From positions 1 through 63,540 of the forward strand of contig NZ_JACJPX010000049.1 in the NCBI RefSeq assembly GCF_014696315.1: a DNA stretch of 63,540 nt, read 5' to 3'. This document shows positions 1-63,540 of the stretch, piece by piece (the first letter of the stretch is position 1; every line of letters starts with the position of its first letter). Below the pieces are notes generated by a model. The model ran no database searches. It was not told the DNA's origin and was given only the letters and a program-made list of their open reading frames with translations. Source of the stretch: Calothrix membranacea FACHB-236 (lineage in GTDB: Bacteria; Cyanobacteriota; Cyanobacteriia; Cyanobacteriales; Nostocaceae). The translations under genes were made by a program, and so were the position numbers.

Positions 1-309
1 TAGCTGTTACTGCTTAATCGGGCAATTTGATGTTGTATCAATTCCTTGATCCTAAATTTTCCTTATCCAAGTGATTTTTCCTCACTTGTGAGAAATCCGG
101 GATTACCAGTCCATTAACAGATTTAAAGCGATCTGATTCAGGCATCAAGCTTAACCTCTGTATCTCAAGCAACTATTTTTAGTGATTACTCTTTGCAAAA
201 GTGATCGCTCTCCTCACAGTCTGCACGGTAAGCGATCTGGTTTCAGGACTTGGTAAGCTGATTACATCTAGTGAATAGTTCTGTGACTGGTTAAGGAATT
301 TTCCAACCT
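1..309. other. Non-coding stretch at window edge
   Basis: No convincing reading frame is visible. The stretch lies downstream of the minus-strand NACHT gene and contains several GCGATC-type cores. Two short related segments that begin AGCGATCTG and carry TTCAGG occur near 127 and 232. I see no clear terminator or RNA gene. Confidence 0.5.
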
Positions 310-2712
310 TCAACTCTTTGATGCGTTAAGGGTAGACTGAGGCAACAGCAGTGTATCTTCAATCTGCTGCCGTACTTCTCGGCTGACGTAACACTCGCTG
401 TTGAGGCAATCAATTAATAGCAGATTTGCATCGTAATACCGATTCAACAAATTATTCTGAAATTTGCTAAACTGCCAGTCATGACTAATATTACGATGTT
501 TTATCATCACGGCTCTAAGTTTTGCAGCCCAAGTTTGACCATTTTTCTGCCACCAGTTCTTAAATGCTTGTTCATCATTCACCTCAGGTGGTTGTCCTTT
601 GAGATGTTGGAGTGATCGCCTTAATTCGACGGAGAGTTCGAGGTCGCAGTCAAGGTTGCGGATTCTTTCGAGGTAGTGTCTGAATTGCAAATCATCGTCG
701 AGGTCAATGTCGATGCTATTTTGGAGGGTGGTTTCAAGGTAAAAGTCGAGGTTAAGGTCAAGGCTACTTGTACCAATAGTTTTGAGGTTGCAGTTATAGG
801 CGATGGAAAAGGTGAGGAAACGCTGGGAGAAGTTCGTTAAGCCAAAGGTGAGGGGAAAGGCATCGTCACCGCCGAAAGCAAGGGTGCTGTCAAGGGCGAG
901 AGCAAGGGGGCTTTCAAAGATGTAGATGTTTCTATCAAAGGAATACATGGAGCCAACAGAGGCGCGGTTTGCAAGTCTGAAGTAGACAGATCGAACAGCA
1001 GTAGATTTATAAGGAGAGTCTACAGAACTAGATTTTTCTTCAACCCATCTAAGGAACTGCTGTAATTTTTCATCAGTTGCTACGAGGTCATCAATGCGAT
1101 GTTTCATCAACAGAAAAAAATCATCAGCATCGCCCAACATCCCCACACTCAACAAGAAAACTTCTCGCCAATGCTTGTCTGTGATATGACTATCTAGCTT
1201 TTGAAACACCTGCTGAGAATTACAATTTAAGGTTATTTGTTTAGCGGCGAAAAACTCATGAAACGTTAGATGCGAAAATGAATAAATTCTCCATGCCCGT
1301 TCTATCAGTAATCCATGCTGTGCCTCTATCGATTTTAATACTGCCTTACTTTCTAACAGTAATGCTTCTGTTTCGGTTTGGGCATCTGGTAAATTCTTAA
1401 TGTAATTACTTATGTATTCTTCTGCATCGGTTTCCTTGAAAAAGTAATTTCCTTTCTCAAAGGTTTCTAAGGCAATCTTGCTAAGTAGGTGTTGTTTATG
1501 TTTGAGCGAAAGTTTATGGTATACCTGATCGCGCTCAATCCTGCGTGTACCATCCCATTTTTTCAGTAATATATATACTCCTTCTTCGTAAAGATCAGAA
1601 CGACTAGAAGGAAAATCTGTCGAATCTTCAAACAGCAAGCATAGCAGTGTCAAGAGTAAGGGATTGGTACCTAGTTCTTTGATCGGCGGATTTTGTTCGA
1701 GCTTTTCAACAAACTGTTGGGCTTTCTTTGGGTCTTTAGTCTGGTACCATTTGGTCGCAAACTCAGCAATCTGTTTTTCATCAAAGTCAGACACTTCAAC
1801 TTCACTAAAATGTTCAAATTTATATTCATTGGCGGCAATCCGACAGGTGGTCACAAAATAGTTGCTATAGTACTGAGTAGTAAATCTTTCAATTTCTCTT
1901 ATAACTCTACCGTTGTCTACTTGCTTAACTTCATCTAGCCCATCAAGTAACACAATTGTTCGACCCTGACGCAACAGCGTTTTAATTATGTGCTGGTCTA
2001 AAATCTCGTTCTGAGCAAATTGGTCATTGATATATTGCAATAAACCAGGCTGATCAGGCTCTTCAGCAAAAGCTTTTAGCATGATGAAAATCGGGACATG
2101 ATCGCCTAAAAAGTTCCCTAAGTTACATTGAATTGCAATTCTTTTCAAAAAGGTTGTTTTGCCTGCCCCGGGCTTTCCTAAAATCATCAGCTTGGGGTAT
2201 CTTTCAACAGCTTCCAAGCCCGGCACTCGCTTTTCTACTACCTGACTCAGCCCAACGCGCTCGAAGTCTTCTGGTTTGCAATTTTTCAAAAGCTCAGCTA
2301 TTTCTAAGGGTCTGCGTCCTGTAATTTTCTCCAAAATATTGACATCGGTGTAAATGTCATTTAACCCAATTGGTTGAGTCATGTCCAAAACACGCATCCA
2401 TCCACATTGTTTTTGGATATATGGGCTCAGTTTTTCTCGTACCTCTTGCACCAAGGCATCAATGTTCGGGTTTTTGACTGCTTGTTCTTCGCCATCTTCC
2501 AGTTCTGCAATATCTCTCCACTCTAAGCCCAATTCAGTGCAGATCGTTTGGAAGAAACTCTTATCAATATTTTGTCCCTTGAAGAATTTACCGACAACCT
2601 GACGAGTACAACCTACTCCCCCTGCTAAGTATTGTTGTGCCCAACCTTTGAGCTTGTATGCTTTTTGCGCTTTTTCCAACCCAACTTTCGATGCCCTAAG
2701 AGATCGCGTCAT
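310..2712 (-). CDS. NACHT-domain NTPase with N-terminal HTH-like domain (NLR-like)
   Basis: This 800-residue protein is a STAND NTPase of the NACHT class, a family that includes bacterial anti-phage NLR-like proteins. Residues 1-70 form an HTH/XRE-like domain that is nearly the same as the N terminus of the pentapeptide protein at 3313. The NACHT module follows, with Walker A GKPGAGKTT at about 179-187 and Walker B LLDGLDEV at about 255-262. The C-terminal part is rich in Asp and Leu and ends in a Cys-containing segment (DCLNSECYVSREVRQQ), like the C-terminal cap seen in cyanobacterial NACHT proteins. The start MTRS aligns with MSRS of its paralogous N terminus, which supports the chosen ATG. 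It is divergent from the membrane protein at 2860. A defence or signalling role is inferred from the family; the ligand is unknown. Confidence 0.85.
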   Translation of the reverse strand: MTRSLRASKVGLEKAQKAYKLKGWAQQYLAGGVGCTRQVVGKFFKGQNIDKSFFQTICTELGLEWRDIAELEDGEEQAVKNPNIDALVQEVREKLSPYIQKQCGWMRVLDMTQPIGLNDIYTDVNILEKITGRRPLEIAELLKNCKPEDFERVGLSQVVEKRVPGLEAVERYPKLMILGKPGAGKTTFLKRIAIQCNLGNFLGDHVPIFIMLKAFAEEPDQPGLLQYINDQFAQNEILDQHIIKTLLRQGRTIVLLDGLDEVKQVDNGRVIREIERFTTQYYSNYFVTTCRIAANEYKFEHFSEVEVSDFDEKQIAEFATKWYQTKDPKKAQQFVEKLEQNPPIKELGTNPLLLTLLCLLFEDSTDFPSSRSDLYEEGVYILLKKWDGTRRIERDQVYHKLSLKHKQHLLSKIALETFEKGNYFFKETDAEEYISNYIKNLPDAQTETEALLLESKAVLKSIEAQHGLLIERAWRIYSFSHLTFHEFFAAKQITLNCNSQQVFQKLDSHITDKHWREVFLLSVGMLGDADDFFLLMKHRIDDLVATDEKLQQFLRWVEEKSSSVDSPYKSTAVRSVYFRLANRASVGSMYSFDRNIYIFESPLALALDSTLAFGGDDAFPLTFGLTNFSQRFLTFSIAYNCNLKTIGTSSLDLNLDFYLETTLQNSIDIDLDDDLQFRHYLERIRNLDCDLELSVELRRSLQHLKGQPPEVNDEQAFKNWWQKNGQTWAAKLRAVMIKHRNISHDWQFSKFQNNLLNRYYDANLLLIDCLNSECYVSREVRQQIEDTLLLPQSTLNASKS

Positions 2713-2785
2713 AGCTGTGAGTGCAACTTTGACATAAGTATTACATAACTCTAACAGCCTTTTCTAACCAAGAGTAAGTTGAAAA

Positions 2786-2850
2786 CTCGTACTTTAAAAG
2801 AAGAAGAAAAAACCTGGATTTTACCCAGGTATGAACATCGAAAGTACGAG
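2786..2850 (+). promoter_or_regulatory. Leader stem-loop that would cover the ribosome-binding site
   Basis: CTCGTACTTT (2786-2795) is exactly complementary to AAAGTACGAG (2841-2850). A smaller hairpin, ACCTGG/CCAGGT (2812-2817, 2825-2830), is nested inside. The right arm of the outer stem runs into the GAGG (2848-2851) that is the only visible Shine-Dalgarno sequence for the ATG at 2860. The structure would therefore hide the ribosome-binding site when folded. The complementarity is seen directly; a regulatory role is inferred. Confidence 0.5.
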
Positions 2851-2859
2851 GCAACAACC

Positions 2860-3204
2860 ATGAAATTTGATAGTCAACCCCGCAATTTCAATCTTAATTC
2901 AACTTCGACTGAAGTACTGTTAAAGCAAGCAGCAAAGAATTTACCCACCTCCAACGAACAGCAGTTTTCTACACTGCTAAAGCAGTTGATGAGCGCAGTG
3001 AGTAAAGACAGCAGCAATAATGTTGCGATTGTGGCGATCACTGCCATGTTTTTCGCTTTGGCGATGATGCTGTTAAAACCAGCAACACCTGTGCCTGTAG
3101 TTAATCCCCCAGTGATTAACGTACACAGCAACCCCACAACTACAGTCACCACCGAGCAACAGCAAAACCAACGCATTGATGATGGCACCGATCGCGGGTC
3201 GTAG
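2860..3204 (+). CDS. Small single-span membrane protein
   Basis: This is a predicted 114-residue protein. I chose the ATG at 2860 over an upstream in-frame TTG at 2779 because GAGG lies 8 nt before it and because the extra upstream codons overlap a leader stem-loop. A polar N-terminal half is followed by one hydrophobic segment (VAIVAITAMFFALAMMLL) and then a Pro/Thr/Gln-rich tail. I recognise no family. It sits between the NACHT gene and the pentapeptide-repeat gene and is closed off by a perfect terminator palindrome. It may be a membrane partner of one of those proteins, but that is only a guess from position. Confidence 0.6.
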   Translation: MKFDSQPRNFNLNSTSTEVLLKQAAKNLPTSNEQQFSTLLKQLMSAVSKDSSNNVAIVAITAMFFALAMMLLKPATPVPVVNPPVINVHSNPTTTVTTEQQQNQRIDDGTDRGS

Positions 3205-3212
3205 TTGAAGAA

Positions 3213-3262
3213 GGGATCGCCTAAGCTTGTAAAATTTTACAAGCTTAGGCGATCCCTTTTTT
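3213..3262 (+). terminator. Perfect 22-bp-arm palindrome with T run
   Basis: Positions 3213-3256 form an uninterrupted palindrome with 22-nt arms and no unpaired centre other than the turn itself. The sequence runs GGGATCGCCTAAG... on the left and ...CTTAGGCGATCCC on the right. Six T follow at 3257-3262. It lies 8 nt after the stop of the membrane-protein gene and before the pentapeptide gene. Its position fits a strong intrinsic terminator. The embedded GGCGATC core suggests HIP1 origin. Confidence 0.85.
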
Positions 3263-3312
3263 CTTGTTATGGACTTGTGTAAAACTAATGTCATAGTTGT
3301 GGCAGGTTGACG

Positions 3313-4428
3313 ATGAGTAGATCGTGCCGAGCATCGAAAGTTGGATTGGAAAAAGCGCAAAAAGCATTTAAAATTAGAGGATGGTCACAGGAATACCTTG
3401 CAGGGGTCATTGGACGTAAACGCCAAACAATCATCAACTTCTTTGCCAGAAGAAAAGTTGATAAGAGTGTCTTCCAAGCGATTTGCACTGAATTGGACTT
3501 GGAATGGGGTGAGATTGCCGATCTGGAGTCAGAACAACTCAGCAGGTCTGATGAAGATGAAATCATTCAAGAGTCGAGCGGTACTACACAAATGTTAACT
3601 GATAAAAAAAGTTATGCATTTGCTATTGCTGGTACTGTCTCTCCAGAGAACATATCAAAACTCAAAGCGATCGCTGCTCTTTTAAAAGAATTAGCTCAAG
3701 ATGCTTCTATAAAAATTGTTGACATTGAGCGTGGTAGCATCAAACTGATTTTGGAAGGTTCCAAAGAAGGACTTGAGCGACTAGAAAATTTATTCAGATC
3801 GGGACAACTAGAAGATGTATTAGGCGTTTCCGTAGAAGATGTTGAGTTTGTAACTTCTCCAGACTCCAATCCCAGTAAGAAACGACTGGCATTTACTATT
3901 GCTGGTGATGTTGCTGAAAGTGAAATTGCAATATTAAAAGCTGCGCTTATTGAAACTTCAGATGATGCAGTTGAACAATCTGAAAGGCAAAACCCAATTT
4001 CTCGTAGTAAACCAATTAGTCGTATCTACCCGACTGGTAACTACGTAAACCGTTCCAAACCGAAAGGTTTGCATTTAATGAATCGCTACCTGAGGGATCG
4101 CAACCAGGGCTTTTCCAACCTGAGGCGTGTTAACTTAGAGGGTGCTAACTTAAAGGGTGCTAACCTAGAGGGTGCTAACCTGAGGGGTCGCAACCTGAGC
4201 TTTGCCAACCTGAGGGGTGCTAACCTAAGAGGTGCCAACCTGAGCTTTGCCAACCTGAGGGGTGCTAACCTGAGAGGTGCCAACCTGAGGGGTGCTAACC
4301 TGAGGGGTGCTAATGTTTCGGGTGCCTTATTTGGTCGCAATTTTGGACTTACAGAAGACGTGAAGCTTGACTTAGTGCGACGAGGTGCAATTTTTGGCGA
4401 TCAACCTCCAGTTCCCAGCCCAAGATAA
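3313..4428 (+). CDS. HTH-like domain / pentapeptide-repeat protein
   Basis: This is a predicted 371-residue protein from the ATG at 3313, which has AGG six nt upstream. The in-frame TTG at 3307 is less likely because MSRS aligns with the NACHT start. Residues 1-70 are an HTH-like domain paralogous to that of the NACHT protein. Residues about 95-185 form an alpha/beta segment containing ERGSIKLILEGS. The opening of that segment (AFxIAGxV...LKA) recurs at about 195-220, so it appears partly duplicated. From about residue 258 there are some 15 pentapeptide repeats of the A(N/D)LRG type, which fold as a right-handed beta helix. The same receptor-like N terminus on two different bodies suggests one sensing module coupled to different outputs (inference). 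Confidence 0.8.
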   Translation: MSRSCRASKVGLEKAQKAFKIRGWSQEYLAGVIGRKRQTIINFFARRKVDKSVFQAICTELDLEWGEIADLESEQLSRSDEDEIIQESSGTTQMLTDKKSYAFAIAGTVSPENISKLKAIAALLKELAQDASIKIVDIERGSIKLILEGSKEGLERLENLFRSGQLEDVLGVSVEDVEFVTSPDSNPSKKRLAFTIAGDVAESEIAILKAALIETSDDAVEQSERQNPISRSKPISRIYPTGNYVNRSKPKGLHLMNRYLRDRNQGFSNLRRVNLEGANLKGANLEGANLRGRNLSFANLRGANLRGANLSFANLRGANLRGANLRGANLRGANVSGALFGRNFGLTEDVKLDLVRRGAIFGDQPPVPSPR

Positions 4429-4572
4429 AGCGATGCTCATCCTTGTAAAATTTTTCAAACTTTACACCCCCGCCGCCCGTTGTGTTTTACCGAGTTACTC
4501 CGCAGTATCGTCAACGGGATTGGGGTAGAAACATGAATGCTGCGTGGGGCACTAACTACAGCCGCCATCGAT

Positions 4573-4755
4573 TCAACTAGCCTTGTCAAGTCTCTGCACA
4601 ACTTCCTGATTAGCAATCTTCAAAACCTGACCGAAAGCAGAAACGCGAACGCTCATCAATGGATTAACTTTACCTGTGCTGGCTGTAATCTTGTCCAAAT
4701 CTTGCACTGTGTTAATGCAAAACTTCGCACTTAGTACAGCAACCGCCTGTCTCAC
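4573..4755 (-). CDS. Small hypothetical protein, coupled to upstream ORF
   Basis: This is a 60-codon frame starting MRQAVAVLSAKFC. Its ATG overlaps the stop of the 120-residue gene upstream in an ATGA arrangement (4752-4755), which is typical of translational coupling. No family is recognised, and it has no signal peptide or membrane span. It could also be the displaced C-terminal end of the upstream protein after a frameshift. Confidence is low because of its size. Confidence 0.35.
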   Translation of the reverse strand: MRQAVAVLSAKFCINTVQDLDKITASTGKVNPLMSVRVSAFGQVLKIANQEVVQRLDKAS

Positions 4756-5114
4756 TCGTTCTCAATTTCCAGTTGATATAACCTCAAAGATGGATGTTCA
4801 CTCATCAATCGCCAGTAACAGTGCTCTGGAGCTACCGAAAACTTCTCACCACACCGATACAGAAATACTGGCTCATCCCTTAATAAACCTGTTAGTGCCA
4901 CATCTGCCCAATCTTGCTCTGAATCCCATATTAGATGAGATCTGCCAAAGTATTCGGCATTCAATAAACTTGCAAATAGCCATTCCATAATTTGCTGAAT
5001 TTGCATCGGATCTAGATTGCAGTCGTTCTGACCATAACTCTCAATTTTTGGTTGAGTAGATTTTGGCTTTAGAAAAGCTAACAGCAAAGATGGAATTTTA
5101 AGTAGTTGCTTCAT
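4752..5114 (-). CDS. Hypothetical protein, 120 aa
   Basis: The predicted protein starts MKQLLKIPSLLLAFLKPK and has a middle part rich in Trp and acidic residues (WLFASLL, WDSEQDWADVAL). I recognise no domain. The residue composition and clean start support a real gene. It overlaps the next minus-strand frame by 4 nt, so the two probably form one operon. It lies divergent from the DUF559-like nuclease in the accessory island; no function can be assigned. Confidence 0.5.
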   Translation of the reverse strand: MKQLLKIPSLLLAFLKPKSTQPKIESYGQNDCNLDPMQIQQIMEWLFASLLNAEYFGRSHLIWDSEQDWADVALTGLLRDEPVFLYRCGEKFSVAPEHCYWRLMSEHPSLRLYQLEIENE

Positions 5115-5256
5115 TTCTCTAAAACCTAATATAGGACTAACTAATTATTGGCAGTCATCCCATAGCTGTCGCCTTTGAGCTATGTAGCAAGTGTTGCTTT
5201 TAAGGAAATTTAGGGAATTATACAAATATAAACCAGTAAATAAAAAAATATAGAAA

Positions 5257-6042
5257 ATGGTATTCCAAGGGGTAGAGCATAAAGTTAAGGGTGGTTCTAT
5301 CGTTTCTATAGGTGGGAAACTTCCTTATTATTTAGAAGTTCAGACAAGTAAGTTATTAGATCTACTTGTTATACTCTCTCGCCAAAATAACAGTCAAGAA
5401 AAAACCTTGAGAGACAAAATTAATAGATATTTATACTCAAAAACCACCCCTGGATTTTACTTAGAGTTTAATGAACACTTGCATCTTGCTTATGCAGATC
5501 AGCGCAATGGTCATGGTACTCAACATTGGTGGCGATTATTTTTTGATAGTCATTACAAGCAGAAGGTAGAAGAGATAACACGCGGAACGTCTTTAGCTGT
5601 TCCTGGGAAAGATGTACCACATTCCAGCGATGCTGACCCAGGACATGAATATGTTGGTACTCATTCTCATCCCCAATGGGAATGGGGTGGAATGTACTTT
5701 CGCTCAAAAGCTGAAATTAAAGTTGCAGAGGAATTAGATAAGTACGAGGTATTATTCTTTGCTAATTCTCGTGGACGAATTGGCAAACAAGGTTCTCCTG
5801 TATCTGATGCAAGTGGTTGGCTAACTGGTCGAGTTGAAACTGATTTCTTAGTGTTTTATAAACGTAAGTGCATGATACTGGAAGTAGACGGTCAACATCA
5901 TCAAGAATCTCTGCAAATCACTAGAGATTATGTGCGAGATAGAGTCTTCCTACGAGAAGGTATAGCTACAGTCAGGTTTGCTGCTAAAGAATGTTTTGAG
6001 CAGACAGCAGATGTTATAGTTGAATTTTTAAATATGTTTTAA
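5257..6042 (+). CDS. DUF559-like PD-(D/E)XK endonuclease
   Basis: This 261-residue protein has a C-terminal Vsr/DUF559-like nuclease fold. FRSKAEIKVAEELD supplies the helix Glu, and VETDFLVFYKRKCMILEVDG carries the D...ExD active-site pattern, followed by QHH. The N-terminal 150 residues are not recognised; they contain a His-rich stretch (HSSDADPGHEYVGTHSHPQ) that may bind metal. Family knowledge points to DNA cleavage, often in restriction or repair. No methyltransferase lies beside it. It sits alone between divergent and convergent genes, within the defence-like island. Confidence 0.65.
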   Translation: MVFQGVEHKVKGGSIVSIGGKLPYYLEVQTSKLLDLLVILSRQNNSQEKTLRDKINRYLYSKTTPGFYLEFNEHLHLAYADQRNGHGTQHWWRLFFDSHYKQKVEEITRGTSLAVPGKDVPHSSDADPGHEYVGTHSHPQWEWGGMYFRSKAEIKVAEELDKYEVLFFANSRGRIGKQGSPVSDASGWLTGRVETDFLVFYKRKCMILEVDGQHHQESLQITRDYVRDRVFLREGIATVRFAAKECFEQTADVIVEFLNMF

Positions 6043-6132
6043 ATAACATTTAGTTACAGCTAATTTTAGCTAAAGCTTAATCGTCTTCATTATCAGTAGT
6101 TTTAACAGTTCCAATAATTGCAGATAAGATTC

Positions 6133-6534
6133 TCATTCCCAAAATAAGCAACTTGCTCCATATTGATTTTTCAATTGGGTTTTAAGCTTGTCATACCCAC
6201 CATAATAATTTGTATGAGCAACTGTTGCTCTAACATACAGACATTTATTATTTTTGTATTTTAAAATAACTAATGCACCAACTGGAGTATCTAACTGCTC
6301 TGCTCTTTCAATAGTTCTTGTGTCGTTTGTGGCGTTTGTAGATGAGCTAGAATTATCTTGAGTTTCAGAATCTGACTTAGCGAGGTTATCTTTTAACCAA
6401 GCTTGCATACTGTGCCACCATACTGGTTGTGGATCACGACTATCTATATACGCTGCTGCAACAGTAATAGCCAACAAAGTTAAGATAAAAATATTCTTAA
6501 ATGCCTGCAAGGTTTTCTCCTCTGAAAATCTCAT
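6133..6534 (-). CDS. Membrane-anchored hypothetical protein
   Basis: From the ATG at 6534 the protein is about 133 residues, starting MRFSEEKTLQAF. A TTG 51 nt further upstream is in frame but less likely. A hydrophobic segment (IFILTLLAITVAAAYI) near the N terminus is followed by a Ser/Asn/Thr-rich linker. A small C-terminal domain has several Tyr and Cys (KCLYVRATVAHTNYYGGYD). No family is recognised. It is probably an inner-membrane-anchored protein with an extracytoplasmic domain. Confidence 0.5.
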   Translation of the reverse strand: MRFSEEKTLQAFKNIFILTLLAITVAAAYIDSRDPQPVWWHSMQAWLKDNLAKSDSETQDNSSSSTNATNDTRTIERAEQLDTPVGALVILKYKNNKCLYVRATVAHTNYYGGYDKLKTQLKNQYGASCLFWE

Positions 6535-6725
6535 GTAGCTATGTCTAAGACATGGCTTGTAACCCTTGGTTATTAGTATTCCCAAAAAAGAAATACAATA
6601 TACACAGGAAGAGATAATTTATCCTATTCAGAGATTTACTTAGTTATTAAAAATCAATATTATTTCTTGCTAAAAAACTAACAATAAGGTAAGTAACAAA
6701 CTTTTTGTTAGCTCTAACATTCTGC

Positions 6726-7367
6726 TCACATTTTATCTTGAGGGTTAAAATAAAATGAAATACCTATATGTCTGACTCTAAAAGGTTCACCTGATCTGTC
6801 ATGTGTATGAGTTGAAAAAAAGGCTAGACTTCTATTTGGGCAATCTGTTGATATATAATTTTTTAAATTTTGATTAAACAAATGGTTTTTCCATCTATCC
6901 ATAATAGACTTTGCATTTGCTTGGCGGATATAAATTAATAAACCGCCATCTTTTTGATTAGAGTCACCAATTGAATATCTAGTATTAAGCTGTTGAAATC
7001 CTCTCCATAAATATGGATAACTACGGTGAATTTTTGCCTCGCCAATCCATAAATAGCTGTTTTTTCTAACCACTAAATCAGCATGACCTCCTATTTTTTC
7101 TTCATGGGACGCATCATAGCCTAGCATAACTAAATGATTTTTTATATCTAGTGTTATTTTATCTTCTTCATCTGTTTGATAGAATTCAGGATTTTGTTCT
7201 TTTAAAGAAATTATTTTATCAATAGTTGTATAAAGTTCATCAATAAATTCATCATAAGTATTTACTAAAAGCCTTGATACAAAACCTCCAAGACCTGGAA
7301 CATGGGGCTCAAAATTTTTTAAATCTCTTAAACTTAAATTTTCTAATGTAATATCGTTATTTGGCAT
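6726..7367 (-). CDS. PD-(D/E)XK nuclease-fold protein, third gene of AT-rich cassette
   Basis: This is a 213-residue protein. The core GGHADLVVRKNSYLWIGEAK matches the D-x(n)-ExK active site of PD-(D/E)XK nucleases, and a Tyr/Trp-rich segment with GFQQL follows, as in restriction-like enzymes. The N-terminal half is helical. It starts at an ATG 10 nt after the stop of the 139-residue gene upstream, so it is the distal gene of a compact operon. The DNA is much richer in A+T than the housekeeping genes, which suggests horizontal gain. An effector nuclease of a defence system is the most economical reading, but this is inferred. Confidence 0.65.
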   Translation of the reverse strand: MPNNDITLENLSLRDLKNFEPHVPGLGGFVSRLLVNTYDEFIDELYTTIDKIISLKEQNPEFYQTDEEDKITLDIKNHLVMLGYDASHEEKIGGHADLVVRKNSYLWIGEAKIHRSYPYLWRGFQQLNTRYSIGDSNQKDGGLLIYIRQANAKSIMDRWKNHLFNQNLKNYISTDCPNRSLAFFSTHTHDRSGEPFRVRHIGISFYFNPQDKM

Positions 7368-7377
7368 ATTGGTTTAA

Positions 7378-7797
7378 TCAAATTACTGCTTCGTAGAGCT
7401 TTTTAATTAAAGAACTTGGTACAAAATACATAAAAACTTTTTCTTCAAAATCATCAACTATATCTCCTGTCTCAGGATGAACAAGTTCGCCTGTTTTTTT
7501 AGCATCAATTACATCACTATTTGATAATTTAAAAAACACTTCATCTTCAAGAAGTTCAAAATTAATGTCCAATAATTTAGTACGATCACCACATAAGTAT
7601 TGAACAGATTTTAATAGATCAATATTTGTATATTTATTGCCTATAACCATTTTTAAGCTACCAAATGTAATATGATATTGTTTATCTATAGGCAATTGAG
7701 TTAAATAATCTAATAATTTAACGCAAATTTCTGATTGTAGGCTATCACCCCAATCTTCATAAATTTGTTTTATAATTAACTCTTTGCTAATTTTCAT
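7378..7797 (-). CDS. Hypothetical protein, middle gene of AT-rich cassette
   Basis: This 139-residue protein starts MKISKELIIKQIYEDWG. The segment ITFGSLKMVIGNKYTNIDLLKSVQYL looks like a winged-helix arrangement, and an acidic stretch (ETGDIVDDFEEKVFMYF) follows, but I cannot name the family. It overlaps the last 11 nt of the upstream interrupted gene and lies 10 nt before the nuclease gene. These spacings indicate one transcriptional and probably functional unit. Confidence 0.6.
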   Translation of the reverse strand: MKISKELIIKQIYEDWGDSLQSEICVKLLDYLTQLPIDKQYHITFGSLKMVIGNKYTNIDLLKSVQYLCGDRTKLLDINFELLEDEVFFKLSNSDVIDAKKTGELVHPETGDIVDDFEEKVFMYFVPSSLIKKLYEAVI

Positions 7798-8752
7798 AAT
7801 TAAAATATTTGTTAATTATATTAAATATAAAATCGTATTCTTCCATAAAACCGCACTTTTCTATTATAATCTCTTCAAGCTTTGGATTGTTACTACTTAA
7901 AGTGTAAAATTTCCCTGGTAAATTTAATATAATTTGACTGTTTATATATTTATCTTTATCTTTAAAGATTGTAAAATCCCACAAAATTTTTAACTGATAT
8001 GGCGTAATGTGATGCACTGCTTTTTTGCCAGCACTATGATAAGTCTCATGTCTCAGATCATCTTTATCTTTTCTGATTGTTTCTCTCTTAGTTGAACCTT
8101 CATCGGTAATAAAAGATAACTCAACAATTTTTCCTTCATTATTGGAATTGTATAAAGTGTTAATAAGCGGAAATAAATTTACACATTCTTTCAATAGTTT
8201 CTCAATACCTAATTTTTCTTCTACTAAGATATTAAAGGTATTTATAATTTTATTAAAATAATGGTGATATTCTTTTAGTTGATGGTTTTTACTAATATCA
8301 ATTCTTGCTTCTATAAGTCCTTTATTTTTCCAAATCACAATAACATCAAAAGATTGATAAATTTGTCTTTTTGTGCCATAAACCTTATCGTAATAAATTA
8401 ATTTATTTTGAGCTTCTGGATTGAAATCATTGAGATTTATTTCCGTGCGTTCTGTAAAAGAATGCCTAGTACAAAAGACGAGAGATATATTTTCATCTGT
8501 AATTTCAATATGAGTCAAATTAGTTAATACATCTATTCCTTTTAAATCCTCGTTATCCACAGGAAATGGATAATATTTTTGATAAATTGTTGGCTCAATT
8601 TTATAATTTTCAAAACAAGATATTAGTATTTCAATATCTTGTTTGCTAACTGTAAAAAATTTAATAGCCTTTTCACTAATTAATATATAGTTTGAATATA
8701 GTGTTTGTAATGTTTTGAATTTAATTTCTGAACTCAAAGTATCAAATTGTTC
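7787..8752 (-). pseudogene. C-terminal part of gene split by an IS (first gene of cassette)
   Basis: The frame from 8737 (TTG) to 7787 encodes about 316 residues, but it is open further upstream, to the left end of the insertion element. If the element (8753-10525) and one 8-bp target copy are removed, this part joins in frame with the fragment at 10526-10668. Together they give one 366-codon gene that reads ...EENEQFDTLSSEIKF... across the join. The downstream part is rich in Lys, Ile and Asn; no domain is recognised. It overlaps the next gene by 11 nt. The C-terminal part might still be translated from the TTG, but there is no good ribosome-binding site. Confidence 0.75.
8745..8752. repeat. 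8-bp target-site duplication, left copy
   Basis: AATTGTTC lies directly outside the left terminal repeat and is repeated exactly at 10526-10533 outside the right one. An 8-bp direct duplication marks a simple transposition event. Confidence 0.85.
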
Positions 8753-8793
8753 GGGAGCATCCCAAATGTGTAAAAATAAAGAAAGAAAAATAA

Positions 8794-8814
8794 TTCGCGA
8801 TTGATTATCGCGAA
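8794..8814. repeat. IS subterminal hairpin, left
   Basis: TTCGCGA, then the loop ttgatta, then TCGCGAA. This is one of three copies of the same stem within the element. Confidence 0.8.
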
Positions 8815-8827
8815 TAAATAGGGGGAT

Positions 8828-9238
8828 TTAATCTTGCTGTTCTTCCTCCTCCTGTTCTAACCCAGAACGAATATCTAGGAGACACTCATCGAGAGTATCA
8901 ATGATTTTCTGTATTTCTTCCCAAACAGAGCGTCGAAAAACAGACATAACAGCATCAATGTGTACATCCGTACCAGCTTTGCCTAAATGTCTGTATTTAC
9001 TTAGTTTTGAAGATGTCGCTCTAGGGAAGCTTGGAGTAGAAGCTTGTAATTTGTAGTACCAATATTTCTTCAGATTCTGACGAACTTGGTAACGAGCTAC
9101 CCAAGCTCCTTGTGGAGCAAGCGCCCCCTGCTTTAGTATAGTAGCTTGTTGTTTTTCTAAAACTGTAATCGCTTTCTTAATCCGCTCAAATCGAGCGATT
9201 TTATCAAGTTCCGCATCGTTGGCTCTTGGTTTTGGCAT
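8828..9238 (-). CDS. IS passenger protein
   Basis: From the ATG at 9238 the protein is about 136 residues, starting MPKPRANDAELDKIARFERI; four further codons upstream are open but less likely as a start. It is basic and probably helical in the N-terminal half. The C terminus is strongly acidic (LEQEEEEQQD). No nuclease or methylase motif is visible. It lies between the left end of the IS and the transposase and is framed by two of the three TTCGCGA hairpins, so it appears to travel with the element. Its function is unknown; it may act as an accessory or regulatory factor. Confidence 0.6.
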   Translation of the reverse strand: MPKPRANDAELDKIARFERIKKAITVLEKQQATILKQGALAPQGAWVARYQVRQNLKKYWYYKLQASTPSFPRATSSKLSKYRHLGKAGTDVHIDAVMSVFRRSVWEEIQKIIDTLDECLLDIRSGLEQEEEEQQD

Positions 9239-9257
9239 ACACAGGCACACAAAACTA

Positions 9258-9278
9258 TTCGCGATTGTAACTCGCGAA
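9258..9278. repeat. IS internal hairpin
   Basis: TTCGCGA, then the loop ttgtaac, then TCGCGAA, between the transposase and the passenger gene. The stem and the 7-nt loop length match those of the two subterminal hairpins. Confidence 0.8.
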
Positions 9279-9316
9279 GTACAAGAGAAAGAGAGTTTGT
9301 GCGATTTATTTACTTA

Positions 9317-10389
9317 TCAAAAGCTGGGCGCTAGAAAGCCATTTAAGTAGGCACAACGTAAAGACAGCATCTGTGGTAAATTTTCATACCTCCACTGTGC
9401 TCCTACTATTTGTAGTCGCTTATCTATTTGTTTGACGGCTGACTCCACTGCTCCAGAACCAATGGAGCTTAATTGTTCTGCTTGGAAGTACATATAATTT
9501 ACCAACCGATGTCGGTGTTTACATAGATAGTTGATGAACTGGGTTGCTCCCACATATTTGCATTTTTTGAGTTTGGTGATTGCAAGTTCAACTTGTCCGT
9601 GCCAAAGTTCAGCTTCAATGTCCACCAGAAATTTTTTAGTGGCTCGTATTTTATACAGGTTTTCTTTCAAATGATACCAGTCTAAAATTTCTTGACGAAT
9701 ATCCGAGTCAGCTATTTCGGAAAATAGATTCCAAATGCCATCATGTCCATCTCCTAAGCAGTAAAGTGTTTTACCGATGTTTTGACTGTTAACCCAATTG
9801 GTGAGTCCGAGATTATCTTGAAAGAATGCTCCGTAATATATCCCCTGCAATCTCCCTGTTTTATACTCTTTCCAGTACGCAGGTTTTCCTTTCTCTTGAG
9901 AGCGTAACCGTACTTTTCCCCCATCCAAACACACTTCTGTTAATTTCTGTTTGACGTTTGGAGGGGATGTATCCACCTTCTGGACTTGACGATGATAGGT
10001 GCTATGACCTACTTCTATCCCGGTCATCACCTTTAAGTCTTTTTCTGCATCTTGGAATGATTCGTTAGCTGCCAGTAATAAACAGCACTTTTCTAGCAGT
10101 GGGCTAAATCGCCTATATGGTTCTATTCCCAAACGCAATGCTTGAAGTCTTGTGATGATTATTTTCCCGACACAACTTCTTATGGTTCGGCTGCGTCCTC
10201 TGGTCGTTCCCGTTTTTTCTCCGATAAAAAAAAAGCGATTTTCGGGCTGACGTGTTCCAGTACCTGATCTCGAACGGCTGTTTCGATTCCTTCAAAGGTT
10301 TCGATTTTTGAGGGTGGCGTGTTTTTATACAGAATCTTGGCGATGGCTTTTACGTGTGCATCCAACTGTTTTTTATCTTCTGGGGTCAT
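9317..10389 (-). CDS. ISKra4-family transposase, made by -1 frameshift
   Basis: Frame A starts at the ATG at 10389 (MTPEDKKQLDAHVKAIAKIL, AAGG upstream) and stops at 10180. Frame B is open from there to 9317 in the -1 frame. A run of nine T on the coding strand (complement of 10226-10234) lies in the overlap. Slipping back one base there gives ...KIAFFFIGEKTGTTRGRSR... and continues into frame B, a product of about 357 residues. Catalytic-type positions are EVCLDGGKVRLR, LGDGHDGIW with DWYHLKENLYK, and GSGAVESAVKQIDKR, consistent with a DDE transposase. The frame A ORF appears longer upstream only because the interrupted host gene runs into the element. Confidence 0.75.
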
Positions 10390-10459
10390 TGGCCTTGATC
10401 TTGAGATTGAACACAAATAATTCTCTCGAATTCTTGTGTTGATGTACAGTCCCCATTTA

Positions 10460-10480
10460 TTCGCGAGTTGTAGTCGCGAA
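10460..10480. repeat. IS subterminal hairpin, right
   Basis: TTCGCGA, then the loop gttgtag, then TCGCGAA. It is flanked on both sides by TTTA/TAAA, which extends the stem. Confidence 0.8.
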
Positions 10481-10525
10481 TAAACTGGTATTTTCACCCT
10501 CTTTTTGCAAAATTGGGATGCTCCC

Positions 10526-10533
10526 AATTGTTC
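10526..10533. repeat. 8-bp target-site duplication, right copy
   Basis: AATTGTTC, identical to 8745-8752 on the other side of the insertion sequence. Confidence 0.85.
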
Positions 10534-10668
10534 ATTTTCTTCAAGCCTCTTAATAGTTTTATCCCTTCCATTTCCTATCGGCAAATCACACATATTTAGC
10601 ATATCTTTCATTGTTTCCCATGATGAAATCCTTTGACGGATAGCTTTAAGTAAAATAGATTTAGCCAT
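10526..10668 (-). pseudogene. N-terminal part of gene split by the IS
   Basis: The ATG at 10668 opens a frame starting MAKSILLKAIRQRISSWETM, which reads KRLEENEQ at the insertion point. It belongs to the 366-codon gene whose remainder is at 7787-8744. The first 8 bases beside the element are the right copy of the target duplication. Upstream lies an AT-rich 280-bp stretch that probably carries the operon promoter. The insertion should block or reduce expression of the two downstream genes unless the element supplies a promoter. Confidence 0.7.
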
Positions 10669-10947
10669 TATAAAAATTAAATAATCCTATTGTTACTAAG
10701 TAATCAGACTAAATTGAACTTTTATTTAGTCTCATAAACATAAGTTTTCATGTATTTTACTACACAAAGTAACACTACGTTATAAATTTTATCTATCTTA
10801 AAAACACTATTAAATATACTTTTAACAAAAAATAATTTACCAATTTGTCTATCAAAATATAGGCAACACGATATCTAATCACTAGATCAATTGCCGACAC
10901 ATGATCAAGGCATATTGCATCAATTTCATAGTTGAGAACAAAACACA

Positions 10948-11652
10948 TTATTTGTATGCAAATAAAGTAAAACCTTTGTAGGGCAAAGGTTTCAAGCTTT
11001 TGGCTAGAGATAAGATGTTGCTTAACGTGAAATTAGCAGAAGTTACAATCACAATGCTATTGTCTACAATCACAAATTTGTGATGCATTAAACTACTACC
11101 TGCTGTACCATCGGCTCTATCATCTATTAAAGGAACTTTGGCATTTTGTACAATTACCAAAGCATCTCTTTGGTTAATTTCTTCAGAACTGAGTCGATTA
11201 TCCTGATTAATATCGATAAATTTACGAACTTCGTTATAGCGTTCTTGTTCCCTTTTTTCTAACTGGCTAATTTCCTCAGGAGTAAAGCTACTCCAAGGAC
11301 GGCTATAGGTATTTTCTAAAATTATTCTGACTTTGACTCCAGCTTTTTGTCTGTCTACTAAAGCTTGAGCAATTCTGGGTAAACGTAATTCTTGAACAGC
11401 TACATCGACAGTAGATTTCGCTTGAGAAATTGTATCGACAATCTGCTGTTCTAAATTATCTCCCAAACGGGTTTGCTGACGGTAAGGTTCAGTAAATTCT
11501 GAGGACTCGGAATAATTAAAGTAAACCTGCACCAATGGATCTTGCGGTAACGGTGCGGGACGTTTATTGAAAGACTGTACTTTTTGACAAGCAGTCAGAG
11601 CAAGAATAAGCAAGAAAATACAATAATTCTGGGGATGAAAGAAAAAAGGCAC
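10948..11652 (-). pseudogene. Truncated phospholipase-D-like lipoprotein with EF-hand-type loop
   Basis: The N terminus carries a lipobox (ILALTACQ). A PLD-type domain follows, with HHKFVIVDNSIVIVTSANFT holding the H-x-K-x4-D motif. An inserted calcium-loop-like stretch, DINQDNRLSSEE, comes before it. Cyanobacterial relatives with this layout usually have a second HKD half and are roughly twice as long. Here the family sequence stops just after SANFTLSN, and the last 22 residues look unrelated. The 3' end adjoins AT-rich island DNA, so a rearrangement probably removed the second half. A single HKD half could still dimerise, but a remnant is more likely. Confidence 0.65.
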
Positions 11653-11796
11653 AGTGATTTGGCTATATATGCTTTAAAGGTGAATAAATAATATTATTCC
11701 CACAATTTAGTCTGCCTCTTGCTTAAAAGACAGCAACGAAAGCTTTTGCTAAGATTGGTTACATAATTTAACATTTTGTTTTTAATTTAGACATTT

Positions 11797-13101
11797 ATGC
11801 AGACTGTTCTCAAATCAAGCCAAGAACAAGTCACTCGATTGTTTTCTAATTTGGAATTTGATGGAAATCAGCTAAATCATCAACCAGGTAGTGTTTTAGG
11901 TAGTACAGCGTTGATTGCAGGAACTACGGTTGGTGCAGGAATTCTGGCATTACCTGCGGTGACTTTACCGTCTGGGGTTGTACCATCAACAGTCCTATTG
12001 ATTGGTGTATGGTTATACACCTTAGTTTCAGGATTATTAATTGCCGAAGCCACTGTAAATACTATGCGTTTTGCTGGTCGTCCCAGTGTGGGGATGTTAG
12101 CAATGATTGAAAATACCCTTGGTGTTGTAGGCGGGCGAATTGCTGGCGCTACCTACTTATTGCTACACTATGCCCTCTTGGTGGCATACACTACCCAAGG
12201 CGGCGACATTTTAGGTTCTGCGATCGCAAACTTATTTGGTATCCAACACAAATTACCTGCATGGGTAGGCACAATAGTTTTCACCCTGATATTTGGCGGG
12301 ATTATGTATCTGGGGCGAGAAAAGTTTGTGGAAAAACTCAATAGCGTGTTTGTCGCTATTGTTTTAGTGTCGTTTTTGGGATTATTACTGCTAGCTGGCG
12401 AACAGGTTAAAACTACACAACTGTTATTTCAAAATTGGACTGCTTTAGGTAGCGCCGTTTCTGTCATGGCTGTAGCGCTGTTTTACCATAACGTCGTGCC
12501 GGTAGTGGTGACTCAGCTAGAAGGCGACACCCGCAAAATTCGGCAGTCTATTGTGATTGGTTCTGTGATTCCCTTAATCATGTTCCTGGCGTGGAATGCG
12601 GTGATTTTGGGCAGCGTCAGCCCGGAGATACTTCAGAAGACTGCTGATGGTAGAACTATATTTGACCCTTTGCAAATTCTGCGTTCAGGTGGTGCTGGAG
12701 AATGGTTAGGCGTACTAGTTTCGATTTTTTCAGAATTTGCGATCGCCACATCATTCATCGGATTTGTCTATGGCTTGCTAGATTTCTTCCAAGAAATTTT
12801 CTTCGTTACCCAAGTGCAATTTTCTAGCCGTTTACCGCTTTATTCGGTGATTCTTTTACCTGCTATGAGTTTAGGGGCAATTAATCCCAAAATTTTCTTT
12901 ACCGCCTTGGATTATGTCGGCACGTTCAATATCTCCGTTTTAGCCGGTATAATTCCCGCCTTGATGACTTGGAAACAACGTCACAGTTTAGAACAGTCAA
13001 ATAAAATTCATCAACCACTCGTCCCTGGTGGAAAGGTGACACTGATAGCGATGATTGGCATCGCATTAGTTATTATTGGCAAGGAAATTTGGACGATGTA
13101 A
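11797..13101 (+). CDS. Aromatic amino-acid permease (Trp/Tyr transporter family)
   Basis: This 434-residue protein has about eleven hydrophobic spans. The opening segment GSTALIAGTTVGAGILALP is the conserved first-helix motif of the HAAAP family, which includes tyrosine and tryptophan permeases (TyrP, Mtr). ALFYHNVVPVVV in the middle is also typical. It imports amino acids across the inner membrane by ion symport (family knowledge). It stands alone, between a truncated lipoprotein gene and a palindromic repeat at 13116. Substrate specificity cannot be told from the sequence. Confidence 0.85.
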   Translation: MQTVLKSSQEQVTRLFSNLEFDGNQLNHQPGSVLGSTALIAGTTVGAGILALPAVTLPSGVVPSTVLLIGVWLYTLVSGLLIAEATVNTMRFAGRPSVGMLAMIENTLGVVGGRIAGATYLLLHYALLVAYTTQGGDILGSAIANLFGIQHKLPAWVGTIVFTLIFGGIMYLGREKFVEKLNSVFVAIVLVSFLGLLLLAGEQVKTTQLLFQNWTALGSAVSVMAVALFYHNVVPVVVTQLEGDTRKIRQSIVIGSVIPLIMFLAWNAVILGSVSPEILQKTADGRTIFDPLQILRSGGAGEWLGVLVSIFSEFAIATSFIGFVYGLLDFFQEIFFVTQVQFSSRLPLYSVILLPAMSLGAINPKIFFTALDYVGTFNISVLAGIIPALMTWKQRHSLEQSNKIHQPLVPGGKVTLIAMIGIALVIIGKEIWTM

Positions 13102-13115
13102 AGTTCTGAGTTGCA

Positions 13116-13139
13116 ACAGACGCGATTAATCGCGTCTGT
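13116..13139. repeat. Dispersed GACGCGATTAATCGCGTC palindrome, copy 1
   Basis: This perfect palindrome is extended by ACA/TGT on the sides and lies between convergent ends. The same core recurs near 35091, 39077, 40298 and, with one base change, 60331. Copy 2 also shares the flanks GTTGCA and ACAAGAG with this copy. It resembles a REP-type intergenic repeat and may serve as a bidirectional terminator. Confidence 0.85.
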
Positions 13140-13162
13140 ACAAGAGTGCTGAGTAAAAAATT

Positions 13163-13543
13163 CTAGCTTCTAGTTCCTGGCGCTACTAAGCTGGCTACTA
13201 CATCAGCTAAGTGTGTTGCCTCTAGCGGTTTAGGGATGTGCATTTGATAGCCAGAAGCGATCGCCTTAATTTTATCTTCCTCGCGGGCAAAGGCTGTTAC
13301 TGCTATAGCTGGAATATGCACACCCACGTCACTTTCCCAGTCTCTGACTTTGCGGATAAAATCATAGCCGTCTTCTAGGGGCATACCGATATCGCAAAGA
13401 ATGACGGCGGGTTTCCAGGTAAATAATTCTTTGAGGGCTTGTGCAGCAGAGGCGCAAGCGCACACTTCAGCTCCCTCCTGCATGAGTACTGCAGCAACTA
13501 GATCACGTGCATCAGGTTCGTCATCAACCACAAGCACTCGCAC
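13163..13543 (-). pseudogene. Receiver domain, remnant of a hybrid kinase
   Basis: The 126-residue frame is a complete response-regulator receiver: VLVVDDEPDARD gives the acidic pocket, VILCDIGMP the phospho-acceptor Asp, AVTAFA the Thr/Ser position, and HIPKP the Lys. The only start is GTG directly at a junction where the preceding bases belong to a dihydroorotase in another frame. Receivers of this wording normally form the C-terminal end of long hybrid histidine kinases. I read it as the tail of such a kinase left by a deletion. A free-standing CheY-like protein from the GTG is possible but has no ribosome-binding site. Confidence 0.65.
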
Positions 13544-13544
13544 A

Positions 13545-14203
13545 TTTCGCTACCAACAATAGTAGTAACAGCCCATCCAGTCAGATCCCAGGCTTCAAAA
13601 GGACTCCAACCGCACTTGGTGAATAATTCTTCGCATCGAACTGGGCGGTAAGTATTTAAATCTACCAAGACTAAATCAGCATCATATCCAGGGGCGATCG
13701 CACCTTTGTTGGGAATACCATAAGCTTCAGCCACGACCATGCATTGACCCCATAAAAATTTTAATTCCTGGTGTCGGCTTAGCAGTCAGTAAATCTGGCA
13801 AATTCTCTGCCGTTGCCCCAATAAAAAAGCCATAATTAACTAAGCACTTAGTGGAGGCACGTTGTAGCTTATCATCTAAAGCTGCTTGATTAGTTGTCAG
13901 AGGACGCGTGTTTGGAATTTCTAAAAAGGAAGTTACTCCCCCTTTAGCCCAGGTACAACTGGCGGTAAACAAGTCTTCCTTATGTTCCAGTCCTGGTTCA
14001 CGGAAATGCACTTGCGGATCAATGACTCCTGGCAACAAAGTTAACCCAGCTGCGTCAATTTCTGTAGTGGGCGTTGGTGTGGAAATTTCTGGTGCAACTT
14101 CGACAATTTGGCGATCGCGCGTCAGCACATCTCCAACCATCAATTCACCATTAGGTAGAATGATACGGGCGCGGCGAATCAGTAAACTTTTTGGAGATGA
14201 CAT
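13545..14203 (-). pseudogene. pyrC: Dihydroorotase remnant (internal deletion, truncated 3' end)
   Basis: The first 155 residues from the ATG at 14203 match dihydroorotase: AAGLTLLPGVIDPQVHFREPG with the metal-binding HFR, and later GIKIFMGSMHG. The frame then breaks. In another frame the C-terminal end resumes at VVAEAYGIPNKGAIAPGYDADLVLVDL. About 200 residues that should lie between, including the remaining metal ligands, are missing. The very end is cut off as well, joining the receiver remnant. The enzyme (pyrimidine synthesis, carbamoyl-aspartate cyclisation) cannot be active from this locus, so a second intact gene is expected elsewhere. Confidence 0.8.
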
Positions 14204-14444
14204 GGAATTAACAATATTAAGGCAGAGGACTATACATAACGGAGAACTATCTTTTTAGGTTAAACTTGGTTGCACTCTTAAGAGTCAATTTTTGCCGCGG
14301 TGAGAAAAAAGTTTATTTTTACCTATGTATGTAATTGTAAATATGGCAACATAACTAGAACATCTAAGTTCTCCTGTTAAGATTCAAAAATATAGTTCCC
14401 CTTGGCGAGTTAAGTAGCTGCATCTTTTTTACTTCAGTAATTTC

Positions 14445-15086
14445 ATGCAAAATCAAGTGTCTGATAAAAATTCTAGTCAACAACCCGATCATTCTTGGAT
14501 TGCAGAGCTAGGTAGAACAGTCGTATTAAGTATAGTTCTAGCCCTAGGTATTCGTACTTTTGTTGCCGAAGCTCGCTGGATTCCTTCTGGTTCAATGGAA
14601 CCCACTTTGCATGGGACTCCCAACCAGTGGGAGGCAGACAAGATCATTGTGGATAAATTGAAGTACAAGTTTTCCGATCCGCAGCGAGGGGACATTGTGG
14701 TCTTTTCGCCTACAGCTGAGTTACAAAAAGAACAATACCACGATGCTTTTATTAAACGTGTAATTGGCTTGCCTGGAGAAAAAGTTGAACTGAAAAACGG
14801 CAAAGTCTTCATTAACAATAAACCTCTGCCAGAAGAGAAGTACCTAAGCAACCAACAACGTACAGTAATTGACGTTTGCACATCTGGACAGCAACCACCA
14901 TTTTTAGCACAGTCTCAGACTATACCCCAAAACGCATACTTAGTATTGGGCGATAACCGTAACAGTAGCTACGATAGCCGTTGCTGGGGCGTAGTTCCTC
15001 GCCAAAATATCATTGGTCGTGCTGTGCTGCGTTTTTGGCCTTTAAATCACGTTGGCGGTATCGATAAGTCACCACTATATCCATAA
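14445..15086 (+). CDS. lepB: Signal peptidase I
   Basis: This 213-residue inner-membrane serine protease removes Sec and Tat signal peptides on the periplasmic or thylakoid-lumen side. One N-terminal span (VVLSIVLALGIRTFVAEA) leads into the catalytic Ser at about 50 (PSGSMEPTL). The catalytic Lys is at about 104 (FIKRVIGLPGE), and VLGDNRNSSYDSR is the conserved box near the C terminus. Length is normal for cyanobacterial signal peptidases. It is monocistronic. Confidence 0.95.
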   Translation: MQNQVSDKNSSQQPDHSWIAELGRTVVLSIVLALGIRTFVAEARWIPSGSMEPTLHGTPNQWEADKIIVDKLKYKFSDPQRGDIVVFSPTAELQKEQYHDAFIKRVIGLPGEKVELKNGKVFINNKPLPEEKYLSNQQRTVIDVCTSGQQPPFLAQSQTIPQNAYLVLGDNRNSSYDSRCWGVVPRQNIIGRAVLRFWPLNHVGGIDKSPLYP

Positions 15087-15417
15087 TTGCATAGCTAGGA
15101 TTTCAGTCCTAATTTTCGCATTTTTGTCCGTTCAGCACTGCCAAATCTTTAGTCAAAGCCTGATTATTAAGTTGTTAGCAGTAGCCACCTAGTACTACGA
15201 GAAAGAATTCAATATTCAAAATCAATACAGCTTAAGCATTTCGTTGATTGAGAATGGATGATTTATTAATGCCTTGTTGTACTAGGTTTATTGATACTTG
15301 GTCAGATATTACAGCGTATTTCAATTAATTAAAGAACATAGTAGGGGCACAGCAATAGGTTGTGCCCCTACTATTATTCATTATCCATACTTCGCTTCTT
15401 TGCAATCTGCTATTAAG
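15087..15417. other. Intergenic region with a 14-bp-arm hairpin
   Basis: No gene is seen between lepB and the tmRNA-like sequence. An inverted repeat ATAGTAGGGGCACA/TGTGCCCCTACTAT (15338-15351 and 15361-15374, 9-nt loop) is the only clear structure. It lacks a T run and looks like a dispersed palindromic element. The protein frame that could be drawn across 15298-15540 is not credible. Confidence 0.6.
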
Positions 15418-15498
15418 TGGAGCCGTCGGGAATTGAACCCGAATCCTGCAACTGTCCGTTTGTTGGTTTCAGAGCAGTCGAACACCAATCGCGGCCCC
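15418..15498 (-). ncRNA. tmRNA-like tRNA-like domain lacking the tag region
   Basis: On the minus strand the sequence begins GGGGCCG and ends CGGCTCC plus A, which pair as a 7-bp acceptor stem with a G3-U70 wobble, the alanine identity signal. A perfect T arm (TCGGG, loop TTCAATT, CCCGA) precedes it. After the 5' strand comes TTGGTGTTCGACTG, close to the tmRNA 5' signature GGxxTTCGAC, in place of a normal D arm. There is no anticodon arm. CTGC-CTG can pair with CAG-GCAG as a short P2-like stem. The tag-coding region and pseudoknots of a real ssrA are absent, so this is probably a deletion remnant or an unusual tRNA-like RNA. Confidence 0.45.
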
Positions 15499-15724
15499 AA
15501 AATTTGTATTGCCGATGATAATTTATATACCAAGGTTTAAATAGGTTTTTCACCTTTGTATTACATTTGTAGTACAAAAACTACATTATGTCAATAGGAT
15601 ACTGCTAAAGTTGTTGAACAAATTTATCTCTAATGGCTTTGATTGCCTGAAGTTAATTTTGTTAGCGTGGTGATATAAGGTTTATTGTTCCTCAGCAATT
15701 AGCTAAGGGACACAGGGGTATAAC

Positions 15725-16600
15725 ATGGCTAATTTAAAACTGCGTCGCACCCAAAATGTCAACGGCGATTTTTATGTAGATACTAGCTGTATTGATTGTG
15801 ATACCTGTCGCTGGATGGCTCCTGAAGTATTTTATCGTGCTGATGAACAGTCAGCAGTTTATCACCAACCGACAAATGAGACAGAAAGATTAGCCTCACT
15901 GCAAGCACTTTTAGCCTGTCCTACTAACTCTATTGGTACAGTTGAAAAGCCACAAGATATCAAAATTGCCCAAGAAACATTTCCGATTGTAGTTGAGGAA
16001 AATGTTTACCATTGTGGCTATCATTCGGAAAAATCTTATGCCGCCGCTAGCTATTTTATTCAACATCCTGAAGGGAATATTTTAGTAGATTCACCTAGAT
16101 TCACGCCGCCTTTGGTCAAGCGTTTAGAAGAGATGGGCGGAATTCGTTATATGTATTTAACTCACAGAGATGATATTGCCGATCATCAAAAGTTTGCAGA
16201 CCATTTTCAATGTCAACGTATTCTTCATACTGATGATATTTCGGCAGATACTCGCAATGTGGAAATCCAATTAACTGGATTAGAACCATTTGCTTTGGCT
16301 GTGGATATATTAATTATTCCGGTTCCTGGACACTCAAAAGGGCATACGGTTCTGCTATATCAAAACAAGTTTCTGTTTACTGGAGACCATCTTGCTTGGT
16401 CAGAAAACTTGCATCAATTGAATGCATTTCGTGATTTCTGTTGGTATTCCTGGACAGAGCAAATTAAATCAATGCGGAAATTAGCTAATTACTCATTTGA
16501 GTGGGTTTTACCAGGTCATGGACGAAGATTTCATGCTGATGTTGAAATTATGCACCAGCAAATGCACAAGTGTATTGAGTTGATGGAAGCAGTTAAATAA
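15725..16600 (+). CDS. Ferredoxin / metallo-beta-lactamase fusion protein
   Basis: This 291-residue protein starts with a 4Fe-4S ferredoxin-like domain (CIDCDTCRWMAPEVF, later ACPTNSIG). From about residue 90 a metallo-beta-lactamase fold follows: THRDDIADH, PVPGHSKGHTVLL, FTGDHLAW and LPGHGRRF provide His and Asp ligands. The first metal motif is THRDDIADH rather than the common HxHxDH, so metal content may differ. It is a conserved cyanobacterial arrangement, likely redox-linked hydrolase chemistry; the substrate is unknown. It stands alone with its own upstream region. Confidence 0.8.
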   Translation: MANLKLRRTQNVNGDFYVDTSCIDCDTCRWMAPEVFYRADEQSAVYHQPTNETERLASLQALLACPTNSIGTVEKPQDIKIAQETFPIVVEENVYHCGYHSEKSYAAASYFIQHPEGNILVDSPRFTPPLVKRLEEMGGIRYMYLTHRDDIADHQKFADHFQCQRILHTDDISADTRNVEIQLTGLEPFALAVDILIIPVPGHSKGHTVLLYQNKFLFTGDHLAWSENLHQLNAFRDFCWYSWTEQIKSMRKLANYSFEWVLPGHGRRFHADVEIMHQQMHKCIELMEAVK

Positions 16601-16854
16601 ATAATTACTACTTTGTAACTCTTAATTTGTGATTCATAGTTTTCTCTCCCTCTTAAGGTAATTAATAATAATCCAATTACCTATTACCAATCACCAAATT
16701 TCTCGCCTTGCTCTCTGGTTTCACTAGGAAGCCGTTTCAAAATTGTCGATTTGTATTGAATTTAGCTGAAAACCTCTCTAAATGAGGAGGATTTTACAGC
16801 TTGATTGCGAGACAGTGAGTGGAAATGTCATCCAAAACTAGTGACAGGTAGATT

Positions 16855-17889
16855 ATGAAAGCAACTGTGTATTATGGAGCCGGCGATGTGCGGGTGGAAA
16901 AGGTTCCCGATCCGCAAATTCAAAAACCAACAGATGCGATCGTACGCATTACTCATGCTTGTATCTGTGGATCGGATCTGTGGTTTTATCAAGGTAAAGA
17001 CCAATGGCAACCAGGATGGCGTACTGGACACGAATGGATGGGTATTGTCGAAGACGTGGGATCAGAGGTGCGAAATATCAAGCGGGGCGATCGCGTTTTA
17101 GCTCCGTTTGCTTTTTCTGATGGTGCTTGTGAATTTTGCGGCAAAAATCTCCAAACTTCTTGTTTACAGGGCGGTTTTTGGGGCGGCACAAATGATGGCG
17201 GACAAGCCGAAGCCGTTCGCGCTCAGTTTGCTGATGGTACGCTGGTGAAAATTCCTGATGCTGTGGAAAATGATGCAGCCATGCTCAAGAGGATTTTACC
17301 GCTAACAGATGTAATGGCAACAGGACATCATGCGGCAGTCTCAGCAAATGTGAAACCTGGAAGTACAGTAGCAGTAATTGGCGATGGAGCCGTGGGACTG
17401 TGCGGGGTATTAGCCGCCAAACGATTGGGAGCAGCAAGGATTATTATGCTTGGTCGCCATGAGAATCGGCTGGCGATCGCGCGTAAATTTGGCGCAACAG
17501 ATTTTGTCACCAGCCGGGACGAACCAGCTATTCAAGAAGTGCAAGAAATGACAAAAGGCGGAGCCGAATCAGTTCTGGAATGCGTTGGTACAGAGTCCTC
17601 AATGAAAACAGCGATCGCTATTACTCGCCCTGGTGGAGCAATTGGCTATGTAGGGGTTCCTCATGGTAGTGAGACAATTAATTTGTCCAGGATGTTTATG
17701 TCCAACATCACATTGCGAGGTGGTGTTGCCCCTGCACGTGCTTATATTCCAGAACTTTTGATTGATGTCCTGGCTGACAAAATTGATCCCTCTCTAGTCC
17801 TTGACCTGACAGTCGATATCAATGGCGTTCCCGATGGCTATCAGGCGATGAACGATCGCAAAGCAATCAAAGTCATGGTGACTGTTTAG
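16855..17889 (+). CDS. Zinc-dependent alcohol dehydrogenase (MDR family)
   Basis: This 344-residue medium-chain dehydrogenase has catalytic zinc motifs CICGSD and GHEWMG. A structural-zinc-like stretch (GACEFCGKNLQTSC) has fewer Cys than the classic four. The Rossmann motif GDGAVGLCGVLAAK begins at about residue 175. It oxidises or reduces an alcohol/aldehyde with NAD(P)(H). The substrate cannot be inferred; close relatives are annotated as zinc-dependent alcohol dehydrogenases. It appears monocistronic and is followed by tRNA-Met on the opposite strand. Confidence 0.85.
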   Translation: MKATVYYGAGDVRVEKVPDPQIQKPTDAIVRITHACICGSDLWFYQGKDQWQPGWRTGHEWMGIVEDVGSEVRNIKRGDRVLAPFAFSDGACEFCGKNLQTSCLQGGFWGGTNDGGQAEAVRAQFADGTLVKIPDAVENDAAMLKRILPLTDVMATGHHAAVSANVKPGSTVAVIGDGAVGLCGVLAAKRLGAARIIMLGRHENRLAIARKFGATDFVTSRDEPAIQEVQEMTKGGAESVLECVGTESSMKTAIAITRPGGAIGYVGVPHGSETINLSRMFMSNITLRGGVAPARAYIPELLIDVLADKIDPSLVLDLTVDINGVPDGYQAMNDRKAIKVMVTV

Positions 17890-17993
17890 CGATCGCAGCT
17901 TTTAAAGAATCCCAATCATAAATTATCTCCACTGCTCCAGAGTAACGGATTCAGTGGGGAACTTCCAGCAATTTAGTTAAATTAATTTTTTAA

Positions 17994-18067
17994 TGGCTCA
18001 GGTCTGATTTGAACAGACGACCCCAGGCTTATGAGTCCCGTGCTCTAACCTACTGAGCTACTGAGCC
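17994..18067 (-). tRNA. tRNA-Met (CAT), probably elongator
   Basis: The 74-nt cloverleaf has acceptor GGCTCAG/CTGAGCC with discriminator A, D arm GCTC...GAGC, anticodon loop CTCATAA and T arm TCTG-loop-CAGA around TTCAAAT. CCA is not encoded. The anticodon stem has an A-G mismatch at its last pair. CAT could also be a lysidine-modified tRNA-Ile, but the body resembles elongator Met. Confidence 0.9.
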
Positions 18068-18169
18068 TTGCTTTATCCAATGATTTCTAAATATAGCAGA
18101 AAAACTTCACAATTACTAGCCCCATTAAAAATTAATTTTCTGTTTGGGGTTAGTGAATGGCTGTGCGGC

Positions 18170-18196
18170 AAAAGAGGGAGTTAAACTCCCTCTTTG
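18170..18196 (-). terminator. Hairpin terminator of the LysM/M23 gene
   Basis: AAAGAGGGAGTT (18171-18182) pairs perfectly with AACTCCCTCTTT (18184-18195) around a single base. On the minus strand it follows the stop of the peptidase gene by about 36 nt and ends in a T-rich stretch. Confidence 0.75.
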
Positions 18197-18231
18197 AAAA
18201 AGGCCAGAATTGAATTCTAGACAGCCAGAAT

Positions 18232-20562
18232 CTAGATGCGTTGAGCCAATAAAGTAATGGGGTTAACGGCACCCTTACCTGTGCGATGAATTTCAAAATG
18301 GCTGTGTGGCCCAGTGCTAAAACCAGTACTACCCATGAGAGCAATTGTGTCTCCTTGACGTACTTGCTGACCTGCTTGCACTAAAATCTTGCTGTTGTGA
18401 CCATAGCGAGTCATGCTGCCATCAGCATGGCGGATATCTACAAGATTACCGTAGCCACCATTATTCCAGCCTGCTTTAACCACAATACCATCAGCAGATG
18501 CGTAAATTGGTGTGCCTGTGGAGTTGGCAACGTCAATTCCTTTGTGCATTCTTCCCCAACGCCAGCCATAGCCGGAGGTAAGAACACCTTTAGCTGGCCA
18601 AATATAACTTGCTGTTTGTGTGGATGGGGGAGGGATGGCTTCGTCAAGAGGTTTAGGTAGATATTGATCTACTGCTGACAAAGGCGGCAAACTAGGAGAA
18701 ACAACAGTACCCCGCATTTTTCCTAAAGAGTCAGAAGCATTAACGCCTCTGGGAGGTGTCGCAATCCGAGGTGCAGGTAATTTGCGTCCAGGTGCTTGGT
18801 TGGACAAGAACTCTGGATTTACTGGCTCGTTAGTTGGTTGAGTTGCACGGAACAGGGGCTTCACTGGTTGGAAGTTAACCGTTCCGCTAGGTGAAGGCAC
18901 AGGAATCTGTATTGCACTTCGTGACAAAGTGGGGCTAGTCGCAAAATTATTGCTATTAGCCACAGGAAGCACTGCCGCAGGCTGATTATTTTCGCTAACT
19001 ACTGGTACAACGACTCCAGCTTGTTGAGCGCGGTATTTCTCACGCAATCTTTGGATTTCTGCTTGTAAGCTCTGAAGGCGCTCATTACTTTTAGTGCTTG
19101 CTAGCTTCTGCGGTTTTTGATTTTGCAATTCTGCAAATACTTTTGGTACTGGAGCATCACCACCCATACCATAAGTGCTACCTGGAGTGGGGGCTTTTTC
19201 CGGCGCGATCGCAGTATTTGAGGGAATTGGATTGTTCGCAGTTGCTGGTGTCGGTAAAGTAACACTGTTGTTGTTAGCAACGCCTGGTAACTGTGGTGTT
19301 ACAGGTAAAGTCACACTGTTATTGTTAGCAACACCTGGTAACTGTGGTGCCACAGGTACAGATGGGCTGACAATAGCTGTATTGACAGGAGATGGTGCTA
19401 CTTTGGCAGTAGTAACTTCAGGCTGTTCTACAGTAGGATTAATTGCTAACGTGGATGGGTTAGCTATGTTACTGTTAACCCCAGCAGTCGGAACAACCAA
19501 TTTTTGACTGATTTGCAGTTGATTGGGATTGCTCAGATGGTTAGATTTGGCTAATTCTGAGACAGATGTACCGTACTTACTAGCGATCGCAGCTAGTGTA
19601 TCTCCTGGCTTAACTTCGTAACCTACAGTAGACGATGGTGTAGCAGCTTTGATTGTCGCTGGTACAGGTGTAGCTACAGGAGCTGTATTAGCTTTTGCCT
19701 GTTTTAGCTTTGCTATCAAGCTTGCTTGACTAGCATTTATGGTGGTTGGTGACTGCTCTGTTGTAATTTTGCTTGCGTTGATTTGTGGCGCTTTTTCAAC
19801 TACAGCTGTTGGTTCAGCCAACCCCTTGTTAACTTCTGATAAATTCTGGGTCTCCTCAGACCGCAACTCCGCCAGACTTTCTTTTAAACGGTTCGATTTT
19901 TCTTGTAAGCGATTCAGCGCAAATTCTTGCTGTGCTTTCAACTGAGCAGCAACTTCACTATCCACACCTTTAGTGTCTGTTACTGCTGTCAAGGATGTAT
20001 TGGGTGAGCTAACTGCACTATTACCAATAGAAAGTTTTTGTACTTCAGGTAGTTTGTTGGTTGTTTGTAAACCATTTACTACTTGAGACTGTTGGTAGAG
20101 AGATGTTTTATAAGTTGTTGTAGCTTTGGCAGTTGCTTCTGATGCTGGAAATGGCAAAGACATCCCACTGGCCGCAACCTGTAGTTTAGCTTCAAGCCCA
20201 GGCACTTGTGAAATTGCTGTTGGTTCCACAATCACAGGATTTTCCGGAACGCTCACTAGGGAGACGGTTTGGTTTTCCAGCGTTGTGGGAGCAAATTTCA
20301 TCTCAGTGTCAGGAGCAGCAGGAATCGTTGAGGCTGCCTTTTGGCTGCCTACAGGAGCCGCTGCTTGGGCTTGATCGCTTTGCCGAGTCACCAACAGGCT
20401 GGTTGCTCCCATTGACAGGGCCAAGCCGATCATGGCGGCTTGTGTCCGCGCCCGGCGGTTGGCTCCAGAATTTACAATGTTTGACGGTTCCACCGGGACA
20501 CCTTCACTGCTGGGAGTATTGTTCAGCACAGCCTTTACTCTCTTTTTCAATGCTCGTTTCAA
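18232..20562 (-). CDS. LysM and M23 peptidoglycan endopeptidase
   Basis: This is a 776-residue envelope protein. The TTG start is decided by a perfect AGGAGG (complement of 20569-20574) 6 nt upstream. A positively charged N terminus precedes one hydrophobic segment (AAMIGLALSMGATSLLV). Long Pro/Thr/Asn-rich linkers and a coiled-coil stretch near 215-245 surround one LysM domain (YEVKPGDTLAAIASKYGTS, about 315-360). The C-terminal M23 domain has zinc ligands in HKGIDVANSTGTPIYA and HSHFEIH. It cleaves peptide cross-links in peptidoglycan, as septum or heterocyst-related hydrolases do, or activates amidases. Two CRP-like sequences lie upstream. Confidence 0.9.
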   Translation of the reverse strand: MKRALKKRVKAVLNNTPSSEGVPVEPSNIVNSGANRRARTQAAMIGLALSMGATSLLVTRQSDQAQAAAPVGSQKAASTIPAAPDTEMKFAPTTLENQTVSLVSVPENPVIVEPTAISQVPGLEAKLQVAASGMSLPFPASEATAKATTTYKTSLYQQSQVVNGLQTTNKLPEVQKLSIGNSAVSSPNTSLTAVTDTKGVDSEVAAQLKAQQEFALNRLQEKSNRLKESLAELRSEETQNLSEVNKGLAEPTAVVEKAPQINASKITTEQSPTTINASQASLIAKLKQAKANTAPVATPVPATIKAATPSSTVGYEVKPGDTLAAIASKYGTSVSELAKSNHLSNPNQLQISQKLVVPTAGVNSNIANPSTLAINPTVEQPEVTTAKVAPSPVNTAIVSPSVPVAPQLPGVANNNSVTLPVTPQLPGVANNNSVTLPTPATANNPIPSNTAIAPEKAPTPGSTYGMGGDAPVPKVFAELQNQKPQKLASTKSNERLQSLQAEIQRLREKYRAQQAGVVVPVVSENNQPAAVLPVANSNNFATSPTLSRSAIQIPVPSPSGTVNFQPVKPLFRATQPTNEPVNPEFLSNQAPGRKLPAPRIATPPRGVNASDSLGKMRGTVVSPSLPPLSAVDQYLPKPLDEAIPPPSTQTASYIWPAKGVLTSGYGWRWGRMHKGIDVANSTGTPIYASADGIVVKAGWNNGGYGNLVDIRHADGSMTRYGHNSKILVQAGQQVRQGDTIALMGSTGFSTGPHSHFEIHRTGKGAVNPITLLAQRI

Positions 20563-21474
20563 AGACGACCTCCTAAATGTTCACTAGCGCTTAACTGACC
20601 TTGATTTTTTCAGTCTGATACTAGTCAATGATTTAGATCACATCCAAAGATTGATCAAGATCACACCCACCAGAGATACTTACGCAAGATTAACCTGCTT
20701 CTCTGATTTAGACAAGTTCACACCTATTAGCAAAACTTAAAATTGCTGTGCTGACTTGTCCGCTCCGTTCCTCACACCTTTAGGATTTTTTGCTGTTTAA
20801 ATCGGTCTGCGCTTGCTTTGCTGAACTAACTGGGGTTGGACAAACATATACACTCTGCCATTTCCACTGGTTGCTATCAGCAATTAATTCGCTACGACTT
20901 CTAGAAAAGCAAATCCCCTGCTGTAGATATCTTCAAGAGATTTCCATCCAATCCGTCTACCCAACACGAGACTTTACGTTGATTATTCCCTAAAAGACAA
21001 CCGTATTATCTCGCACCTACTTTTGCGCTCCTGTTTTATCTTGATTGAGCAAAAAAAGTTCAAATGCCTCATAGGACTAGCTTTTGACGATTTTGTTCCC
21101 AAGATTAAGATAATTGAAGTTCATCAAAATCTATCATTCATTTGCGGAATCGTCGCTACTTTTCGATACAAATTTCTTATATAAGCTCACCTACATTCGT
21201 AAGTATTGTTTACCGAGCTTCCAAAAAGCTTTACAGAATCAAGTATAACCATTCACTTTGTTGAAGCTGTAACAATGGATATATTTGGGCGAATTTGGGG
21301 GAAAGGGGATTGGGGACTGGGGATTGGGGATTGGGGACTGGGGATTGGGGAGATGAGGAAGGTGAGGAAGGTGAGGGAGGTGCGGGGGATAAGGGAGTAA
21401 AGGGACAAGGAGATAAATACTATTACCAATTACCAATTACCAATTACCAATTACTATGCCCCATGCCCCATGCC
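20563..21474. other. Long intergenic region between peptidase and trmL
   Basis: The part next to the peptidase gene carries two CRP-like 16-mers and should hold its promoter. The middle has no gene I can support; the frames there look random. The part towards trmL is filled with STRR arrays (21305-21477). I looked for a c-di-AMP riboswitch, which precedes some M23 genes, and found no convincing match. Confidence 0.6.
20627..20665 (-). promoter_or_regulatory. Two CRP-like sites upstream of the M23 gene
   Basis: On the minus strand TGTGATCTTGATCAAT (20650-20665) and TGTGATCTAAATCATT (20627-20642) are near-copies with 23-bp spacing. Each has a perfect TGTGATC half and a degraded second half of the cyanobacterial CRP pattern TGTGA-N6-TCACA. 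They lie 65-103 bp upstream of the TTG start. Binding is only inferred. Confidence 0.35.
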
Positions 21475-21477
21475 CTA
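21305..21477. repeat. STRR cluster (GGGGATT/GGGGACT, GTGAGGAAG, CCAATTA, ATGCCCC)
   Basis: Four different 7- to 9-bp tandem motifs follow one another. GGGGATT/GGGGACT occupies about 21305-21352, GAGGAAGGT-like units run to about 21390, AATTACC units lie at 21423-21455, and ATGCCCC units reach the trmL stop. Such heptamer arrays are characteristic of Nostocales intergenic DNA. Confidence 0.85.
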
Positions 21478-21936
21478 TTGTAAATATCCTAATTGGCGGC
21501 GGGCTTCAAATAAGCTGACAGCAACACTTACAGACAGATTTAAGCTGCGAACATTGGGTTGCGCCATAGGAATATAGAGAGTGGCATCACAAGCTGACAA
21601 AGCTGTGGGCGGTAATCCTGTGGTTTCGCTACCAAATAACAGCCAGTCATTATCTTGAAACTGAAATTGAGCATAATTGGAACTGCCACGCACAGAGAAG
21701 CCCAACCATCTACCGCCACGTTGCTGATGTACAGTTTTAAAGTCTTCTAGAGTTTCATGATAGTTGAGTTTGACATAGGGCCAGTAGTCTAAACCTGCTC
21801 TTTTGAGGTAGCGATCGCTAATTTCAAACCCCAAAGGCCCTACCAAATGTAATTCTGTACCCGTAGCTGCACAAGTCCGGGCAATATTGCCTGTATTCGG
21901 CGGAATTTGGGGATTAACTAAAACTACCTGGGGCAT
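21475..21936 (-). CDS. trmL: tRNA (cytidine/uridine-34-2'-O)-methyltransferase
   Basis: This 153-residue SPOUT-class methyltransferase modifies the wobble ribose of certain leucine tRNAs using S-adenosylmethionine. N-terminal NPQIPPNTGNIARTCAATG and C-terminal LLFGSETTGLP and IPMAQPNVRSLNLSVSVA form the trefoil-knot SAM site. The length is exactly that of TrmL. The coding end abuts an STRR array. Confidence 0.92.
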   Translation of the reverse strand: MPQVVLVNPQIPPNTGNIARTCAATGTELHLVGPLGFEISDRYLKRAGLDYWPYVKLNYHETLEDFKTVHQQRGGRWLGFSVRGSSNYAQFQFQDNDWLLFGSETTGLPPTALSACDATLYIPMAQPNVRSLNLSVSVAVSLFEARRQLGYLQ

Positions 21937-22268
21937 TTTTCAGTGGTAAAAATGTAGTAGAAACAACAATGTATCAATTCGACACATTTTACCAATCTAT
22001 GTTGATTATCTATAGGTTTTCTTAATAATTATGAAGCTATTTCTATTCATTAGTTTTTTTAAACATAAAAAATAAACTCTTAAAAGCAAATCTAAGAGTA
22101 TTCATAAGATAAAACAATCAATTATTCAATTTTTGTGAGCAACTAGTACCATCACGCCAAAATCAACTTACTCAAATTTTGGCAATGAGGTGCTAGTTGC
22201 TTGTGTTCCTGGGGTCTCCCAAGTATTCTGAAAAATCTATCATTTGTAACTAGGGAGGGGATGGGGTG
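21937..22268. other. Intergenic region with a 64-nt hairpin
   Basis: No gene is visible. Positions 22138-22201 fold into a long imperfect hairpin: AGCAACTAG pairs with CTAGTTGCT, and GCCAAAAT with ATTTTGGC, around a loop of about 12 nt. It lies downstream of gshA and upstream of trmL (both minus strand). It may be a terminator, an attenuator or a small mobile palindrome. Confidence 0.5.
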
Positions 22269-23408
22269 TTACGCCATTGAGGGGGAACACAATTTATCTT
22301 CTAATTCAACTTCGCATTCTTTAGCAGTAAGAATTGCTTGGGTAATGACACGTTGAGCATCAACCCCAACTGCGTGCAATTGTAGCCACTGTTGGGCTTC
22401 ATTACCTTCGCGCAAAATTTTCTGTAAAGGAGAAAGGAAACAATTAAATCCTCGTTCTTTAGCGATCGCCCAAAGTTCTTCATACATTTGAGCGATCCAA
22501 TCTCTAGCAAGAATAGTTTTGCCATCTTGCCAGTGTGTCAGCTGAGCATCCAAACTATTTGCTGCGGCGGCTGCTTCATTGCTAGCAGTGACAGCAATTA
22601 GTTCTTCGGGGGTAAAGGTGCTTTGGGTTAACGGATCGATGTGGGTGTTTTCTATTATCTGCAACAAACGAGCTTCCAACAACGCGGTAATTGCGAGTAA
22701 AGCGATAGGATCTGTGACTAAATCGCAAATTCGCAGTTCTAAGCGATTTAAATCATAAGGACGGCGATCGCCATTAGGACGAACTGATGTCCATAAATGC
22801 CGGACATTTTGCATAGTTCCAGCAACTAGCTGTTGTTCTACCCATTCAATATGATCGGCATGACTAGCAAATAAAGGTACATGGCTAGGAGTTTGGGGGA
22901 AGAGTCCCCAACGAGTAGAGTGATAGCCAGTACCTTTGCCATCAATGAAGGGTGAGGAGGCACTGAGGGCGAGGAATAAAGGTGCTTCGGTACGAATAAC
23001 CCGACAAGCCCGCATTAATGTTTCTGGATCGCTAATGCCTACATTAATATGTACGCTAGCAGTCACTACTTTTGTACCGTAGGTTTTCTCAATGTAATCG
23101 TGATACGGATTTTTGGGATCGGAACGGAAGAAGCGATCGCTCCTACCCAAAGACAGTGTACTACCTGGAATTAAGGTATAGTCTCCAAGCTGCTGGAGGT
23201 ATTTTCGTAGTTCTTGGCGAGGACGTACTAGGGCACACAATAGCTGCTCAAAACTTTGTAAAGGTTTCGTGACATATTCAACGTTGCGGCTATCTGGCTC
23301 TCGCATAAAACTTGGCATAGCCTCAACTATTTTGTCAGAGAGACCGACGATTTCACCTTGAGGCGTGCCCGTATACATTTCAATTTCAAAGCCTTTTAAT
23401 AACCTCAC
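22269..23408 (-). CDS. gshA: Glutamate-cysteine ligase, cyanobacterial type
   Basis: This 379-residue enzyme carries out the first step of glutathione synthesis, joining glutamate and cysteine with ATP in the cytoplasm. KGFEIEMYTGTPQGEIVGLS is the conserved N terminus of the cyanobacterial GCS2-type family; TASVHINVGISDP and RPYDLNRLELRICDLVTDP are further family blocks. The start is GTG, with GAGGAG about 6 nt upstream. Length is normal. Confidence 0.92.
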   Translation of the reverse strand: MRLLKGFEIEMYTGTPQGEIVGLSDKIVEAMPSFMREPDSRNVEYVTKPLQSFEQLLCALVRPRQELRKYLQQLGDYTLIPGSTLSLGRSDRFFRSDPKNPYHDYIEKTYGTKVVTASVHINVGISDPETLMRACRVIRTEAPLFLALSASSPFIDGKGTGYHSTRWGLFPQTPSHVPLFASHADHIEWVEQQLVAGTMQNVRHLWTSVRPNGDRRPYDLNRLELRICDLVTDPIALLAITALLEARLLQIIENTHIDPLTQSTFTPEELIAVTASNEAAAAANSLDAQLTHWQDGKTILARDWIAQMYEELWAIAKERGFNCFLSPLQKILREGNEAQQWLQLHAVGVDAQRVITQAILTAKECEVELEDKLCSPSMA

Positions 23409-23866
23409 CTTTTTCTCCTCGGCTCTCCTAGCCTATAAATTGTATCGAACACGACGATTTTCTGCATGGATGTAGCAGTTCAACCCAATTCAGATTTTTT
23501 ACTCAGAAACTAAGAACCACAAGCATTTCACCTGTTTGCCCAGAAAGCAGCAATACTAAAGGCATAAATAATTTATGCCCTTAGTATTAGTGATTCATAA
23601 TTAATATTTCTTTGCGATCCATTCTGCCGATAGACCTCATGAGCAGCCTTCTGCATTAGGGAGTACGTAACAATTAAGCCTATTATTCCCAGGCGATCGC
23701 TTATATAGGATGAACACCAATTTTGTTTAAAGGCAAATAGTTACCCCATATTGATATATTCCCATAAAGTTAGTACCGCTTTGCGTCAGAAAATAGTCTT
23801 GATAAAACCCAATTCACGCAGAGGTTTTGGGGCTTTAACTTGTTATAAAGTTGTGAAATCTTGTAT
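23409..23866. other. Intergenic region upstream of gshA
   Basis: It probably holds the gshA promoter. One strong inverted repeat, AATACTAA-GGCATAAA / TTTATGCC-TTAGTATT (23552-23588, one mismatch, 3-nt loop), may be a terminator-like element or a binding site. A HIP1 site lies near 23692. No gene is seen. Confidence 0.5.
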
Positions 23867-25759
23867 TTACTCCTTGACTTTTTTCCTCGTCTTCTTTTCT
23901 GTTGGTACTTTTTTTATTTTTGTTGCTGGTTCCTTTTTAGAAGGTTGCTGAGTAAAAGTATGTTGCGAGATAAAATCATCGACTGAATAATTTTCTTGAG
24001 CAATCTGAAGACGAAGCAACTCTGACCATACTTCATTATTGAGTAAATTGACAGCAGTATCACAGTTGTGTGTGGCGATCGCACTCATAAATTGACGCAA
24101 GCCCTGGTGCAATGAATCAATGAAGGGTGCTTCTGGTGCTACCTGACTCAGCAATGAAAGTGCTAAGTTCACACTTACTAAATCATCAGGTGAGTTTTGG
24201 AAATTTAACCTTGGCAAGAGAATATTTAGCCACACAGGAAGCAATTCTAGCCAGTTATTTTTTTCTATTTCTTTCAGTGCTATATTTTCCATTTTCATAG
24301 CACTCCATAAATACAAAGAATTTCTAGCTAATTGAGTGTCACGATTTTCTAAAGCTTTTAGCCATAATTGTTGAGCATGGTTATGGAAACGCTGGGTGAG
24401 AAATTCATAAGCTTCATTCACTTGCTGGGGAATTGTCACGTGATAAACGGACTCACCTAATGGTATTTGCTCACCGTTATAATTAAGCCATTGGTAGGAA
24501 CCACAAAGATAAATTTGTTTATCAACTATTACTTCTTTAATATGCGAACCTGCTAATTCTGCCAACTGTATATAAGGTAAGCCTTCAGGGATTTTAATGG
24601 CTTGGATTGTTTCTGGAATTTCAGTTTGAGGCGATATTCCATAGCCAATTATAATAGAAACTCCGCGCTTGGCTGCTTGTTCTAATACCTCTAGAATTTC
24701 TCTATTGGCAATTACCTGATTTACCCAAGGCGAATATATAATTATCTGAAATTTTGCAGCATTGATAATTTCTAAAAAAGTTTGATGAATTTGGCGATCG
24801 CTTAACTGTATGACATTACCTGAATCGCTAGATTTTTTGCGTTTTGTGCTAGGTTTGACATCATTTTCTAAGGCTTGCTGGCGAATCTTTGTAAATCGGG
24901 ATTCTATTGCCTCATTTTTATGATTAACAGTCGCTTCTAACTCAAAATTGATGGCTGTGTTTGATGATTTGCACAATTCAGATAAAGATATTTTACCTTC
25001 ATCTAGCAGTGTATCTAGCCATTTTGAACTAGAATCTAAAAGTTCCTTTCCGCGTCGCAGTTGAATAGTAATTTTATCTTTCCTGGCATCATAAATCACA
25101 AAAATTGATATTTTTCGCCAAATAATTTGCTGTGATTGTAATACCCTAAAAGCTGTGACAACTTTGCCAGCTTCAGGTACATGAAGCGCTACATCTGAAG
25201 CTTGGAGGCTCGTTTGGATTTGCTCTAAAGTTAAGGAAGATATCTCTTGATTTGGCACATTGATATTTAGAAAAGTTGCCAAATTAGGCAGATTGAGATT
25301 TATCTCATTTAATGGTTCAGTCTGAAAGGTAATATTGTCGCTCAAAGCATCTGTTATCGCATAAATTTGTACAGCATGGGGTGGTTGGGGTACAGAACCT
25401 TTTTCATAAAATAAGCGCCCTTGTTCTGTCACTGTAATTGGCGATTTGGGTGCAAGAGTTTGTAACCTTTGCAAAGTTTTAATTGTACTTTCCACAAATA
25501 TGCTATCCAACCCCAAAATAGATGCTAATTCTTTGGCTGTTGGTGGCGGTTCAAATTCTATTCCAGCGCGAATGATAAACTCTTCTAGGACATTTAACGG
25601 ACGAGGTTCGGTAATAGTTAATTCTACATTTGTTTGCTGCAAACTGTAGCGCAATTGACGAGCAACTAAAACTGATAAATGAGGATTTTGGGTTGTAATT
25701 TCTTCGACTAAATTCTTGAGGCTATCATCTATGGGTTTATTTGAGGATGTGAGAAACAT
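23867..25759 (-). CDS. Phospholipase-D-like protein, partner of the IF2_N-helicase
   Basis: The protein has 630 residues from the ATG at 25759, which is chosen because GGAGG (complement of 25768-25772) lies 8 nt upstream. This makes it overlap the helicase gene by 23 nt, so translation is likely coupled. The N-terminal third contains a possible winged helix ([13 protein letters not shown]). The central domain YSPWVNQ...[20 protein letters not shown] holds one H-x-K-x4-D motif (about 406-413), as in single-HKD nucleases that work as dimers. The C terminus is very Lys-rich ([15 protein letters not shown]), suited to nucleic acid binding. Paired with a COG1112-like helicase this matches the gene content of Mokosh-type defence (inference). 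Confidence 0.75.
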
Positions 25760-28700
25760 CAACAAAACCTCCATGATGACTAACAACATTAGCAACTTCT
25801 GAGTACATATTGCCGACTTTACCAGGTTGCTTGGTAAATAAATCGTGACAGCCTACAATTACTAGCAATTCTTGAGCGCGAGAAAAAGCGACATTTACCC
25901 GTTCTGATTTTTGCGCAAATCCTACATCTCCTTTATTATTGTTGCGAACCATGCTCACAATTACAACGGGGCGTTCCATACCCTGAAATCTATCAACTGT
26001 ACCAGTACGAATTTGCAGTGAGGGGAAAAGTTCTGTCTGAAGACGTTCATCAATTTTTCTGAGTTGAGCGCCATAAAATGTAATTACAGCAATTTCTTTT
26101 CTGGGTTCACCACAGGCGACTTTTGCAGCCCAAGTATTTTCAAATTGCTGACATAAAGCTTCAATCACATCTATTTCCTGAAGGTTAAATAAAGAAGTAC
26201 CTTCACGCTGTTCTTGAAATGCATCTTCTCTGGGCATTTTAACCCAAAGTAAATGGTGTTGAGGCTGAATTATTTCCCCAGTTAAATCATGGGCGCGTTT
26301 AATATCTGGCTGTGAAATTCCACATTCCAATTTACCCTCATAAAATTGATTGATTGCGCCCATAATATTGGGGTGCATTCGATATTGGGTAGTTAACATT
26401 TGTTTAATGCTTTGATCCGCATCTTCAAATTGGCTTTTGAAGAGAGATTCTTCTAAAAATTGCAATTCTTCTCTGCTACTGCCAATTTCTTGGACAACTT
26501 CTTCTAAAGTACTAGTATCGAGCATTGGTGGTAATTGTCGATGATCTCCCACCATGACTAATTTTTTACCCTTCAAAGCTGGGATGAGCAATTCTGGTGG
26601 CGTACATTTACTAACTTCATCAATTATCACCACATCAAAGCACTGAAATTCTTCGGAAAAATCACGATTTGCGGCTTGTACACAGGTGATACCGACGACA
26701 TTAGCATTATCTAAATATACCTGTCTTAAATCGTGGCGATCGCGTTCTGATGGGTTGCGTACTTTTTCAATCCAATCTTGAATAAAATTACTATAGCGGT
26801 TGAGGTAAAGTTCATCTTGAGTAAGTTGCTCTTGCCAAGCATCAAATTGAGCTTTAATGCTGTGTAAAAATTCTAAATGAAATAAATCAGTGGGAGAATT
26901 GGCAAGTCTAAATTTATCAGATATCCCTTGCCATTCTATCTGCCACCAGTTGCGCTCTAATAATAAAGTCTCTGATACTTCTTCTGGTTGTGTCTGTTCG
27001 GATATTTTAGCTAGTTTGACTTTTAAAGTTTCAATCTGCTGTTGAAAAATCGTTGTTTCCTCTTGCAAGATTGTTAGCTGTTCAATCAAAGAAAATTTGA
27101 TATTTTCTAATACAGCAAATGGTTCTAAGGATGTAATTAAATTTTCTAGCTGACTTAGCTGATTTATCCAAGTATGGACGTGTTTAGAAAATTCTTGCGG
27201 ATGTTCCCAAATCTTGGCTTGGGTTGTGAGATATTGGTCAACTAAAGTACGTAATTTCTGAGGAATATTTGGCTGTTGGTTGAGTTCTTGCAAAGTATTG
27301 ATTGCTCTTGCCAGTTTCACATTAGCATCTTGCCTGGCTGCTTCTGTGTTATTTTGAATATTCAATACTTGCTGCGGCGCAGTTTCATGATTGTGCAGTT
27401 CATTTAACTGTTGTTGCAGATGTTGTAGATGCTGTTCGATTTCAGTTTTGACTTTAAAAACGCATTGACGCGCATTGCTAAGGATGCTTTCTATAAGTTC
27501 TTGGGTAATTTTAGTGAGAGTTGCTTCACTATTATTGGCTTCCCATAATGCATCATAGGTTTGTTGAATTCTATTCAAGAAAATTTGGGCTGCATCAACT
27601 ATAGTTTTTCGCTGATTTTGCGTTAAATATTGATAGTTATTAATCTGTTGAGCAATTTCTTGCCATTGAGTGCGATCGCTCATTTTCAACACTAAAGGAA
27701 TCTTGCTAAAATTCTGCTGGAGAAAATAGCTAAAACTATGCTGTCTACCTTTTCTATCAGTATATTCTCCCTCAATTTCATAAGCGATCGCCTTTGCTAA
27801 TAAATCCCAATCTGGTAGATTAACTATATAATTGCTTGGCATTAATGATATTTTTAAGGAATTAGCCAGCATTACCAATTCTGGCGGTAATTGCATTAGC
27901 TCTATGGTTAAAGGTTGATTAGTCTGCCGAGCATTATTTAAAATTTCCGATAAGCGGGTATTAGCTGTAGCCTTCCATTCCTTAACAGCGGCGATAACAG
28001 ACTCGAGTTCCTGCTTGCGAGTTTCCCAATTTTGAATAGTTTGCTGTAGACTGTGCTGTTTACTAAAAAATTGCTGATTATCTTTTTGTAATTGTTGTAA
28101 ATTGCTGGAATGCTGTTTAAAAACTTGAACTGCAGCTGCAACTTCTAACATCGCTACAGTTGCACTTTGAGCATAAATTAATGCAGTTTTAAAGTCTGGG
28201 ATTCCCTTGGCGACAGTGTCACGTAACCACACAGCTAATCCAAAAGCACCACATTGAGGGCGAAGAAAGCCAAGTTTATCAGTCAAGGTGATAGCTTTAG
28301 CGACATTTACTAAAAAGTCTTTAACTAAAGTATTCCCTTCAGTATATGAGCGTAAATGTGGTAAAAAATTAGTAATTTCTGGCGCTTCCCAATTAACTAT
28401 CGATGGAGAATCTAAAAGATTTTCTAAACCAGAAATTAATGTTTCAATTTCAGTCTTTTTACCTAATGCATCTTGATAAAGTGCTGCTTGCTGTTGCAAA
28501 TTAACTGTTAATTTAGCTCTTTTTTGAGTTAATTCTTCCTGATTTACTTGGAATTCTTCTTCCGCTTGGACATAAGCTGTAAATCTTGGATATAAGGCCA
28601 ATAATTGACGATAATTTTCTAAATTTTGGCGGCGATTACTGAGACTAGTTTCGCAGTCAATAGCAGTATTATCTAACCATGTGCCAATAACTTGGTCTTC

Positions 28701-30245
28701 TAAAAAAGGCTGTCCTTCTTCACCAACTTTCTCAGCACGTCCCTTACGTATCGCCCGAATTACGGGGTTATGAACTAATCTACTCAGGGCGTTATCTACT
28801 GCTAAATTCGCTTGGGAAGCAATCAAAGTCCGCCCACCTCGTAAAGCAACTTGATAACAAATTTCAGCAATTACAGTTGTTTTACCTGTACCAGGTGGCC
28901 CTTGAATTAAAACTAAATCTTCGGCGGAAAGTACTGTTTCTACTGCTGCTTTTTGACCGGGATTAGCAGATGATAATAATAAATCTTCTACTGCTAATTC
29001 TACAGTTTTATGAATAGGTCGAGCCTGAGCAGCATCAAATAAGAAATTCCCTAAATAAGGATTTTGTGTGCGTCCATTATTTAAATCATCTAAAGCTTTT
29101 TTCTTGCGCTGAATTTGTTTAATATCGCCAACTGCTTCAAAACATAAAAATCCAGTATCAGGAAGTTGATAACGCCCGCTTGTCATGTAATCAGCAAAAT
29201 CGCGTTCCAGTCTAATGCTAATGATGCGATTTTTGATGTCAATTTCTTCTAGTGAACCTAATAACCGGCTTTGTTGCCAATTTCTCCCTGTCGGTGCTGT
29301 TTCAAATAATTTCAAATCTTCGTTTTTTGCTTTCCTTACCCGTTCCCAGAAGTTTTCCACATCCAACAGATTTTCAGGAGAACCATCAAGGGTAGCTGAG
29401 TTGACATCAATTTGAAAACTGATGCGTCTTTTAAAGTTATAGTTATGATTGCGGTAAGGTACACAAAATTGACGCGCTTGAGCAATTTTCTCTTCAATCT
29501 GCAGAAAGGCTTTCCATGCTTTTAGTTGCTCTTCTGTAGGTACAAAGTCACCACAAATAGGCGTGTTTGCTATATGTGTAAATACTGTTGAGGGAATACC
29601 GATATGATGCTCATGGTTAGGCAGAAGCCGTAAGCGCAAAGGTACAGCATAAGCATCATTATTTCCCCGCGCAATTGGGAGTAAATAAGCAGATAAAATC
29701 CTTAAACCTTCGTAGCCATTTGGGTGTACTGCAGCTTTAAATCCTAAAGTTTTGCCTAACTTTTGCAGTCTCAGAGGTAACTTACTATTTTCAGAATCAG
29801 TAGCGATAATTAATTCCCAAATTTCTTCTTTAGCTGCTCTTCCTGCACCTTTACGACGCAAATAAAAAAGACAAGGATTTTGTCCAACGCATTCCCACAT
29901 TAATTCATGGGCGTATTCTCGACGTTCGCTAAAATCGGGATATTCTGCGACTGCATCCGCGCCTGCTAAATGCCGGATTAAACTATCAATCGTCGAATTT
30001 ACGAACATATAGCCCCAATCTTCTGAGGCCATTTTCATTTTTAAGGAACTAGTTCTGCGAGTAGTAGCAACTTTAGTAACTGCTGGTTTAGCAGCTTTGC
30101 GAACACGTTCTGCTTCAAATTCGGAAATAGTGCTACTAGGACTTTTAGCGACAATATTGAGTTGTTGGCATATGACTAATAGCTTTTTGCTATCTACATT
30201 TATTTCCTTTGAAAGTTCGTAAATTCTAACTTTTGTTTTGTTCAT
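25737..30245 (-). CDS. IF2_N domain / superfamily 1 helicase with coiled-coil insertion
   Basis: This is a 1502-residue protein. Residues 4-52 ([20 protein letters not shown]...) are an IF2_N domain, otherwise known from the N terminus of translation initiation factor IF-2. An uncharacterised region follows to about 400. The helicase core then shows GPPGTGKTT (about 449-456), IIDEVSK (about 1207), [26 protein letters not shown] and RVNVAFSRA, the motifs of the Dna2/NAM7/COG1112 group. Between motifs I and II about 650 residues form a mostly coiled-coil insertion. It probably unwinds RNA or DNA with ATP. It overlaps the PLD gene by 23 nt. IF2_N could target ribosomes or tRNA (inference). Confidence 0.85.
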
Positions 30246-30501
30246 CCAGTAATCGTCTGTAATATTTGATATTTATGAGAATAAAACTATTGCTAAAGCT
30301 AAAGATGATGTCCGCAAAATTTCTCTCCAACTCTTATTCTTTTGTTACTTTTGGATAATTTGTAGTTCATTTTTGATAAGAGGTGCGGAAGTTTTGAGTA
30401 TAAAAATTTCACCCATAGACGCAGAGAGCAAGATTGAGACTTTAAAGTTGTAGATTTGGGTGTGTGATAATTCCTCGAAGAATTTAGTAGTGACTATAAG
30501 T

Positions 30502-31419
30502 TTACAGTTTATATTGTCTGTACACTTCACTAGCAGCACGATGTACTAAAGAATGTCGCCAAACGAGGGATGACAAATCGTCGGCGTAACCGCCACCAAT
30601 AACACAGGCAACAGGATAACCAGCACTGACGCAAGTACTCAAAACCTGCATTTCGCGACGGAAAATCCCAGTATCGGTTAAAGCTAATTTTCCCAGGCGA
30701 TCGCCTATATGTGGATCGACACCTGCGTCATAAAAAACGATATCTGGCTTTACATCTGACAATAAATCAGGTAGATACTTTGCTAAAGTTTGCAAGTAGG
30801 CATCATCTTCCATCCCTTCAGGTAAAGGTACATCCAAATCGCTGCTTTGCTTCGTACCGGGAAAATTCACTTCACAATGCATGGAAAATGTGAACACGCT
30901 GTCATCATCTTGGAAGATAAAAGCCGTACCATCACCTTGATGCACATCTAAATCAACTATTAAGATTTTTTGAGCTAGTCCAAGTTTTTGTAAAACGCGA
31001 GATGCGATCGCTAAATCATTGAAAATACAAAAACCAGATCCATAACTGGGAAAAGCATGATGAGTCCCGCCAGCCGTATTGCAAGCTAAACCCTGACTCA
31101 GTGCTAGTTGAGCAGTCAGTATTGTACCACCAACCGCTACACAGGTACGATTCGCCAATGCCGGACTCCAGGGCAAGCCTATACGCCGTTGCGCTTTGGA
31201 ATCTAATGTTCCCTCACAATAAGCTCGAACATAGTCACCAGTATGAACCAACTCAATCAATTCTGTTGACGGAAGCACAGGCTTATGAAATTGCTCAATT
31301 TGCGCCACCCCATCATTTATTAACAATTCGTATAATTGCTGAAACTTCACCATCGGAAACCGATGTCCCTCCGGTAGCGGCGCAACGTAATCTGGATGAT
31401 AAATAATTGGTAAATGCAT
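30502..31419 (-). CDS. Histone-deacetylase-family amidohydrolase
   Basis: This zinc deacetylase of the arginase/deacetylase fold has about 305 residues from the ATG at 31419; another ATG lies two codons upstream. NTAGGTHHAFPSYGSGFCIF holds the catalytic His pair. VDLDVHQGDGT and YDAGVDPH supply the zinc-binding Asp-His-Asp. The IVGGGY-like glycine box (CVIGGGYADD) is near the C terminus. Bacterial members deacetylate polyamines or acetyl-lysine; the substrate here is not known. It stands alone. Confidence 0.88.
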   Translation of the reverse strand: MHLPIIYHPDYVAPLPEGHRFPMVKFQQLYELLINDGVAQIEQFHKPVLPSTELIELVHTGDYVRAYCEGTLDSKAQRRIGLPWSPALANRTCVAVGGTILTAQLALSQGLACNTAGGTHHAFPSYGSGFCIFNDLAIASRVLQKLGLAQKILIVDLDVHQGDGTAFIFQDDDSVFTFSMHCEVNFPGTKQSSDLDVPLPEGMEDDAYLQTLAKYLPDLLSDVKPDIVFYDAGVDPHIGDRLGKLALTDTGIFRREMQVLSTCVSAGYPVACVIGGGYADDLSSLVWRHSLVHRAASEVYRQYKL

Positions 31420-31432
31420 AATCATTTGTCAT

Positions 31433-31610
31433 TGGGTAATTGGTAATTGGTAATTGGTAATTGGGTGTTTATTATTTCTCCTTGTCCCCTCATCTCCCTC
31501 ATCTCCCTAATCCCCAGTCCCCAGTCCCCAGTCCCCAATCCCCAGTCCCCAATCCCCAGTCCCCAATCCCCAATCCCCAATCCCCAATCCCCAGTCCCCA
31601 ATCCCCCACA
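31433..31610. repeat. STRR cluster (TAATTGG, CCCCAGT/CCCCAAT)
   Basis: TAATTGG units at 31433-31467 are followed by TCTCCCTCA units and then about fifteen CCCCAGT/CCCCAAT heptamers (31498-31608). These are the complements of the motifs at 21305-21455, in reversed order. Confidence 0.85.
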
Positions 31611-31658
31611 GTTGTCTAAACTAAGAAGTGACAATGAAAACATAGTAAGGAAGCCTGC

Positions 31659-32198
31659 GTGCTTGATTTGTATCCGATGATGCAACTAAAAACTGTATGG
31701 CAACTAGGTAGCACTAACCCAGAAAATCACCATCACCTAGCTACTATTCGCCAATGGTGGGCAAGTCTTAATAGCAAAAAAGTTACTTGGCAACAGAGAA
31801 TAATTACTGAAAATAGTGAAGTCGATCAATTAGATTGGGAACCCAAGCGGTTTGATGAAGCATTTGCGATCGCTAACCCAGATATTCGTGGTATTACAAT
31901 GTATTGGCGTAAACCTGACTCTTCTGTTGAACGTAACACCACGCCACATCAACTAATACTTGATAGCCTCAACCAATATTTATATATTTTTCCTAAGTCA
32001 CAAAAAGAACTAGTTATCCGTGTAGGTTTTCCATCGATTGTTTATGAAACAATTTCACTAACAAATCCCCAATATTTATATAATTCATCTGGTGAAAACT
32101 ATATTCTTACTTTGCAGGATGCATCGCAACAGCTAGAAGTCAAAGTTAGCATGAGTCCAGAAAATCTCAAACAGCTACTTCGGCAACTCACAAGGTAA
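31659..32198 (+). CDS. Conserved cyanobacterial hypothetical protein
   Basis: This is a protein of about 179 residues. A GTG start at 31659 is preceded by AAGGAAG at good distance; ATG codons at 31677 and 31680 are alternatives. It is soluble and rich in Trp and Gln at the N terminus ([15 protein letters not shown]), with [15 protein letters not shown] in the middle. No domain is recognised. It precedes the MscS gene by some 70 nt on the same strand. Confidence 0.6.
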
Positions 32199-32264
32199 AA
32201 TTAAGCCAACATACGTTACCCTTACTGAGTACCCTAATCTTAAATACTTCATTTTAAATTGATT

Positions 32265-33290
32265 ATGATGCAATGGATTATGCCAGTTGTATTTGTTCTT
32301 GCTGGCTTACTAGCAGGAATAATTGCGGAGAAATTTTTCTTCAAGAAGTTGAAAACATTTGTTCTCAAGACAAAACTTCCAGGAAGCGAAATTATATTCC
32401 TCTCATTGCATCGCATGACATTTATTTGGTTTGTGCTGGCAGGATTTTCTGCAGCAGTTCTTAGCGCTCCGATCAAACCAGATATTGCCACTGTCCTGCA
32501 TAAAATAGTCACTATAGTTATACTTTACTCAGTCACAATAGTTTTAGCTAGATTGACTGCTGGTTTTGTCAATTTATTTATTACTAGATCTGAAGGAGTT
32601 TCAACCTCACTTATTTCTAATATTGCCAAGACTGCTGTTTTTGTTTTAGGAACGCTAATTTTATTGCAAACAGTAGGCGTAGAAATTACCCCCATAATTA
32701 CGACTTTAGGTATTAGCGGTTTAGCAGTCGGTTTAGCTCTCAAAGATACGCTAGAGAATTTATTTGCGGGCTTTTATCTGCTTATTTCTAAGCAAGTCAG
32801 GACTGGAGATTATGTCAAACTAGCAGATAGTCATGAAGGATATGTGATAGATATCTCTTGGCGTAATACAACTATTAGGGAACTTTCAAATAACGTCATC
32901 ATTGTACCTAACTGTAAGTTATCTTCAGCAATTTTTATTAACTACCATCTGCCAGTTAAAGAAATTACTCTTACTCTTAATGTTGGAGTTGATTACGAGA
33001 GCGACTTAGAGCAGGTAGAAAGGGTAACCGTAGAAGTTGCTAAAGAAGTGATGGCAGAGATAGCACCAGAATTAATCGCCAATGAACCATATATCAGATT
33101 CCACAGTTTTGGAGATTTTAGTATAGATTTTACTCTTTATATGCGCGTCAATGAATTTTTTGACCAACGCATTGGCAGACATTTATTTATTAAAAAATTA
33201 CATAAGCGATATCAGCAAGAAGGAATTAAAATTCCTTTCCCTGCTAGAGAATTGTTTATACCCGAAAATGCTGCCAAACTTGGACAATAA
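32265..33290 (+). CDS. MscS-family small-conductance mechanosensitive channel
   Basis: This inner-membrane protein has about 341 residues. Several N-terminal spans are followed by the pore-lining helix TTLGISGLAVGLALKDTLENLFAGFYLL, the MscS signature. The beta domain comes next (GDYVKLADSHEGYVIDISWRNTTIRELSNN), then an alpha/beta cytoplasmic vestibule. It releases solutes on osmotic downshock. ATG at 32265 is preferred over the TTG two codons upstream. A terminator-like hairpin follows. Confidence 0.9.
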   Translation: MMQWIMPVVFVLAGLLAGIIAEKFFFKKLKTFVLKTKLPGSEIIFLSLHRMTFIWFVLAGFSAAVLSAPIKPDIATVLHKIVTIVILYSVTIVLARLTAGFVNLFITRSEGVSTSLISNIAKTAVFVLGTLILLQTVGVEITPIITTLGISGLAVGLALKDTLENLFAGFYLLISKQVRTGDYVKLADSHEGYVIDISWRNTTIRELSNNVIIVPNCKLSSAIFINYHLPVKEITLTLNVGVDYESDLEQVERVTVEVAKEVMAEIAPELIANEPYIRFHSFGDFSIDFTLYMRVNEFFDQRIGRHLFIKKLHKRYQQEGIKIPFPARELFIPENAAKLGQ

Positions 33291-33371
33291 ACACTTTGCA
33301 ATATTATTGGAGTTGTAACATTTTTGTGCTCGTGCAGTATTTACAACAATATAATGTCTTTATTCCTACAT

Positions 33372-33417
33372 CTAAACCTCGAATTTTTCAGAATGTCTCA
33401 AAAATTCGAGGTTTTAG
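33372..33417 (+). terminator. Hairpin terminator downstream of mscS
   Basis: AACCTCGAATTTTT pairs with AAAAATTCGAGGTT around an 11-nt loop. One bulged T interrupts the outer CTAAA/TTTTAG pairs. It lies 80 nt after the stop codon. Confidence 0.6.
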
Positions 33418-33481
33418 CATTTATGAAAGCAGACAAAATTTATAATAGATAAAGCCTTTATCAAATGAATCTTAGTTAGGA

Positions 33482-33540
33482 TGTGTTACAGCTATGAAAA
33501 GATTGGTGACTTAGAGTTAATGAGATTGAGCCGTAACGCA
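33482..33540. repeat. 59-bp dispersed repeat, copy 1
   Basis: It begins TGTGTTACAGCTATGAAA and ends AGCCGTAACGCA. The ends are partly inverted repeats of one another. A matching copy is at 53394-53452, downstream of the kinase gene. Confidence 0.7.
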
Positions 33541-33631
33541 TCATCCATGCGGCTTTATAAATAACCTCTAATTAACAAAGGCTAAAATTACCACAACTGC
33601 TAACATTCCTATCAAAGGAGAATCAATAACC

Positions 33632-34279
33632 TTGAATACTCAACTAACCCTTAAAGAACAATTCCTAGCTAAACTTGATAAAATTCAAAAACACAGTGAT
33701 GGTTCTCATGTCACCAATTTAGAGATAGACGAAAATACTGCCACAGAAATTGAGCAATTAACAAAGGAACTCGAAAGTAGTAATCCCAATCCCAAACCTC
33801 TGCTAAATGCCATTTCTCTGCTGAATGGAACTTGGTTACTGAAATACTCCACTGCTAGAGAAATTCGGGCTTTAGCTTCTCTACCATTAGGATTAAAAGT
33901 AGGTAAAGTATATCAAGTAATTAATGTTACCAATAAATCGTTCTTCAATATAGCTTTTGTGCAACATCCCTTGAAAATCATCTCAGGATACGTGAAAGTT
34001 GCAGCTAGCTTTGAGCCTGTCCAAGAAGATTTATCGGATTTACCGGACAAACGTATCCAAGTCAATTTTGAAAAACGCTACTTATCAATTGAAAAAATTT
34101 TTGGCATTAATACCCCTCAACTCAACCCATTTAAAGTTGTTCCAGCTAGTAATCCTAAAGGACGAGTTCCTAGCCTAGATATTACTTATTTAGATGAAAC
34201 CTTAAGAATTGGGCGTGGTGGAGATGGTAGCTTATTTATTTTGACTAAATCTCAAGATTTACCTGACAAATTTCGATAA
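33632..34279 (+). CDS. PAP/fibrillin-domain protein
   Basis: This 215-residue protein of the plastid-lipid-associated/fibrillin family is found in cyanobacteria and plastids, associated with thylakoids or lipid bodies and photoprotection. NGTWLLKYSTAREIRALASLPLGLKVGKVYQ and the C-terminal YLDETLRIGRGGDGSLFILTK are the family hallmarks. It starts at TTG with a strong AAAGGAG 11 nt before it. It is monocistronic. Confidence 0.88.
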   Translation: MNTQLTLKEQFLAKLDKIQKHSDGSHVTNLEIDENTATEIEQLTKELESSNPNPKPLLNAISLLNGTWLLKYSTAREIRALASLPLGLKVGKVYQVINVTNKSFFNIAFVQHPLKIISGYVKVAASFEPVQEDLSDLPDKRIQVNFEKRYLSIEKIFGINTPQLNPFKVVPASNPKGRVPSLDITYLDETLRIGRGGDGSLFILTKSQDLPDKFR

Positions 34280-34296
34280 ATTTGAATGCGTAATTA

Positions 34297-34854
34297 TTAC
34301 TCAAGAGTTAACCAACTAAAAACTTGCTCAACACTTAAAGATAAATCAAGATTACTAATAACCGGTAGCAAATCTTTACCTGTTAGCATTTCAACTCTTT
34401 GATTTGGAAATATAGTTAAAATACTCGCTTCTTCTGGAAAAATTAGCCACCCTATTTCTGTGCCATTTTGAGAACAGTGGAGTAAGTTACGCAAAACTTT
34501 GGCTTGACTTTGCTCTGGAGAGAGAATTTCTATTGCCCAATCAGGATGAGTTTCAAAACGGTTAGCAATTCTGCCAGATGCTTCACGAGGAATGCGTTCC
34601 CAACGAAATACAGCAATATCAGGAACTATAGCTGCGCCGCCAAAAATACAACGCAATTCGGGAAAAGCTAGTGCAATTTTTTGAGGTTTAGCTATTTGGT
34701 TAATTCTTTCACAGAGTTCTACTTGTAGTAGACTATGTTCTCCTTGAGGCATAACTTTTTGGCTAACTTTTCCATCGATATACTCTGAGGCAGGTTTGGT
34801 TTCTGGCAATTGGATAAATTCTTCTAATGTGATGGATTTGACTAGTGTACTCAT
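34297..34854 (-). CDS. Uma2-family (DUF820) PD-(D/E)XK protein
   Basis: This protein has about 185 residues from the ATG at 34854 (MSTLVKSITLEEF); an upstream TTG-type extension is unlikely. Typical Uma2 order is present: YIDGKVSQK, then VPDIAVFRW with the active-site Asp, and PDWAIEILSPEQSQAK with Glu and the region of the Lys. These proteins are abundant in cyanobacteria; their biological role is unsettled. It is convergent with the fibrillin gene. Confidence 0.85.
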   Translation of the reverse strand: MSTLVKSITLEEFIQLPETKPASEYIDGKVSQKVMPQGEHSLLQVELCERINQIAKPQKIALAFPELRCIFGGAAIVPDIAVFRWERIPREASGRIANRFETHPDWAIEILSPEQSQAKVLRNLLHCSQNGTEIGWLIFPEEASILTIFPNQRVEMLTGKDLLPVISNLDLSLSVEQVFSWLTLE

Positions 34855-35090
34855 CGTTTTTCTTGCCAAATTCTCTAACATCTATTTTTCGTAATTTTTA
34901 ATAATCAATGAAATAATGTTGGCGACACATCAATATATTCTAGAGGGCAAGGCAGTGCCTTGCCCTTACAATCTGTCGCCTTCTTTTTTCAAATTGGTGT
35001 AATTACAAAATACTGGCAGAATCTAGATTGATAGGTTTGAATTTTTTGCAGAAAGTTCACGAATTAGATTACTCAACTCAGCGCTCTTGT

Positions 35091-35114
35091 ACAGACGTGA
35101 TTAATCGCGTCTGT
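35091..35114. repeat. Dispersed GACGCGATTAATCGCGTC palindrome, copy 2
   Basis: One base differs in the left arm (GACGTG). Read on the minus strand it has GTTGCAAC before it and ACAAGAGCGCTGAG after it, close to the flanks of copy 1 at 13116, so at least 40 bp are shared. Confidence 0.8.
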
Positions 35115-35133
35115 TGCAACTTATTACTCAGCA

Positions 35134-36537
35134 CTACAATGGCATAAAGTCATACCCAGTAGACGATTTATTGCTAGGTTGAATTTTTACTAAAACTGCT
35201 GTGCCGTTGCGATCGCCTGATGGTAAAAATTGAATTCTACCTGTAGCACCATTAGCAACCAAGCTGGGACTATGCAGCGCTTTTTCTAAGCCATCGCGGG
35301 TGCTATCTTGTTGTAAAGCTTTGGCGATCGCTATTGTCGCATCATAAGCTGTAGCGGTTCGCCAATTCACAATTCCGCCCCAAAGTTTCACCGCATTTTG
35401 TGGAAAGGGATTACCTGGAATTGCTTGCGGATGCCAAGGTATAGCTAAAACTAAGCCACTTACATCGCTTTTGCCTACCTGTAGAGTTTGGAATGTGTAG
35501 AGTGTGGGGCTAGCAAACAGTGTTAATTTACCGTTATTTGCCGCGGCTAAATCTAAAGCTTTGTTAATTCTATCGACATGAGGCGATAAAACTAAGCTAT
35601 CTGCACCACTGCTAATGAATTGGGAAATCAAGGTGCTGGGATTAAAATCAGCCGCAGCAACATCGCAATTTGTGGGGTTAACTTTACCACCGCCAGCAAC
35701 TATACCTTTGATAAACTCATCCTTGAAAGATTGAGTATCAATTGATTTTGAGTCTGCACAAATAGCAATATTGTTTTTACGCGCCGTTTTAATAGTGTAA
35801 TTAGCCAGGCTGGCGGCAAATGAGCCATTACTAGGTACAGTGCGAAATATATAATTACCAATACCAGAGAGATTTTGCGCTGTGCTGCTGGGAGAAATCA
35901 TCACTAACCCTCCCTCTTGGTAAATTGGCGCAGCCGCAATCGAAGCATTACTAGAGTTATGTCCCACTACAGCCAGAATGCTAGGATCTTGGACAAATTG
36001 CTTGGCAATCTGTTGAGCTTGGTTAGCCTCATTATCATCGTTAGCGATCGCCACCTGCAAAAGTTTACCATTGATGCCACCGCTACGATTGACTTCATCT
36101 TGAGCCTGGGCTACACCTCGGAGAATTTCTTTTGCCACATCTAAATTCCCGCCGATAGGTACACTCACGGCAATTTTCAAGGAATTATTACTTTTTATCT
36201 GTGAATTATTTAAATAAATTAAGCTTTCTGGATCGTTGCGGTGTTTCTGTAGCGATGATTTTAACTTGGTGCTAGCAGTAGCAAAATCGCCTTTTGCAAA
36301 GGCTTGTACTCCAGCTTCTTTATCAGCACTCGTATCAGCAGCCACTAAAATTTTCCCGCCTAAACTGATCCGCTGTGATTGAGAATTTCCGTTGATGGGT
36401 TGCGAACTATTGCCTGATATTAAGGAAGTCAAACTTTTACCAGAAAATTGATTCCACACCCACAAGCCCAAACCTAACACAGCCGTAGTACAAAGCAGAG
36501 ACAAAATTAGCAGCTTAATTTCTTTCTGAGAATTCAT
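35134..36537 (-). CDS. Periplasmic substrate-binding protein, branched-chain amino acid type
   Basis: This 467-residue protein has a membrane anchor near the N terminus (LLCTTAVLGLGLWVW), then a TPR-like stretch (QAFAKGDFATASTKLKSSLQKH). The LivK-type two-lobed binding domain follows (IAVSVPIGGNLDVAKEIL...GVAQAQDEVN...GGINGK...VVGHNSSNAS). Such domains bind amino acids, amides or urea and deliver them to ABC permeases or sensors. No permease gene is nearby, so it may have a sensory role or serve a transporter elsewhere. It is monocistronic. Confidence 0.8.
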   Translation of the reverse strand: MNSQKEIKLLILSLLCTTAVLGLGLWVWNQFSGKSLTSLISGNSSQPINGNSQSQRISLGGKILVAADTSADKEAGVQAFAKGDFATASTKLKSSLQKHRNDPESLIYLNNSQIKSNNSLKIAVSVPIGGNLDVAKEILRGVAQAQDEVNRSGGINGKLLQVAIANDDNEANQAQQIAKQFVQDPSILAVVGHNSSNASIAAAPIYQEGGLVMISPSSTAQNLSGIGNYIFRTVPSNGSFAASLANYTIKTARKNNIAICADSKSIDTQSFKDEFIKGIVAGGGKVNPTNCDVAAADFNPSTLISQFISSGADSLVLSPHVDRINKALDLAAANNGKLTLFASPTLYTFQTLQVGKSDVSGLVLAIPWHPQAIPGNPFPQNAVKLWGGIVNWRTATAYDATIAIAKALQQDSTRDGLEKALHSPSLVANGATGRIQFLPSGDRNGTAVLVKIQPSNKSSTGYDFMPL

Positions 36538-36646
36538 AAGTTATTGATATAGATTGCTCCGTAGAGTTGGTATTTTCTCTACTAAATACAATCAGAACGA
36601 AGAAAATAGGCAAACCCGTAACTCAATAACAGCTTACCGCGATCGC

Positions 36647-36732
36647 GGGGGTTGGGGATTAGGGACTGGGGATTAGGAAGAAACACCAATTACCCATTAC
36701 CCATTACCCATTACCCATTCCCAATTCCCCAT
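36647..36732. repeat. STRR cluster upstream of argB
   Basis: GGGGATTAGGGACT units are followed by five CCATTAC heptamers and CCAATTCCCC units. It lies between the promoters of divergent genes, so the argB promoter is probably downstream of 36732. Confidence 0.8.
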
Positions 36733-36796
36733 TGTTACCAGTTCCAAAGTCTTCTACACTGACTGCATAGGTTTTAAGTCTTAAAAGCTCCTCATA

Positions 36797-37690
36797 ATGG
36801 TCAACGATACTGAGTACATTAGGCAAACTGAAGCCACTCGTGTACAGGTGCTTAGCGAAGCTCTGCCTTATATTCAACAGTTCGCCGGACGTACTGTTGT
36901 TGTCAAATATGGCGGTGCGGCTATGAAAGATAGCACCCTTAAAGATCAGGTGATCCGCGATATTGTATTCTTATCCTGCGTCGGCTTGCGCCCGATTTTA
37001 GTCCACGGTGGCGGCCCGGAAATTAACAGTTGGTTAGATAAGCTGGGAATTGAAGCGCAATTTAAGAATGGTTTGCGAGTCACTGATGCGCCCACAATGG
37101 ATGTGGTGGAAATGGTATTAGTGGGTCGAGTTAATAAGGAAATTGTTGAACTGATTAACCAAGCTGGCGGTTTGGCGGTGGGACTCTGCGGTAAAGATGG
37201 TAATCTCATCACAGCCCGCCCCCAAGGCCAAGAAGGTATCGGCTTTGTTGGGGAAGTCAGTAATGTCAATATCAAAATTTTAGAAACTCTAGCTAGCAAT
37301 GGCTATATTCCAGTTGTGTCTAGTGTCGCCGCCGACGAGACAGGACAAGCTTATAACATAAACGCTGATACCGTCGCTGGGGAAATAGCAGCAGCTTTAG
37401 GTGCAGAAAAGTTAATTTTACTGACTGACACCAGAGGTATTTTAAAAGATTACAAAGATCCGTCTACTTTGATCCCCAAAGTGGATATACCCGAAGCGAG
37501 AGATTTAATCGCCACGGGTGTAGTTAGCGGGGGGATGATTCCCAAGGTCAATTGTTGTGTGCGATCGCTTGCTCAAGGAGTCAAGGCTGCACATATCATT
37601 GATGGTCGGATGCCCCACGCTTTGTTATTAGAAATCTTTACTGATGTTGGGATTGGAACTATGATTCTCGGTTCCCAATTTAGAGGCTGA
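36797..37690 (+). CDS. argB: N-acetylglutamate kinase
   Basis: This 297-residue enzyme phosphorylates N-acetylglutamate with ATP, the committed step of arginine synthesis. In cyanobacteria it is arginine-inhibited, with the signalling protein PII relieving inhibition. [11 protein letters not shown] binds the phosphates, [10 protein letters not shown] binds the substrate, and [17 protein letters not shown] lies in the ATP domain. The N-terminal helix ([16 protein letters not shown]) needed for hexamer formation is present. It starts at ATG and is monocistronic. Confidence 0.96.
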
Positions 37691-37726
37691 TTAGCTATTG
37701 GTTGGGCAAACTGCCCAACCACAAAA

Positions 37727-38164
37727 TTACCAAGGATAAAGTATATTAACGCGCGATCGCCCTCTAAATGGTTGATTATATCCAGGATGACGGTCAAATA
37801 CTGGATTTCTGATTGTCGAGTCGCGGAAAATCGGGTTCACGACAGAGGGAGTATTTAAACCCGGATAGATAGTATTCTGCCGATATTGTGGATAAGTGTA
37901 GATAGTAGTTGTGGGATAGCGGTAATCATTGCGTTGGCGATATCGGTAATTATTGTTCCAATGTGTTCTCCCTCTCGCCGGTTTTACACGTATATGATTA
38001 TGCCTCTGATGCCCATATATAAATGAATCACCTAAAGGTGTTTGTCTTGCACCATTAATAATAATCACCGATTGAGCAGCAGCAGGGGTAATGGTAGCGC
38101 TGATTAATGCCAGAGTGAGGCCTGCACCCAGCCAATTCCGTTGTAAATCTTTGATTCTAGCCAT
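37727..38164 (-). CDS. Secreted hypothetical protein rich in Tyr, Arg and Asn
   Basis: This 145-residue protein has a clear signal peptide (WLGAGLTLALISATITPAAAQS). The mature part is basic and rich in Tyr, Arg, Asn and Pro, with repeated short Tyr motifs (NNNYRYRQRNDYRYPTT). No domain is known. It is convergent with argB. Confidence 0.65.
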   Translation of the reverse strand: MARIKDLQRNWLGAGLTLALISATITPAAAQSVIIINGARQTPLGDSFIYGHQRHNHIRVKPARGRTHWNNNYRYRQRNDYRYPTTTIYTYPQYRQNTIYPGLNTPSVVNPIFRDSTIRNPVFDRHPGYNQPFRGRSRVNILYPW

Positions 38165-38543
38165 ATTTTGCTTCCCCAGAAATTTGATCGACTGAAATTT
38201 TCAGTAGCTGCTGATTGTTGGTAATTGAAAGATTTATTCACTAACTATTTACAGGTTTCTCATCAGTACTTCAGTGCTGAATCCGAAAATGATCTGCCCA
38301 TGAACGTTAATGTGTATTTTTTAACCTACCTCAGTAGTGCATCTTTAGTACTGCTGCGGTGATTAAGAATTATTGAAGAAGTACAGGTAACTATTTTGAT
38401 AAAAATTTTAACTAGTCTCGTGAAATTCCACATCCATCTAAAGGTAGGGACAGGCCATTTGTGCGATATGCCTCAAAAATATTTCCTAATGATTGCTGAC
38501 ATTGGCACAATAAATTTAAGAACTACTGAAGTGTGTACAGAAC
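38165..38543. other. Intergenic region between divergent genes
   Basis: It presumably contains both promoters. I see no terminator, RNA gene or repeat; no frame is credible. Confidence 0.5.
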
Positions 38544-39062
38544 GTGAATGCAGAAAGTTTAGAACTTGCCAGATCTCGCTATCAAGCTGGGCGAGTTGCT
38601 TTTGAAAATGGGCAATACCGAGAAGCTGTGGAGAATCTGGAAAAAGCCAGCGCCCTCTTGTCTGGCAATTCTCGCTTTGGGGGCGAAGTGCAAATTTGGC
38701 TGGTAACTGCTTATGAAGCTGCGGGAAGAACAGAGGATGCGATCGCCCTTTGTGAGCAACTGAAACGTCATCCCTACTCAGAAACCAACAAACAAGCCCG
38801 GCATTTACTCTACATCTTAAAAGCACCAAAGCTGAAAAGACCTAGCGAGTGGATGACAGAAATTCCCGATTTGGGCAAATTACCCGAAAACGAATCACAA
38901 GTGCGGATATCTGTCAAGCCACGCCCAGCTGCTAGCACCAAAAAACCAGAACCGGAATTTGTTGACCTCAGCCAAGTCAATACCAAAGATAACCGCTTTA
39001 TTTGGCTGGCATTAATTGTTATCGGTTTAATCCTGGGATATTTGGTTTGGCTGAATGTTTAA
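38544..39062 (+). CDS. TPR-type protein with C-terminal membrane anchor
   Basis: The protein has 172 residues with a GTG start (AACGTGAATGC). The N-terminal half contains TPR-like helices (ARSRYQAGRVAFENGQYREAVENLEKA, WLVTAYEAAGRTEDAIALCEQL). A proline-rich linker and a C-terminal span (FIWLALIVIGLILGYLVWL) follow, so the TPR part should face the cytoplasm as a tail-anchored scaffold. The interaction partner is unknown. Confidence 0.75.
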   Translation: MNAESLELARSRYQAGRVAFENGQYREAVENLEKASALLSGNSRFGGEVQIWLVTAYEAAGRTEDAIALCEQLKRHPYSETNKQARHLLYILKAPKLKRPSEWMTEIPDLGKLPENESQVRISVKPRPAASTKKPEPEFVDLSQVNTKDNRFIWLALIVIGLILGYLVWLNV

Positions 39063-39397
39063 AGGCCATGAGTCAAACAGACGCGATTAATCGCGTCTGT
39101 ACAAAATTCCAAAATCCAAAGTTTAAATTTTTTAGATGTGGATTTTAAACTCAGATCTCTAAGATGGGAAAATATCGGGTGGGGCTTAAAAGTAAGTTAA
39201 TTTTCTTCTGAATTTTTGACCCTTGACCTTTGACTCTTGACTCTTGGTTCTTAAAATCTGATAGTTCCGGAGACTTATTATTGATGAATTCGTCATATCT
39301 AGGAAAAGTTTTCCATTGGTTAGTGATACCGTTAAGTTTTGTTATAAAAAAAAGAGAATTGTTAACAAAATTTGCTGCTTGTAAATCAAATAATTCT
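39063..39397. other. Intergenic region with repeats
   Basis: It holds a copy of the GACGCGATTAATCGCGTC palindrome at 39077-39100 and a run of TGACTCT/TGACCCT heptamers at about 39216-39246. An open frame continues upstream of the lipoprotein start but has no signal. Confidence 0.6.
39077..39100. repeat. Dispersed GACGCGATTAATCGCGTC palindrome, copy 3
   Basis: This is a perfect copy with ACA/TGT extensions, 14 nt after the stop of the TPR gene. Confidence 0.85.
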
Positions 39398-40207
39398 ATG
39401 CTTTTCTCCTCGCAAGAAAGCAGCAACGCCAAAACACCAAAACCGATTTTGTGGGTAGTCGTATTAGCATCCTTAATGTTAACTGGTTGTGTGCAGTATG
39501 ACGTAGGCGTAAACTTTAGCAACTCCAATCACGGAGAATTGGTGCAGCATATTAAATTAGGAGAAAGACTCACCAGTTTTAGTGGCGACTATGTTTATGA
39601 ATGGTTGAATAGTATAGAATGTCGCGCCCGTAAACTGGAAGGAAAAGCAAAGCGAATTTCTCCTGAAGAAGTAATTGTGACTATTCCCTTCACTAATGGG
39701 CAAGAATTACAAGAAAAATTTAATGAGTTTTTTAGCTCCCGCATCAATCAAAAAACTGAGCCTGTAGCCGCGGAATCTGATTCAGAACTACCAAAAGTTG
39801 AATCTAACTTACTCATAGAGGAGAACAACTTTTTACTATTGGTACGCGATCGCTTAATTTATGATTTGGATTTGCGATCGCTCTCTTTAATTGCTAGTGA
39901 TGGTAATGTTTTAGCAAACGCAGGTTCAATTCTCGATTTGAATTTTAGTTTGAAAACCCCATTGGGAGCGCAAAACATCCCCATTGGTGAAAATCCCATT
40001 GAGCCAGAAAAAATAAACAATCAACTTGTGTGGAAGCTAAGAACTGGGGAACTCAACCACATAGAAGTAGTTTTTTGGCTTCCTAGCCCCCTTGGTATTG
40101 GTGCGTTGCTAATTGCTTTGTTTGTCTGGGGTGGAATCTATCTTAGATATACATTTATGCCCGATCCCAGACTTCAGTTTGCACCAAAAGCAGCAGTATC
40201 AGAATAG
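39398..40207 (+). CDS. DUF3153 lipoprotein
   Basis: This protein has about 269 residues. I chose the ATG at 39398 because a lipoprotein signal follows directly (WVVVLASLMLTGCVQYDV). The body (VNFSNSNHGELVQHIKLGERL ... IECRARKLEGKAKRISPEEV) matches the cyanobacterial DUF3153 family. A C-terminal span (LGIGALLIALFVWGGIYL) means it is anchored at both ends. Function is unknown; the family is nearly universal in cyanobacteria and also occurs in plants. Confidence 0.85.
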   Translation: MLFSSQESSNAKTPKPILWVVVLASLMLTGCVQYDVGVNFSNSNHGELVQHIKLGERLTSFSGDYVYEWLNSIECRARKLEGKAKRISPEEVIVTIPFTNGQELQEKFNEFFSSRINQKTEPVAAESDSELPKVESNLLIEENNFLLLVRDRLIYDLDLRSLSLIASDGNVLANAGSILDLNFSLKTPLGAQNIPIGENPIEPEKINNQLVWKLRTGELNHIEVVFWLPSPLGIGALLIALFVWGGIYLRYTFMPDPRLQFAPKAAVSE

Positions 40208-40297
40208 TGCTGAGTGCTGAGATGAGAATAGCGTCTTTAACGGGAGAGGCGACTAGTGTTGACAAGTCCAAGCGAGTTTTTAACTTTGGACTCTTGT

Positions 40298-40321
40298 AGA
40301 GACGCGATTAATCGCGTCTCT
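40298..40321. repeat. Dispersed GACGCGATTAATCGCGTC palindrome, copy 4
   Basis: It is extended by AGA/TCT instead of ACA/TGT. It lies between the convergent DUF3153 and pdxH genes and could terminate both. Confidence 0.85.
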
Positions 40322-40331
40322 CCTACTTAGA

Positions 40332-40976
40332 TTAAGGAGATAAACGCTCAATTTTCCAATCGCCATTATCTAAACGAGTATAAAGCAGGCGATCGTGTAA
40401 GCGGCTGGGGCGGCCTTGCCAAAACTCAATTTCTGTGGGAACGATACGCAAGCCTCCCCAATTAAGAGGGCGGGGAATCTCCTGATTTTCATATTTGTCC
40501 TGCAATTCTTGCAAGCTTTGCTCTAAAACTTCTCGGCTTTCTATCACCTCACTTTGATTAGAAGCCCATGCACCCAAGCGACTATTTTCAGGACGGCTGT
40601 AAAAATATTGATCTGATTCCGCCTCCGAAACTTTCTCAACCTGTCCTGTAATGCGAACTTGGCGTTCTAGTTCCGCCCACCAAAACACTAAGGCCGCTTG
40701 GGGGTTTTCTGCTAGTTCTTGACCTTTACGGCTGTTATAGTTGGTAAAGAAGACAAAGCCTCGCTCATCAAAATTTTTCAGTAGTACCATTCTGGCCGAG
40801 GGTTTACCGTCGGGCATAGCTGTAGCCAAAGTCATGGCGTTAGGTTCGGGGAGTTGGGCCGCTAGTGCCTGATCGAACCATTGTTTAAATTGTATAAAAG
40901 GATTAGGATTAACCTCAGTTTCGCTCAAATCTTGTAGAGTATAGTCTTTACGAAGGTCAGCTATGGTTTGATTCAT
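40332..40976 (-). CDS. pdxH: Pyridoxamine 5'-phosphate oxidase
   Basis: This 214-residue FMN enzyme oxidises pyridoxamine or pyridoxine phosphate to pyridoxal phosphate in vitamin B6 metabolism. Typical blocks are [36 protein letters not shown] (FMN site), [19 protein letters not shown], and the C-terminal [19 protein letters not shown] with the substrate-binding Arg/His. Length is normal. Confidence 0.95.
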
Positions 40977-41162
40977 GGTGATGTACTTCCCTGGTATTTA
41001 GATCAGCTTTAATAGATGTCTTTATTCAAAATATCTTTTATGGTCAGCGCCAACACCTATTGAGCAATTTTTTTCGAGAAATCTTGAAAAAATCTTGCAT
41101 CTGATACCAAATTAGGATAAATAATATTGTTTGAGATAAGGCGAGAAGCTTGTTGGGAAAGA

Positions 41163-41205
41163 CTTTCAATCTAAAATCCACAATCTAAAATCCAAAATTT
41201 AAAAT
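41163..41205. repeat. AATCTAAAATCCAAAAT-type repeat
   Basis: Tandem AATCTAAAATCC units precede the transporter gene. The same wording occurs in frame inside the WD40 protein at about 57038-57100. Confidence 0.75.
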
Positions 41206-41209
41206 TGAT

Positions 41210-42313
41210 ATGATCCGCCGTTCAGCCTCCCTTCAAAGTTTATTAATTTACGGTCTGAGCGGCCCGATTATCGCTCTTAATGTGTGGCTATTGTCGGTAG
41301 TGTTTCACTATTTCCAGCATCCCATCACTATCCTCAGTTGTGCGGCAATTCTGGCTTTTTTATTAAATTATCCGGTACAGTTCTTTAAACGCGCACGTAT
41401 CACCCACACTCAGGCGGTGATTATTGTTTTGCTTGTCACTTTTACATTAGTAGTGATTTTGGGTGTCACATTAGTACCCCTGCTACTTGACCAAACAATT
41501 CAACTTTTAAATAAAATTCCGGATTGGTTAACTAGCAGTCAAAGAAATCTAGAACATGTTGAGGCTTTAGCAAAACAGCGACGCTTACCGATAAATTTGC
41601 AAGTGGTGAGTACTCAAATTAATGCTAATATCCAAAATTTGGTGCAACAGTTAGCTTCAGGTGCAGTAGGATTTGCTGGCACACTACTCTCAGGAATACT
41701 AAATTTGGTGTTAGTGGTCGTGCTAGCGTTTTATATGCTCATATATGGCGATCGCGTCTGGGCTGGCCTGGTCAGTCTGTTACCTTCTAATATTAGAATT
41801 CCTTTAACAACATCCTTACGATTAAATTTTCAGAATTTTTTCCTCAGTCAGTTGTTGCTAGGGCTATTTATGGTAGTGACTTTAGCACCAATTTTCATAG
41901 TTCTGCAGGTACCATTTGCTTTACTGTTTGCCATAGTTATTGGCATAGGCGAACTTATTCCCTTTGTGGGTGCAACTCTTGGGATTGGTTTAGTCACAAT
42001 ACTAGTTCTGCTACAAAATTGGTGGTTAGCAGTTCAGGTTGCTTTGTCGGCAATTCTTTTGCAGCAAGTTAAAGATAATTTATTAGCGCCTAAATTACTT
42101 GGTGACTTCATTGGACTAAATCCTATATGGATTTTTGTAGCTATTTTAATGGGTTTTGAAATAGCTGGTTTATTGGGAACACTTGTTGCCGTTCCCATTG
42201 CCGGAACTATTAAAGGAACATTTGACGCTCTTAAAACTGGTGAATCTGGTAACTTTGTCTCACATTTTTCTATTAACTATACATCTGGCTTGGATGAAGA
42301 AAGTAAAAGTTAG
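41210..42313 (+). CDS. AI-2E family (PerM-type) transporter
   Basis: This 367-residue inner-membrane protein of the UPF0118/AI-2E exporter family has two N-terminal spans, a long soluble helical loop (TIQLLNKIPDWLTSSQRNLEHVE), and a cluster of spans with GIGELIPFVGATLGIG, the family signature. Members export autoinducer-2 or act as Na+/H+ antiporters, so the substrate remains open. It starts at ATG directly after the short repeat. Confidence 0.85.
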   Translation: MIRRSASLQSLLIYGLSGPIIALNVWLLSVVFHYFQHPITILSCAAILAFLLNYPVQFFKRARITHTQAVIIVLLVTFTLVVILGVTLVPLLLDQTIQLLNKIPDWLTSSQRNLEHVEALAKQRRLPINLQVVSTQINANIQNLVQQLASGAVGFAGTLLSGILNLVLVVVLAFYMLIYGDRVWAGLVSLLPSNIRIPLTTSLRLNFQNFFLSQLLLGLFMVVTLAPIFIVLQVPFALLFAIVIGIGELIPFVGATLGIGLVTILVLLQNWWLAVQVALSAILLQQVKDNLLAPKLLGDFIGLNPIWIFVAILMGFEIAGLLGTLVAVPIAGTIKGTFDALKTGESGNFVSHFSINYTSGLDEESKS

Positions 42314-42814
42314 AAAAGTGGTGATTGGTAATTGGTAATTGGTAAAACTTAAAATCATCCAATTATCTTTGATGTAAAATCTAAAATTTATATAGTATGA
42401 AAAAAAATAAAAAAAGCCAAAATTACTGAAAAATATGCAAAAACCAGGTGTTTTATAATACTTTATTTACTTATAGGAAAGTATAAAAATCTCATGTTAT
42501 ACTTCATCGACTGTTGTGAGAATTACACTATTAGACGTTCAAGGTGCAATCAATGTCTTATCCAAAATGGTGCAAGATAAAACTTGCAAAATCTAAAATT
42601 ACCATTCACAATGATCATAAAAGTAATTACTTGCTAGATATAAAGTATAATTTATTACAAAATATTCTAATTTAATGAGACAGGTAATACCTGTGCTAAT
42701 TTTTATCTACGATACTAGCAAGTCATTCTTTCACGATATGAAGCATAATTGCTAGCCGAATAAATCCAGTGTTAAAGCTAGACACTTTTTGACTTAATTA
42801 CTCGAAATTAATTA
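42314..42814. other. AT-rich intergenic region upstream of scpA
   Basis: Apart from TAATTGG heptamers at about 42324-42345 I see no repeat, RNA or gene. It is unusually long for a core-gene spacer and might contain a small RNA, but no structure stands out. Confidence 0.5.
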
Positions 42815-43645
42815 ATGGATGCGTCCGAGCTATTAGAAACAATTACACTTCTGATCAAGCAAGCTGAACAAGGAGAAATTGATCCTTGGGATGTCCAAGT
42901 AATTGAGGTAATTGACCGTTATTTAGAACTAATGGCACCGCAAGCCACAGCTAGAGGCTATGAAGCCGATTTATCTCAATCTGGACAAGCTTTTTTATCA
43001 GCATCAATGCTGGTGTTATTTAAAGCAAACACCTTGATGCAATTACAATCAGCCGCAGACGAACAAGAACTGATACTTGATGACGCACTGCTAGAAAGTG
43101 AAAATGGGCTGTTACATCCAGTTAATCGTCTGCCTTTAGAGCATCATTTGCGTCGTCGTCCAGCCGCAATGCCACCACCTAAACGTCGTGTGACTCTGCA
43201 AGAATTAATTGAGCAGTTGCAGATCATGGCGAATCAGCTCAAACTTGTCCAAAAAACTAGCAAACCAGTCCGTCCTCGCCGCCAGCCTACCGTGCAAAGT
43301 ATGCGAGCTGCGCTAGAACTGGCACACCAAGAAAATCTGACGGAAGTAGCTGGAGAACTAGAGCAAGTATTACAGCTATCAGCACAAAAATTACATTTGG
43401 AACAAAATTGTTTGAATTTGGAACAGCTTGTGGAATTATGGGTCGAGAGTAAACAGCCATACCAAAATGTTTCTGCCCATACATCAGCACATAGCCACTT
43501 GGTTAGTGTGTTCTGGGCGCTACTACTGCTATCAGCTCAATCCAAAGTAGAGCTATTGCAAGAAGAGTTTTACCAAGAAATTAAAATTCGGTTACTCATA
43601 GATTCAGCGAACACCCACCAACCCTTGGAGCAGCCGATGAACTGA
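42815..43645 (+). CDS. scpA: Segregation and condensation protein A
   Basis: This 276-residue kleisin bridges the SMC heads in the bacterial condensin complex, for chromosome compaction and segregation. The N-terminal motif LIKQAEQGEIDPWDVQVIEVIDRYLELM and FLSASMLVLFKANTLM are typical. The central HHLRRRPAAMPPPKRRVTLQELIEQL and C-terminal winged-helix region (HSHLVSVFWALLLLSAQSKVEL) follow. It appears monocistronic here; scpB is not in view. Confidence 0.88.
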   Translation: MDASELLETITLLIKQAEQGEIDPWDVQVIEVIDRYLELMAPQATARGYEADLSQSGQAFLSASMLVLFKANTLMQLQSAADEQELILDDALLESENGLLHPVNRLPLEHHLRRRPAAMPPPKRRVTLQELIEQLQIMANQLKLVQKTSKPVRPRRQPTVQSMRAALELAHQENLTEVAGELEQVLQLSAQKLHLEQNCLNLEQLVELWVESKQPYQNVSAHTSAHSHLVSVFWALLLLSAQSKVELLQEEFYQEIKIRLLIDSANTHQPLEQPMN

Positions 43646-43873
43646 GCAAGATTCATCCACTTATTTTTAGATAATTTAGAGACTAAGGTGTCATCAAACC
43701 CAAAGTCTAGGTAAATTTAAAAAGTAAGCCATTGCTCGTCATTTGACGATGCCGTTAGATGCAAAGCTCAGCAAATTCCCCTAATCTGTGCTATCAGGGA
43801 TGAATAAAAAGAATAAACCAATGAAGTATAACTTGTTGACAGTAAACTGGCCTGTGGTTGAGGAATAATCTTT

Positions 43874-45040
43874 ATGAAGGCGATGATTCTTGCAGCGGGT
43901 AAAGGTACTCGTGTCCGTCCGATTACCTATACAATCCCCAAACCGATGATTCCTATACTGCAAAAACCAGTAATGGAATTTTTACTTGAACTGTTACGCC
44001 AGCATGGCTTTGACCAAATTATGGTCAATGTTAGCCATTTAGCTGAGGAAATCGAAAACTATTTCCGTGATGGTCAACGGTTTGGCGTACAAATTGCTTA
44101 TTCTTTTGAAGGGCAAATTGTGGACGGTACACTGGTGGGAGAAGCAGTTGGGTCTGCTGGAGGGATGCGGCGTATCCAAGACTTCTCGCCGTTTTTCGAC
44201 GATACCTTTGTGGTATTGTGCGGTGATGCTTTGATTGACTTGGATTTAACAGAAGCAGTCAAGTGGCATCGAGCTAAAGGGTCGATCGCGACAATTATTA
44301 CGAAATCTGTTCCCAAGGAAGAGGTTTCTAGCTACGGTGTAGTCGTAACTGATGACGACGGGCGAATAAAAGCTTTCCAAGAAAAACCCTCAACTGAAGA
44401 AGCCCTCAGTACCAACATCAACACAGGGATTTATATCTTTGAGCCGGAAGTATTTAAGTATATCCCCTCTGGCATTGAGTACGACATTGGTAGTCAGCTA
44501 TTCCCCAAACTCGTAGAAATTGGCGCGCCTTTCTACGCTATCCCAATGGATTTTGAATGGGTAGATATTGGTAAAGTACCAGACTACTGGCGGGCGATTC
44601 GTGGTGTATTGCTAGGTGAAATTAAAAACGTCCAAATCCCCGGACATGAAGTAGCACCTGGGATCTACACTGGCTTAAACGTCGCCGTCAATTGGGACAA
44701 AGTCGATATTACAGGCCCAGTTTACATTGGTGGCATGACCAGAATCGAAGACGGCGCTAAAATCGTTGGCCCGGCAATGATTGGCCCCAATTGCTGGATT
44801 TGTAGCGGGGCGACAGTAGAAAATAGCGTGATTTTTGAATGGTCACGCCTCGGCCCCGAAGTTCGCCTGATAGATAAATTAGTGTTTGGGCGTTACTGCG
44901 TCGATAAAACTGGAGCCACCATTGATGTGCAAGCAGCAGCCTTAGACTGGCTGATCACTGATGCACGTCAGTCACCACCATCTCATACCCCAGTAGAGCG
45001 ACAAGCGATCGCAGAATTGCTCAATACGACTGCTATTTAG
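43874..45040 (+). CDS. Sugar-nucleotide pyrophosphorylase (mannose-1-P guanylyltransferase-like)
   Basis: The protein has 388 residues. The N-terminal nucleotidyltransferase domain opens MKAMILAAGKGTRVRP and has FVVLCGDALIDLD as metal site and PSTEEALSTNINTGIYIFEP. A left-handed beta-helix C-terminal domain follows (GPVYIGGMTRIEDGAKIVGPAMIGPNC). It makes an NDP-sugar for glycan or envelope polymers; GDP-mannose or dTDP-glucose is possible. It starts at ATG and is convergent with speA across an inverted repeat. Confidence 0.85.
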   Translation: MKAMILAAGKGTRVRPITYTIPKPMIPILQKPVMEFLLELLRQHGFDQIMVNVSHLAEEIENYFRDGQRFGVQIAYSFEGQIVDGTLVGEAVGSAGGMRRIQDFSPFFDDTFVVLCGDALIDLDLTEAVKWHRAKGSIATIITKSVPKEEVSSYGVVVTDDDGRIKAFQEKPSTEEALSTNINTGIYIFEPEVFKYIPSGIEYDIGSQLFPKLVEIGAPFYAIPMDFEWVDIGKVPDYWRAIRGVLLGEIKNVQIPGHEVAPGIYTGLNVAVNWDKVDITGPVYIGGMTRIEDGAKIVGPAMIGPNCWICSGATVENSVIFEWSRLGPEVRLIDKLVFGRYCVDKTGATIDVQAAALDWLITDARQSPPSHTPVERQAIAELLNTTAI

Positions 45041-45053
45041 TCAAGGGTCAAGG

Positions 45054-45105
45054 GTCAAGAGTCAAGAGTTATTAGTCATTTGACTTTGGACTCTTGACTC
45101 TTGAC
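45054..45105. terminator. Bidirectional hairpin made from TCAAGAG repeats
   Basis: GTCAAGAGTCAAGAGT (45054-45069) is perfectly complementary to ACTCTTGACTCTTGAC (45090-45105) around a 20-nt loop. It stands between two convergent genes. It is built from heptamer repeats of the STRR type. Confidence 0.6.
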
Positions 45106-45111
45106 TTTGGA

Positions 45112-47130
45112 CTAACTATTCAAATACGTGTATCGTCTCAGACTTTGCTCGTAAGTTTGTAGAAGTCGCTGAGATTCTGCTAGGGTGATGCGCTTTTCCT
45201 CCAGGGCTTTTTCACAACGCTGGCGGATGTTTTCTACCATGTCTTCTGAATCGTACTGCACGTAGCTAACTACTTCGCTCATGGTATCGCCTTTGACAAC
45301 ATGTTCAATTTGGTAACCTTTGGGGGTCAATTGAATGTGAACTGCGTTAGTGTCGCCAAATAGGTTGTGTAAATTACCCATAATTTCTTGGTAGGCTCCA
45401 CTGAGGAACATTCCCAAATAATAGGGTTCTCCTGGTTTAAAGGTGTGCAGTTCTAAAACAGATTTGACATCACGCAAATCAATAAAACGGTCAATTTTGC
45501 CATCACTATCACAGGTAAGGTCTGCCAAAATTCCCCGGCGAATTGGTTCTTCGTCTAAACGGTGTATGGGCATAATCGGGAATAATTGATCAATCGCCCA
45601 ACAATCTGGTGCTGATTGAAACACCGATAAATTAGCGTAGTAGATGGAAGCCATGATTTTTTCTAGGTCTTCCAGTTCATCTGGTACGTATTCCTGCTGT
45701 CTAGTGATGTTTAAAATTTTCTGGCAACAAGCCCAGTAGAGACGTTCAGCTTTCGCCCGTTCTCTTAAGCGTAAAATGCCCAAGTTGAAACGGCTGATGG
45801 CTTCTTCTTTAAATTGGGCTGCGTCGTGATAAAACTCCTGATAATTTTCTTTGTTAATCGATTGGTAGGTTTCCCAGAGATAATTAATAATTGGGGATTC
45901 GCCTTCTTGTGGCGGTTCTGGGGTATCGAGAGGAACATCACTGGTACTGAGAATATCAAAAATCAATACCGATTGATGGGAAGCGATCGCTCTCCCACTT
46001 TCACTAATGAGTGTAGGTACGGGAATTTGCCGTTCGGCGCAGGTATCTTTTAACTCTGCCACGATGTCGTTGGCATAGTTTTGCATGTTGTAGTTTTTCG
46101 AGGCGTAGAAGTTGGTTTGGGAACCGTCGTAATCTACACCCAAGCCACCACCGACATCGAGATATTTCATATCAGCCCCCAGCATCGCCAACTCTACGTA
46201 AATGCGGCTGGCTTCTTGGATGGCATCTTTAATCACATTAATGGCTGAAATTTGTGAGCCGATATGGAAATGCATCAACTGCAAGGAATCGAGCAAATCA
46301 GCTTCGCGTAACTTGTCAACCGCCTCAATGACCTCAGGCATAGTTAAACCAAATTTAGCGCGATCGCCACTGGAACTACCCCAGCGTCCCATGCCTTGGG
46401 TACTGAGTTTAGCCCGTACTCCTAAGATAGGTTTAATACCCAACTGACGGTTAGCAGCAATGACTAAATCGACCTCTTCAATTTGCTCTAAGACAATAAT
46501 CGGTGTTTGCCCCAGCCTTTGAGCCAACATTGCTGTTTCGATGTATTCTTGGTCTTTGTAGCCGTTGCAAATTAATAATGCTCCTGGGGTATCCAAGATA
46601 GCTAGAGCAATCATTAATTCTGGCTTAGAGCCAGCTTCTAAACCAAATTGATGAGGCTTACCAAATCTGACCAAATCTTCTATCAAATGCCTTTGCTGGT
46701 TGCATTTAACAGGAAATACACCCCTATAAACACCAGGATAGTTATAGCGAGCGATCGCCTTCGCAAAACAAGCATTTAAACGCTCAATCCGGTCTTCCAG
46801 AATGTCCGAAAAGCGAATCAACATCGGCAGACCTAAATTACGCTGCTTCAAAGCGTTGACCAATTCAAACAAATCCAAAGAACCACCGCGATCGCCTTTT
46901 GGGGAAACAGTGACATGACCAGCCGCGTTAATCGAAAAATAAGGTTGTCCCCAGCCTTCGATGCGATACAGGGCTTCGCTGTCCTCGATTTTCCAAGAGC
47001 GAGACGAATCATCCGTGATAGTACTAGGCGCTAAAAGCTTTTTTGGCTTATGGTTTTTCACTTCTGGTTTGTGTCCATTAGACGGCAGCTTAACTATCTC
47101 TTCCGATGTAGCAGTTGACTCAACACCCAT
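45112..47130 (-). CDS. speA: Biosynthetic arginine decarboxylase
   Basis: This 672-residue PLP enzyme of the alanine-racemase-like fold converts arginine to agmatine for polyamine synthesis and arginine breakdown. YPGVYRGVFPVKCNQQRHLIEDL contains the PLP lysine region; LQLMHFHIGSQIS, YLDVGGGLGVDYDGS and PTLISESGRAIASH are conserved. Length is normal. The downstream end meets the nucleotidyltransferase gene at a shared hairpin. Confidence 0.95.
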   Translation of the reverse strand: MGVESTATSEEIVKLPSNGHKPEVKNHKPKKLLAPSTITDDSSRSWKIEDSEALYRIEGWGQPYFSINAAGHVTVSPKGDRGGSLDLFELVNALKQRNLGLPMLIRFSDILEDRIERLNACFAKAIARYNYPGVYRGVFPVKCNQQRHLIEDLVRFGKPHQFGLEAGSKPELMIALAILDTPGALLICNGYKDQEYIETAMLAQRLGQTPIIVLEQIEEVDLVIAANRQLGIKPILGVRAKLSTQGMGRWGSSSGDRAKFGLTMPEVIEAVDKLREADLLDSLQLMHFHIGSQISAINVIKDAIQEASRIYVELAMLGADMKYLDVGGGLGVDYDGSQTNFYASKNYNMQNYANDIVAELKDTCAERQIPVPTLISESGRAIASHQSVLIFDILSTSDVPLDTPEPPQEGESPIINYLWETYQSINKENYQEFYHDAAQFKEEAISRFNLGILRLRERAKAERLYWACCQKILNITRQQEYVPDELEDLEKIMASIYYANLSVFQSAPDCWAIDQLFPIMPIHRLDEEPIRRGILADLTCDSDGKIDRFIDLRDVKSVLELHTFKPGEPYYLGMFLSGAYQEIMGNLHNLFGDTNAVHIQLTPKGYQIEHVVKGDTMSEVVSYVQYDSEDMVENIRQRCEKALEEKRITLAESQRLLQTYEQSLRRYTYLNS

Positions 47131-47381
47131 TTATTCCTGACCTCTGTGTTTCACCCACGAATTTTCAATTTAACGCATTCATTTGCGATCGCATATGCAC
47201 CCAGAGATAATTTCTGAGATAAACTCTGATTGGTCAAGAGTCGTGTGTTACTAGTTATTAGTTATTTAGTCATTTGTCATTGGGTCAAAATCCCTCAAGT
47301 ATCAACAAATGATCAGGAACTAAGGACAAAGAACAAAAGATAATTGATCTTGAAAAATTTATTAAGTTTTCGGAGATAGCT

Positions 47382-47831
47382 TTGGAACGCACATTTTTGG
47401 CAATTAAACCCGACGGCGTACAACGCGGACTAGTCAGCGAAATTATCGGTCGCTTTGAAAAAAAAGGCTTTACCCTCGTGGGTTTGAAGCTACTTCACCC
47501 CAGTCGGGAATTAGCTGAACAACATTATGACGTTCACCGCGAAAGACCCTTCTTTGCAGGATTAGTTGAATTTATCACCTCCGGCCCTGTAGTAGCGATG
47601 GTATGGGAAGGTGAAGGCGTAATCGCCTCTGCAAGAAAGCTGATTGGTGCAACCAACCCCCTCAACGCCGAACCTGGAACCATTCGCGGCGATTTGGGGA
47701 TCAACATTGGTCGCAACATCATCCACGGTTCCGACGCTCCGGAAACAGCTCAAAAAGAAGTTGCGCTGTGGTTTAAGGATGAAGAATTAGTTAACTGGAA
47801 ACCAGAAGTGACTCCTTGGTTGCACGAGTAG
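47382..47831 (+). CDS. ndk: Nucleoside diphosphate kinase
   Basis: This 149-residue enzyme transfers the gamma phosphate between nucleoside triphosphates through a phospho-His. [20 protein letters not shown] is the conserved N terminus, and [15 protein letters not shown] holds the active-site His. It starts at TTG with GGAG 8-9 nt upstream. Confidence 0.97.
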
Positions 47832-47961
47832 GGAGTTAGGGATTGGGGACTGGGTACTTGGTGAGGCAGAGGGGCTGGGGGCAGGGAGCAGGGGGGAATT
47901 TTTCAATTACCAATGCCCAATGCCCCATGCCCCATGCCCAATGCCCAATGCCCCATTCCCT
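47832..47961. repeat. STRR cluster between ndk and the TerC gene
   Basis: GGGGATTGGGGACT-like units change to GGGGCAGGGAGCA units and then, after a short AT spacer, to CCCAATG/CCCCATG heptamers (about 47908-47953). The converging motifs can pair with one another and may terminate both convergent genes. Confidence 0.8.
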
Positions 47962-48685
47962 ATTTCGGTACTTCCGTTTTTTCAGTTAATTCTTGGGGTA
48001 CTTCTATATTTGTACGTTTGGAAAATCCCCAAGCGAGGATAAGACCGATCGCAGTAATCATTAACCATTCGGGTGGAACTAAGCTATCGTTGACCACCTT
48101 CAATAACAGACGCAAACCTACGAATGCCACAGTAATATAGCCTGCGTCTTCTAGGTTTTCAAATTCGTCTAACCAACGGATAAATAATTCCGCCATGAAG
48201 CGCAGGGTAATGATCCCAATGGTTGCACCTGTTAGCACTAACCACCTTTCTTGAGAAACTGCGATCGCAGTTGTTACGCTATCCAAAGAAAATGCCAAAT
48301 CTGTAAAGGCGATTACTGGTATAGCTTGCCACAAAGATCTAAAACGCGGCCCGTGATGGTGATTCTCTTCATCTGTTTGTTGGGACGTGAAATGTTGGAA
48401 TACTAGCCATAGTAAATAAGCAGCACCCAGAAGTTCAAATTGCCATAAATTTTGTACCCAGGTAGCCGTCAGGATTAATGTAATCCTTAGCACATAGGCA
48501 ACAACCAAGCCCAAATTCAGCGCCTGTCGCTCAACCTTTTTATCTTCCAATCCTTGAGCGATCGCAGCGAGGGCGATCGCATTATCAGCAGATAGCACGG
48601 CTTCTAAAAACACCAGGATAAGCAGAACTATAGGAGCTTCAACGCTAAAGTGAAAATGAAGATAATCAAAAATTTTGTCTAGCAT
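47960..48685 (-). CDS. TerC-family membrane protein
   Basis: This 241-residue protein has about seven spans. LEAVLSADNAIALAAIAQGL and FTDLAFSLDSVTTAIAVS carry the paired Asp residues typical of TerC. Members export metals (manganese) during protein secretion and, in plants and cyanobacteria, aid thylakoid membrane protein insertion. A His-rich loop (EENHHHGPRF) lies between spans. I found no yybP-ykoY riboswitch upstream. Confidence 0.88.
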   Translation of the reverse strand: MLDKIFDYLHFHFSVEAPIVLLILVFLEAVLSADNAIALAAIAQGLEDKKVERQALNLGLVVAYVLRITLILTATWVQNLWQFELLGAAYLLWLVFQHFTSQQTDEENHHHGPRFRSLWQAIPVIAFTDLAFSLDSVTTAIAVSQERWLVLTGATIGIITLRFMAELFIRWLDEFENLEDAGYITVAFVGLRLLLKVVNDSLVPPEWLMITAIGLILAWGFSKRTNIEVPQELTEKTEVPK

Positions 48686-49117
48686 TCCAAGTATCTCAAG
48701 CAGCGAAAATTAAAAATTAACAGGAGCAATGAATTTCATCCTCCAAAGTGCAAGCAATTGCTACTTTTATCCAGCTTAACGTGGCTGTGGTTGATTCTGA
48801 AGACCCTAGAATTGGCGTAATCACAGGGTAGTTAGAGTCTGTTGAGTGTAGCATGACACACCAGAAGTCTTAACATTTTCTTAAAAAAACTCTCTATAAA
48901 TCAAGTACGGAAATACCCAAATCAATTCGTATGTCCTCACTTGTTGCAGAAGGCTAAGATCTAGGCAAAAACTTTTGTGTATGTGAGTGAAATTCAATCT
49001 AGAAGATTGCTAATATGTCAGCCTCAATTTTTATCTGGTTAACCAATAGAAAGAAAAACCCGCTATTTATAGTCAAATAAGCCGGGTTTTAAAAAGAGTA
49101 AATTTTAGTTTTAATTA
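48686..49117. other. Intergenic region upstream of TerC gene
   Basis: It should carry the terC promoter; the terminator of the SLH gene is at 49054-49090. Nothing else is recognised. Confidence 0.5.
49054..49090 (-). terminator. Hairpin terminator of the SLH gene
   Basis: On the minus strand AAAACCCGGC and GCGGGTTTTT form the stem around a 17-nt AT-rich loop, ending in a T run. It lies 28 nt after the stop codon. Confidence 0.75.
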
Positions 49118-50794
49118 TTACTTCTTCCCAGGAGTGCGTCCACCTTCATCATTGCTACCACCGTGAGGACGAGAATTGCCTGGATCGCAACCTTCCGCAC
49201 CATTACCTATGCCTTGGTTACAATTACGGCGTGGTTTTCCACTTGCTGCTGGTATTATGGTTTGCTCCAAAACTTCAGAACGCTGCTGCGTTTTTTCGAC
49301 AGCATACTGAGAGGATATATCCGCTACTTCCCCAGTACTAACTAAAGATTTATATATCAAAGCCGTGACTTCAGCTCTAGTTGCCACTTTATCAGCATTG
49401 AGAGTTTGCACATCGGGATAATTGACTACAATACCGCGTTGTGTGAGTGCAGCGATCGCAGTGCGGACTTCGCTACGAATAGAAGTAGCATCGCTGTAGG
49501 CAGCTAAAATCGTTTGGGTAGAACCGCTAAATGTGTAGTTTAGCCCTCTGGCTATGCTGAGCAAAACTTCTAGGCGGGAGAGACTTTGAGTAGGTTGAAA
49601 TTGATTACTAGAAACTGATAAAAAGCCTGTGGAATAAGCTTCGCGGATAGCATTATAAGCCCAGTGCCTTGTAGAAACATCCCTAAAACTGATGGGATTG
49701 CGAACTTTCACTTTCTCAAAAGCCTGACTCAGCATTGCGGCAAATTGAGCCCGAGTCAACTGTTCATCTGGGCGAAAATTACCATCTGGGAAACCTTGGA
49801 TAATTTGTAAAGCTGCTAATTCAGCAATAAAATCTTTAGCCCAGTGGTTTTCAGATACATCGTTAAACTTAACTTGCACGCTGTTGTCTACGCCAAACTC
49901 GCGATACTTCAACATCATCTGGCTGACATTGTAGACAGAGTTGTTGTCATCGCTAACCTCAATTAGTTCCACCAGTTCGCCAGGTGTAGACTTCAAAGCC
50001 GAAGCCAAAGAGGAACTGAAGGCACTAATTGATTGACGCACCAAGCTATACTCGCCTTGGTTTAAAGAAGTAGGATAAACGCTGGTGGCTGGAACCGTTG
50101 ACCAACCTTGAACCTGGAATTGCTTAACATTGATTGTCCGTGAACTGCTCAGGAAAGTTACGCGTTGATTGCTAACCTGAGTGAAGTAGTCGTAGGTGGT
50201 AGTACCCGCGTCAATTTTGCCGTCTGAGTTGGCATCTACACCATAAACAGTGCGAACAACTTGGTATTCACTGGGGTTAGTAGATAAGATTAAATTAACT
50301 GTGGTGTTTGCTGCTAAACACTCAAATTCGCTATAGCCAATAAAGCGATTTTGAGTATCATACAACCGCACAACAACGCGATCGCCTGCTTTTAAGGCCT
50401 TCACAAATTTGGCTTTTTGCTTAATCTTGTACTTGTAATCGCCCAAAAACCGTTCTTTTAAATAACCCTTACCACGTTTACCCTTAACAGAAACTCGGGT
50501 AATTACTTCTGAAAAATTACCAGCAGGTTGCCAAATTGCAAGGCTCAAACCTTTAGTTTTCTTGTGTGCTGACGACTCAACTTCAGTTCTTTTTCTATCA
50601 TCGTCGTCATCATCGTCGTCACTAGAGTTATCAGCTACAAGCTGCTTATCAGCATAATTGCTGATGGTCTGCTTACCTGGGTGAGATAATCCGGATGCAG
50701 CTAAAGTTGCAGATATTGGTAAAAAAGTTACTACAGCAACAGCTACAATAAATTTGCTTAAGTAAGCTAAATAACTCTGGTTTGTGTGTTTCAT
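49118..50794 (-). CDS. Secreted SLH-domain protein
   Basis: This 558-residue protein has a signal peptide (FIVAVAVVTFLPISATLAAS). A run of eight Asp (NSSDDDDDDDDRKR) follows. The unrecognised middle domain includes a calcium-loop-like DANSDGKID. Three S-layer homology repeats come next, at about 310-480 (FNDVSENHWAKDFIAELAAL, FRDVSTRHWAYNAIREAYS, YSDATSIRSEVRTAIAALT), which bind pyruvylated wall polymers. The tail is odd: CNQGIGNGAEGCDPGNSRP and then a Gly/Asn/Pro-rich end with two Cys. No porin barrel is present, so it is a wall-attached surface protein rather than the usual SLH porin. Confidence 0.82.
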   Translation of the reverse strand: MKHTNQSYLAYLSKFIVAVAVVTFLPISATLAASGLSHPGKQTISNYADKQLVADNSSDDDDDDDDRKRTEVESSAHKKTKGLSLAIWQPAGNFSEVITRVSVKGKRGKGYLKERFLGDYKYKIKQKAKFVKALKAGDRVVVRLYDTQNRFIGYSEFECLAANTTVNLILSTNPSEYQVVRTVYGVDANSDGKIDAGTTTYDYFTQVSNQRVTFLSSSRTINVKQFQVQGWSTVPATSVYPTSLNQGEYSLVRQSISAFSSSLASALKSTPGELVELIEVSDDNNSVYNVSQMMLKYREFGVDNSVQVKFNDVSENHWAKDFIAELAALQIIQGFPDGNFRPDEQLTRAQFAAMLSQAFEKVKVRNPISFRDVSTRHWAYNAIREAYSTGFLSVSSNQFQPTQSLSRLEVLLSIARGLNYTFSGSTQTILAAYSDATSIRSEVRTAIAALTQRGIVVNYPDVQTLNADKVATRAEVTALIYKSLVSTGEVADISSQYAVEKTQQRSEVLEQTIIPAASGKPRRNCNQGIGNGAEGCDPGNSRPHGGSNDEGGRTPGKK

Positions 50795-51167
50795 CTCAGT
50801 TCATACCGATGGCTATGAGGTTACAAACGCCTAAATTAGGCTAAAAGTATTTATCCCTTATTTAGGATAAAAATAACATACCTCAAAAAAAGCACACTTA
50901 CGCCTAAGAGCTTTTACTTAATACTTTTAAGGCAAGAGTATCCCCTTGTTCTCGATTTAGCAAAGAGTGTTTACTAGCGATTCATACTCAACTGAAAGTT
51001 AAAATTACTACAAGCATTATATTTGCTAAATCTACGCCAAATCCCAGCACAACAGATGAGAACACCAAGCCTCACATCCACCGGATAGGCAAAAAAATAG
51101 CATTTTGTCTAAGTTTCTAGCTGGTAGGAGGTATTACTATTAAAAAAATACTTTAGGAATCTTAATA
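50795..51167. other. Divergent intergenic region
   Basis: The promoters of the SLH gene and of the hydrolase gene should lie here. TAGGAGG occurs near 51125 but 43 nt before the ATG. No further features were recognised. Confidence 0.5.
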
Positions 51168-52058
51168 ATGAATTTAACTACCCAACAGTTACCTTCAGTC
51201 ACTTTAGAAAAATTCCTTTGGACTTGGCGGGGCTATAAAATTCAGTACACTGTTATGGGTACAGGAGAACCCTTGGTACTAGTGCATGGCTTTGGTGCTT
51301 CTATGGGACATTGGCGCAAAAATATCCCAGTTTTAGCAAAGGCTGGTTATCAAGTTTTCGCTGTAGATTTGTTGGGTTTTGGTGGTTCTGAGAAAGCACC
51401 AATTGATTACAGCCTGGAAATTTGGGTAGAACTGCTCAAAGATTTTTGGTATGCACACATCAACCAACCTGCCGTATTTATCGGTAACTCCATTGGTGCA
51501 TTAATCAGCTTAATGGTACTGGCAGAACATCCAGAAATTGCTGCAGGTGGTGTTTTAATTAACTCTGCTGGTGGTTTGAGCCATCGTCCCCATGAATTGA
51601 ACCCACCGCTACGAGTTGTGATGGCAGCATTTAACAGAGTAGTGCGATCGCCCCTCACAGGCAAGTTTGTCTTTAACCGCATCCGTCAAAAATCCCAAAT
51701 TCGCCGCACACTTTATCAGGTTTATCGCAACCGGGAAGCCGTTACTGATGAATTAGTTGATTTACTTTATACCCCAGCTTGCGACCCTGGCGCGCAGAAA
51801 GTCTTTGCATCGATTCTTACAGCCCCTGCTGGGCCTACTCCTGGGGAACTTTTGCCTAAGGTTGAACGTCCTTTATTAGTAATTTGGGGTGCTGACGATC
51901 CTTGGACACCAATTACGGGGGCAAAGATTTACGAAGAAGCGCGTGAGAATGGTAAAGCCATCAAAGTTATCCCCATTCCCAACGCTGGTCATTGTCCTCA
52001 TGATGAAGTTCCAGATATTGTCAATTCCCAAATTGTGGATTGGCTAGCGCAAAGGTGA
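51168..52058 (+). CDS. Alpha/beta-fold hydrolase
   Basis: This is a 296-residue enzyme with oxyanion region LVHGFGASMGHWRKN, nucleophile Ser in FIGNSIGALISLMVL, acid Asp in VIWGADDPWTP and His in NAGHCPHDEVP. All triad residues are present. Cyanobacterial homologues resemble plant chloroplast hydrolases acting on pheophytin or lipids; the substrate is uncertain. It is monocistronic. Confidence 0.88.
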   Translation: MNLTTQQLPSVTLEKFLWTWRGYKIQYTVMGTGEPLVLVHGFGASMGHWRKNIPVLAKAGYQVFAVDLLGFGGSEKAPIDYSLEIWVELLKDFWYAHINQPAVFIGNSIGALISLMVLAEHPEIAAGGVLINSAGGLSHRPHELNPPLRVVMAAFNRVVRSPLTGKFVFNRIRQKSQIRRTLYQVYRNREAVTDELVDLLYTPACDPGAQKVFASILTAPAGPTPGELLPKVERPLLVIWGADDPWTPITGAKIYEEARENGKAIKVIPIPNAGHCPHDEVPDIVNSQIVDWLAQR

Positions 52059-52302
52059 TGATTTCGCGCATGGGCATCTTTTAGATGTCTATGCGCCTTT
52101 GTGCCAAAGTGTATCAACTTTTTAGCAATCCACATCAACCCCTGAAGTCTGAAGTTTAAAGGATAAAGGATGAAACAAGATGCAAGTTACATCCATGAGC
52201 ATTCAGAGTCATAGTAGAGGTAATTTCACACTTCATACTTCGTACTTCATTCTTTAGCCTTCAGCCTTCAATTGACCAAATCAAATTGTGTGGTAATTGT
52301 CT

Positions 52303-53361
52303 ATGGGACTTGATGTGCAAAATGGATATCAAGGGAATATTCCCGTCAATAAATATCCAGATTTTTCTCAGCAAGGCTATCAAGTTATCCGAGAACTAGG
52401 ACGCAATCGACAAGCAGGACGGACTACGTATTTAGCTCATGCGCTTAAAACTGAGCAAAAAATCGTAATTAAAGAGTTTTGTTTTGCCAATGGGATTCCC
52501 GATTCGTCAGTTGTAAAAGCTTATGAAAGTGAAATTGCCATTCTTCAACAAATAAATCATTCACGCATTCCCCGCTATGTTGATTCTTTTGAAACATCAG
52601 CGGGTTTTTATATGTTGCAGGAATATAAAAACGCTCCATCTTTAGTATCACAATCTAACTTTCAGCCAGAAGAAATTAAAAAAGTTGCTATCTCAGTTTT
52701 AGAAGTTTTAGTAAATTTACAAAAGCGAGTTTCCCCCATTATCCATCGAGATATAAAACCAGAAAATTTGTTAGTTGATCAGCAATTCAACGCTTACTTA
52801 GTAGATTTTGGTTTAGCTCGCAACAAAGGTAAAAAAATGACTCTCAGCAGTTTTGCTGTTGGCACCCCAGGTTTTATGCCTCCAGAAGAACAGTTTGGCT
52901 ATCCTTTAACTGAGGCATCAGATTTATATAGTTTAGGGGCAACATTGATTTGCTTACTGACTAATACTCGTTCTGTAAATGTTAGTCAGTTGATTGATGA
53001 TAAATATCGCTTCAATGTGCAAAAAATACTGCCTCAAATTAACCCATCCTTTAAGCGTTGGCTAATGAAAATGGTAGAGTATAAACGCCAACATCGATAT
53101 GCTAATGCAGCAGTTGCTTTAGAGGCATTAAAAACAATTCCCGTATTGGGTAATGCTACAGCTTGGGAAACTTTAGCGGCTACTATCAACACTAGAAAGA
53201 AAATTTTTGTGTTGGGATTAGCAACTATTGGTACAATAGCTACTGCTGGAAAAACCTTGATAATAGCTCAATCAGAAAATATTAATAAGCAAGCACTAGA
53301 AGCAAGAGAATGTCACGCATTTAATGCAATTGCCAGTTGTTTCAATAAACCCAGGCATTAA
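52303..53361 (+). CDS. Serine/threonine protein kinase, membrane-anchored
   Basis: This is a Hanks-type kinase of about 352 residues. It has VIKEFCF (Lys), IIHRDIKPENLL (catalytic loop), LVDFGLARNKG (DFG) and GTPGFMPPEEQFG (substrate site), so it should be active. The glycine loop is degenerate (ELGRNRQAGRTTY). A single span (IFVLGLATIGTIATAGKTLII) is followed by a short Cys-containing tail. ATG at 52303 is preferred to the TTG two codons upstream. It begins a plus-strand cluster with CHAT, nuclease and WD40 genes, possibly one signalling island. Confidence 0.85.
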   Translation: MGLDVQNGYQGNIPVNKYPDFSQQGYQVIRELGRNRQAGRTTYLAHALKTEQKIVIKEFCFANGIPDSSVVKAYESEIAILQQINHSRIPRYVDSFETSAGFYMLQEYKNAPSLVSQSNFQPEEIKKVAISVLEVLVNLQKRVSPIIHRDIKPENLLVDQQFNAYLVDFGLARNKGKKMTLSSFAVGTPGFMPPEEQFGYPLTEASDLYSLGATLICLLTNTRSVNVSQLIDDKYRFNVQKILPQINPSFKRWLMKMVEYKRQHRYANAAVALEALKTIPVLGNATAWETLAATINTRKKIFVLGLATIGTIATAGKTLIIAQSENINKQALEARECHAFNAIASCFNKPRH

Positions 53362-53393
53362 GAGAGAATTTATAAAGTGAAACTTCTGTAGGG

Positions 53394-53452
53394 TGTGTTA
53401 CGGCTATGAAATGATTTCGAGCTGAGAGACAATGAAATTTAGCCGTAACGCA
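53394..53452. repeat. 59-bp dispersed repeat, copy 2
   Basis: It matches 33482-33540: it starts TGTGTTACGGCTATGAAA and ends AGCCGTAACGCA. Here the ends GTTACGGCTA/TAGCCGTAAC are perfectly complementary. Confidence 0.7.
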
Positions 53453-53534
53453 CCGCCGCGTGGATGGTGCGTTAGGCGCTAGGATAGTTCTCTCTTGATA
53501 AATAGCACTTACTTAAGTAAACATTGATGCTCAG

Positions 53535-53563
53535 ATCCCCGACTTTTTCAAAAAGTCGGGGAT
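53535..53563 (+). terminator. Hairpin (ATCCCCGACTTTT stem)
   Basis: ATCCCCGACTTTT pairs perfectly with AAAAGTCGGGGAT around 3 nt. It lies about 170 nt after the kinase stop. There is no T run, so it may be a dispersed palindrome rather than a true terminator. Confidence 0.5.
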
Positions 53564-53687
53564 ATAAAACCCGCTAAAGTAAGCGACATTTCACCCTACA
53601 GTATAGAATTTACTTCAGGTCAATCATACGCTGTTATAGTAAACTGCCTTTAGCAAATCAACTTGCTTGCAGTAATTTTGACAGCTT

Positions 53688-55349
53688 GTGAAGAAAATCC
53701 TGATTTTATCTGCTAATCCTACGAATACAGACAAAGTACGCCTGGATGAAGAAGTGCGGGAAATTCAGGCTGGTTTGGAACGCGCCAGAAGCCGAGATCA
53801 GTTTGAAATTATCACGAAATGGGCAGTCAGAACTGATGATTTACGCCGTGCGCTTTTAGATTATGAACCAGAGATAGTTCACTTTTCTGGGCATGGTGCG
53901 GGAAATCAAGGTTTGGCGTTGGAAAATAATACTGGAGAAATTCAGTTAGTAAGTACGGCTGCGCTGGCAAGATTATTTAAATTATTTAAAAATCAGGTTG
54001 AGTGTGTGTTGTTGAATGCTTGTTATAGCGAGGTACAAGCTGCAGCGATTCATCAACATATTGATTGTGTAGTGGGTATGAGTCAAGCAATTGGCGATCG
54101 CGCGGCGATTGAATTTGCTGTAGGCTTTTATGATGCACTGGGTGCAGATAGAACCTATGAGGAAGCCTATGAGTTTGGCTGTACTGCTATTGATTTAGAA
54201 AATATTCCTGAGTCGGCAACCCCAGTTTTAAAAAGTAGGAATAATTTAACAGATAATTCAGCAACTAATAAAGGAACTTCTCAAAAATCAACATCGGAAG
54301 TCAAAGTAATTTCTCTAGAAAATCCTGAAGGGCAAGTACCTCTAGATTCTGCTTTTTATGTTGAGCGTCCGCCGATTGAAACGGACTGTTATGAAACTAT
54401 TCTCAAACCTGGGGCATTAATTAGAATTAAAGCGCCTCGGCAGATGGGTAAAACTTCTTTGATGACGCGGATTCTCAATCATGCTGATCAAAATGGTTAT
54501 CAATATGCATCTGTGAATTTTCAATCAGCAGATGCCGAATTTCTGAGTAGTTTGGATTTATTTTTACAGTGGTTTTGTGCCAGTATTACTGATGAATTGA
54601 ATATCCCAGTTAAGTTAGAAGATTATTGGAAGGGGGTTTTAGGTAGTAAGAATAAATGTACAAATTACTTCCAACGCTATTTATTACCTGCAATTAATAC
54701 TCCTATTGCTTTGGGTTTGGATGAAGTAGATGAAGTTTTCAAACATCCGGTAATTGCGGCAGATTTTTTTGGCTTGCTACGGGCTTGGCATGAACGGTCA
54801 AAAAATGAAGTAGTCTGGAAAAATCTCAGGTTGGTGATTGCTCATTCTAAAGAAGTTTACATTCCATTAAATATTAATCAGTCACCTTTTAATGTGGGTT
54901 TACCAATTGAATTACCAGATTTAAATTATTCACAAGTACAAGATTTAGTCAAGCGTCACGGTATCAATTGGTCTGATTTACAGGTGGAAGAATTGAGAAA
55001 GTTGGTTGATGGTCATCCTTATTTAGTGAGGGTAGCACTTTATGAAATTGCTCGTGGTAGGATCACCCTACCGAAACTACAGCAAATTGCAGCAACAGAG
55101 GAAGGCCCTTATAGCGATCATTTGCGTCGCCATTGGCTAAATTTGCAAATAGACGCAGAGTTATTAGCAGCAATTGCACAAGTAGTAACAGCAGATTCTC
55201 CTGTGAATGTGGGAGTAGAAGCAGCGTTTAAACTCCGCAGTATGGGACTGGTGAAATTTCAGGGTAATGATGTGATACCTTTGTGTGATTTATATAGGCA
55301 ATATTTTTCTGCGCGCATGGGAATTAAACAAGGCAATTCCCCCACATAA
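53688..55349 (+). CDS. CHAT protease domain / AAA-like ATPase protein
   Basis: This is a 553-residue protein with a GTG start. Residues 1-165 form a CHAT (caspase-like) domain with the catalytic His in IVHFSGHGAG and Cys in CVLLNACYSE. After a Ser/Thr linker comes an AAA-like domain of the AAA_35 type: FYVERPPIETDCYETILKPG, Walker A-like RQMGKTSLM, Walker B LGLDEVDEVF, and a C-terminal winged-helix-like region. It is paralogous to the ATPase of the WD40 protein 1 kb downstream. It is probably an ATP-driven switch that activates a protease (inference from CHAT family biology, including effector use in defence). Confidence 0.82.
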   Translation: MKKILILSANPTNTDKVRLDEEVREIQAGLERARSRDQFEIITKWAVRTDDLRRALLDYEPEIVHFSGHGAGNQGLALENNTGEIQLVSTAALARLFKLFKNQVECVLLNACYSEVQAAAIHQHIDCVVGMSQAIGDRAAIEFAVGFYDALGADRTYEEAYEFGCTAIDLENIPESATPVLKSRNNLTDNSATNKGTSQKSTSEVKVISLENPEGQVPLDSAFYVERPPIETDCYETILKPGALIRIKAPRQMGKTSLMTRILNHADQNGYQYASVNFQSADAEFLSSLDLFLQWFCASITDELNIPVKLEDYWKGVLGSKNKCTNYFQRYLLPAINTPIALGLDEVDEVFKHPVIAADFFGLLRAWHERSKNEVVWKNLRLVIAHSKEVYIPLNINQSPFNVGLPIELPDLNYSQVQDLVKRHGINWSDLQVEELRKLVDGHPYLVRVALYEIARGRITLPKLQQIAATEEGPYSDHLRRHWLNLQIDAELLAAIAQVVTADSPVNVGVEAAFKLRSMGLVKFQGNDVIPLCDLYRQYFSARMGIKQGNSPT

Positions 55350-55459
55350 AATATACAGTAGGGTGTGTTGTCGCGCAGCGCAGCATCCACGCAGCGGTGA
55401 GTTACTTAAGATTTATTTTATAAATAATCTCTCTATTCCTAATCACTAGCAATATATTT

Positions 55460-56089
55460 ATGGTTCAGATTATTCAGGGTAAAGATGTCAGCCTCAATCA
55501 ACTGATTGAGGAATTTAATTTACAACGTAATGATGATGAAAACTTCTTCCGTGAGTGGCGGGATAATTTACCAGAAATCAATGAGTTAGAAAAGCAAAAT
55601 ATTGAAGAAATCAAAACCGAATATCAGCATTTATCTCGATATCCCATTTTAGAACCTGTAGTCAAAATAATGGTGGTACTTTCCCCACTATTGTGTCTAG
55701 CAGGTTTTTATCAACCACCTTTTTACATTGCTGCTGAGGAAGAAGTGGAAATTTCTTCTGAAGATGAAGGCACAATCATTCGAGGACGCATTGATATATT
55801 GGTATTTCATCCACCATTCTGGGTGCTGGTAATTGAGGCAAAAAGAGCGCAGTATTCTTTAGCTGTTGCCATTCCCCAAGCATTAGCTTATATGTTAGCT
55901 GATACCACTCCAGAAAAACCTGTTTTTGGCTTTGTCACTAACGGTAATGAATTTAGATTTATCAAACTGATAAAAGCTGAAACTCCTCAATATGCTCTAT
56001 CCGATTTATTCGCTTTAGATAGCCGAGATGACCTTTATACTGTCATCAAAATATTAAAACACCTAGCTGATTTAATTCGTAATTCGTAG
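55460..56089 (+). CDS. Type I restriction-like PD-(D/E)XK nuclease domain protein
   Basis: This 209-residue protein has GRIDILVFHPPFWVLVIEAKR, the D-x(n)-ExK active site in the form used by HsdR-like nuclease domains. IPQALAYML and VFGFVTNGNEFRF complete the fold. The helicase and methylase parts of a type I system are missing, so it is stand-alone. The 5' half is acidic and helical. It lies between two AAA-like signalling genes with about 100 nt on each side, and could be an effector or an accessory nuclease. Confidence 0.75.
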   Translation: MVQIIQGKDVSLNQLIEEFNLQRNDDENFFREWRDNLPEINELEKQNIEEIKTEYQHLSRYPILEPVVKIMVVLSPLLCLAGFYQPPFYIAAEEEVEISSEDEGTIIRGRIDILVFHPPFWVLVIEAKRAQYSLAVAIPQALAYMLADTTPEKPVFGFVTNGNEFRFIKLIKAETPQYALSDLFALDSRDDLYTVIKILKHLADLIRNS

Positions 56090-56203
56090 GCTAACGCACC
56101 TGAAATTATTGCTGATGCGGCGCTTGGCGACAACACACCCTACTTAAATTTATTGTTAATTTTGAATTTTGAATTTTGAATTTTGAATTCGGAGCGGAGC
56201 GAC

Positions 56204-59200
56204 GTGACAAAGTACCAGTATCAAGTCGGGGGAAGTTTGCCCCAAGATGCACCAACTTATGTCAGACGACAAGCTGACAATGACATCTATGAAGGCTTGA
56301 CGCGGGGTGAATTTTGTTATGTCCTCAATTCGCGGCAGATGGGGAAATCTAGTTTGCGGGTGCAGGTGATGGGGCGCTTACAGGCGGAGGGGTTTGCCTG
56401 TGCGAATATTGATATTACTGCGATCGGGACGGCAGATATTACCCCAGAACAATGGTATGCGGGGGTGATTGATACCCTGGTGGGGAGTTTGAATCTTTAT
56501 ACTAGTTTTGATTTAGATAGTTGGTGGACTGAGAATAATTTGCTGTCGCCAGTGCAGCGTTTGAGTAAGTTTATTGAAACGGTTTTACTCAAAACAATTA
56601 CGGAAAAGATTGTGATTTTTATTGACGAAATTGACAGCGTTCTCAGTCTTTCCTTCAACTTAGATGACTTTTTTGCAGTGATTCGCGATTGCTATAACCG
56701 CAGGGCTACCCATGCAGATTATAATCGCCTGACTTTTGCTTTGATTGGGGTGTCTACCCCCTCAGACCTGATTCAAGATAAACGTCGCACTCCTTTTAAT
56801 ATTGGGCGGGCAATTGATTTAACTGGCTTTCGGCTGGATGAGGCGGAACCTTTGGCGCGGGGGTTGGCGGCGGTGGGGGATTCTGGGGAATTGATGCGGG
56901 TGGTGTTGGCGTGGACGGGGGGACAGCCGTTTTTGACGCAGAAGGTTTGTAAGTTGGTGATTGGGGACTGGGGAAGGGGGAATGGGGAATGGGGCAGGGG
57001 GCAGGGGGCAGGGAGCAGGGGAGAAGTTGGAAGTCAAAATCTAAAATCCGAAATTGAAGAGGAGCAATCTAAAATCCAAAATCCAAAATCCAAAATTGAG
57101 GGGTTGGTTGAGGATGTGGTGAGGAGGCGGATTATTGAGAATTGGGAGGCGCAGGATGAGCCGGAGCATTTGAAGACGATTCGCGACAGGATTATGGGGA
57201 GGGGGGAAGAGAAGACTGGGCGATTGTTGGCGTTGTGTCAGCAGATTTCGCAGCAGGGAGAGATTGCAGCTGATGATAGTGCTGAACAAACTGAGTTGCG
57301 GTTAACGGGATTGGTGGTGAAGCGGGATGGTAAGCTGCGAATTTATAACCGGATTTATGCTGAGGTGTTTAAGCAGGAATGGAGTGAAAAGCTTTTGGCA
57401 AAGCTGCGCCCCTATTCTGATGCTTTTAATGCTTGGGTGGAGTCACAACAACAAGATGAGTCGCGGTTGTTGCGGGGTAAGACTTTGGAGGATGCTCAAG
57501 AATGGGCGAAGGGTAAAAGTTTAAGCGATTTGGATTATCAGTTTTTGGCTGCTAGTCAGGAATTAGAAAAGCGCGATGTGCAAAGGCGGTTGGAGGCGGA
57601 AGAACAGGCGAAGCAAGTTTTGGCAGAGGCGAACCGCAAAGCTCATCGGCGGATTCAAGTTGGTTCTGTGGTGCTGGGGTTGGCGGTGGTGGGGGCGGTA
57701 GTATCGTTAATGTTGGCTCAATATCAATTAGGGCAAGCACGATTAGCTAGGACGGAAACGGATAATGCCAAAACAGAATTAAATCAGGCGAAGCAAGAAA
57801 CAGAAACCACTAAGCAAGAGAATCAGCGCATATCGGTAGAGAATAAAAAGATATCAGCGCAAGCAGCACAGGCACAACGGAATCTGAATAATGCAAATGC
57901 AAACTTGAAAGCTGCAAAAACTAAGGAGAATCAGGCACAGGAAAAGCTGAAAATAGCAGAAGACAAAGTAAAAGTAGCTGATGCAAAGGTAAGTGAAGCT
58001 GAAGGAAAGGCAAAGGAAGCTGTTGAACAACTGCAAACAACACAACAGCAGCGAGAAGAAGCTGTTGCAGGTTTAAATCAGGCGAGGGAAGAACAAAAGC
58101 AGGCGCGACAAGAATTACAAACAGCTAAAACTGCGCTGAATGCAGCCGTTAACGCCCGTAAAAATGCTTTGGCAGATTTGAAAAAAGCTGATGAAGAGCG
58201 AAAAATTGCTTTACAGGCTACCAAATTAGAACAAGATGGTACAAATGCGTTGCGAGTGTTTGATACTTTAGGAGAAATAAATGGTTTGCTGTTAGTTATG
58301 CAGACAGTAAAAACCTTAAAAACTCTAGTCAAGGATCAACAACCTTTAGGAGAATATCCAGCATACAGCCCTTTGTTTAATTTACAGAAAATTTTATTCA
58401 ATATTCGCGAACAAAATAGTTTAGAAGGGCATAGCGATTCGGTCACCAGCGTCGTCTTCAGCCCCGATGGCAAAACTTTAGCTTCCGCCAGTGATGATAA
58501 GACCATCAAATTGTGGAATCGGGAGACGGGCAAAGAAATTTCCACCCTAACTGGGCATAGCGGTTGGGTCTTCAGCGTCGTCTTCAGCCCCGATGGCAAA
58601 ACATTAGCTTCCGCCAGTGGTGACAACACCATCAAATTGTGGAATCGGGAGACGGGCAAAGAAATTCTCACCCTGAGAGGGCATAACTCTTCGGTCTACA
58701 GCGTCGTCTTCAGCCCGGATGGCAAAACATTAGCTTCCGCCAGTGATGACAAGACGATCAAATTGTGGAATCGGGAGACGGGCAAAGAAATTTCCACCCT
58801 GACTGGGCATAGCGAAAAGGTCAACAGCGTCGTCTTCAGCCCGGATGGCAAAACTTTAGCTTCCGCTAGTGGTGACAAGACGATCAAATTGTGGAGTCGA
58901 GAGACGGGCAAAGAAATTTTCACCCTTTCTGGGCATAGCGATTGGGTCAGCAGCGTCGTCTTCAGCCCCGATGGCAAAACATTAGCTTCCGCCAGTGGTG
59001 ACAAGACCATCAAATTGTGGAATCGGGACACAGGCAAAGAAATTTCCACCCTAACTGGGCATAGCGGTTGGGTCAGAAGCGTCGTGTTCAGCCCAGATGG
59101 CAAAACTTTAGCTTCCGCCAGTGATGACAAGACGATCAAATTGTGGAATCGGGAGACGGGCAAAGAAATTTCCACCCTAACTGGGCATAACTCTTCGGTC

Positions 59201-59875
59201 TACAGCGTCGTCTTCAGCCCCGATGGCAAAACTTTAGCTTCCACCAGTGTTGACAAGACCATCAAATTGTGGAATCGCGACACTGGCAAAGTAATTTCCA
59301 CCCTAACTGGGCATAACTCTTTGGTCAACAGCGTCGTGTTCAGCCTGGATGGCAAAACTTTAGCTTCCGCCAGTGTTGACAACACCATCAAATTGTGGAA
59401 TCGGGACGCAGGCAAAGAAATTTCCACCCTAACTGGGCATAGCGGTTGGGTCTTCAGCATCGTGTTCAGCCCCGATGGCAAAACTTTAGCTTCCGCCAGT
59501 GATGACAAGACCATCAAATTGTGGAATCGGGACACAGGCAAAAAAATTTCCACCCTCAATGGACATAGCGATGTGGTCAACAGCGTCGTGTTCAGCCCCG
59601 ATGGCAAAACTTTAGCTTCCGCCAGTGGTGACAACACCATCAAATTGTGGAATCTCGACACAGGTAAAGAAATTGCCACCCTCAGTGGGCATAGCGATTC
59701 GGTCAACAGCGTCGTCTTCAGCCCCGATGGCAAAACTTTAGCTTCCGCCAGTGGTGACAAGACCATCAAATTGTGGAATCTGAGTCTTGATGATTTATTA
59801 GCGCAGGGTTGCAGTTGGCTGAAGGGTTATTTGATTAGTCATCCTGATGAGGCGAAGGTGTGTAAGGGGAGGTAG
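56204..59875 (+). CDS. AAA-like ATPase / coiled-coil / 11 x WD40 protein
   Basis: The protein has about 1223 residues from the GTG at 56204 (GGAG just upstream; [13 protein letters not shown] is the usual family start). Residues 1-400 are an AAA-like domain with [10 protein letters not shown] (Walker A) and [12 protein letters not shown] (Walker B). A low-complexity insert of about 50 residues, encoded by STRR DNA, interrupts it. One span ([16 protein letters not shown]) and a coiled coil of about 190 residues follow. Eleven 42-residue WD40 repeats (58421 to about 59790) are almost identical apart from a few surface positions. This is the layout of NLR-like STAND sensors; the ligand is unknown. 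Confidence 0.85.
56958..57105 (+). repeat. STRR insert within the coding sequence
   Basis: The bases GGGGACTGGGGAAGGGGG, then GGGGCAG units, then AATCTAAAATCC/AAAATCCAAAATCC units are the same motifs found between genes elsewhere in the window. Here they are in frame and encode a Gly/Trp-rich then a Lys/Ser/Asn/Pro-rich stretch inside the ATPase domain. Confidence 0.8.
58421..59792 (+). repeat. Eleven 126-bp tandem repeats (WD40)
   Basis: Units start exactly every 126 nt from 58421 to 59681. The stretch coding for [15 protein letters not shown] is nearly invariant at DNA level. Differences cluster after GH and at the ASxDx position. Confidence 0.9.
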
Positions 59876-60006
59876 AGAAGTGAGGGAGATGAGGGGGATG
59901 AGGGGGATGAGGAGGATGAGGAAGATAGGGGGTGAGTATTTCTGATGGAAATCAGTATAAATGTGGAGGGGAAGGGGAGTGATGAGTAATTTTAGGCTAC
60001 GATTTG

Positions 60007-60216
60007 TGTTTTGAAGGCGGAGTTTCTTGTTTGAAATGAGAATGTTTCTGTTTGGAACGAGAGTGTTCTGGTTTGAAATGAGAATGTTCTTGTTTGAAAC
60101 GAGAATCTTTCTGTTTGGAATGAGAATGTTCTTGCTGGGAATGAGAATGTTTCTGTTCAGAACGCGGAGTTTCTTGTTTAGAAGGCGGAGTTTCCTGTTT
60201 TGAACAGGAATTTTCT
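60007..60216. repeat. Tandem array, ten 21-bp units
   Basis: Units resemble TGTTTGAAATGAGAATGTTTC. The middle copies vary at a few positions (GAAATG/GGAACG, TTTC/TTCT). The first and the last ones share GGCGGAGTTTC or are more diverged, as expected if the array grows from its centre. Confidence 0.85.
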
Positions 60217-60240
60217 CAGCGCGAAGCTATGGGGAAAATC

Positions 60241-60350
60241 AAAGACGCGATGAATGGAAATGAAAGACGCGATGAATGGGAATGAAAGACGCGATGAATG
60301 GGAATGAAAGACGCGATGAATGGGAATGAAAGACGCGATGAATCGCGTCT
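60241..60350. repeat. Tandem array of 22-bp units ending in the dispersed palindrome
   Basis: Four units of AAAGACGCGATGAATGGGAATG type (60241-60328) are followed by a fifth that continues as GACGCGATGAATCGCGTC (60331-60350). So the array repeats the left half of the palindrome found intact elsewhere. Confidence 0.85.
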
Positions 60351-60369
60351 CTACAAGGGTTGACTTTAA

Positions 60370-61992
60370 TTAAAATTGGCCTAACTCTAAATTGTAATTA
60401 AGGCTGAAGAACCAACCATTAAAATCTATGTTGGGGGCGCTGGAACCGCCAAAGCTAACACCAGTCTGAAGGTTAAGATTGCTGTCTTTGGAGACTCGAT
60501 AGGTTAAATGCCCAAATAAGCGGTGAAATGCGTCTTCGCGGGCATCGGGACGATTGGTAAAATTTGACAAGTTGAACTGATAGTTAATCCCAACTTGTAG
60601 GGGTTTTTGTACGTAGTAGCTTAAAGATAACCACAAAGAGTTAATAATCCGACTACGGCTTTCTGGATCGGCAAAACTGACGCTTAATCCATAGAAGCTA
60701 TCGAGAAATAATTTGGAACTTAGGGGATCTCGCCGCCCTACACCTAAGCGGATGGAGTTTTCACTTAAAAAGCGATCGCCTGATTTGAAGGTATCACTGT
60801 TGTTGGCGTAGAACAACATCTGATTACTCCACGCAAGTTCCCCATACATCCGGCGTGATAGTTGTCGGTACAAACTTACATTAAATCTCAACTGATTGTA
60901 ATCATAAAGTGATTGATCTAAATAATGAATCTGGGTGCCGTCAATTGAACCACTTATATAAGTCTTAGAACCCAAAGGGAAATATGCAGAGGCTAATGTT
61001 AACCCATAAAAAATTAAGCTGTCTTCTATAGGGTCAACATTTGAAGAAAAAATGTTATCTGAATGAAAGAAGCCGATACGACCATCTAGAGTACCTATAG
61101 GTTGAAACTGCGGTACTGGTGTCTCTATTGGTGTTGGGGGCTGTTGTTCTAAGGGTGGTGCTTCTACTATTGTTCGTGGCTTTACCCGCAATCCCAATTC
61201 TAGATCGTTCGTTTCTGATGGCGATTGTGTTTGTTGTTGCAATCTCTGCCTTAGCCTTTCTAATCTTTGAGAATAATTAGGCTGGGGAGTTTCTAAGAGT
61301 TGCTCTATTTGCGATGGCGAAGGACTGGGAACAGTATTAGGCTGTACTTCTAATGGTGGCGGATCGTTCGCTGGCGGATTGTTTGGCGGTGGATCATTTG
61401 GTGGCGGATTGTTTGGCGGTGGATCATTTGGTGGTGGGGGATTTGAAGTATTGGGTGGCTGTTGATTAACTTGCGCTGTTGCTTGTCCTGGCTGGCTCGA
61501 ATCGGGTACTCGTTGTGAATATAAAATTTTTAAGTTACTTGGCTGTCTACACAAGTTGTCTTGACAGTTGAAATTGGGTTTCCCTGCTTCAACAGCAGCG
61601 TCAAGCAAGGATGATTGCAAAGAGTTAGCGGATTTCAGAAATTTTTCTAAACAAGTATCGCCTTGATTCAAGCTCAGCATTTCAATCGGCTGAGAGAAGA
61701 ATATTCTGCGCGCCGACTTTGGTACCTGATGAATGTTATGTATATTTGCTAACTCTGGTAGTTGATAATTATTTGTATTAGCTTGAGGTTGTTCGCATTT
61801 CTCAGTAGCAATTTGTGCGATCGCTAAAGATGTGACGTTTGATGCTACAGTTTTTGGCAGACCTAATCCACTCACTAAGTCCTTTTGAGAACTTGCAGCC
61901 CATACTTTATCTACCCTGATGCAATACCAGTTTGCACCACCAATAGTTAAAAAAAGCGCAAATAAAAAGTTTTTCCAGCCCTTAGATTGCAT
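60370..61992 (-). CDS. Outer-membrane beta-barrel protein with proline-rich linker
   Basis: This is a 540-residue protein. A basic N terminus and hydrophobic segment (FLFALFLTIGGANWYCI) suggest a signal peptide. A Cys-containing domain to about 165 is followed by a (P)PPND/PPPNN repeat linker (about 180-215) and a Gln-rich coil. From about residue 300 alternating amphipathic strands (YISGSIDGTQIHYLDQSLYDYNQLRFNVSLY...) end in a terminal aromatic strand (WFFSLNYNLELGQF), as in outer-membrane barrels. It is divergent from a FecR-domain gene with a similar Pro-rich tail, so the two may work together at the envelope (inference). Confidence 0.7.
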   Translation of the reverse strand: MQSKGWKNFLFALFLTIGGANWYCIRVDKVWAASSQKDLVSGLGLPKTVASNVTSLAIAQIATEKCEQPQANTNNYQLPELANIHNIHQVPKSARRIFFSQPIEMLSLNQGDTCLEKFLKSANSLQSSLLDAAVEAGKPNFNCQDNLCRQPSNLKILYSQRVPDSSQPGQATAQVNQQPPNTSNPPPPNDPPPNNPPPNDPPPNNPPANDPPPLEVQPNTVPSPSPSQIEQLLETPQPNYSQRLERLRQRLQQQTQSPSETNDLELGLRVKPRTIVEAPPLEQQPPTPIETPVPQFQPIGTLDGRIGFFHSDNIFSSNVDPIEDSLIFYGLTLASAYFPLGSKTYISGSIDGTQIHYLDQSLYDYNQLRFNVSLYRQLSRRMYGELAWSNQMLFYANNSDTFKSGDRFLSENSIRLGVGRRDPLSSKLFLDSFYGLSVSFADPESRSRIINSLWLSLSYYVQKPLQVGINYQFNLSNFTNRPDAREDAFHRLFGHLTYRVSKDSNLNLQTGVSFGGSSAPNIDFNGWFFSLNYNLELGQF

Positions 61993-62395
61993 CTTTGATG
62001 GCGTTGATCGCGTTTTCCCAACGTAGATCCAGAAGCTAACTCGGCAATTCCTAATTTAAATATCAAATTTCCGATTAACTTATCCCTGATGTTTACTTCT
62101 CTTACCGAAAAGTCTTAATTAAGATTCAAGATTACTATATATGATATTGGTACTACTTCAACCAAAAGAGCAAAAACATTAAATTTTATTATACATTTAA
62201 GTATTAATGTATTAAGTTTAAAATAAGGATGATAAAGTTTCGGAGCATTTTATTAAAATACACTGACGAAACTCAGCCTTATTTAGATGCTTTACTTAAA
62301 AAAGTATAAATTATAACCAACAGAATAGAATCTCAACCCAGAATTTATTTTTACAAATATTCAGTATTAATTAAATCTTCTGAGTCTCTAAAACT
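61993..62395. other. Divergent intergenic region
   Basis: This AT-rich spacer should contain the promoters of the barrel gene and the FecR gene. No repeat or RNA is recognised. Confidence 0.5.
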
Positions 62396-63540
62396 ATGCT
62401 GCAAAAATTTTTACCACTTTTAGTAATTGGGCTGTGGGGAACTATAGTCTTGCCTTTGTCAGGACGGGCAAATGCAACTACCCCTCTAACCAGAGCTGAG
62501 ATTCAGGAATTGCGTAACTTAGTGCAGCTAATTCCCAGAAATGGGCCCAAGAGGCGACCAGCACGCAAAGCTGATGCAATGACACCTGGGGATGGTTTGT
62601 CCACTGGTAGAAAGTCCCTTGCAGATTTACGCTTTAACGATGGTTCTTTAGCACGGGTTGGAGAACAAGCAATATTTCAGTTTTTACCCAAAACTCGTAA
62701 CTTTCGACTTACAAATGGGACTGTATTGTTGCTGATTCCACCTGGTAGGGGCCAAACACGTATACAAACACCAAATGCAGCAGCAGCAATTCGGGGTTCA
62801 GCATTATTTGTCCGCTATGACGAACAAACCGATACTACAATTGTCGGCGCGCTTACAAATAGTGGTATAGAAGTCTCTAATAAAGCTTCTCAAAGTCAGG
62901 TGCTCGAAGCAGGGCAACTGATGGTTATTGTTAAAGGTAGATTTCAGGGTTTATACGATTTTGACCTCAGAAATTTTTATGAAACTAGCGATTTAGTTCG
63001 AGGACTTGATTTAACTAGACAAAATCTAGCACCAACACCAGATCCTGCGATCGCTAGCGTTCAAGCTGAAACCGCAGCCGCTGTAGCTACACAAACTCCA
63101 CTTAAAGGTGAGGGAGTTGTCGAAAATCCTTCATTTTTACAACTAACAGCTAGTTCTGCAAGTTCTACCACCGAAGATAGTAAAAGCGAAACTAGTAACG
63201 CCACTAATAGCGAAACTAATAAAGAAGAGTCTTCATTAAACACAACCCAAGAAGCTCTGCCATTAGAATCCATTGTGGACACAGGACAAGCTCAATCAGA
63301 TGAGCAGCTAAGTAATAATAGTAATTCTGTTGAAACTACTCAAACTTCCACAAAACCCCAAATCCCTTCATCAAAGCCTAGTGAGCCAGTAACACAGCCC
63401 AAGCCGGATAATCAACCGGGACAACCCAAACCCAATCCTCAGCCTGAGCCGCCTAAGCCAGATAACCAACCGGGGCCCAAACCCAATCCTCAGCCTGATC
63501 CGCCTAAGCCAGATAACCAACCGGGACAACCCAAACCCAA
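62396..63540 (+). CDS. FecR-domain protein, cut by window end
   Basis: At least 381 codons are open from the ATG at 62396 to the window edge. A signal peptide (LLVIGLWGTIVLPLSGRANA) leads to a FecR domain (PGDGLSTGRKSLADLRFNDGSLARVGEQA...TPNAAAAIRGSALFVRYDE). A Ser/Thr/Asn-rich linker and then tandem PKPDNQPGQPKPNPQPEP-type repeats follow; the DNA there is repetitive too. In cyanobacteria FecR domains usually sit in periplasmic surface proteins rather than in iron-sensing operons. The C terminus is not visible. Confidence 0.8.
   Translation, partial: MLQKFLPLLVIGLWGTIVLPLSGRANATTPLTRAEIQELRNLVQLIPRNGPKRRPARKADAMTPGDGLSTGRKSLADLRFNDGSLARVGEQAIFQFLPKTRNFRLTNGTVLLLIPPGRGQTRIQTPNAAAAIRGSALFVRYDEQTDTTIVGALTNSGIEVSNKASQSQVLEAGQLMVIVKGRFQGLYDFDLRNFYETSDLVRGLDLTRQNLAPTPDPAIASVQAETAAAVATQTPLKGEGVVENPSFLQLTASSASSTTEDSKSETSNATNSETNKEESSLNTTQEALPLESIVDTGQAQSDEQLSNNSNSVETTQTSTKPQIPSSKPSEPVTQPKPDNQPGQPKPNPQPEPPKPDNQPGPKPNPQPDPPKPDNQPGQPKP

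Follow-up and report, generated by a model that had tools for sequence, protein, structure and literature searches.

A candidate Mokosh-like defense pair in Nostocaceae whose helicase begins with a piece of translation initiation factor IF2

A two-gene Mokosh-like locus of Calothrix membranacea FACHB-236 encodes a helicase whose N-terminal IF2_N domain is, as judged from nucleotide alignments, a copy of the 5′ end of the host's own infB gene. The locus lies in a window of 63,540 nucleotides (contig NZ_JACJPX010000049.1, positions 1 to 63,540), the whole stretch of DNA that we analyzed. A role of the pair in defense appears probable. The more specific reading, a Mokosh-like defense operon in which the front of the helicase has been refitted with a piece of host IF2, we put at a little short of an even chance, and we propose only tentatively that IF2_N docks the complex on initiation complexes.

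Results

The pair comprises two overlapping genes on the reverse strand. The MkoA-like UPF1-type SF1 helicase gene (25737..30245, minus strand) encodes 1502 amino acids. The MkoB-like partner gene (23867..25759, minus strand) encodes 630 amino acids from the ATG at 25759, or 642 from an upstream TTG at 25795. We take the ATG as the real start because many relatives begin at or near the same site in the locus comparison; partner residues upstream of it have pLDDT below 50 in the structure model. The ribosome-binding site for the partner, a GGAGG inside the helicase gene (25768..25772, minus strand), lies 8 nt upstream of this ATG, and the two genes overlap by 23 nt as measured from it. An earlier note, made from the letters alone, had described both frames, the overlap, and the internal GGAGG, and all of them stand. 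The overlapping genes are probably translationally coupled. A chance open reading frame is ruled out, as eight other genomes encode the helicase at 78-95% identity across its full length. Upstream lies a histone deacetylase (HDAC) family gene (30502..31425, minus strand) and downstream a GCS2 glutamate-cysteine ligase family gene (22269..23408, minus strand); both serve as synteny anchors and are outside the system.

Both proteins match Mokosh profiles. Against PADLOC, the helicase matches MkoA (385 bits, E 2.3e-115) and the partner matches MkoB (99.5 bits, E 7.1e-29, residues 55-442), and each also matches part of MkoC, which bears out the proposed relation to Mokosh. Pfam assigns IF2_N, AAA_11, and AAA_12 to the helicase, the last being the helicase C-terminal domain (25845..26456, minus strand, residues 1264-1467). 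UPF1-family helicases are its relatives among solved structures, both by sequence and by fold (Foldseek), and MkoA is assigned to SF1_Upf1 in the part of PMC10925250 cited here. The SF1 motifs that the note had read from the sequence are present and invariant across 11 aligned sequences (the window's and 10 relatives). Walker A, or motif I (GPPGTGKT, 28878..28901, minus strand, residues 449-456), and motif II (DEVS, 26610..26621, minus strand, residues 1209-1212) are ~750 residues apart, most of which is a long insertion.

The N-terminal domain descends from IF2. It spans 30090..30236 (minus strand, residues 4-52), and the IF2_N family of Pfam (PF04760) matches residues 5-50 with 35.1 bits versus a cut-off of 25.3, in agreement with the domain call of the note. 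Solved IF2 chains are matched by the helicase sequence, which over its first 67 residues shares 57% identity with the IF2 of the same genome. Residues 1-50 form a confident block in the structure model (pLDDT 78-93). The best Foldseek match of the whole-helicase model is IF2 (4b43, E 2.4e-5), but through a long gapped alignment with a TM score of 0.12-0.15 and an rmsd of 27.

The homology extends to the DNA. We compared the beginnings of 42 fused genes with those of 41 host infB genes and found them colinear. Nucleotide identity is about 71-89% for first-copy helicases, with most relatives at 75-89%; the window segment and its best infB partners are 78.5% identical over 158 nt. A chance domain match can be rejected, since the segment and host infB can be aligned at the nucleotide level. 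In most rows, homology starts somewhere from ~16 nt upstream to 1 nt downstream of the A of the ATG, the exceptions being L036 (13 nt inside the gene) and L049 (further upstream). It ends at about +109 to +197 in first-copy helicases. Second tandem helicases occur in some Nostoc-like genomes. Of five such copies, four have homology out to about +300 to +336, and one (L042), which is broken early, has it to near +172.

The IF2_N domain is under purifying selection. We estimated dN/dS from 18 first-copy genes (153 pairs, 148 of them unsaturated), with IF2_N taken as codons 2-52. The median is 0.25 for IF2_N, 0.69 for the linker behind it, 0.22 for the next domain, and 0.10 for the RecA2 part of the helicase. 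The infB segment might be a mere translation leader, that is, a ribosome-binding site with early codons whose role is to ensure expression or solubility, and the copied stretch of many relatives does take in up to ~16 nt before the ATG. Yet the domain is constrained over codons 2-52 much like the domain that follows, and in the window homology begins just 3 nt before the ATG; we regard the leader as quite unlikely.

First-copy IF2_N domains carry a signature of their own. Among 35 first copies, N19 is replaced by S in 32 and E21 by K in 29, while the host N and E are kept in 41 of 41; five positions are invariant over all 76 rows compared, and all of these counts were made on manually retyped alignment rows. 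The domain could be bait, an integrated decoy: a phage protein attacking host IF2 would hit the helicase copy and so trigger the system. Its origin in the host's own infB, the many residues that are still host-like, and the different front modules of different lineages would fit a decoy. However, given its signature, the first-copy domain has not kept in step with host IF2, and we know of no phage factor aimed at IF2_N in cyanophages. Bait thus seems very unlikely.

Trees of the domain disagree on its history. In the protein tree, second-copy IF2_N (C2) lies among host IF2 and forms one group at 94/91. In the DNA tree, first and second copies stand together against the host at 78/82, a node that is not starred. 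Two captures would fit the protein tree and the longer infB segment of second copies; given the disagreement of the trees, we dropped them as a settled claim. Second, divergent helicases near, or split from, the first are seen in several Nostoc-like loci (L072, L113, L114, L116, L118, L120, and L176), several of them broken. The helicase of L115 (7642-12093) keeps ~12 N-terminal residues that resemble the beginning of IF2 and are joined directly to the next domain; they look like a remnant of IF2_N.

IF2_N is one of several modules at the front of these helicases. A quick tree of 108 fetched rows (48 with IF2_N), built from the last 360 residues, places all IF2_N rows inside one clade of 80 rows and requires at least six gains or losses; the domain is absent from 32 of the 80 sampled helicases of this clade. 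In a scan of named genomes, IF2_N was found in 2 of 80 loci, both Nostoc, among the matches listed. Other helicases of the clade (L066, L068, L069, L070, L103-L106, L196, and L198) have another N-terminal module of ~230 residues that is beta-helix-like; of these, only L068 matches the NosD family, and weakly (1.3e-4).

Kinase-bearing relatives occur alongside the IF2_N form. Mokosh type I consists of an MkoA with an N-terminal Ser/Thr kinase, plus MkoB. A kinase-bearing MkoA is present in the same bacterial family (L109), and genome G039 holds both forms, which agrees with the suggestion that IF2_N stands in the place of the kinase. The kinase of L109 is recognized by Pfam (Pkinase) and that of L110 by eye only; the kinase-form helicases have 1186 and 1207 amino acids and their partners 480 and 476. 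No kinase was found in the window helicase among the best 25 of 34 Pfam families. A NERD domain, listed for Mokosh type I in the cited part of PMC10952713, was likewise absent from the helicase (best 25 of 34 Pfam families) and the partner (a single Pfam family). On the profile evidence, the pair is a two-gene variant of Mokosh and not the separate system that the note had envisaged, and, having no kinase, it falls outside the definition of Mokosh type I.

The long insertion contains a module that resembles the N-terminus of RecG (27546..27824, minus strand, residues 808-900). Residues 809-898 share 38% identity with the N-terminal end of the RecG encoded by the same genome (E 5e-13), and the NCBIfam RecG model NF008170 matches residues 809-944 (8e-13). 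In L003 (1450-3270), we observed a RecG gene whose N-terminus has this module in common with the helicase insertion. The module was not found in the kinase-bearing L109 or in second-copy helicases; the latter and L105 have a different stretch at its position. We do not claim a recent copy of host RecG, given the 38% identity and the presence of the module in divergent relatives.

Because the RecG-like module sits in the same helicase, DNA forks stay in play as a rival target. UPF1-type helicases can work on either DNA or RNA, and IF2_N together with the RecG-like module, which matches the N-terminus of cyanobacterial RecG, might direct the complex to forks formed in replication or recombination, with the PLD domain cutting phage DNA as it replicates. 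According to the cited part of PMC3334882, IF2 of E. coli participates in the transpositional replication of phage Mu, mutants that lack full-length IF2-1 resemble PriA helicase mutants, and IF2 isoforms affect PriA-dependent restart, although just truncated IF2 forms are active in the Mu reaction. The absence of the module from L109 and second-copy helicases also counts against forks, and transfer between RecG and the helicase could have run either way. We judge targeting to forks to be unlikely.

The partner combines a constant adaptor with an exchangeable effector. Its N-terminal domain, MkoB-N (24941..25759, minus strand), is followed by a PLD nuclease domain (24386..24808, minus strand, residues 330-470 of the 642-aa frame) and a lysine-rich C-terminal tail. 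The single HxKx4D motif described by the note is confirmed (24521..24544, minus strand; H418, K420, and D425), as is the basic character of the tail. The structure model of the PLD domain matches NucT and Nuc with probability 1.00; Pfam PLDc_2 reaches 23.3 bits, under its cut-off of 27. Among the nearest relatives of the window, dN/dS is 0.20 for MkoB-N and 0.24 for PLD, and both are thus constrained.

The effector end varies across relatives. In a comparison of 46 partners, HxKx4D is kept in 31, the PLD domain is absent in 13, DarT takes its place in one (L107, classed by direct comparison and Pfam; the PLD-region profile alignment had included it), and the motif is lost in one, the partner in L040, which comes from the same genus as the window and lacks H and K. 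Frame lengths in 40 cyanobacterial genomes divide the partners into 15 long, 21 short only, one of 416 amino acids (G072), one with DarT (G420), and two broken. The PLD nuclease, which the note had paired with the helicase, is not a constant part, as 21 of the 40 genomes have only a short partner, judged PLD-less from frame length. Short partners also stand behind helicases of Planococcaceae-type genomes. In L220 (6356-9835), the helicase and part of MkoB-N are apparently joined in one 1159-aa protein.

DarT is fused to MkoB-N at two loci. In L272 (15740-18764, plasmid NZ_CP040275.1), MkoB-N (profile E 8e-59) is followed by DarT (Pfam 9.2e-16), with an ADP-ribosylglycohydrolase-family gene behind it. 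A second such trio with the helicase is found in L107 (10555-13542, genome G420), where DarT matches at 2.3e-18 and the glycohydrolase gene is 76% identical. By these comparisons, the partner is modular, with PLD, DarT, or nothing behind a constant MkoB-N.

The helicase and MkoB-N share a patchy distribution. Near-full-length helicase rows occur in 128 of 217 Nostocaceae genomes; they start at residue 4 or earlier (IF2_N) in 72, at 56-75 in 40, and beyond 100 in 16, and the helicase of one of them (G213) carries stop codons. Across 386 cyanobacterial genomes, 45 have a helicase match at 1e-30, in five of which (G066, G276, G295, G378, and G404) just the C-terminal helicase part is matched. The clade helicase and MkoB-N are present in exactly the same 40 of the 386, including G155 and G212, where both genes are broken. 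Co-occurrence, a check that the note had proposed, holds for the helicase and MkoB-N but not throughout for the PLD domain. A universal housekeeping gene, which the note had named as a refuting outcome, is ruled out by presence in just 40 of 386 genomes. In L108 (G155), the helicase, MkoB, GCS2, and SpoU-type genes are all in pieces, as in a decaying genome.

The chromosomal site is conserved and often empty. We hand-picked 40 loci for diversity and, again by hand and not at random, 20 others whose genomes lack a near-full-length copy. In 30 of the 40 chosen loci, the helicase has an HDAC-family gene next to it, and in 26 a GCS2 gene lies downstream. In 13 of the 20, the HDAC gene stands directly beside the GCS2 gene, and no remnant was found in any of the 20 (tblastn, 1e-4); two of these genomes, G025 and G160, have partial helicase matches elsewhere. 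Broken copies are still in place in L064 and L065. The empty site of L138 (7179-9425, G076) has an extra short HDAC 3′ fragment just before GCS2, which may be a scar of loss. Because the flanks are conserved, sites are empty, and broken copies remain in place, we read the locus as old and vertical in Nostocaceae but dispensable.

Window neighbors are housekeeping genes, and none of the 10 scanned had a PADLOC match at 1e-5. A defense island, the context that the note had proposed to look for, is thus not supported at the window itself; plasmid relatives do have such company. In a plasmid collection, 18 records match the helicase, one over at least 80% of its length. The conjugative plasmid of Nostoc sp. 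C052 (L272) carries a helicase relative of 1246 amino acids without IF2_N in a BREX cluster, between pglX and pglZ, and the helicase, MkoB-N-DarT, and glycohydrolase genes all lie within this cluster. On the conjugative plasmid AP018308.1 of Aulosira laxa NIES-50 (L271, 366-11576), a relative with a PLD partner neighbors a DruE-like protein (2108 aa), a GajB-like protein (718 aa), and a second MkoA-like helicase (876 aa). The depositor name of the Aulosira plasmid protein, "translation initiation factor IF-2 domain-containing," was set aside, as IF2_N is absent both by Pfam and by our own profile.

These observations bear on whether the pair might instead be a cyanobacterial maintenance helicase for RNA or DNA with an accessory partner. 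A vertical locus amid housekeeping genes, the lack of defense matches among the window neighbors, and frequent loss of the nuclease would all suit such a role. Against it stand the patchy presence with empty and broken sites, the plasmid copies inside defense clusters, and the swap to DarT in the partner. We consider a function outside defense unlikely.

Discussion

Several lines of evidence point to defense: the MkoA and MkoB profiles, the shared set of 40 genomes, patchiness, the defense company of plasmid relatives, effector swaps, and constraint on both IF2_N and PLD. The housekeeping neighborhood argues the other way, as does a site kept over many genera, which is unusual for defense genes. 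The prevalence of short partners, the motif loss in L040, and the absence of IF2_N from part of its clade also count against the model.

The core of the system is likely a helicase sensor with an effector borne by MkoB, and in our view the variant would work like Mokosh. In our proposal, the helicase would inspect nucleic acid, MkoB would bind it through MkoB-N, and a phage-specific substrate would free the PLD domain to cut. We are less sure of the next steps, in which IF2_N would dock the complex on initiating ribosomes and phage transcripts would be inspected on entering translation and then destroyed. Mokosh degrades viral transcripts, as stated in the cited part of PMC11291487. Two points speak against docking on the translation machinery: IF2 from which the N-terminal third is missing remains active in translation in vitro, according to the part of PMC3334882 cited here, and the RecG-like module points to DNA. 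For the target of IF2_N, we would place initiation complexes first and forks second, with bait or leader less likely.

Other lineages have other front modules (kinase, beta-helix-like region, or none) or other effectors (DarT or none). A broader and more doubtful generalization is a defense chassis whose two ends can both be swapped. The front and the insertion of the helicase would hold pieces in common with host proteins (IF2_N and the RecG-type N-terminus), and these would serve as docking or bait modules to sense phage takeover of translation or replication. The MkoB-N adaptor would accept PLD, DarT, or no effector at all. If the pair does protect against phage, a defense helicase has changed its target through a domain acquired from a translation factor essential to the host, and a direct test of what the IF2 N-terminal domain binds becomes possible. 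The swaps at both ends are natural experiments on sensor and effector. We found no description of an IF2_N-helicase fusion or of a Mokosh-DarT link in a literature search that did not cover the original Mokosh paper.

Among known systems, Mokosh type I shares with the pair a UPF1-type helicase of the MkoA profile, an MkoB with adaptor and PLD, and the gene order. The window differs in having IF2_N and no kinase, a much longer helicase insertion with a RecG-like module, and a longer MkoB that ends in a helical region and a basic tail. Mokosh type II is a single fused protein, MkoC, parts of which are matched by the helicase and the partner, whereas the window has two separate open reading frames. 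Hachiman (HamAB) is alike by analogy only: it, too, joins a sensor helicase to a separate nuclease effector (cited parts of PMC10925250 and PMC12278908), but its helicase is of the SF2 Ski2 type (cited part of PMC10925250). DarTG resembles the relatives in L272 and L107, where the effector fused to MkoB-N is a DarT domain and an ADP-ribosylglycohydrolase-family gene follows; the window has no DarT. Bacterial IF2 itself is the source to which the N-terminal domain (PF04760) traces by sequence as a direct descendant, although only the first ~50 residues are present, on a helicase and with signature residues of their own.
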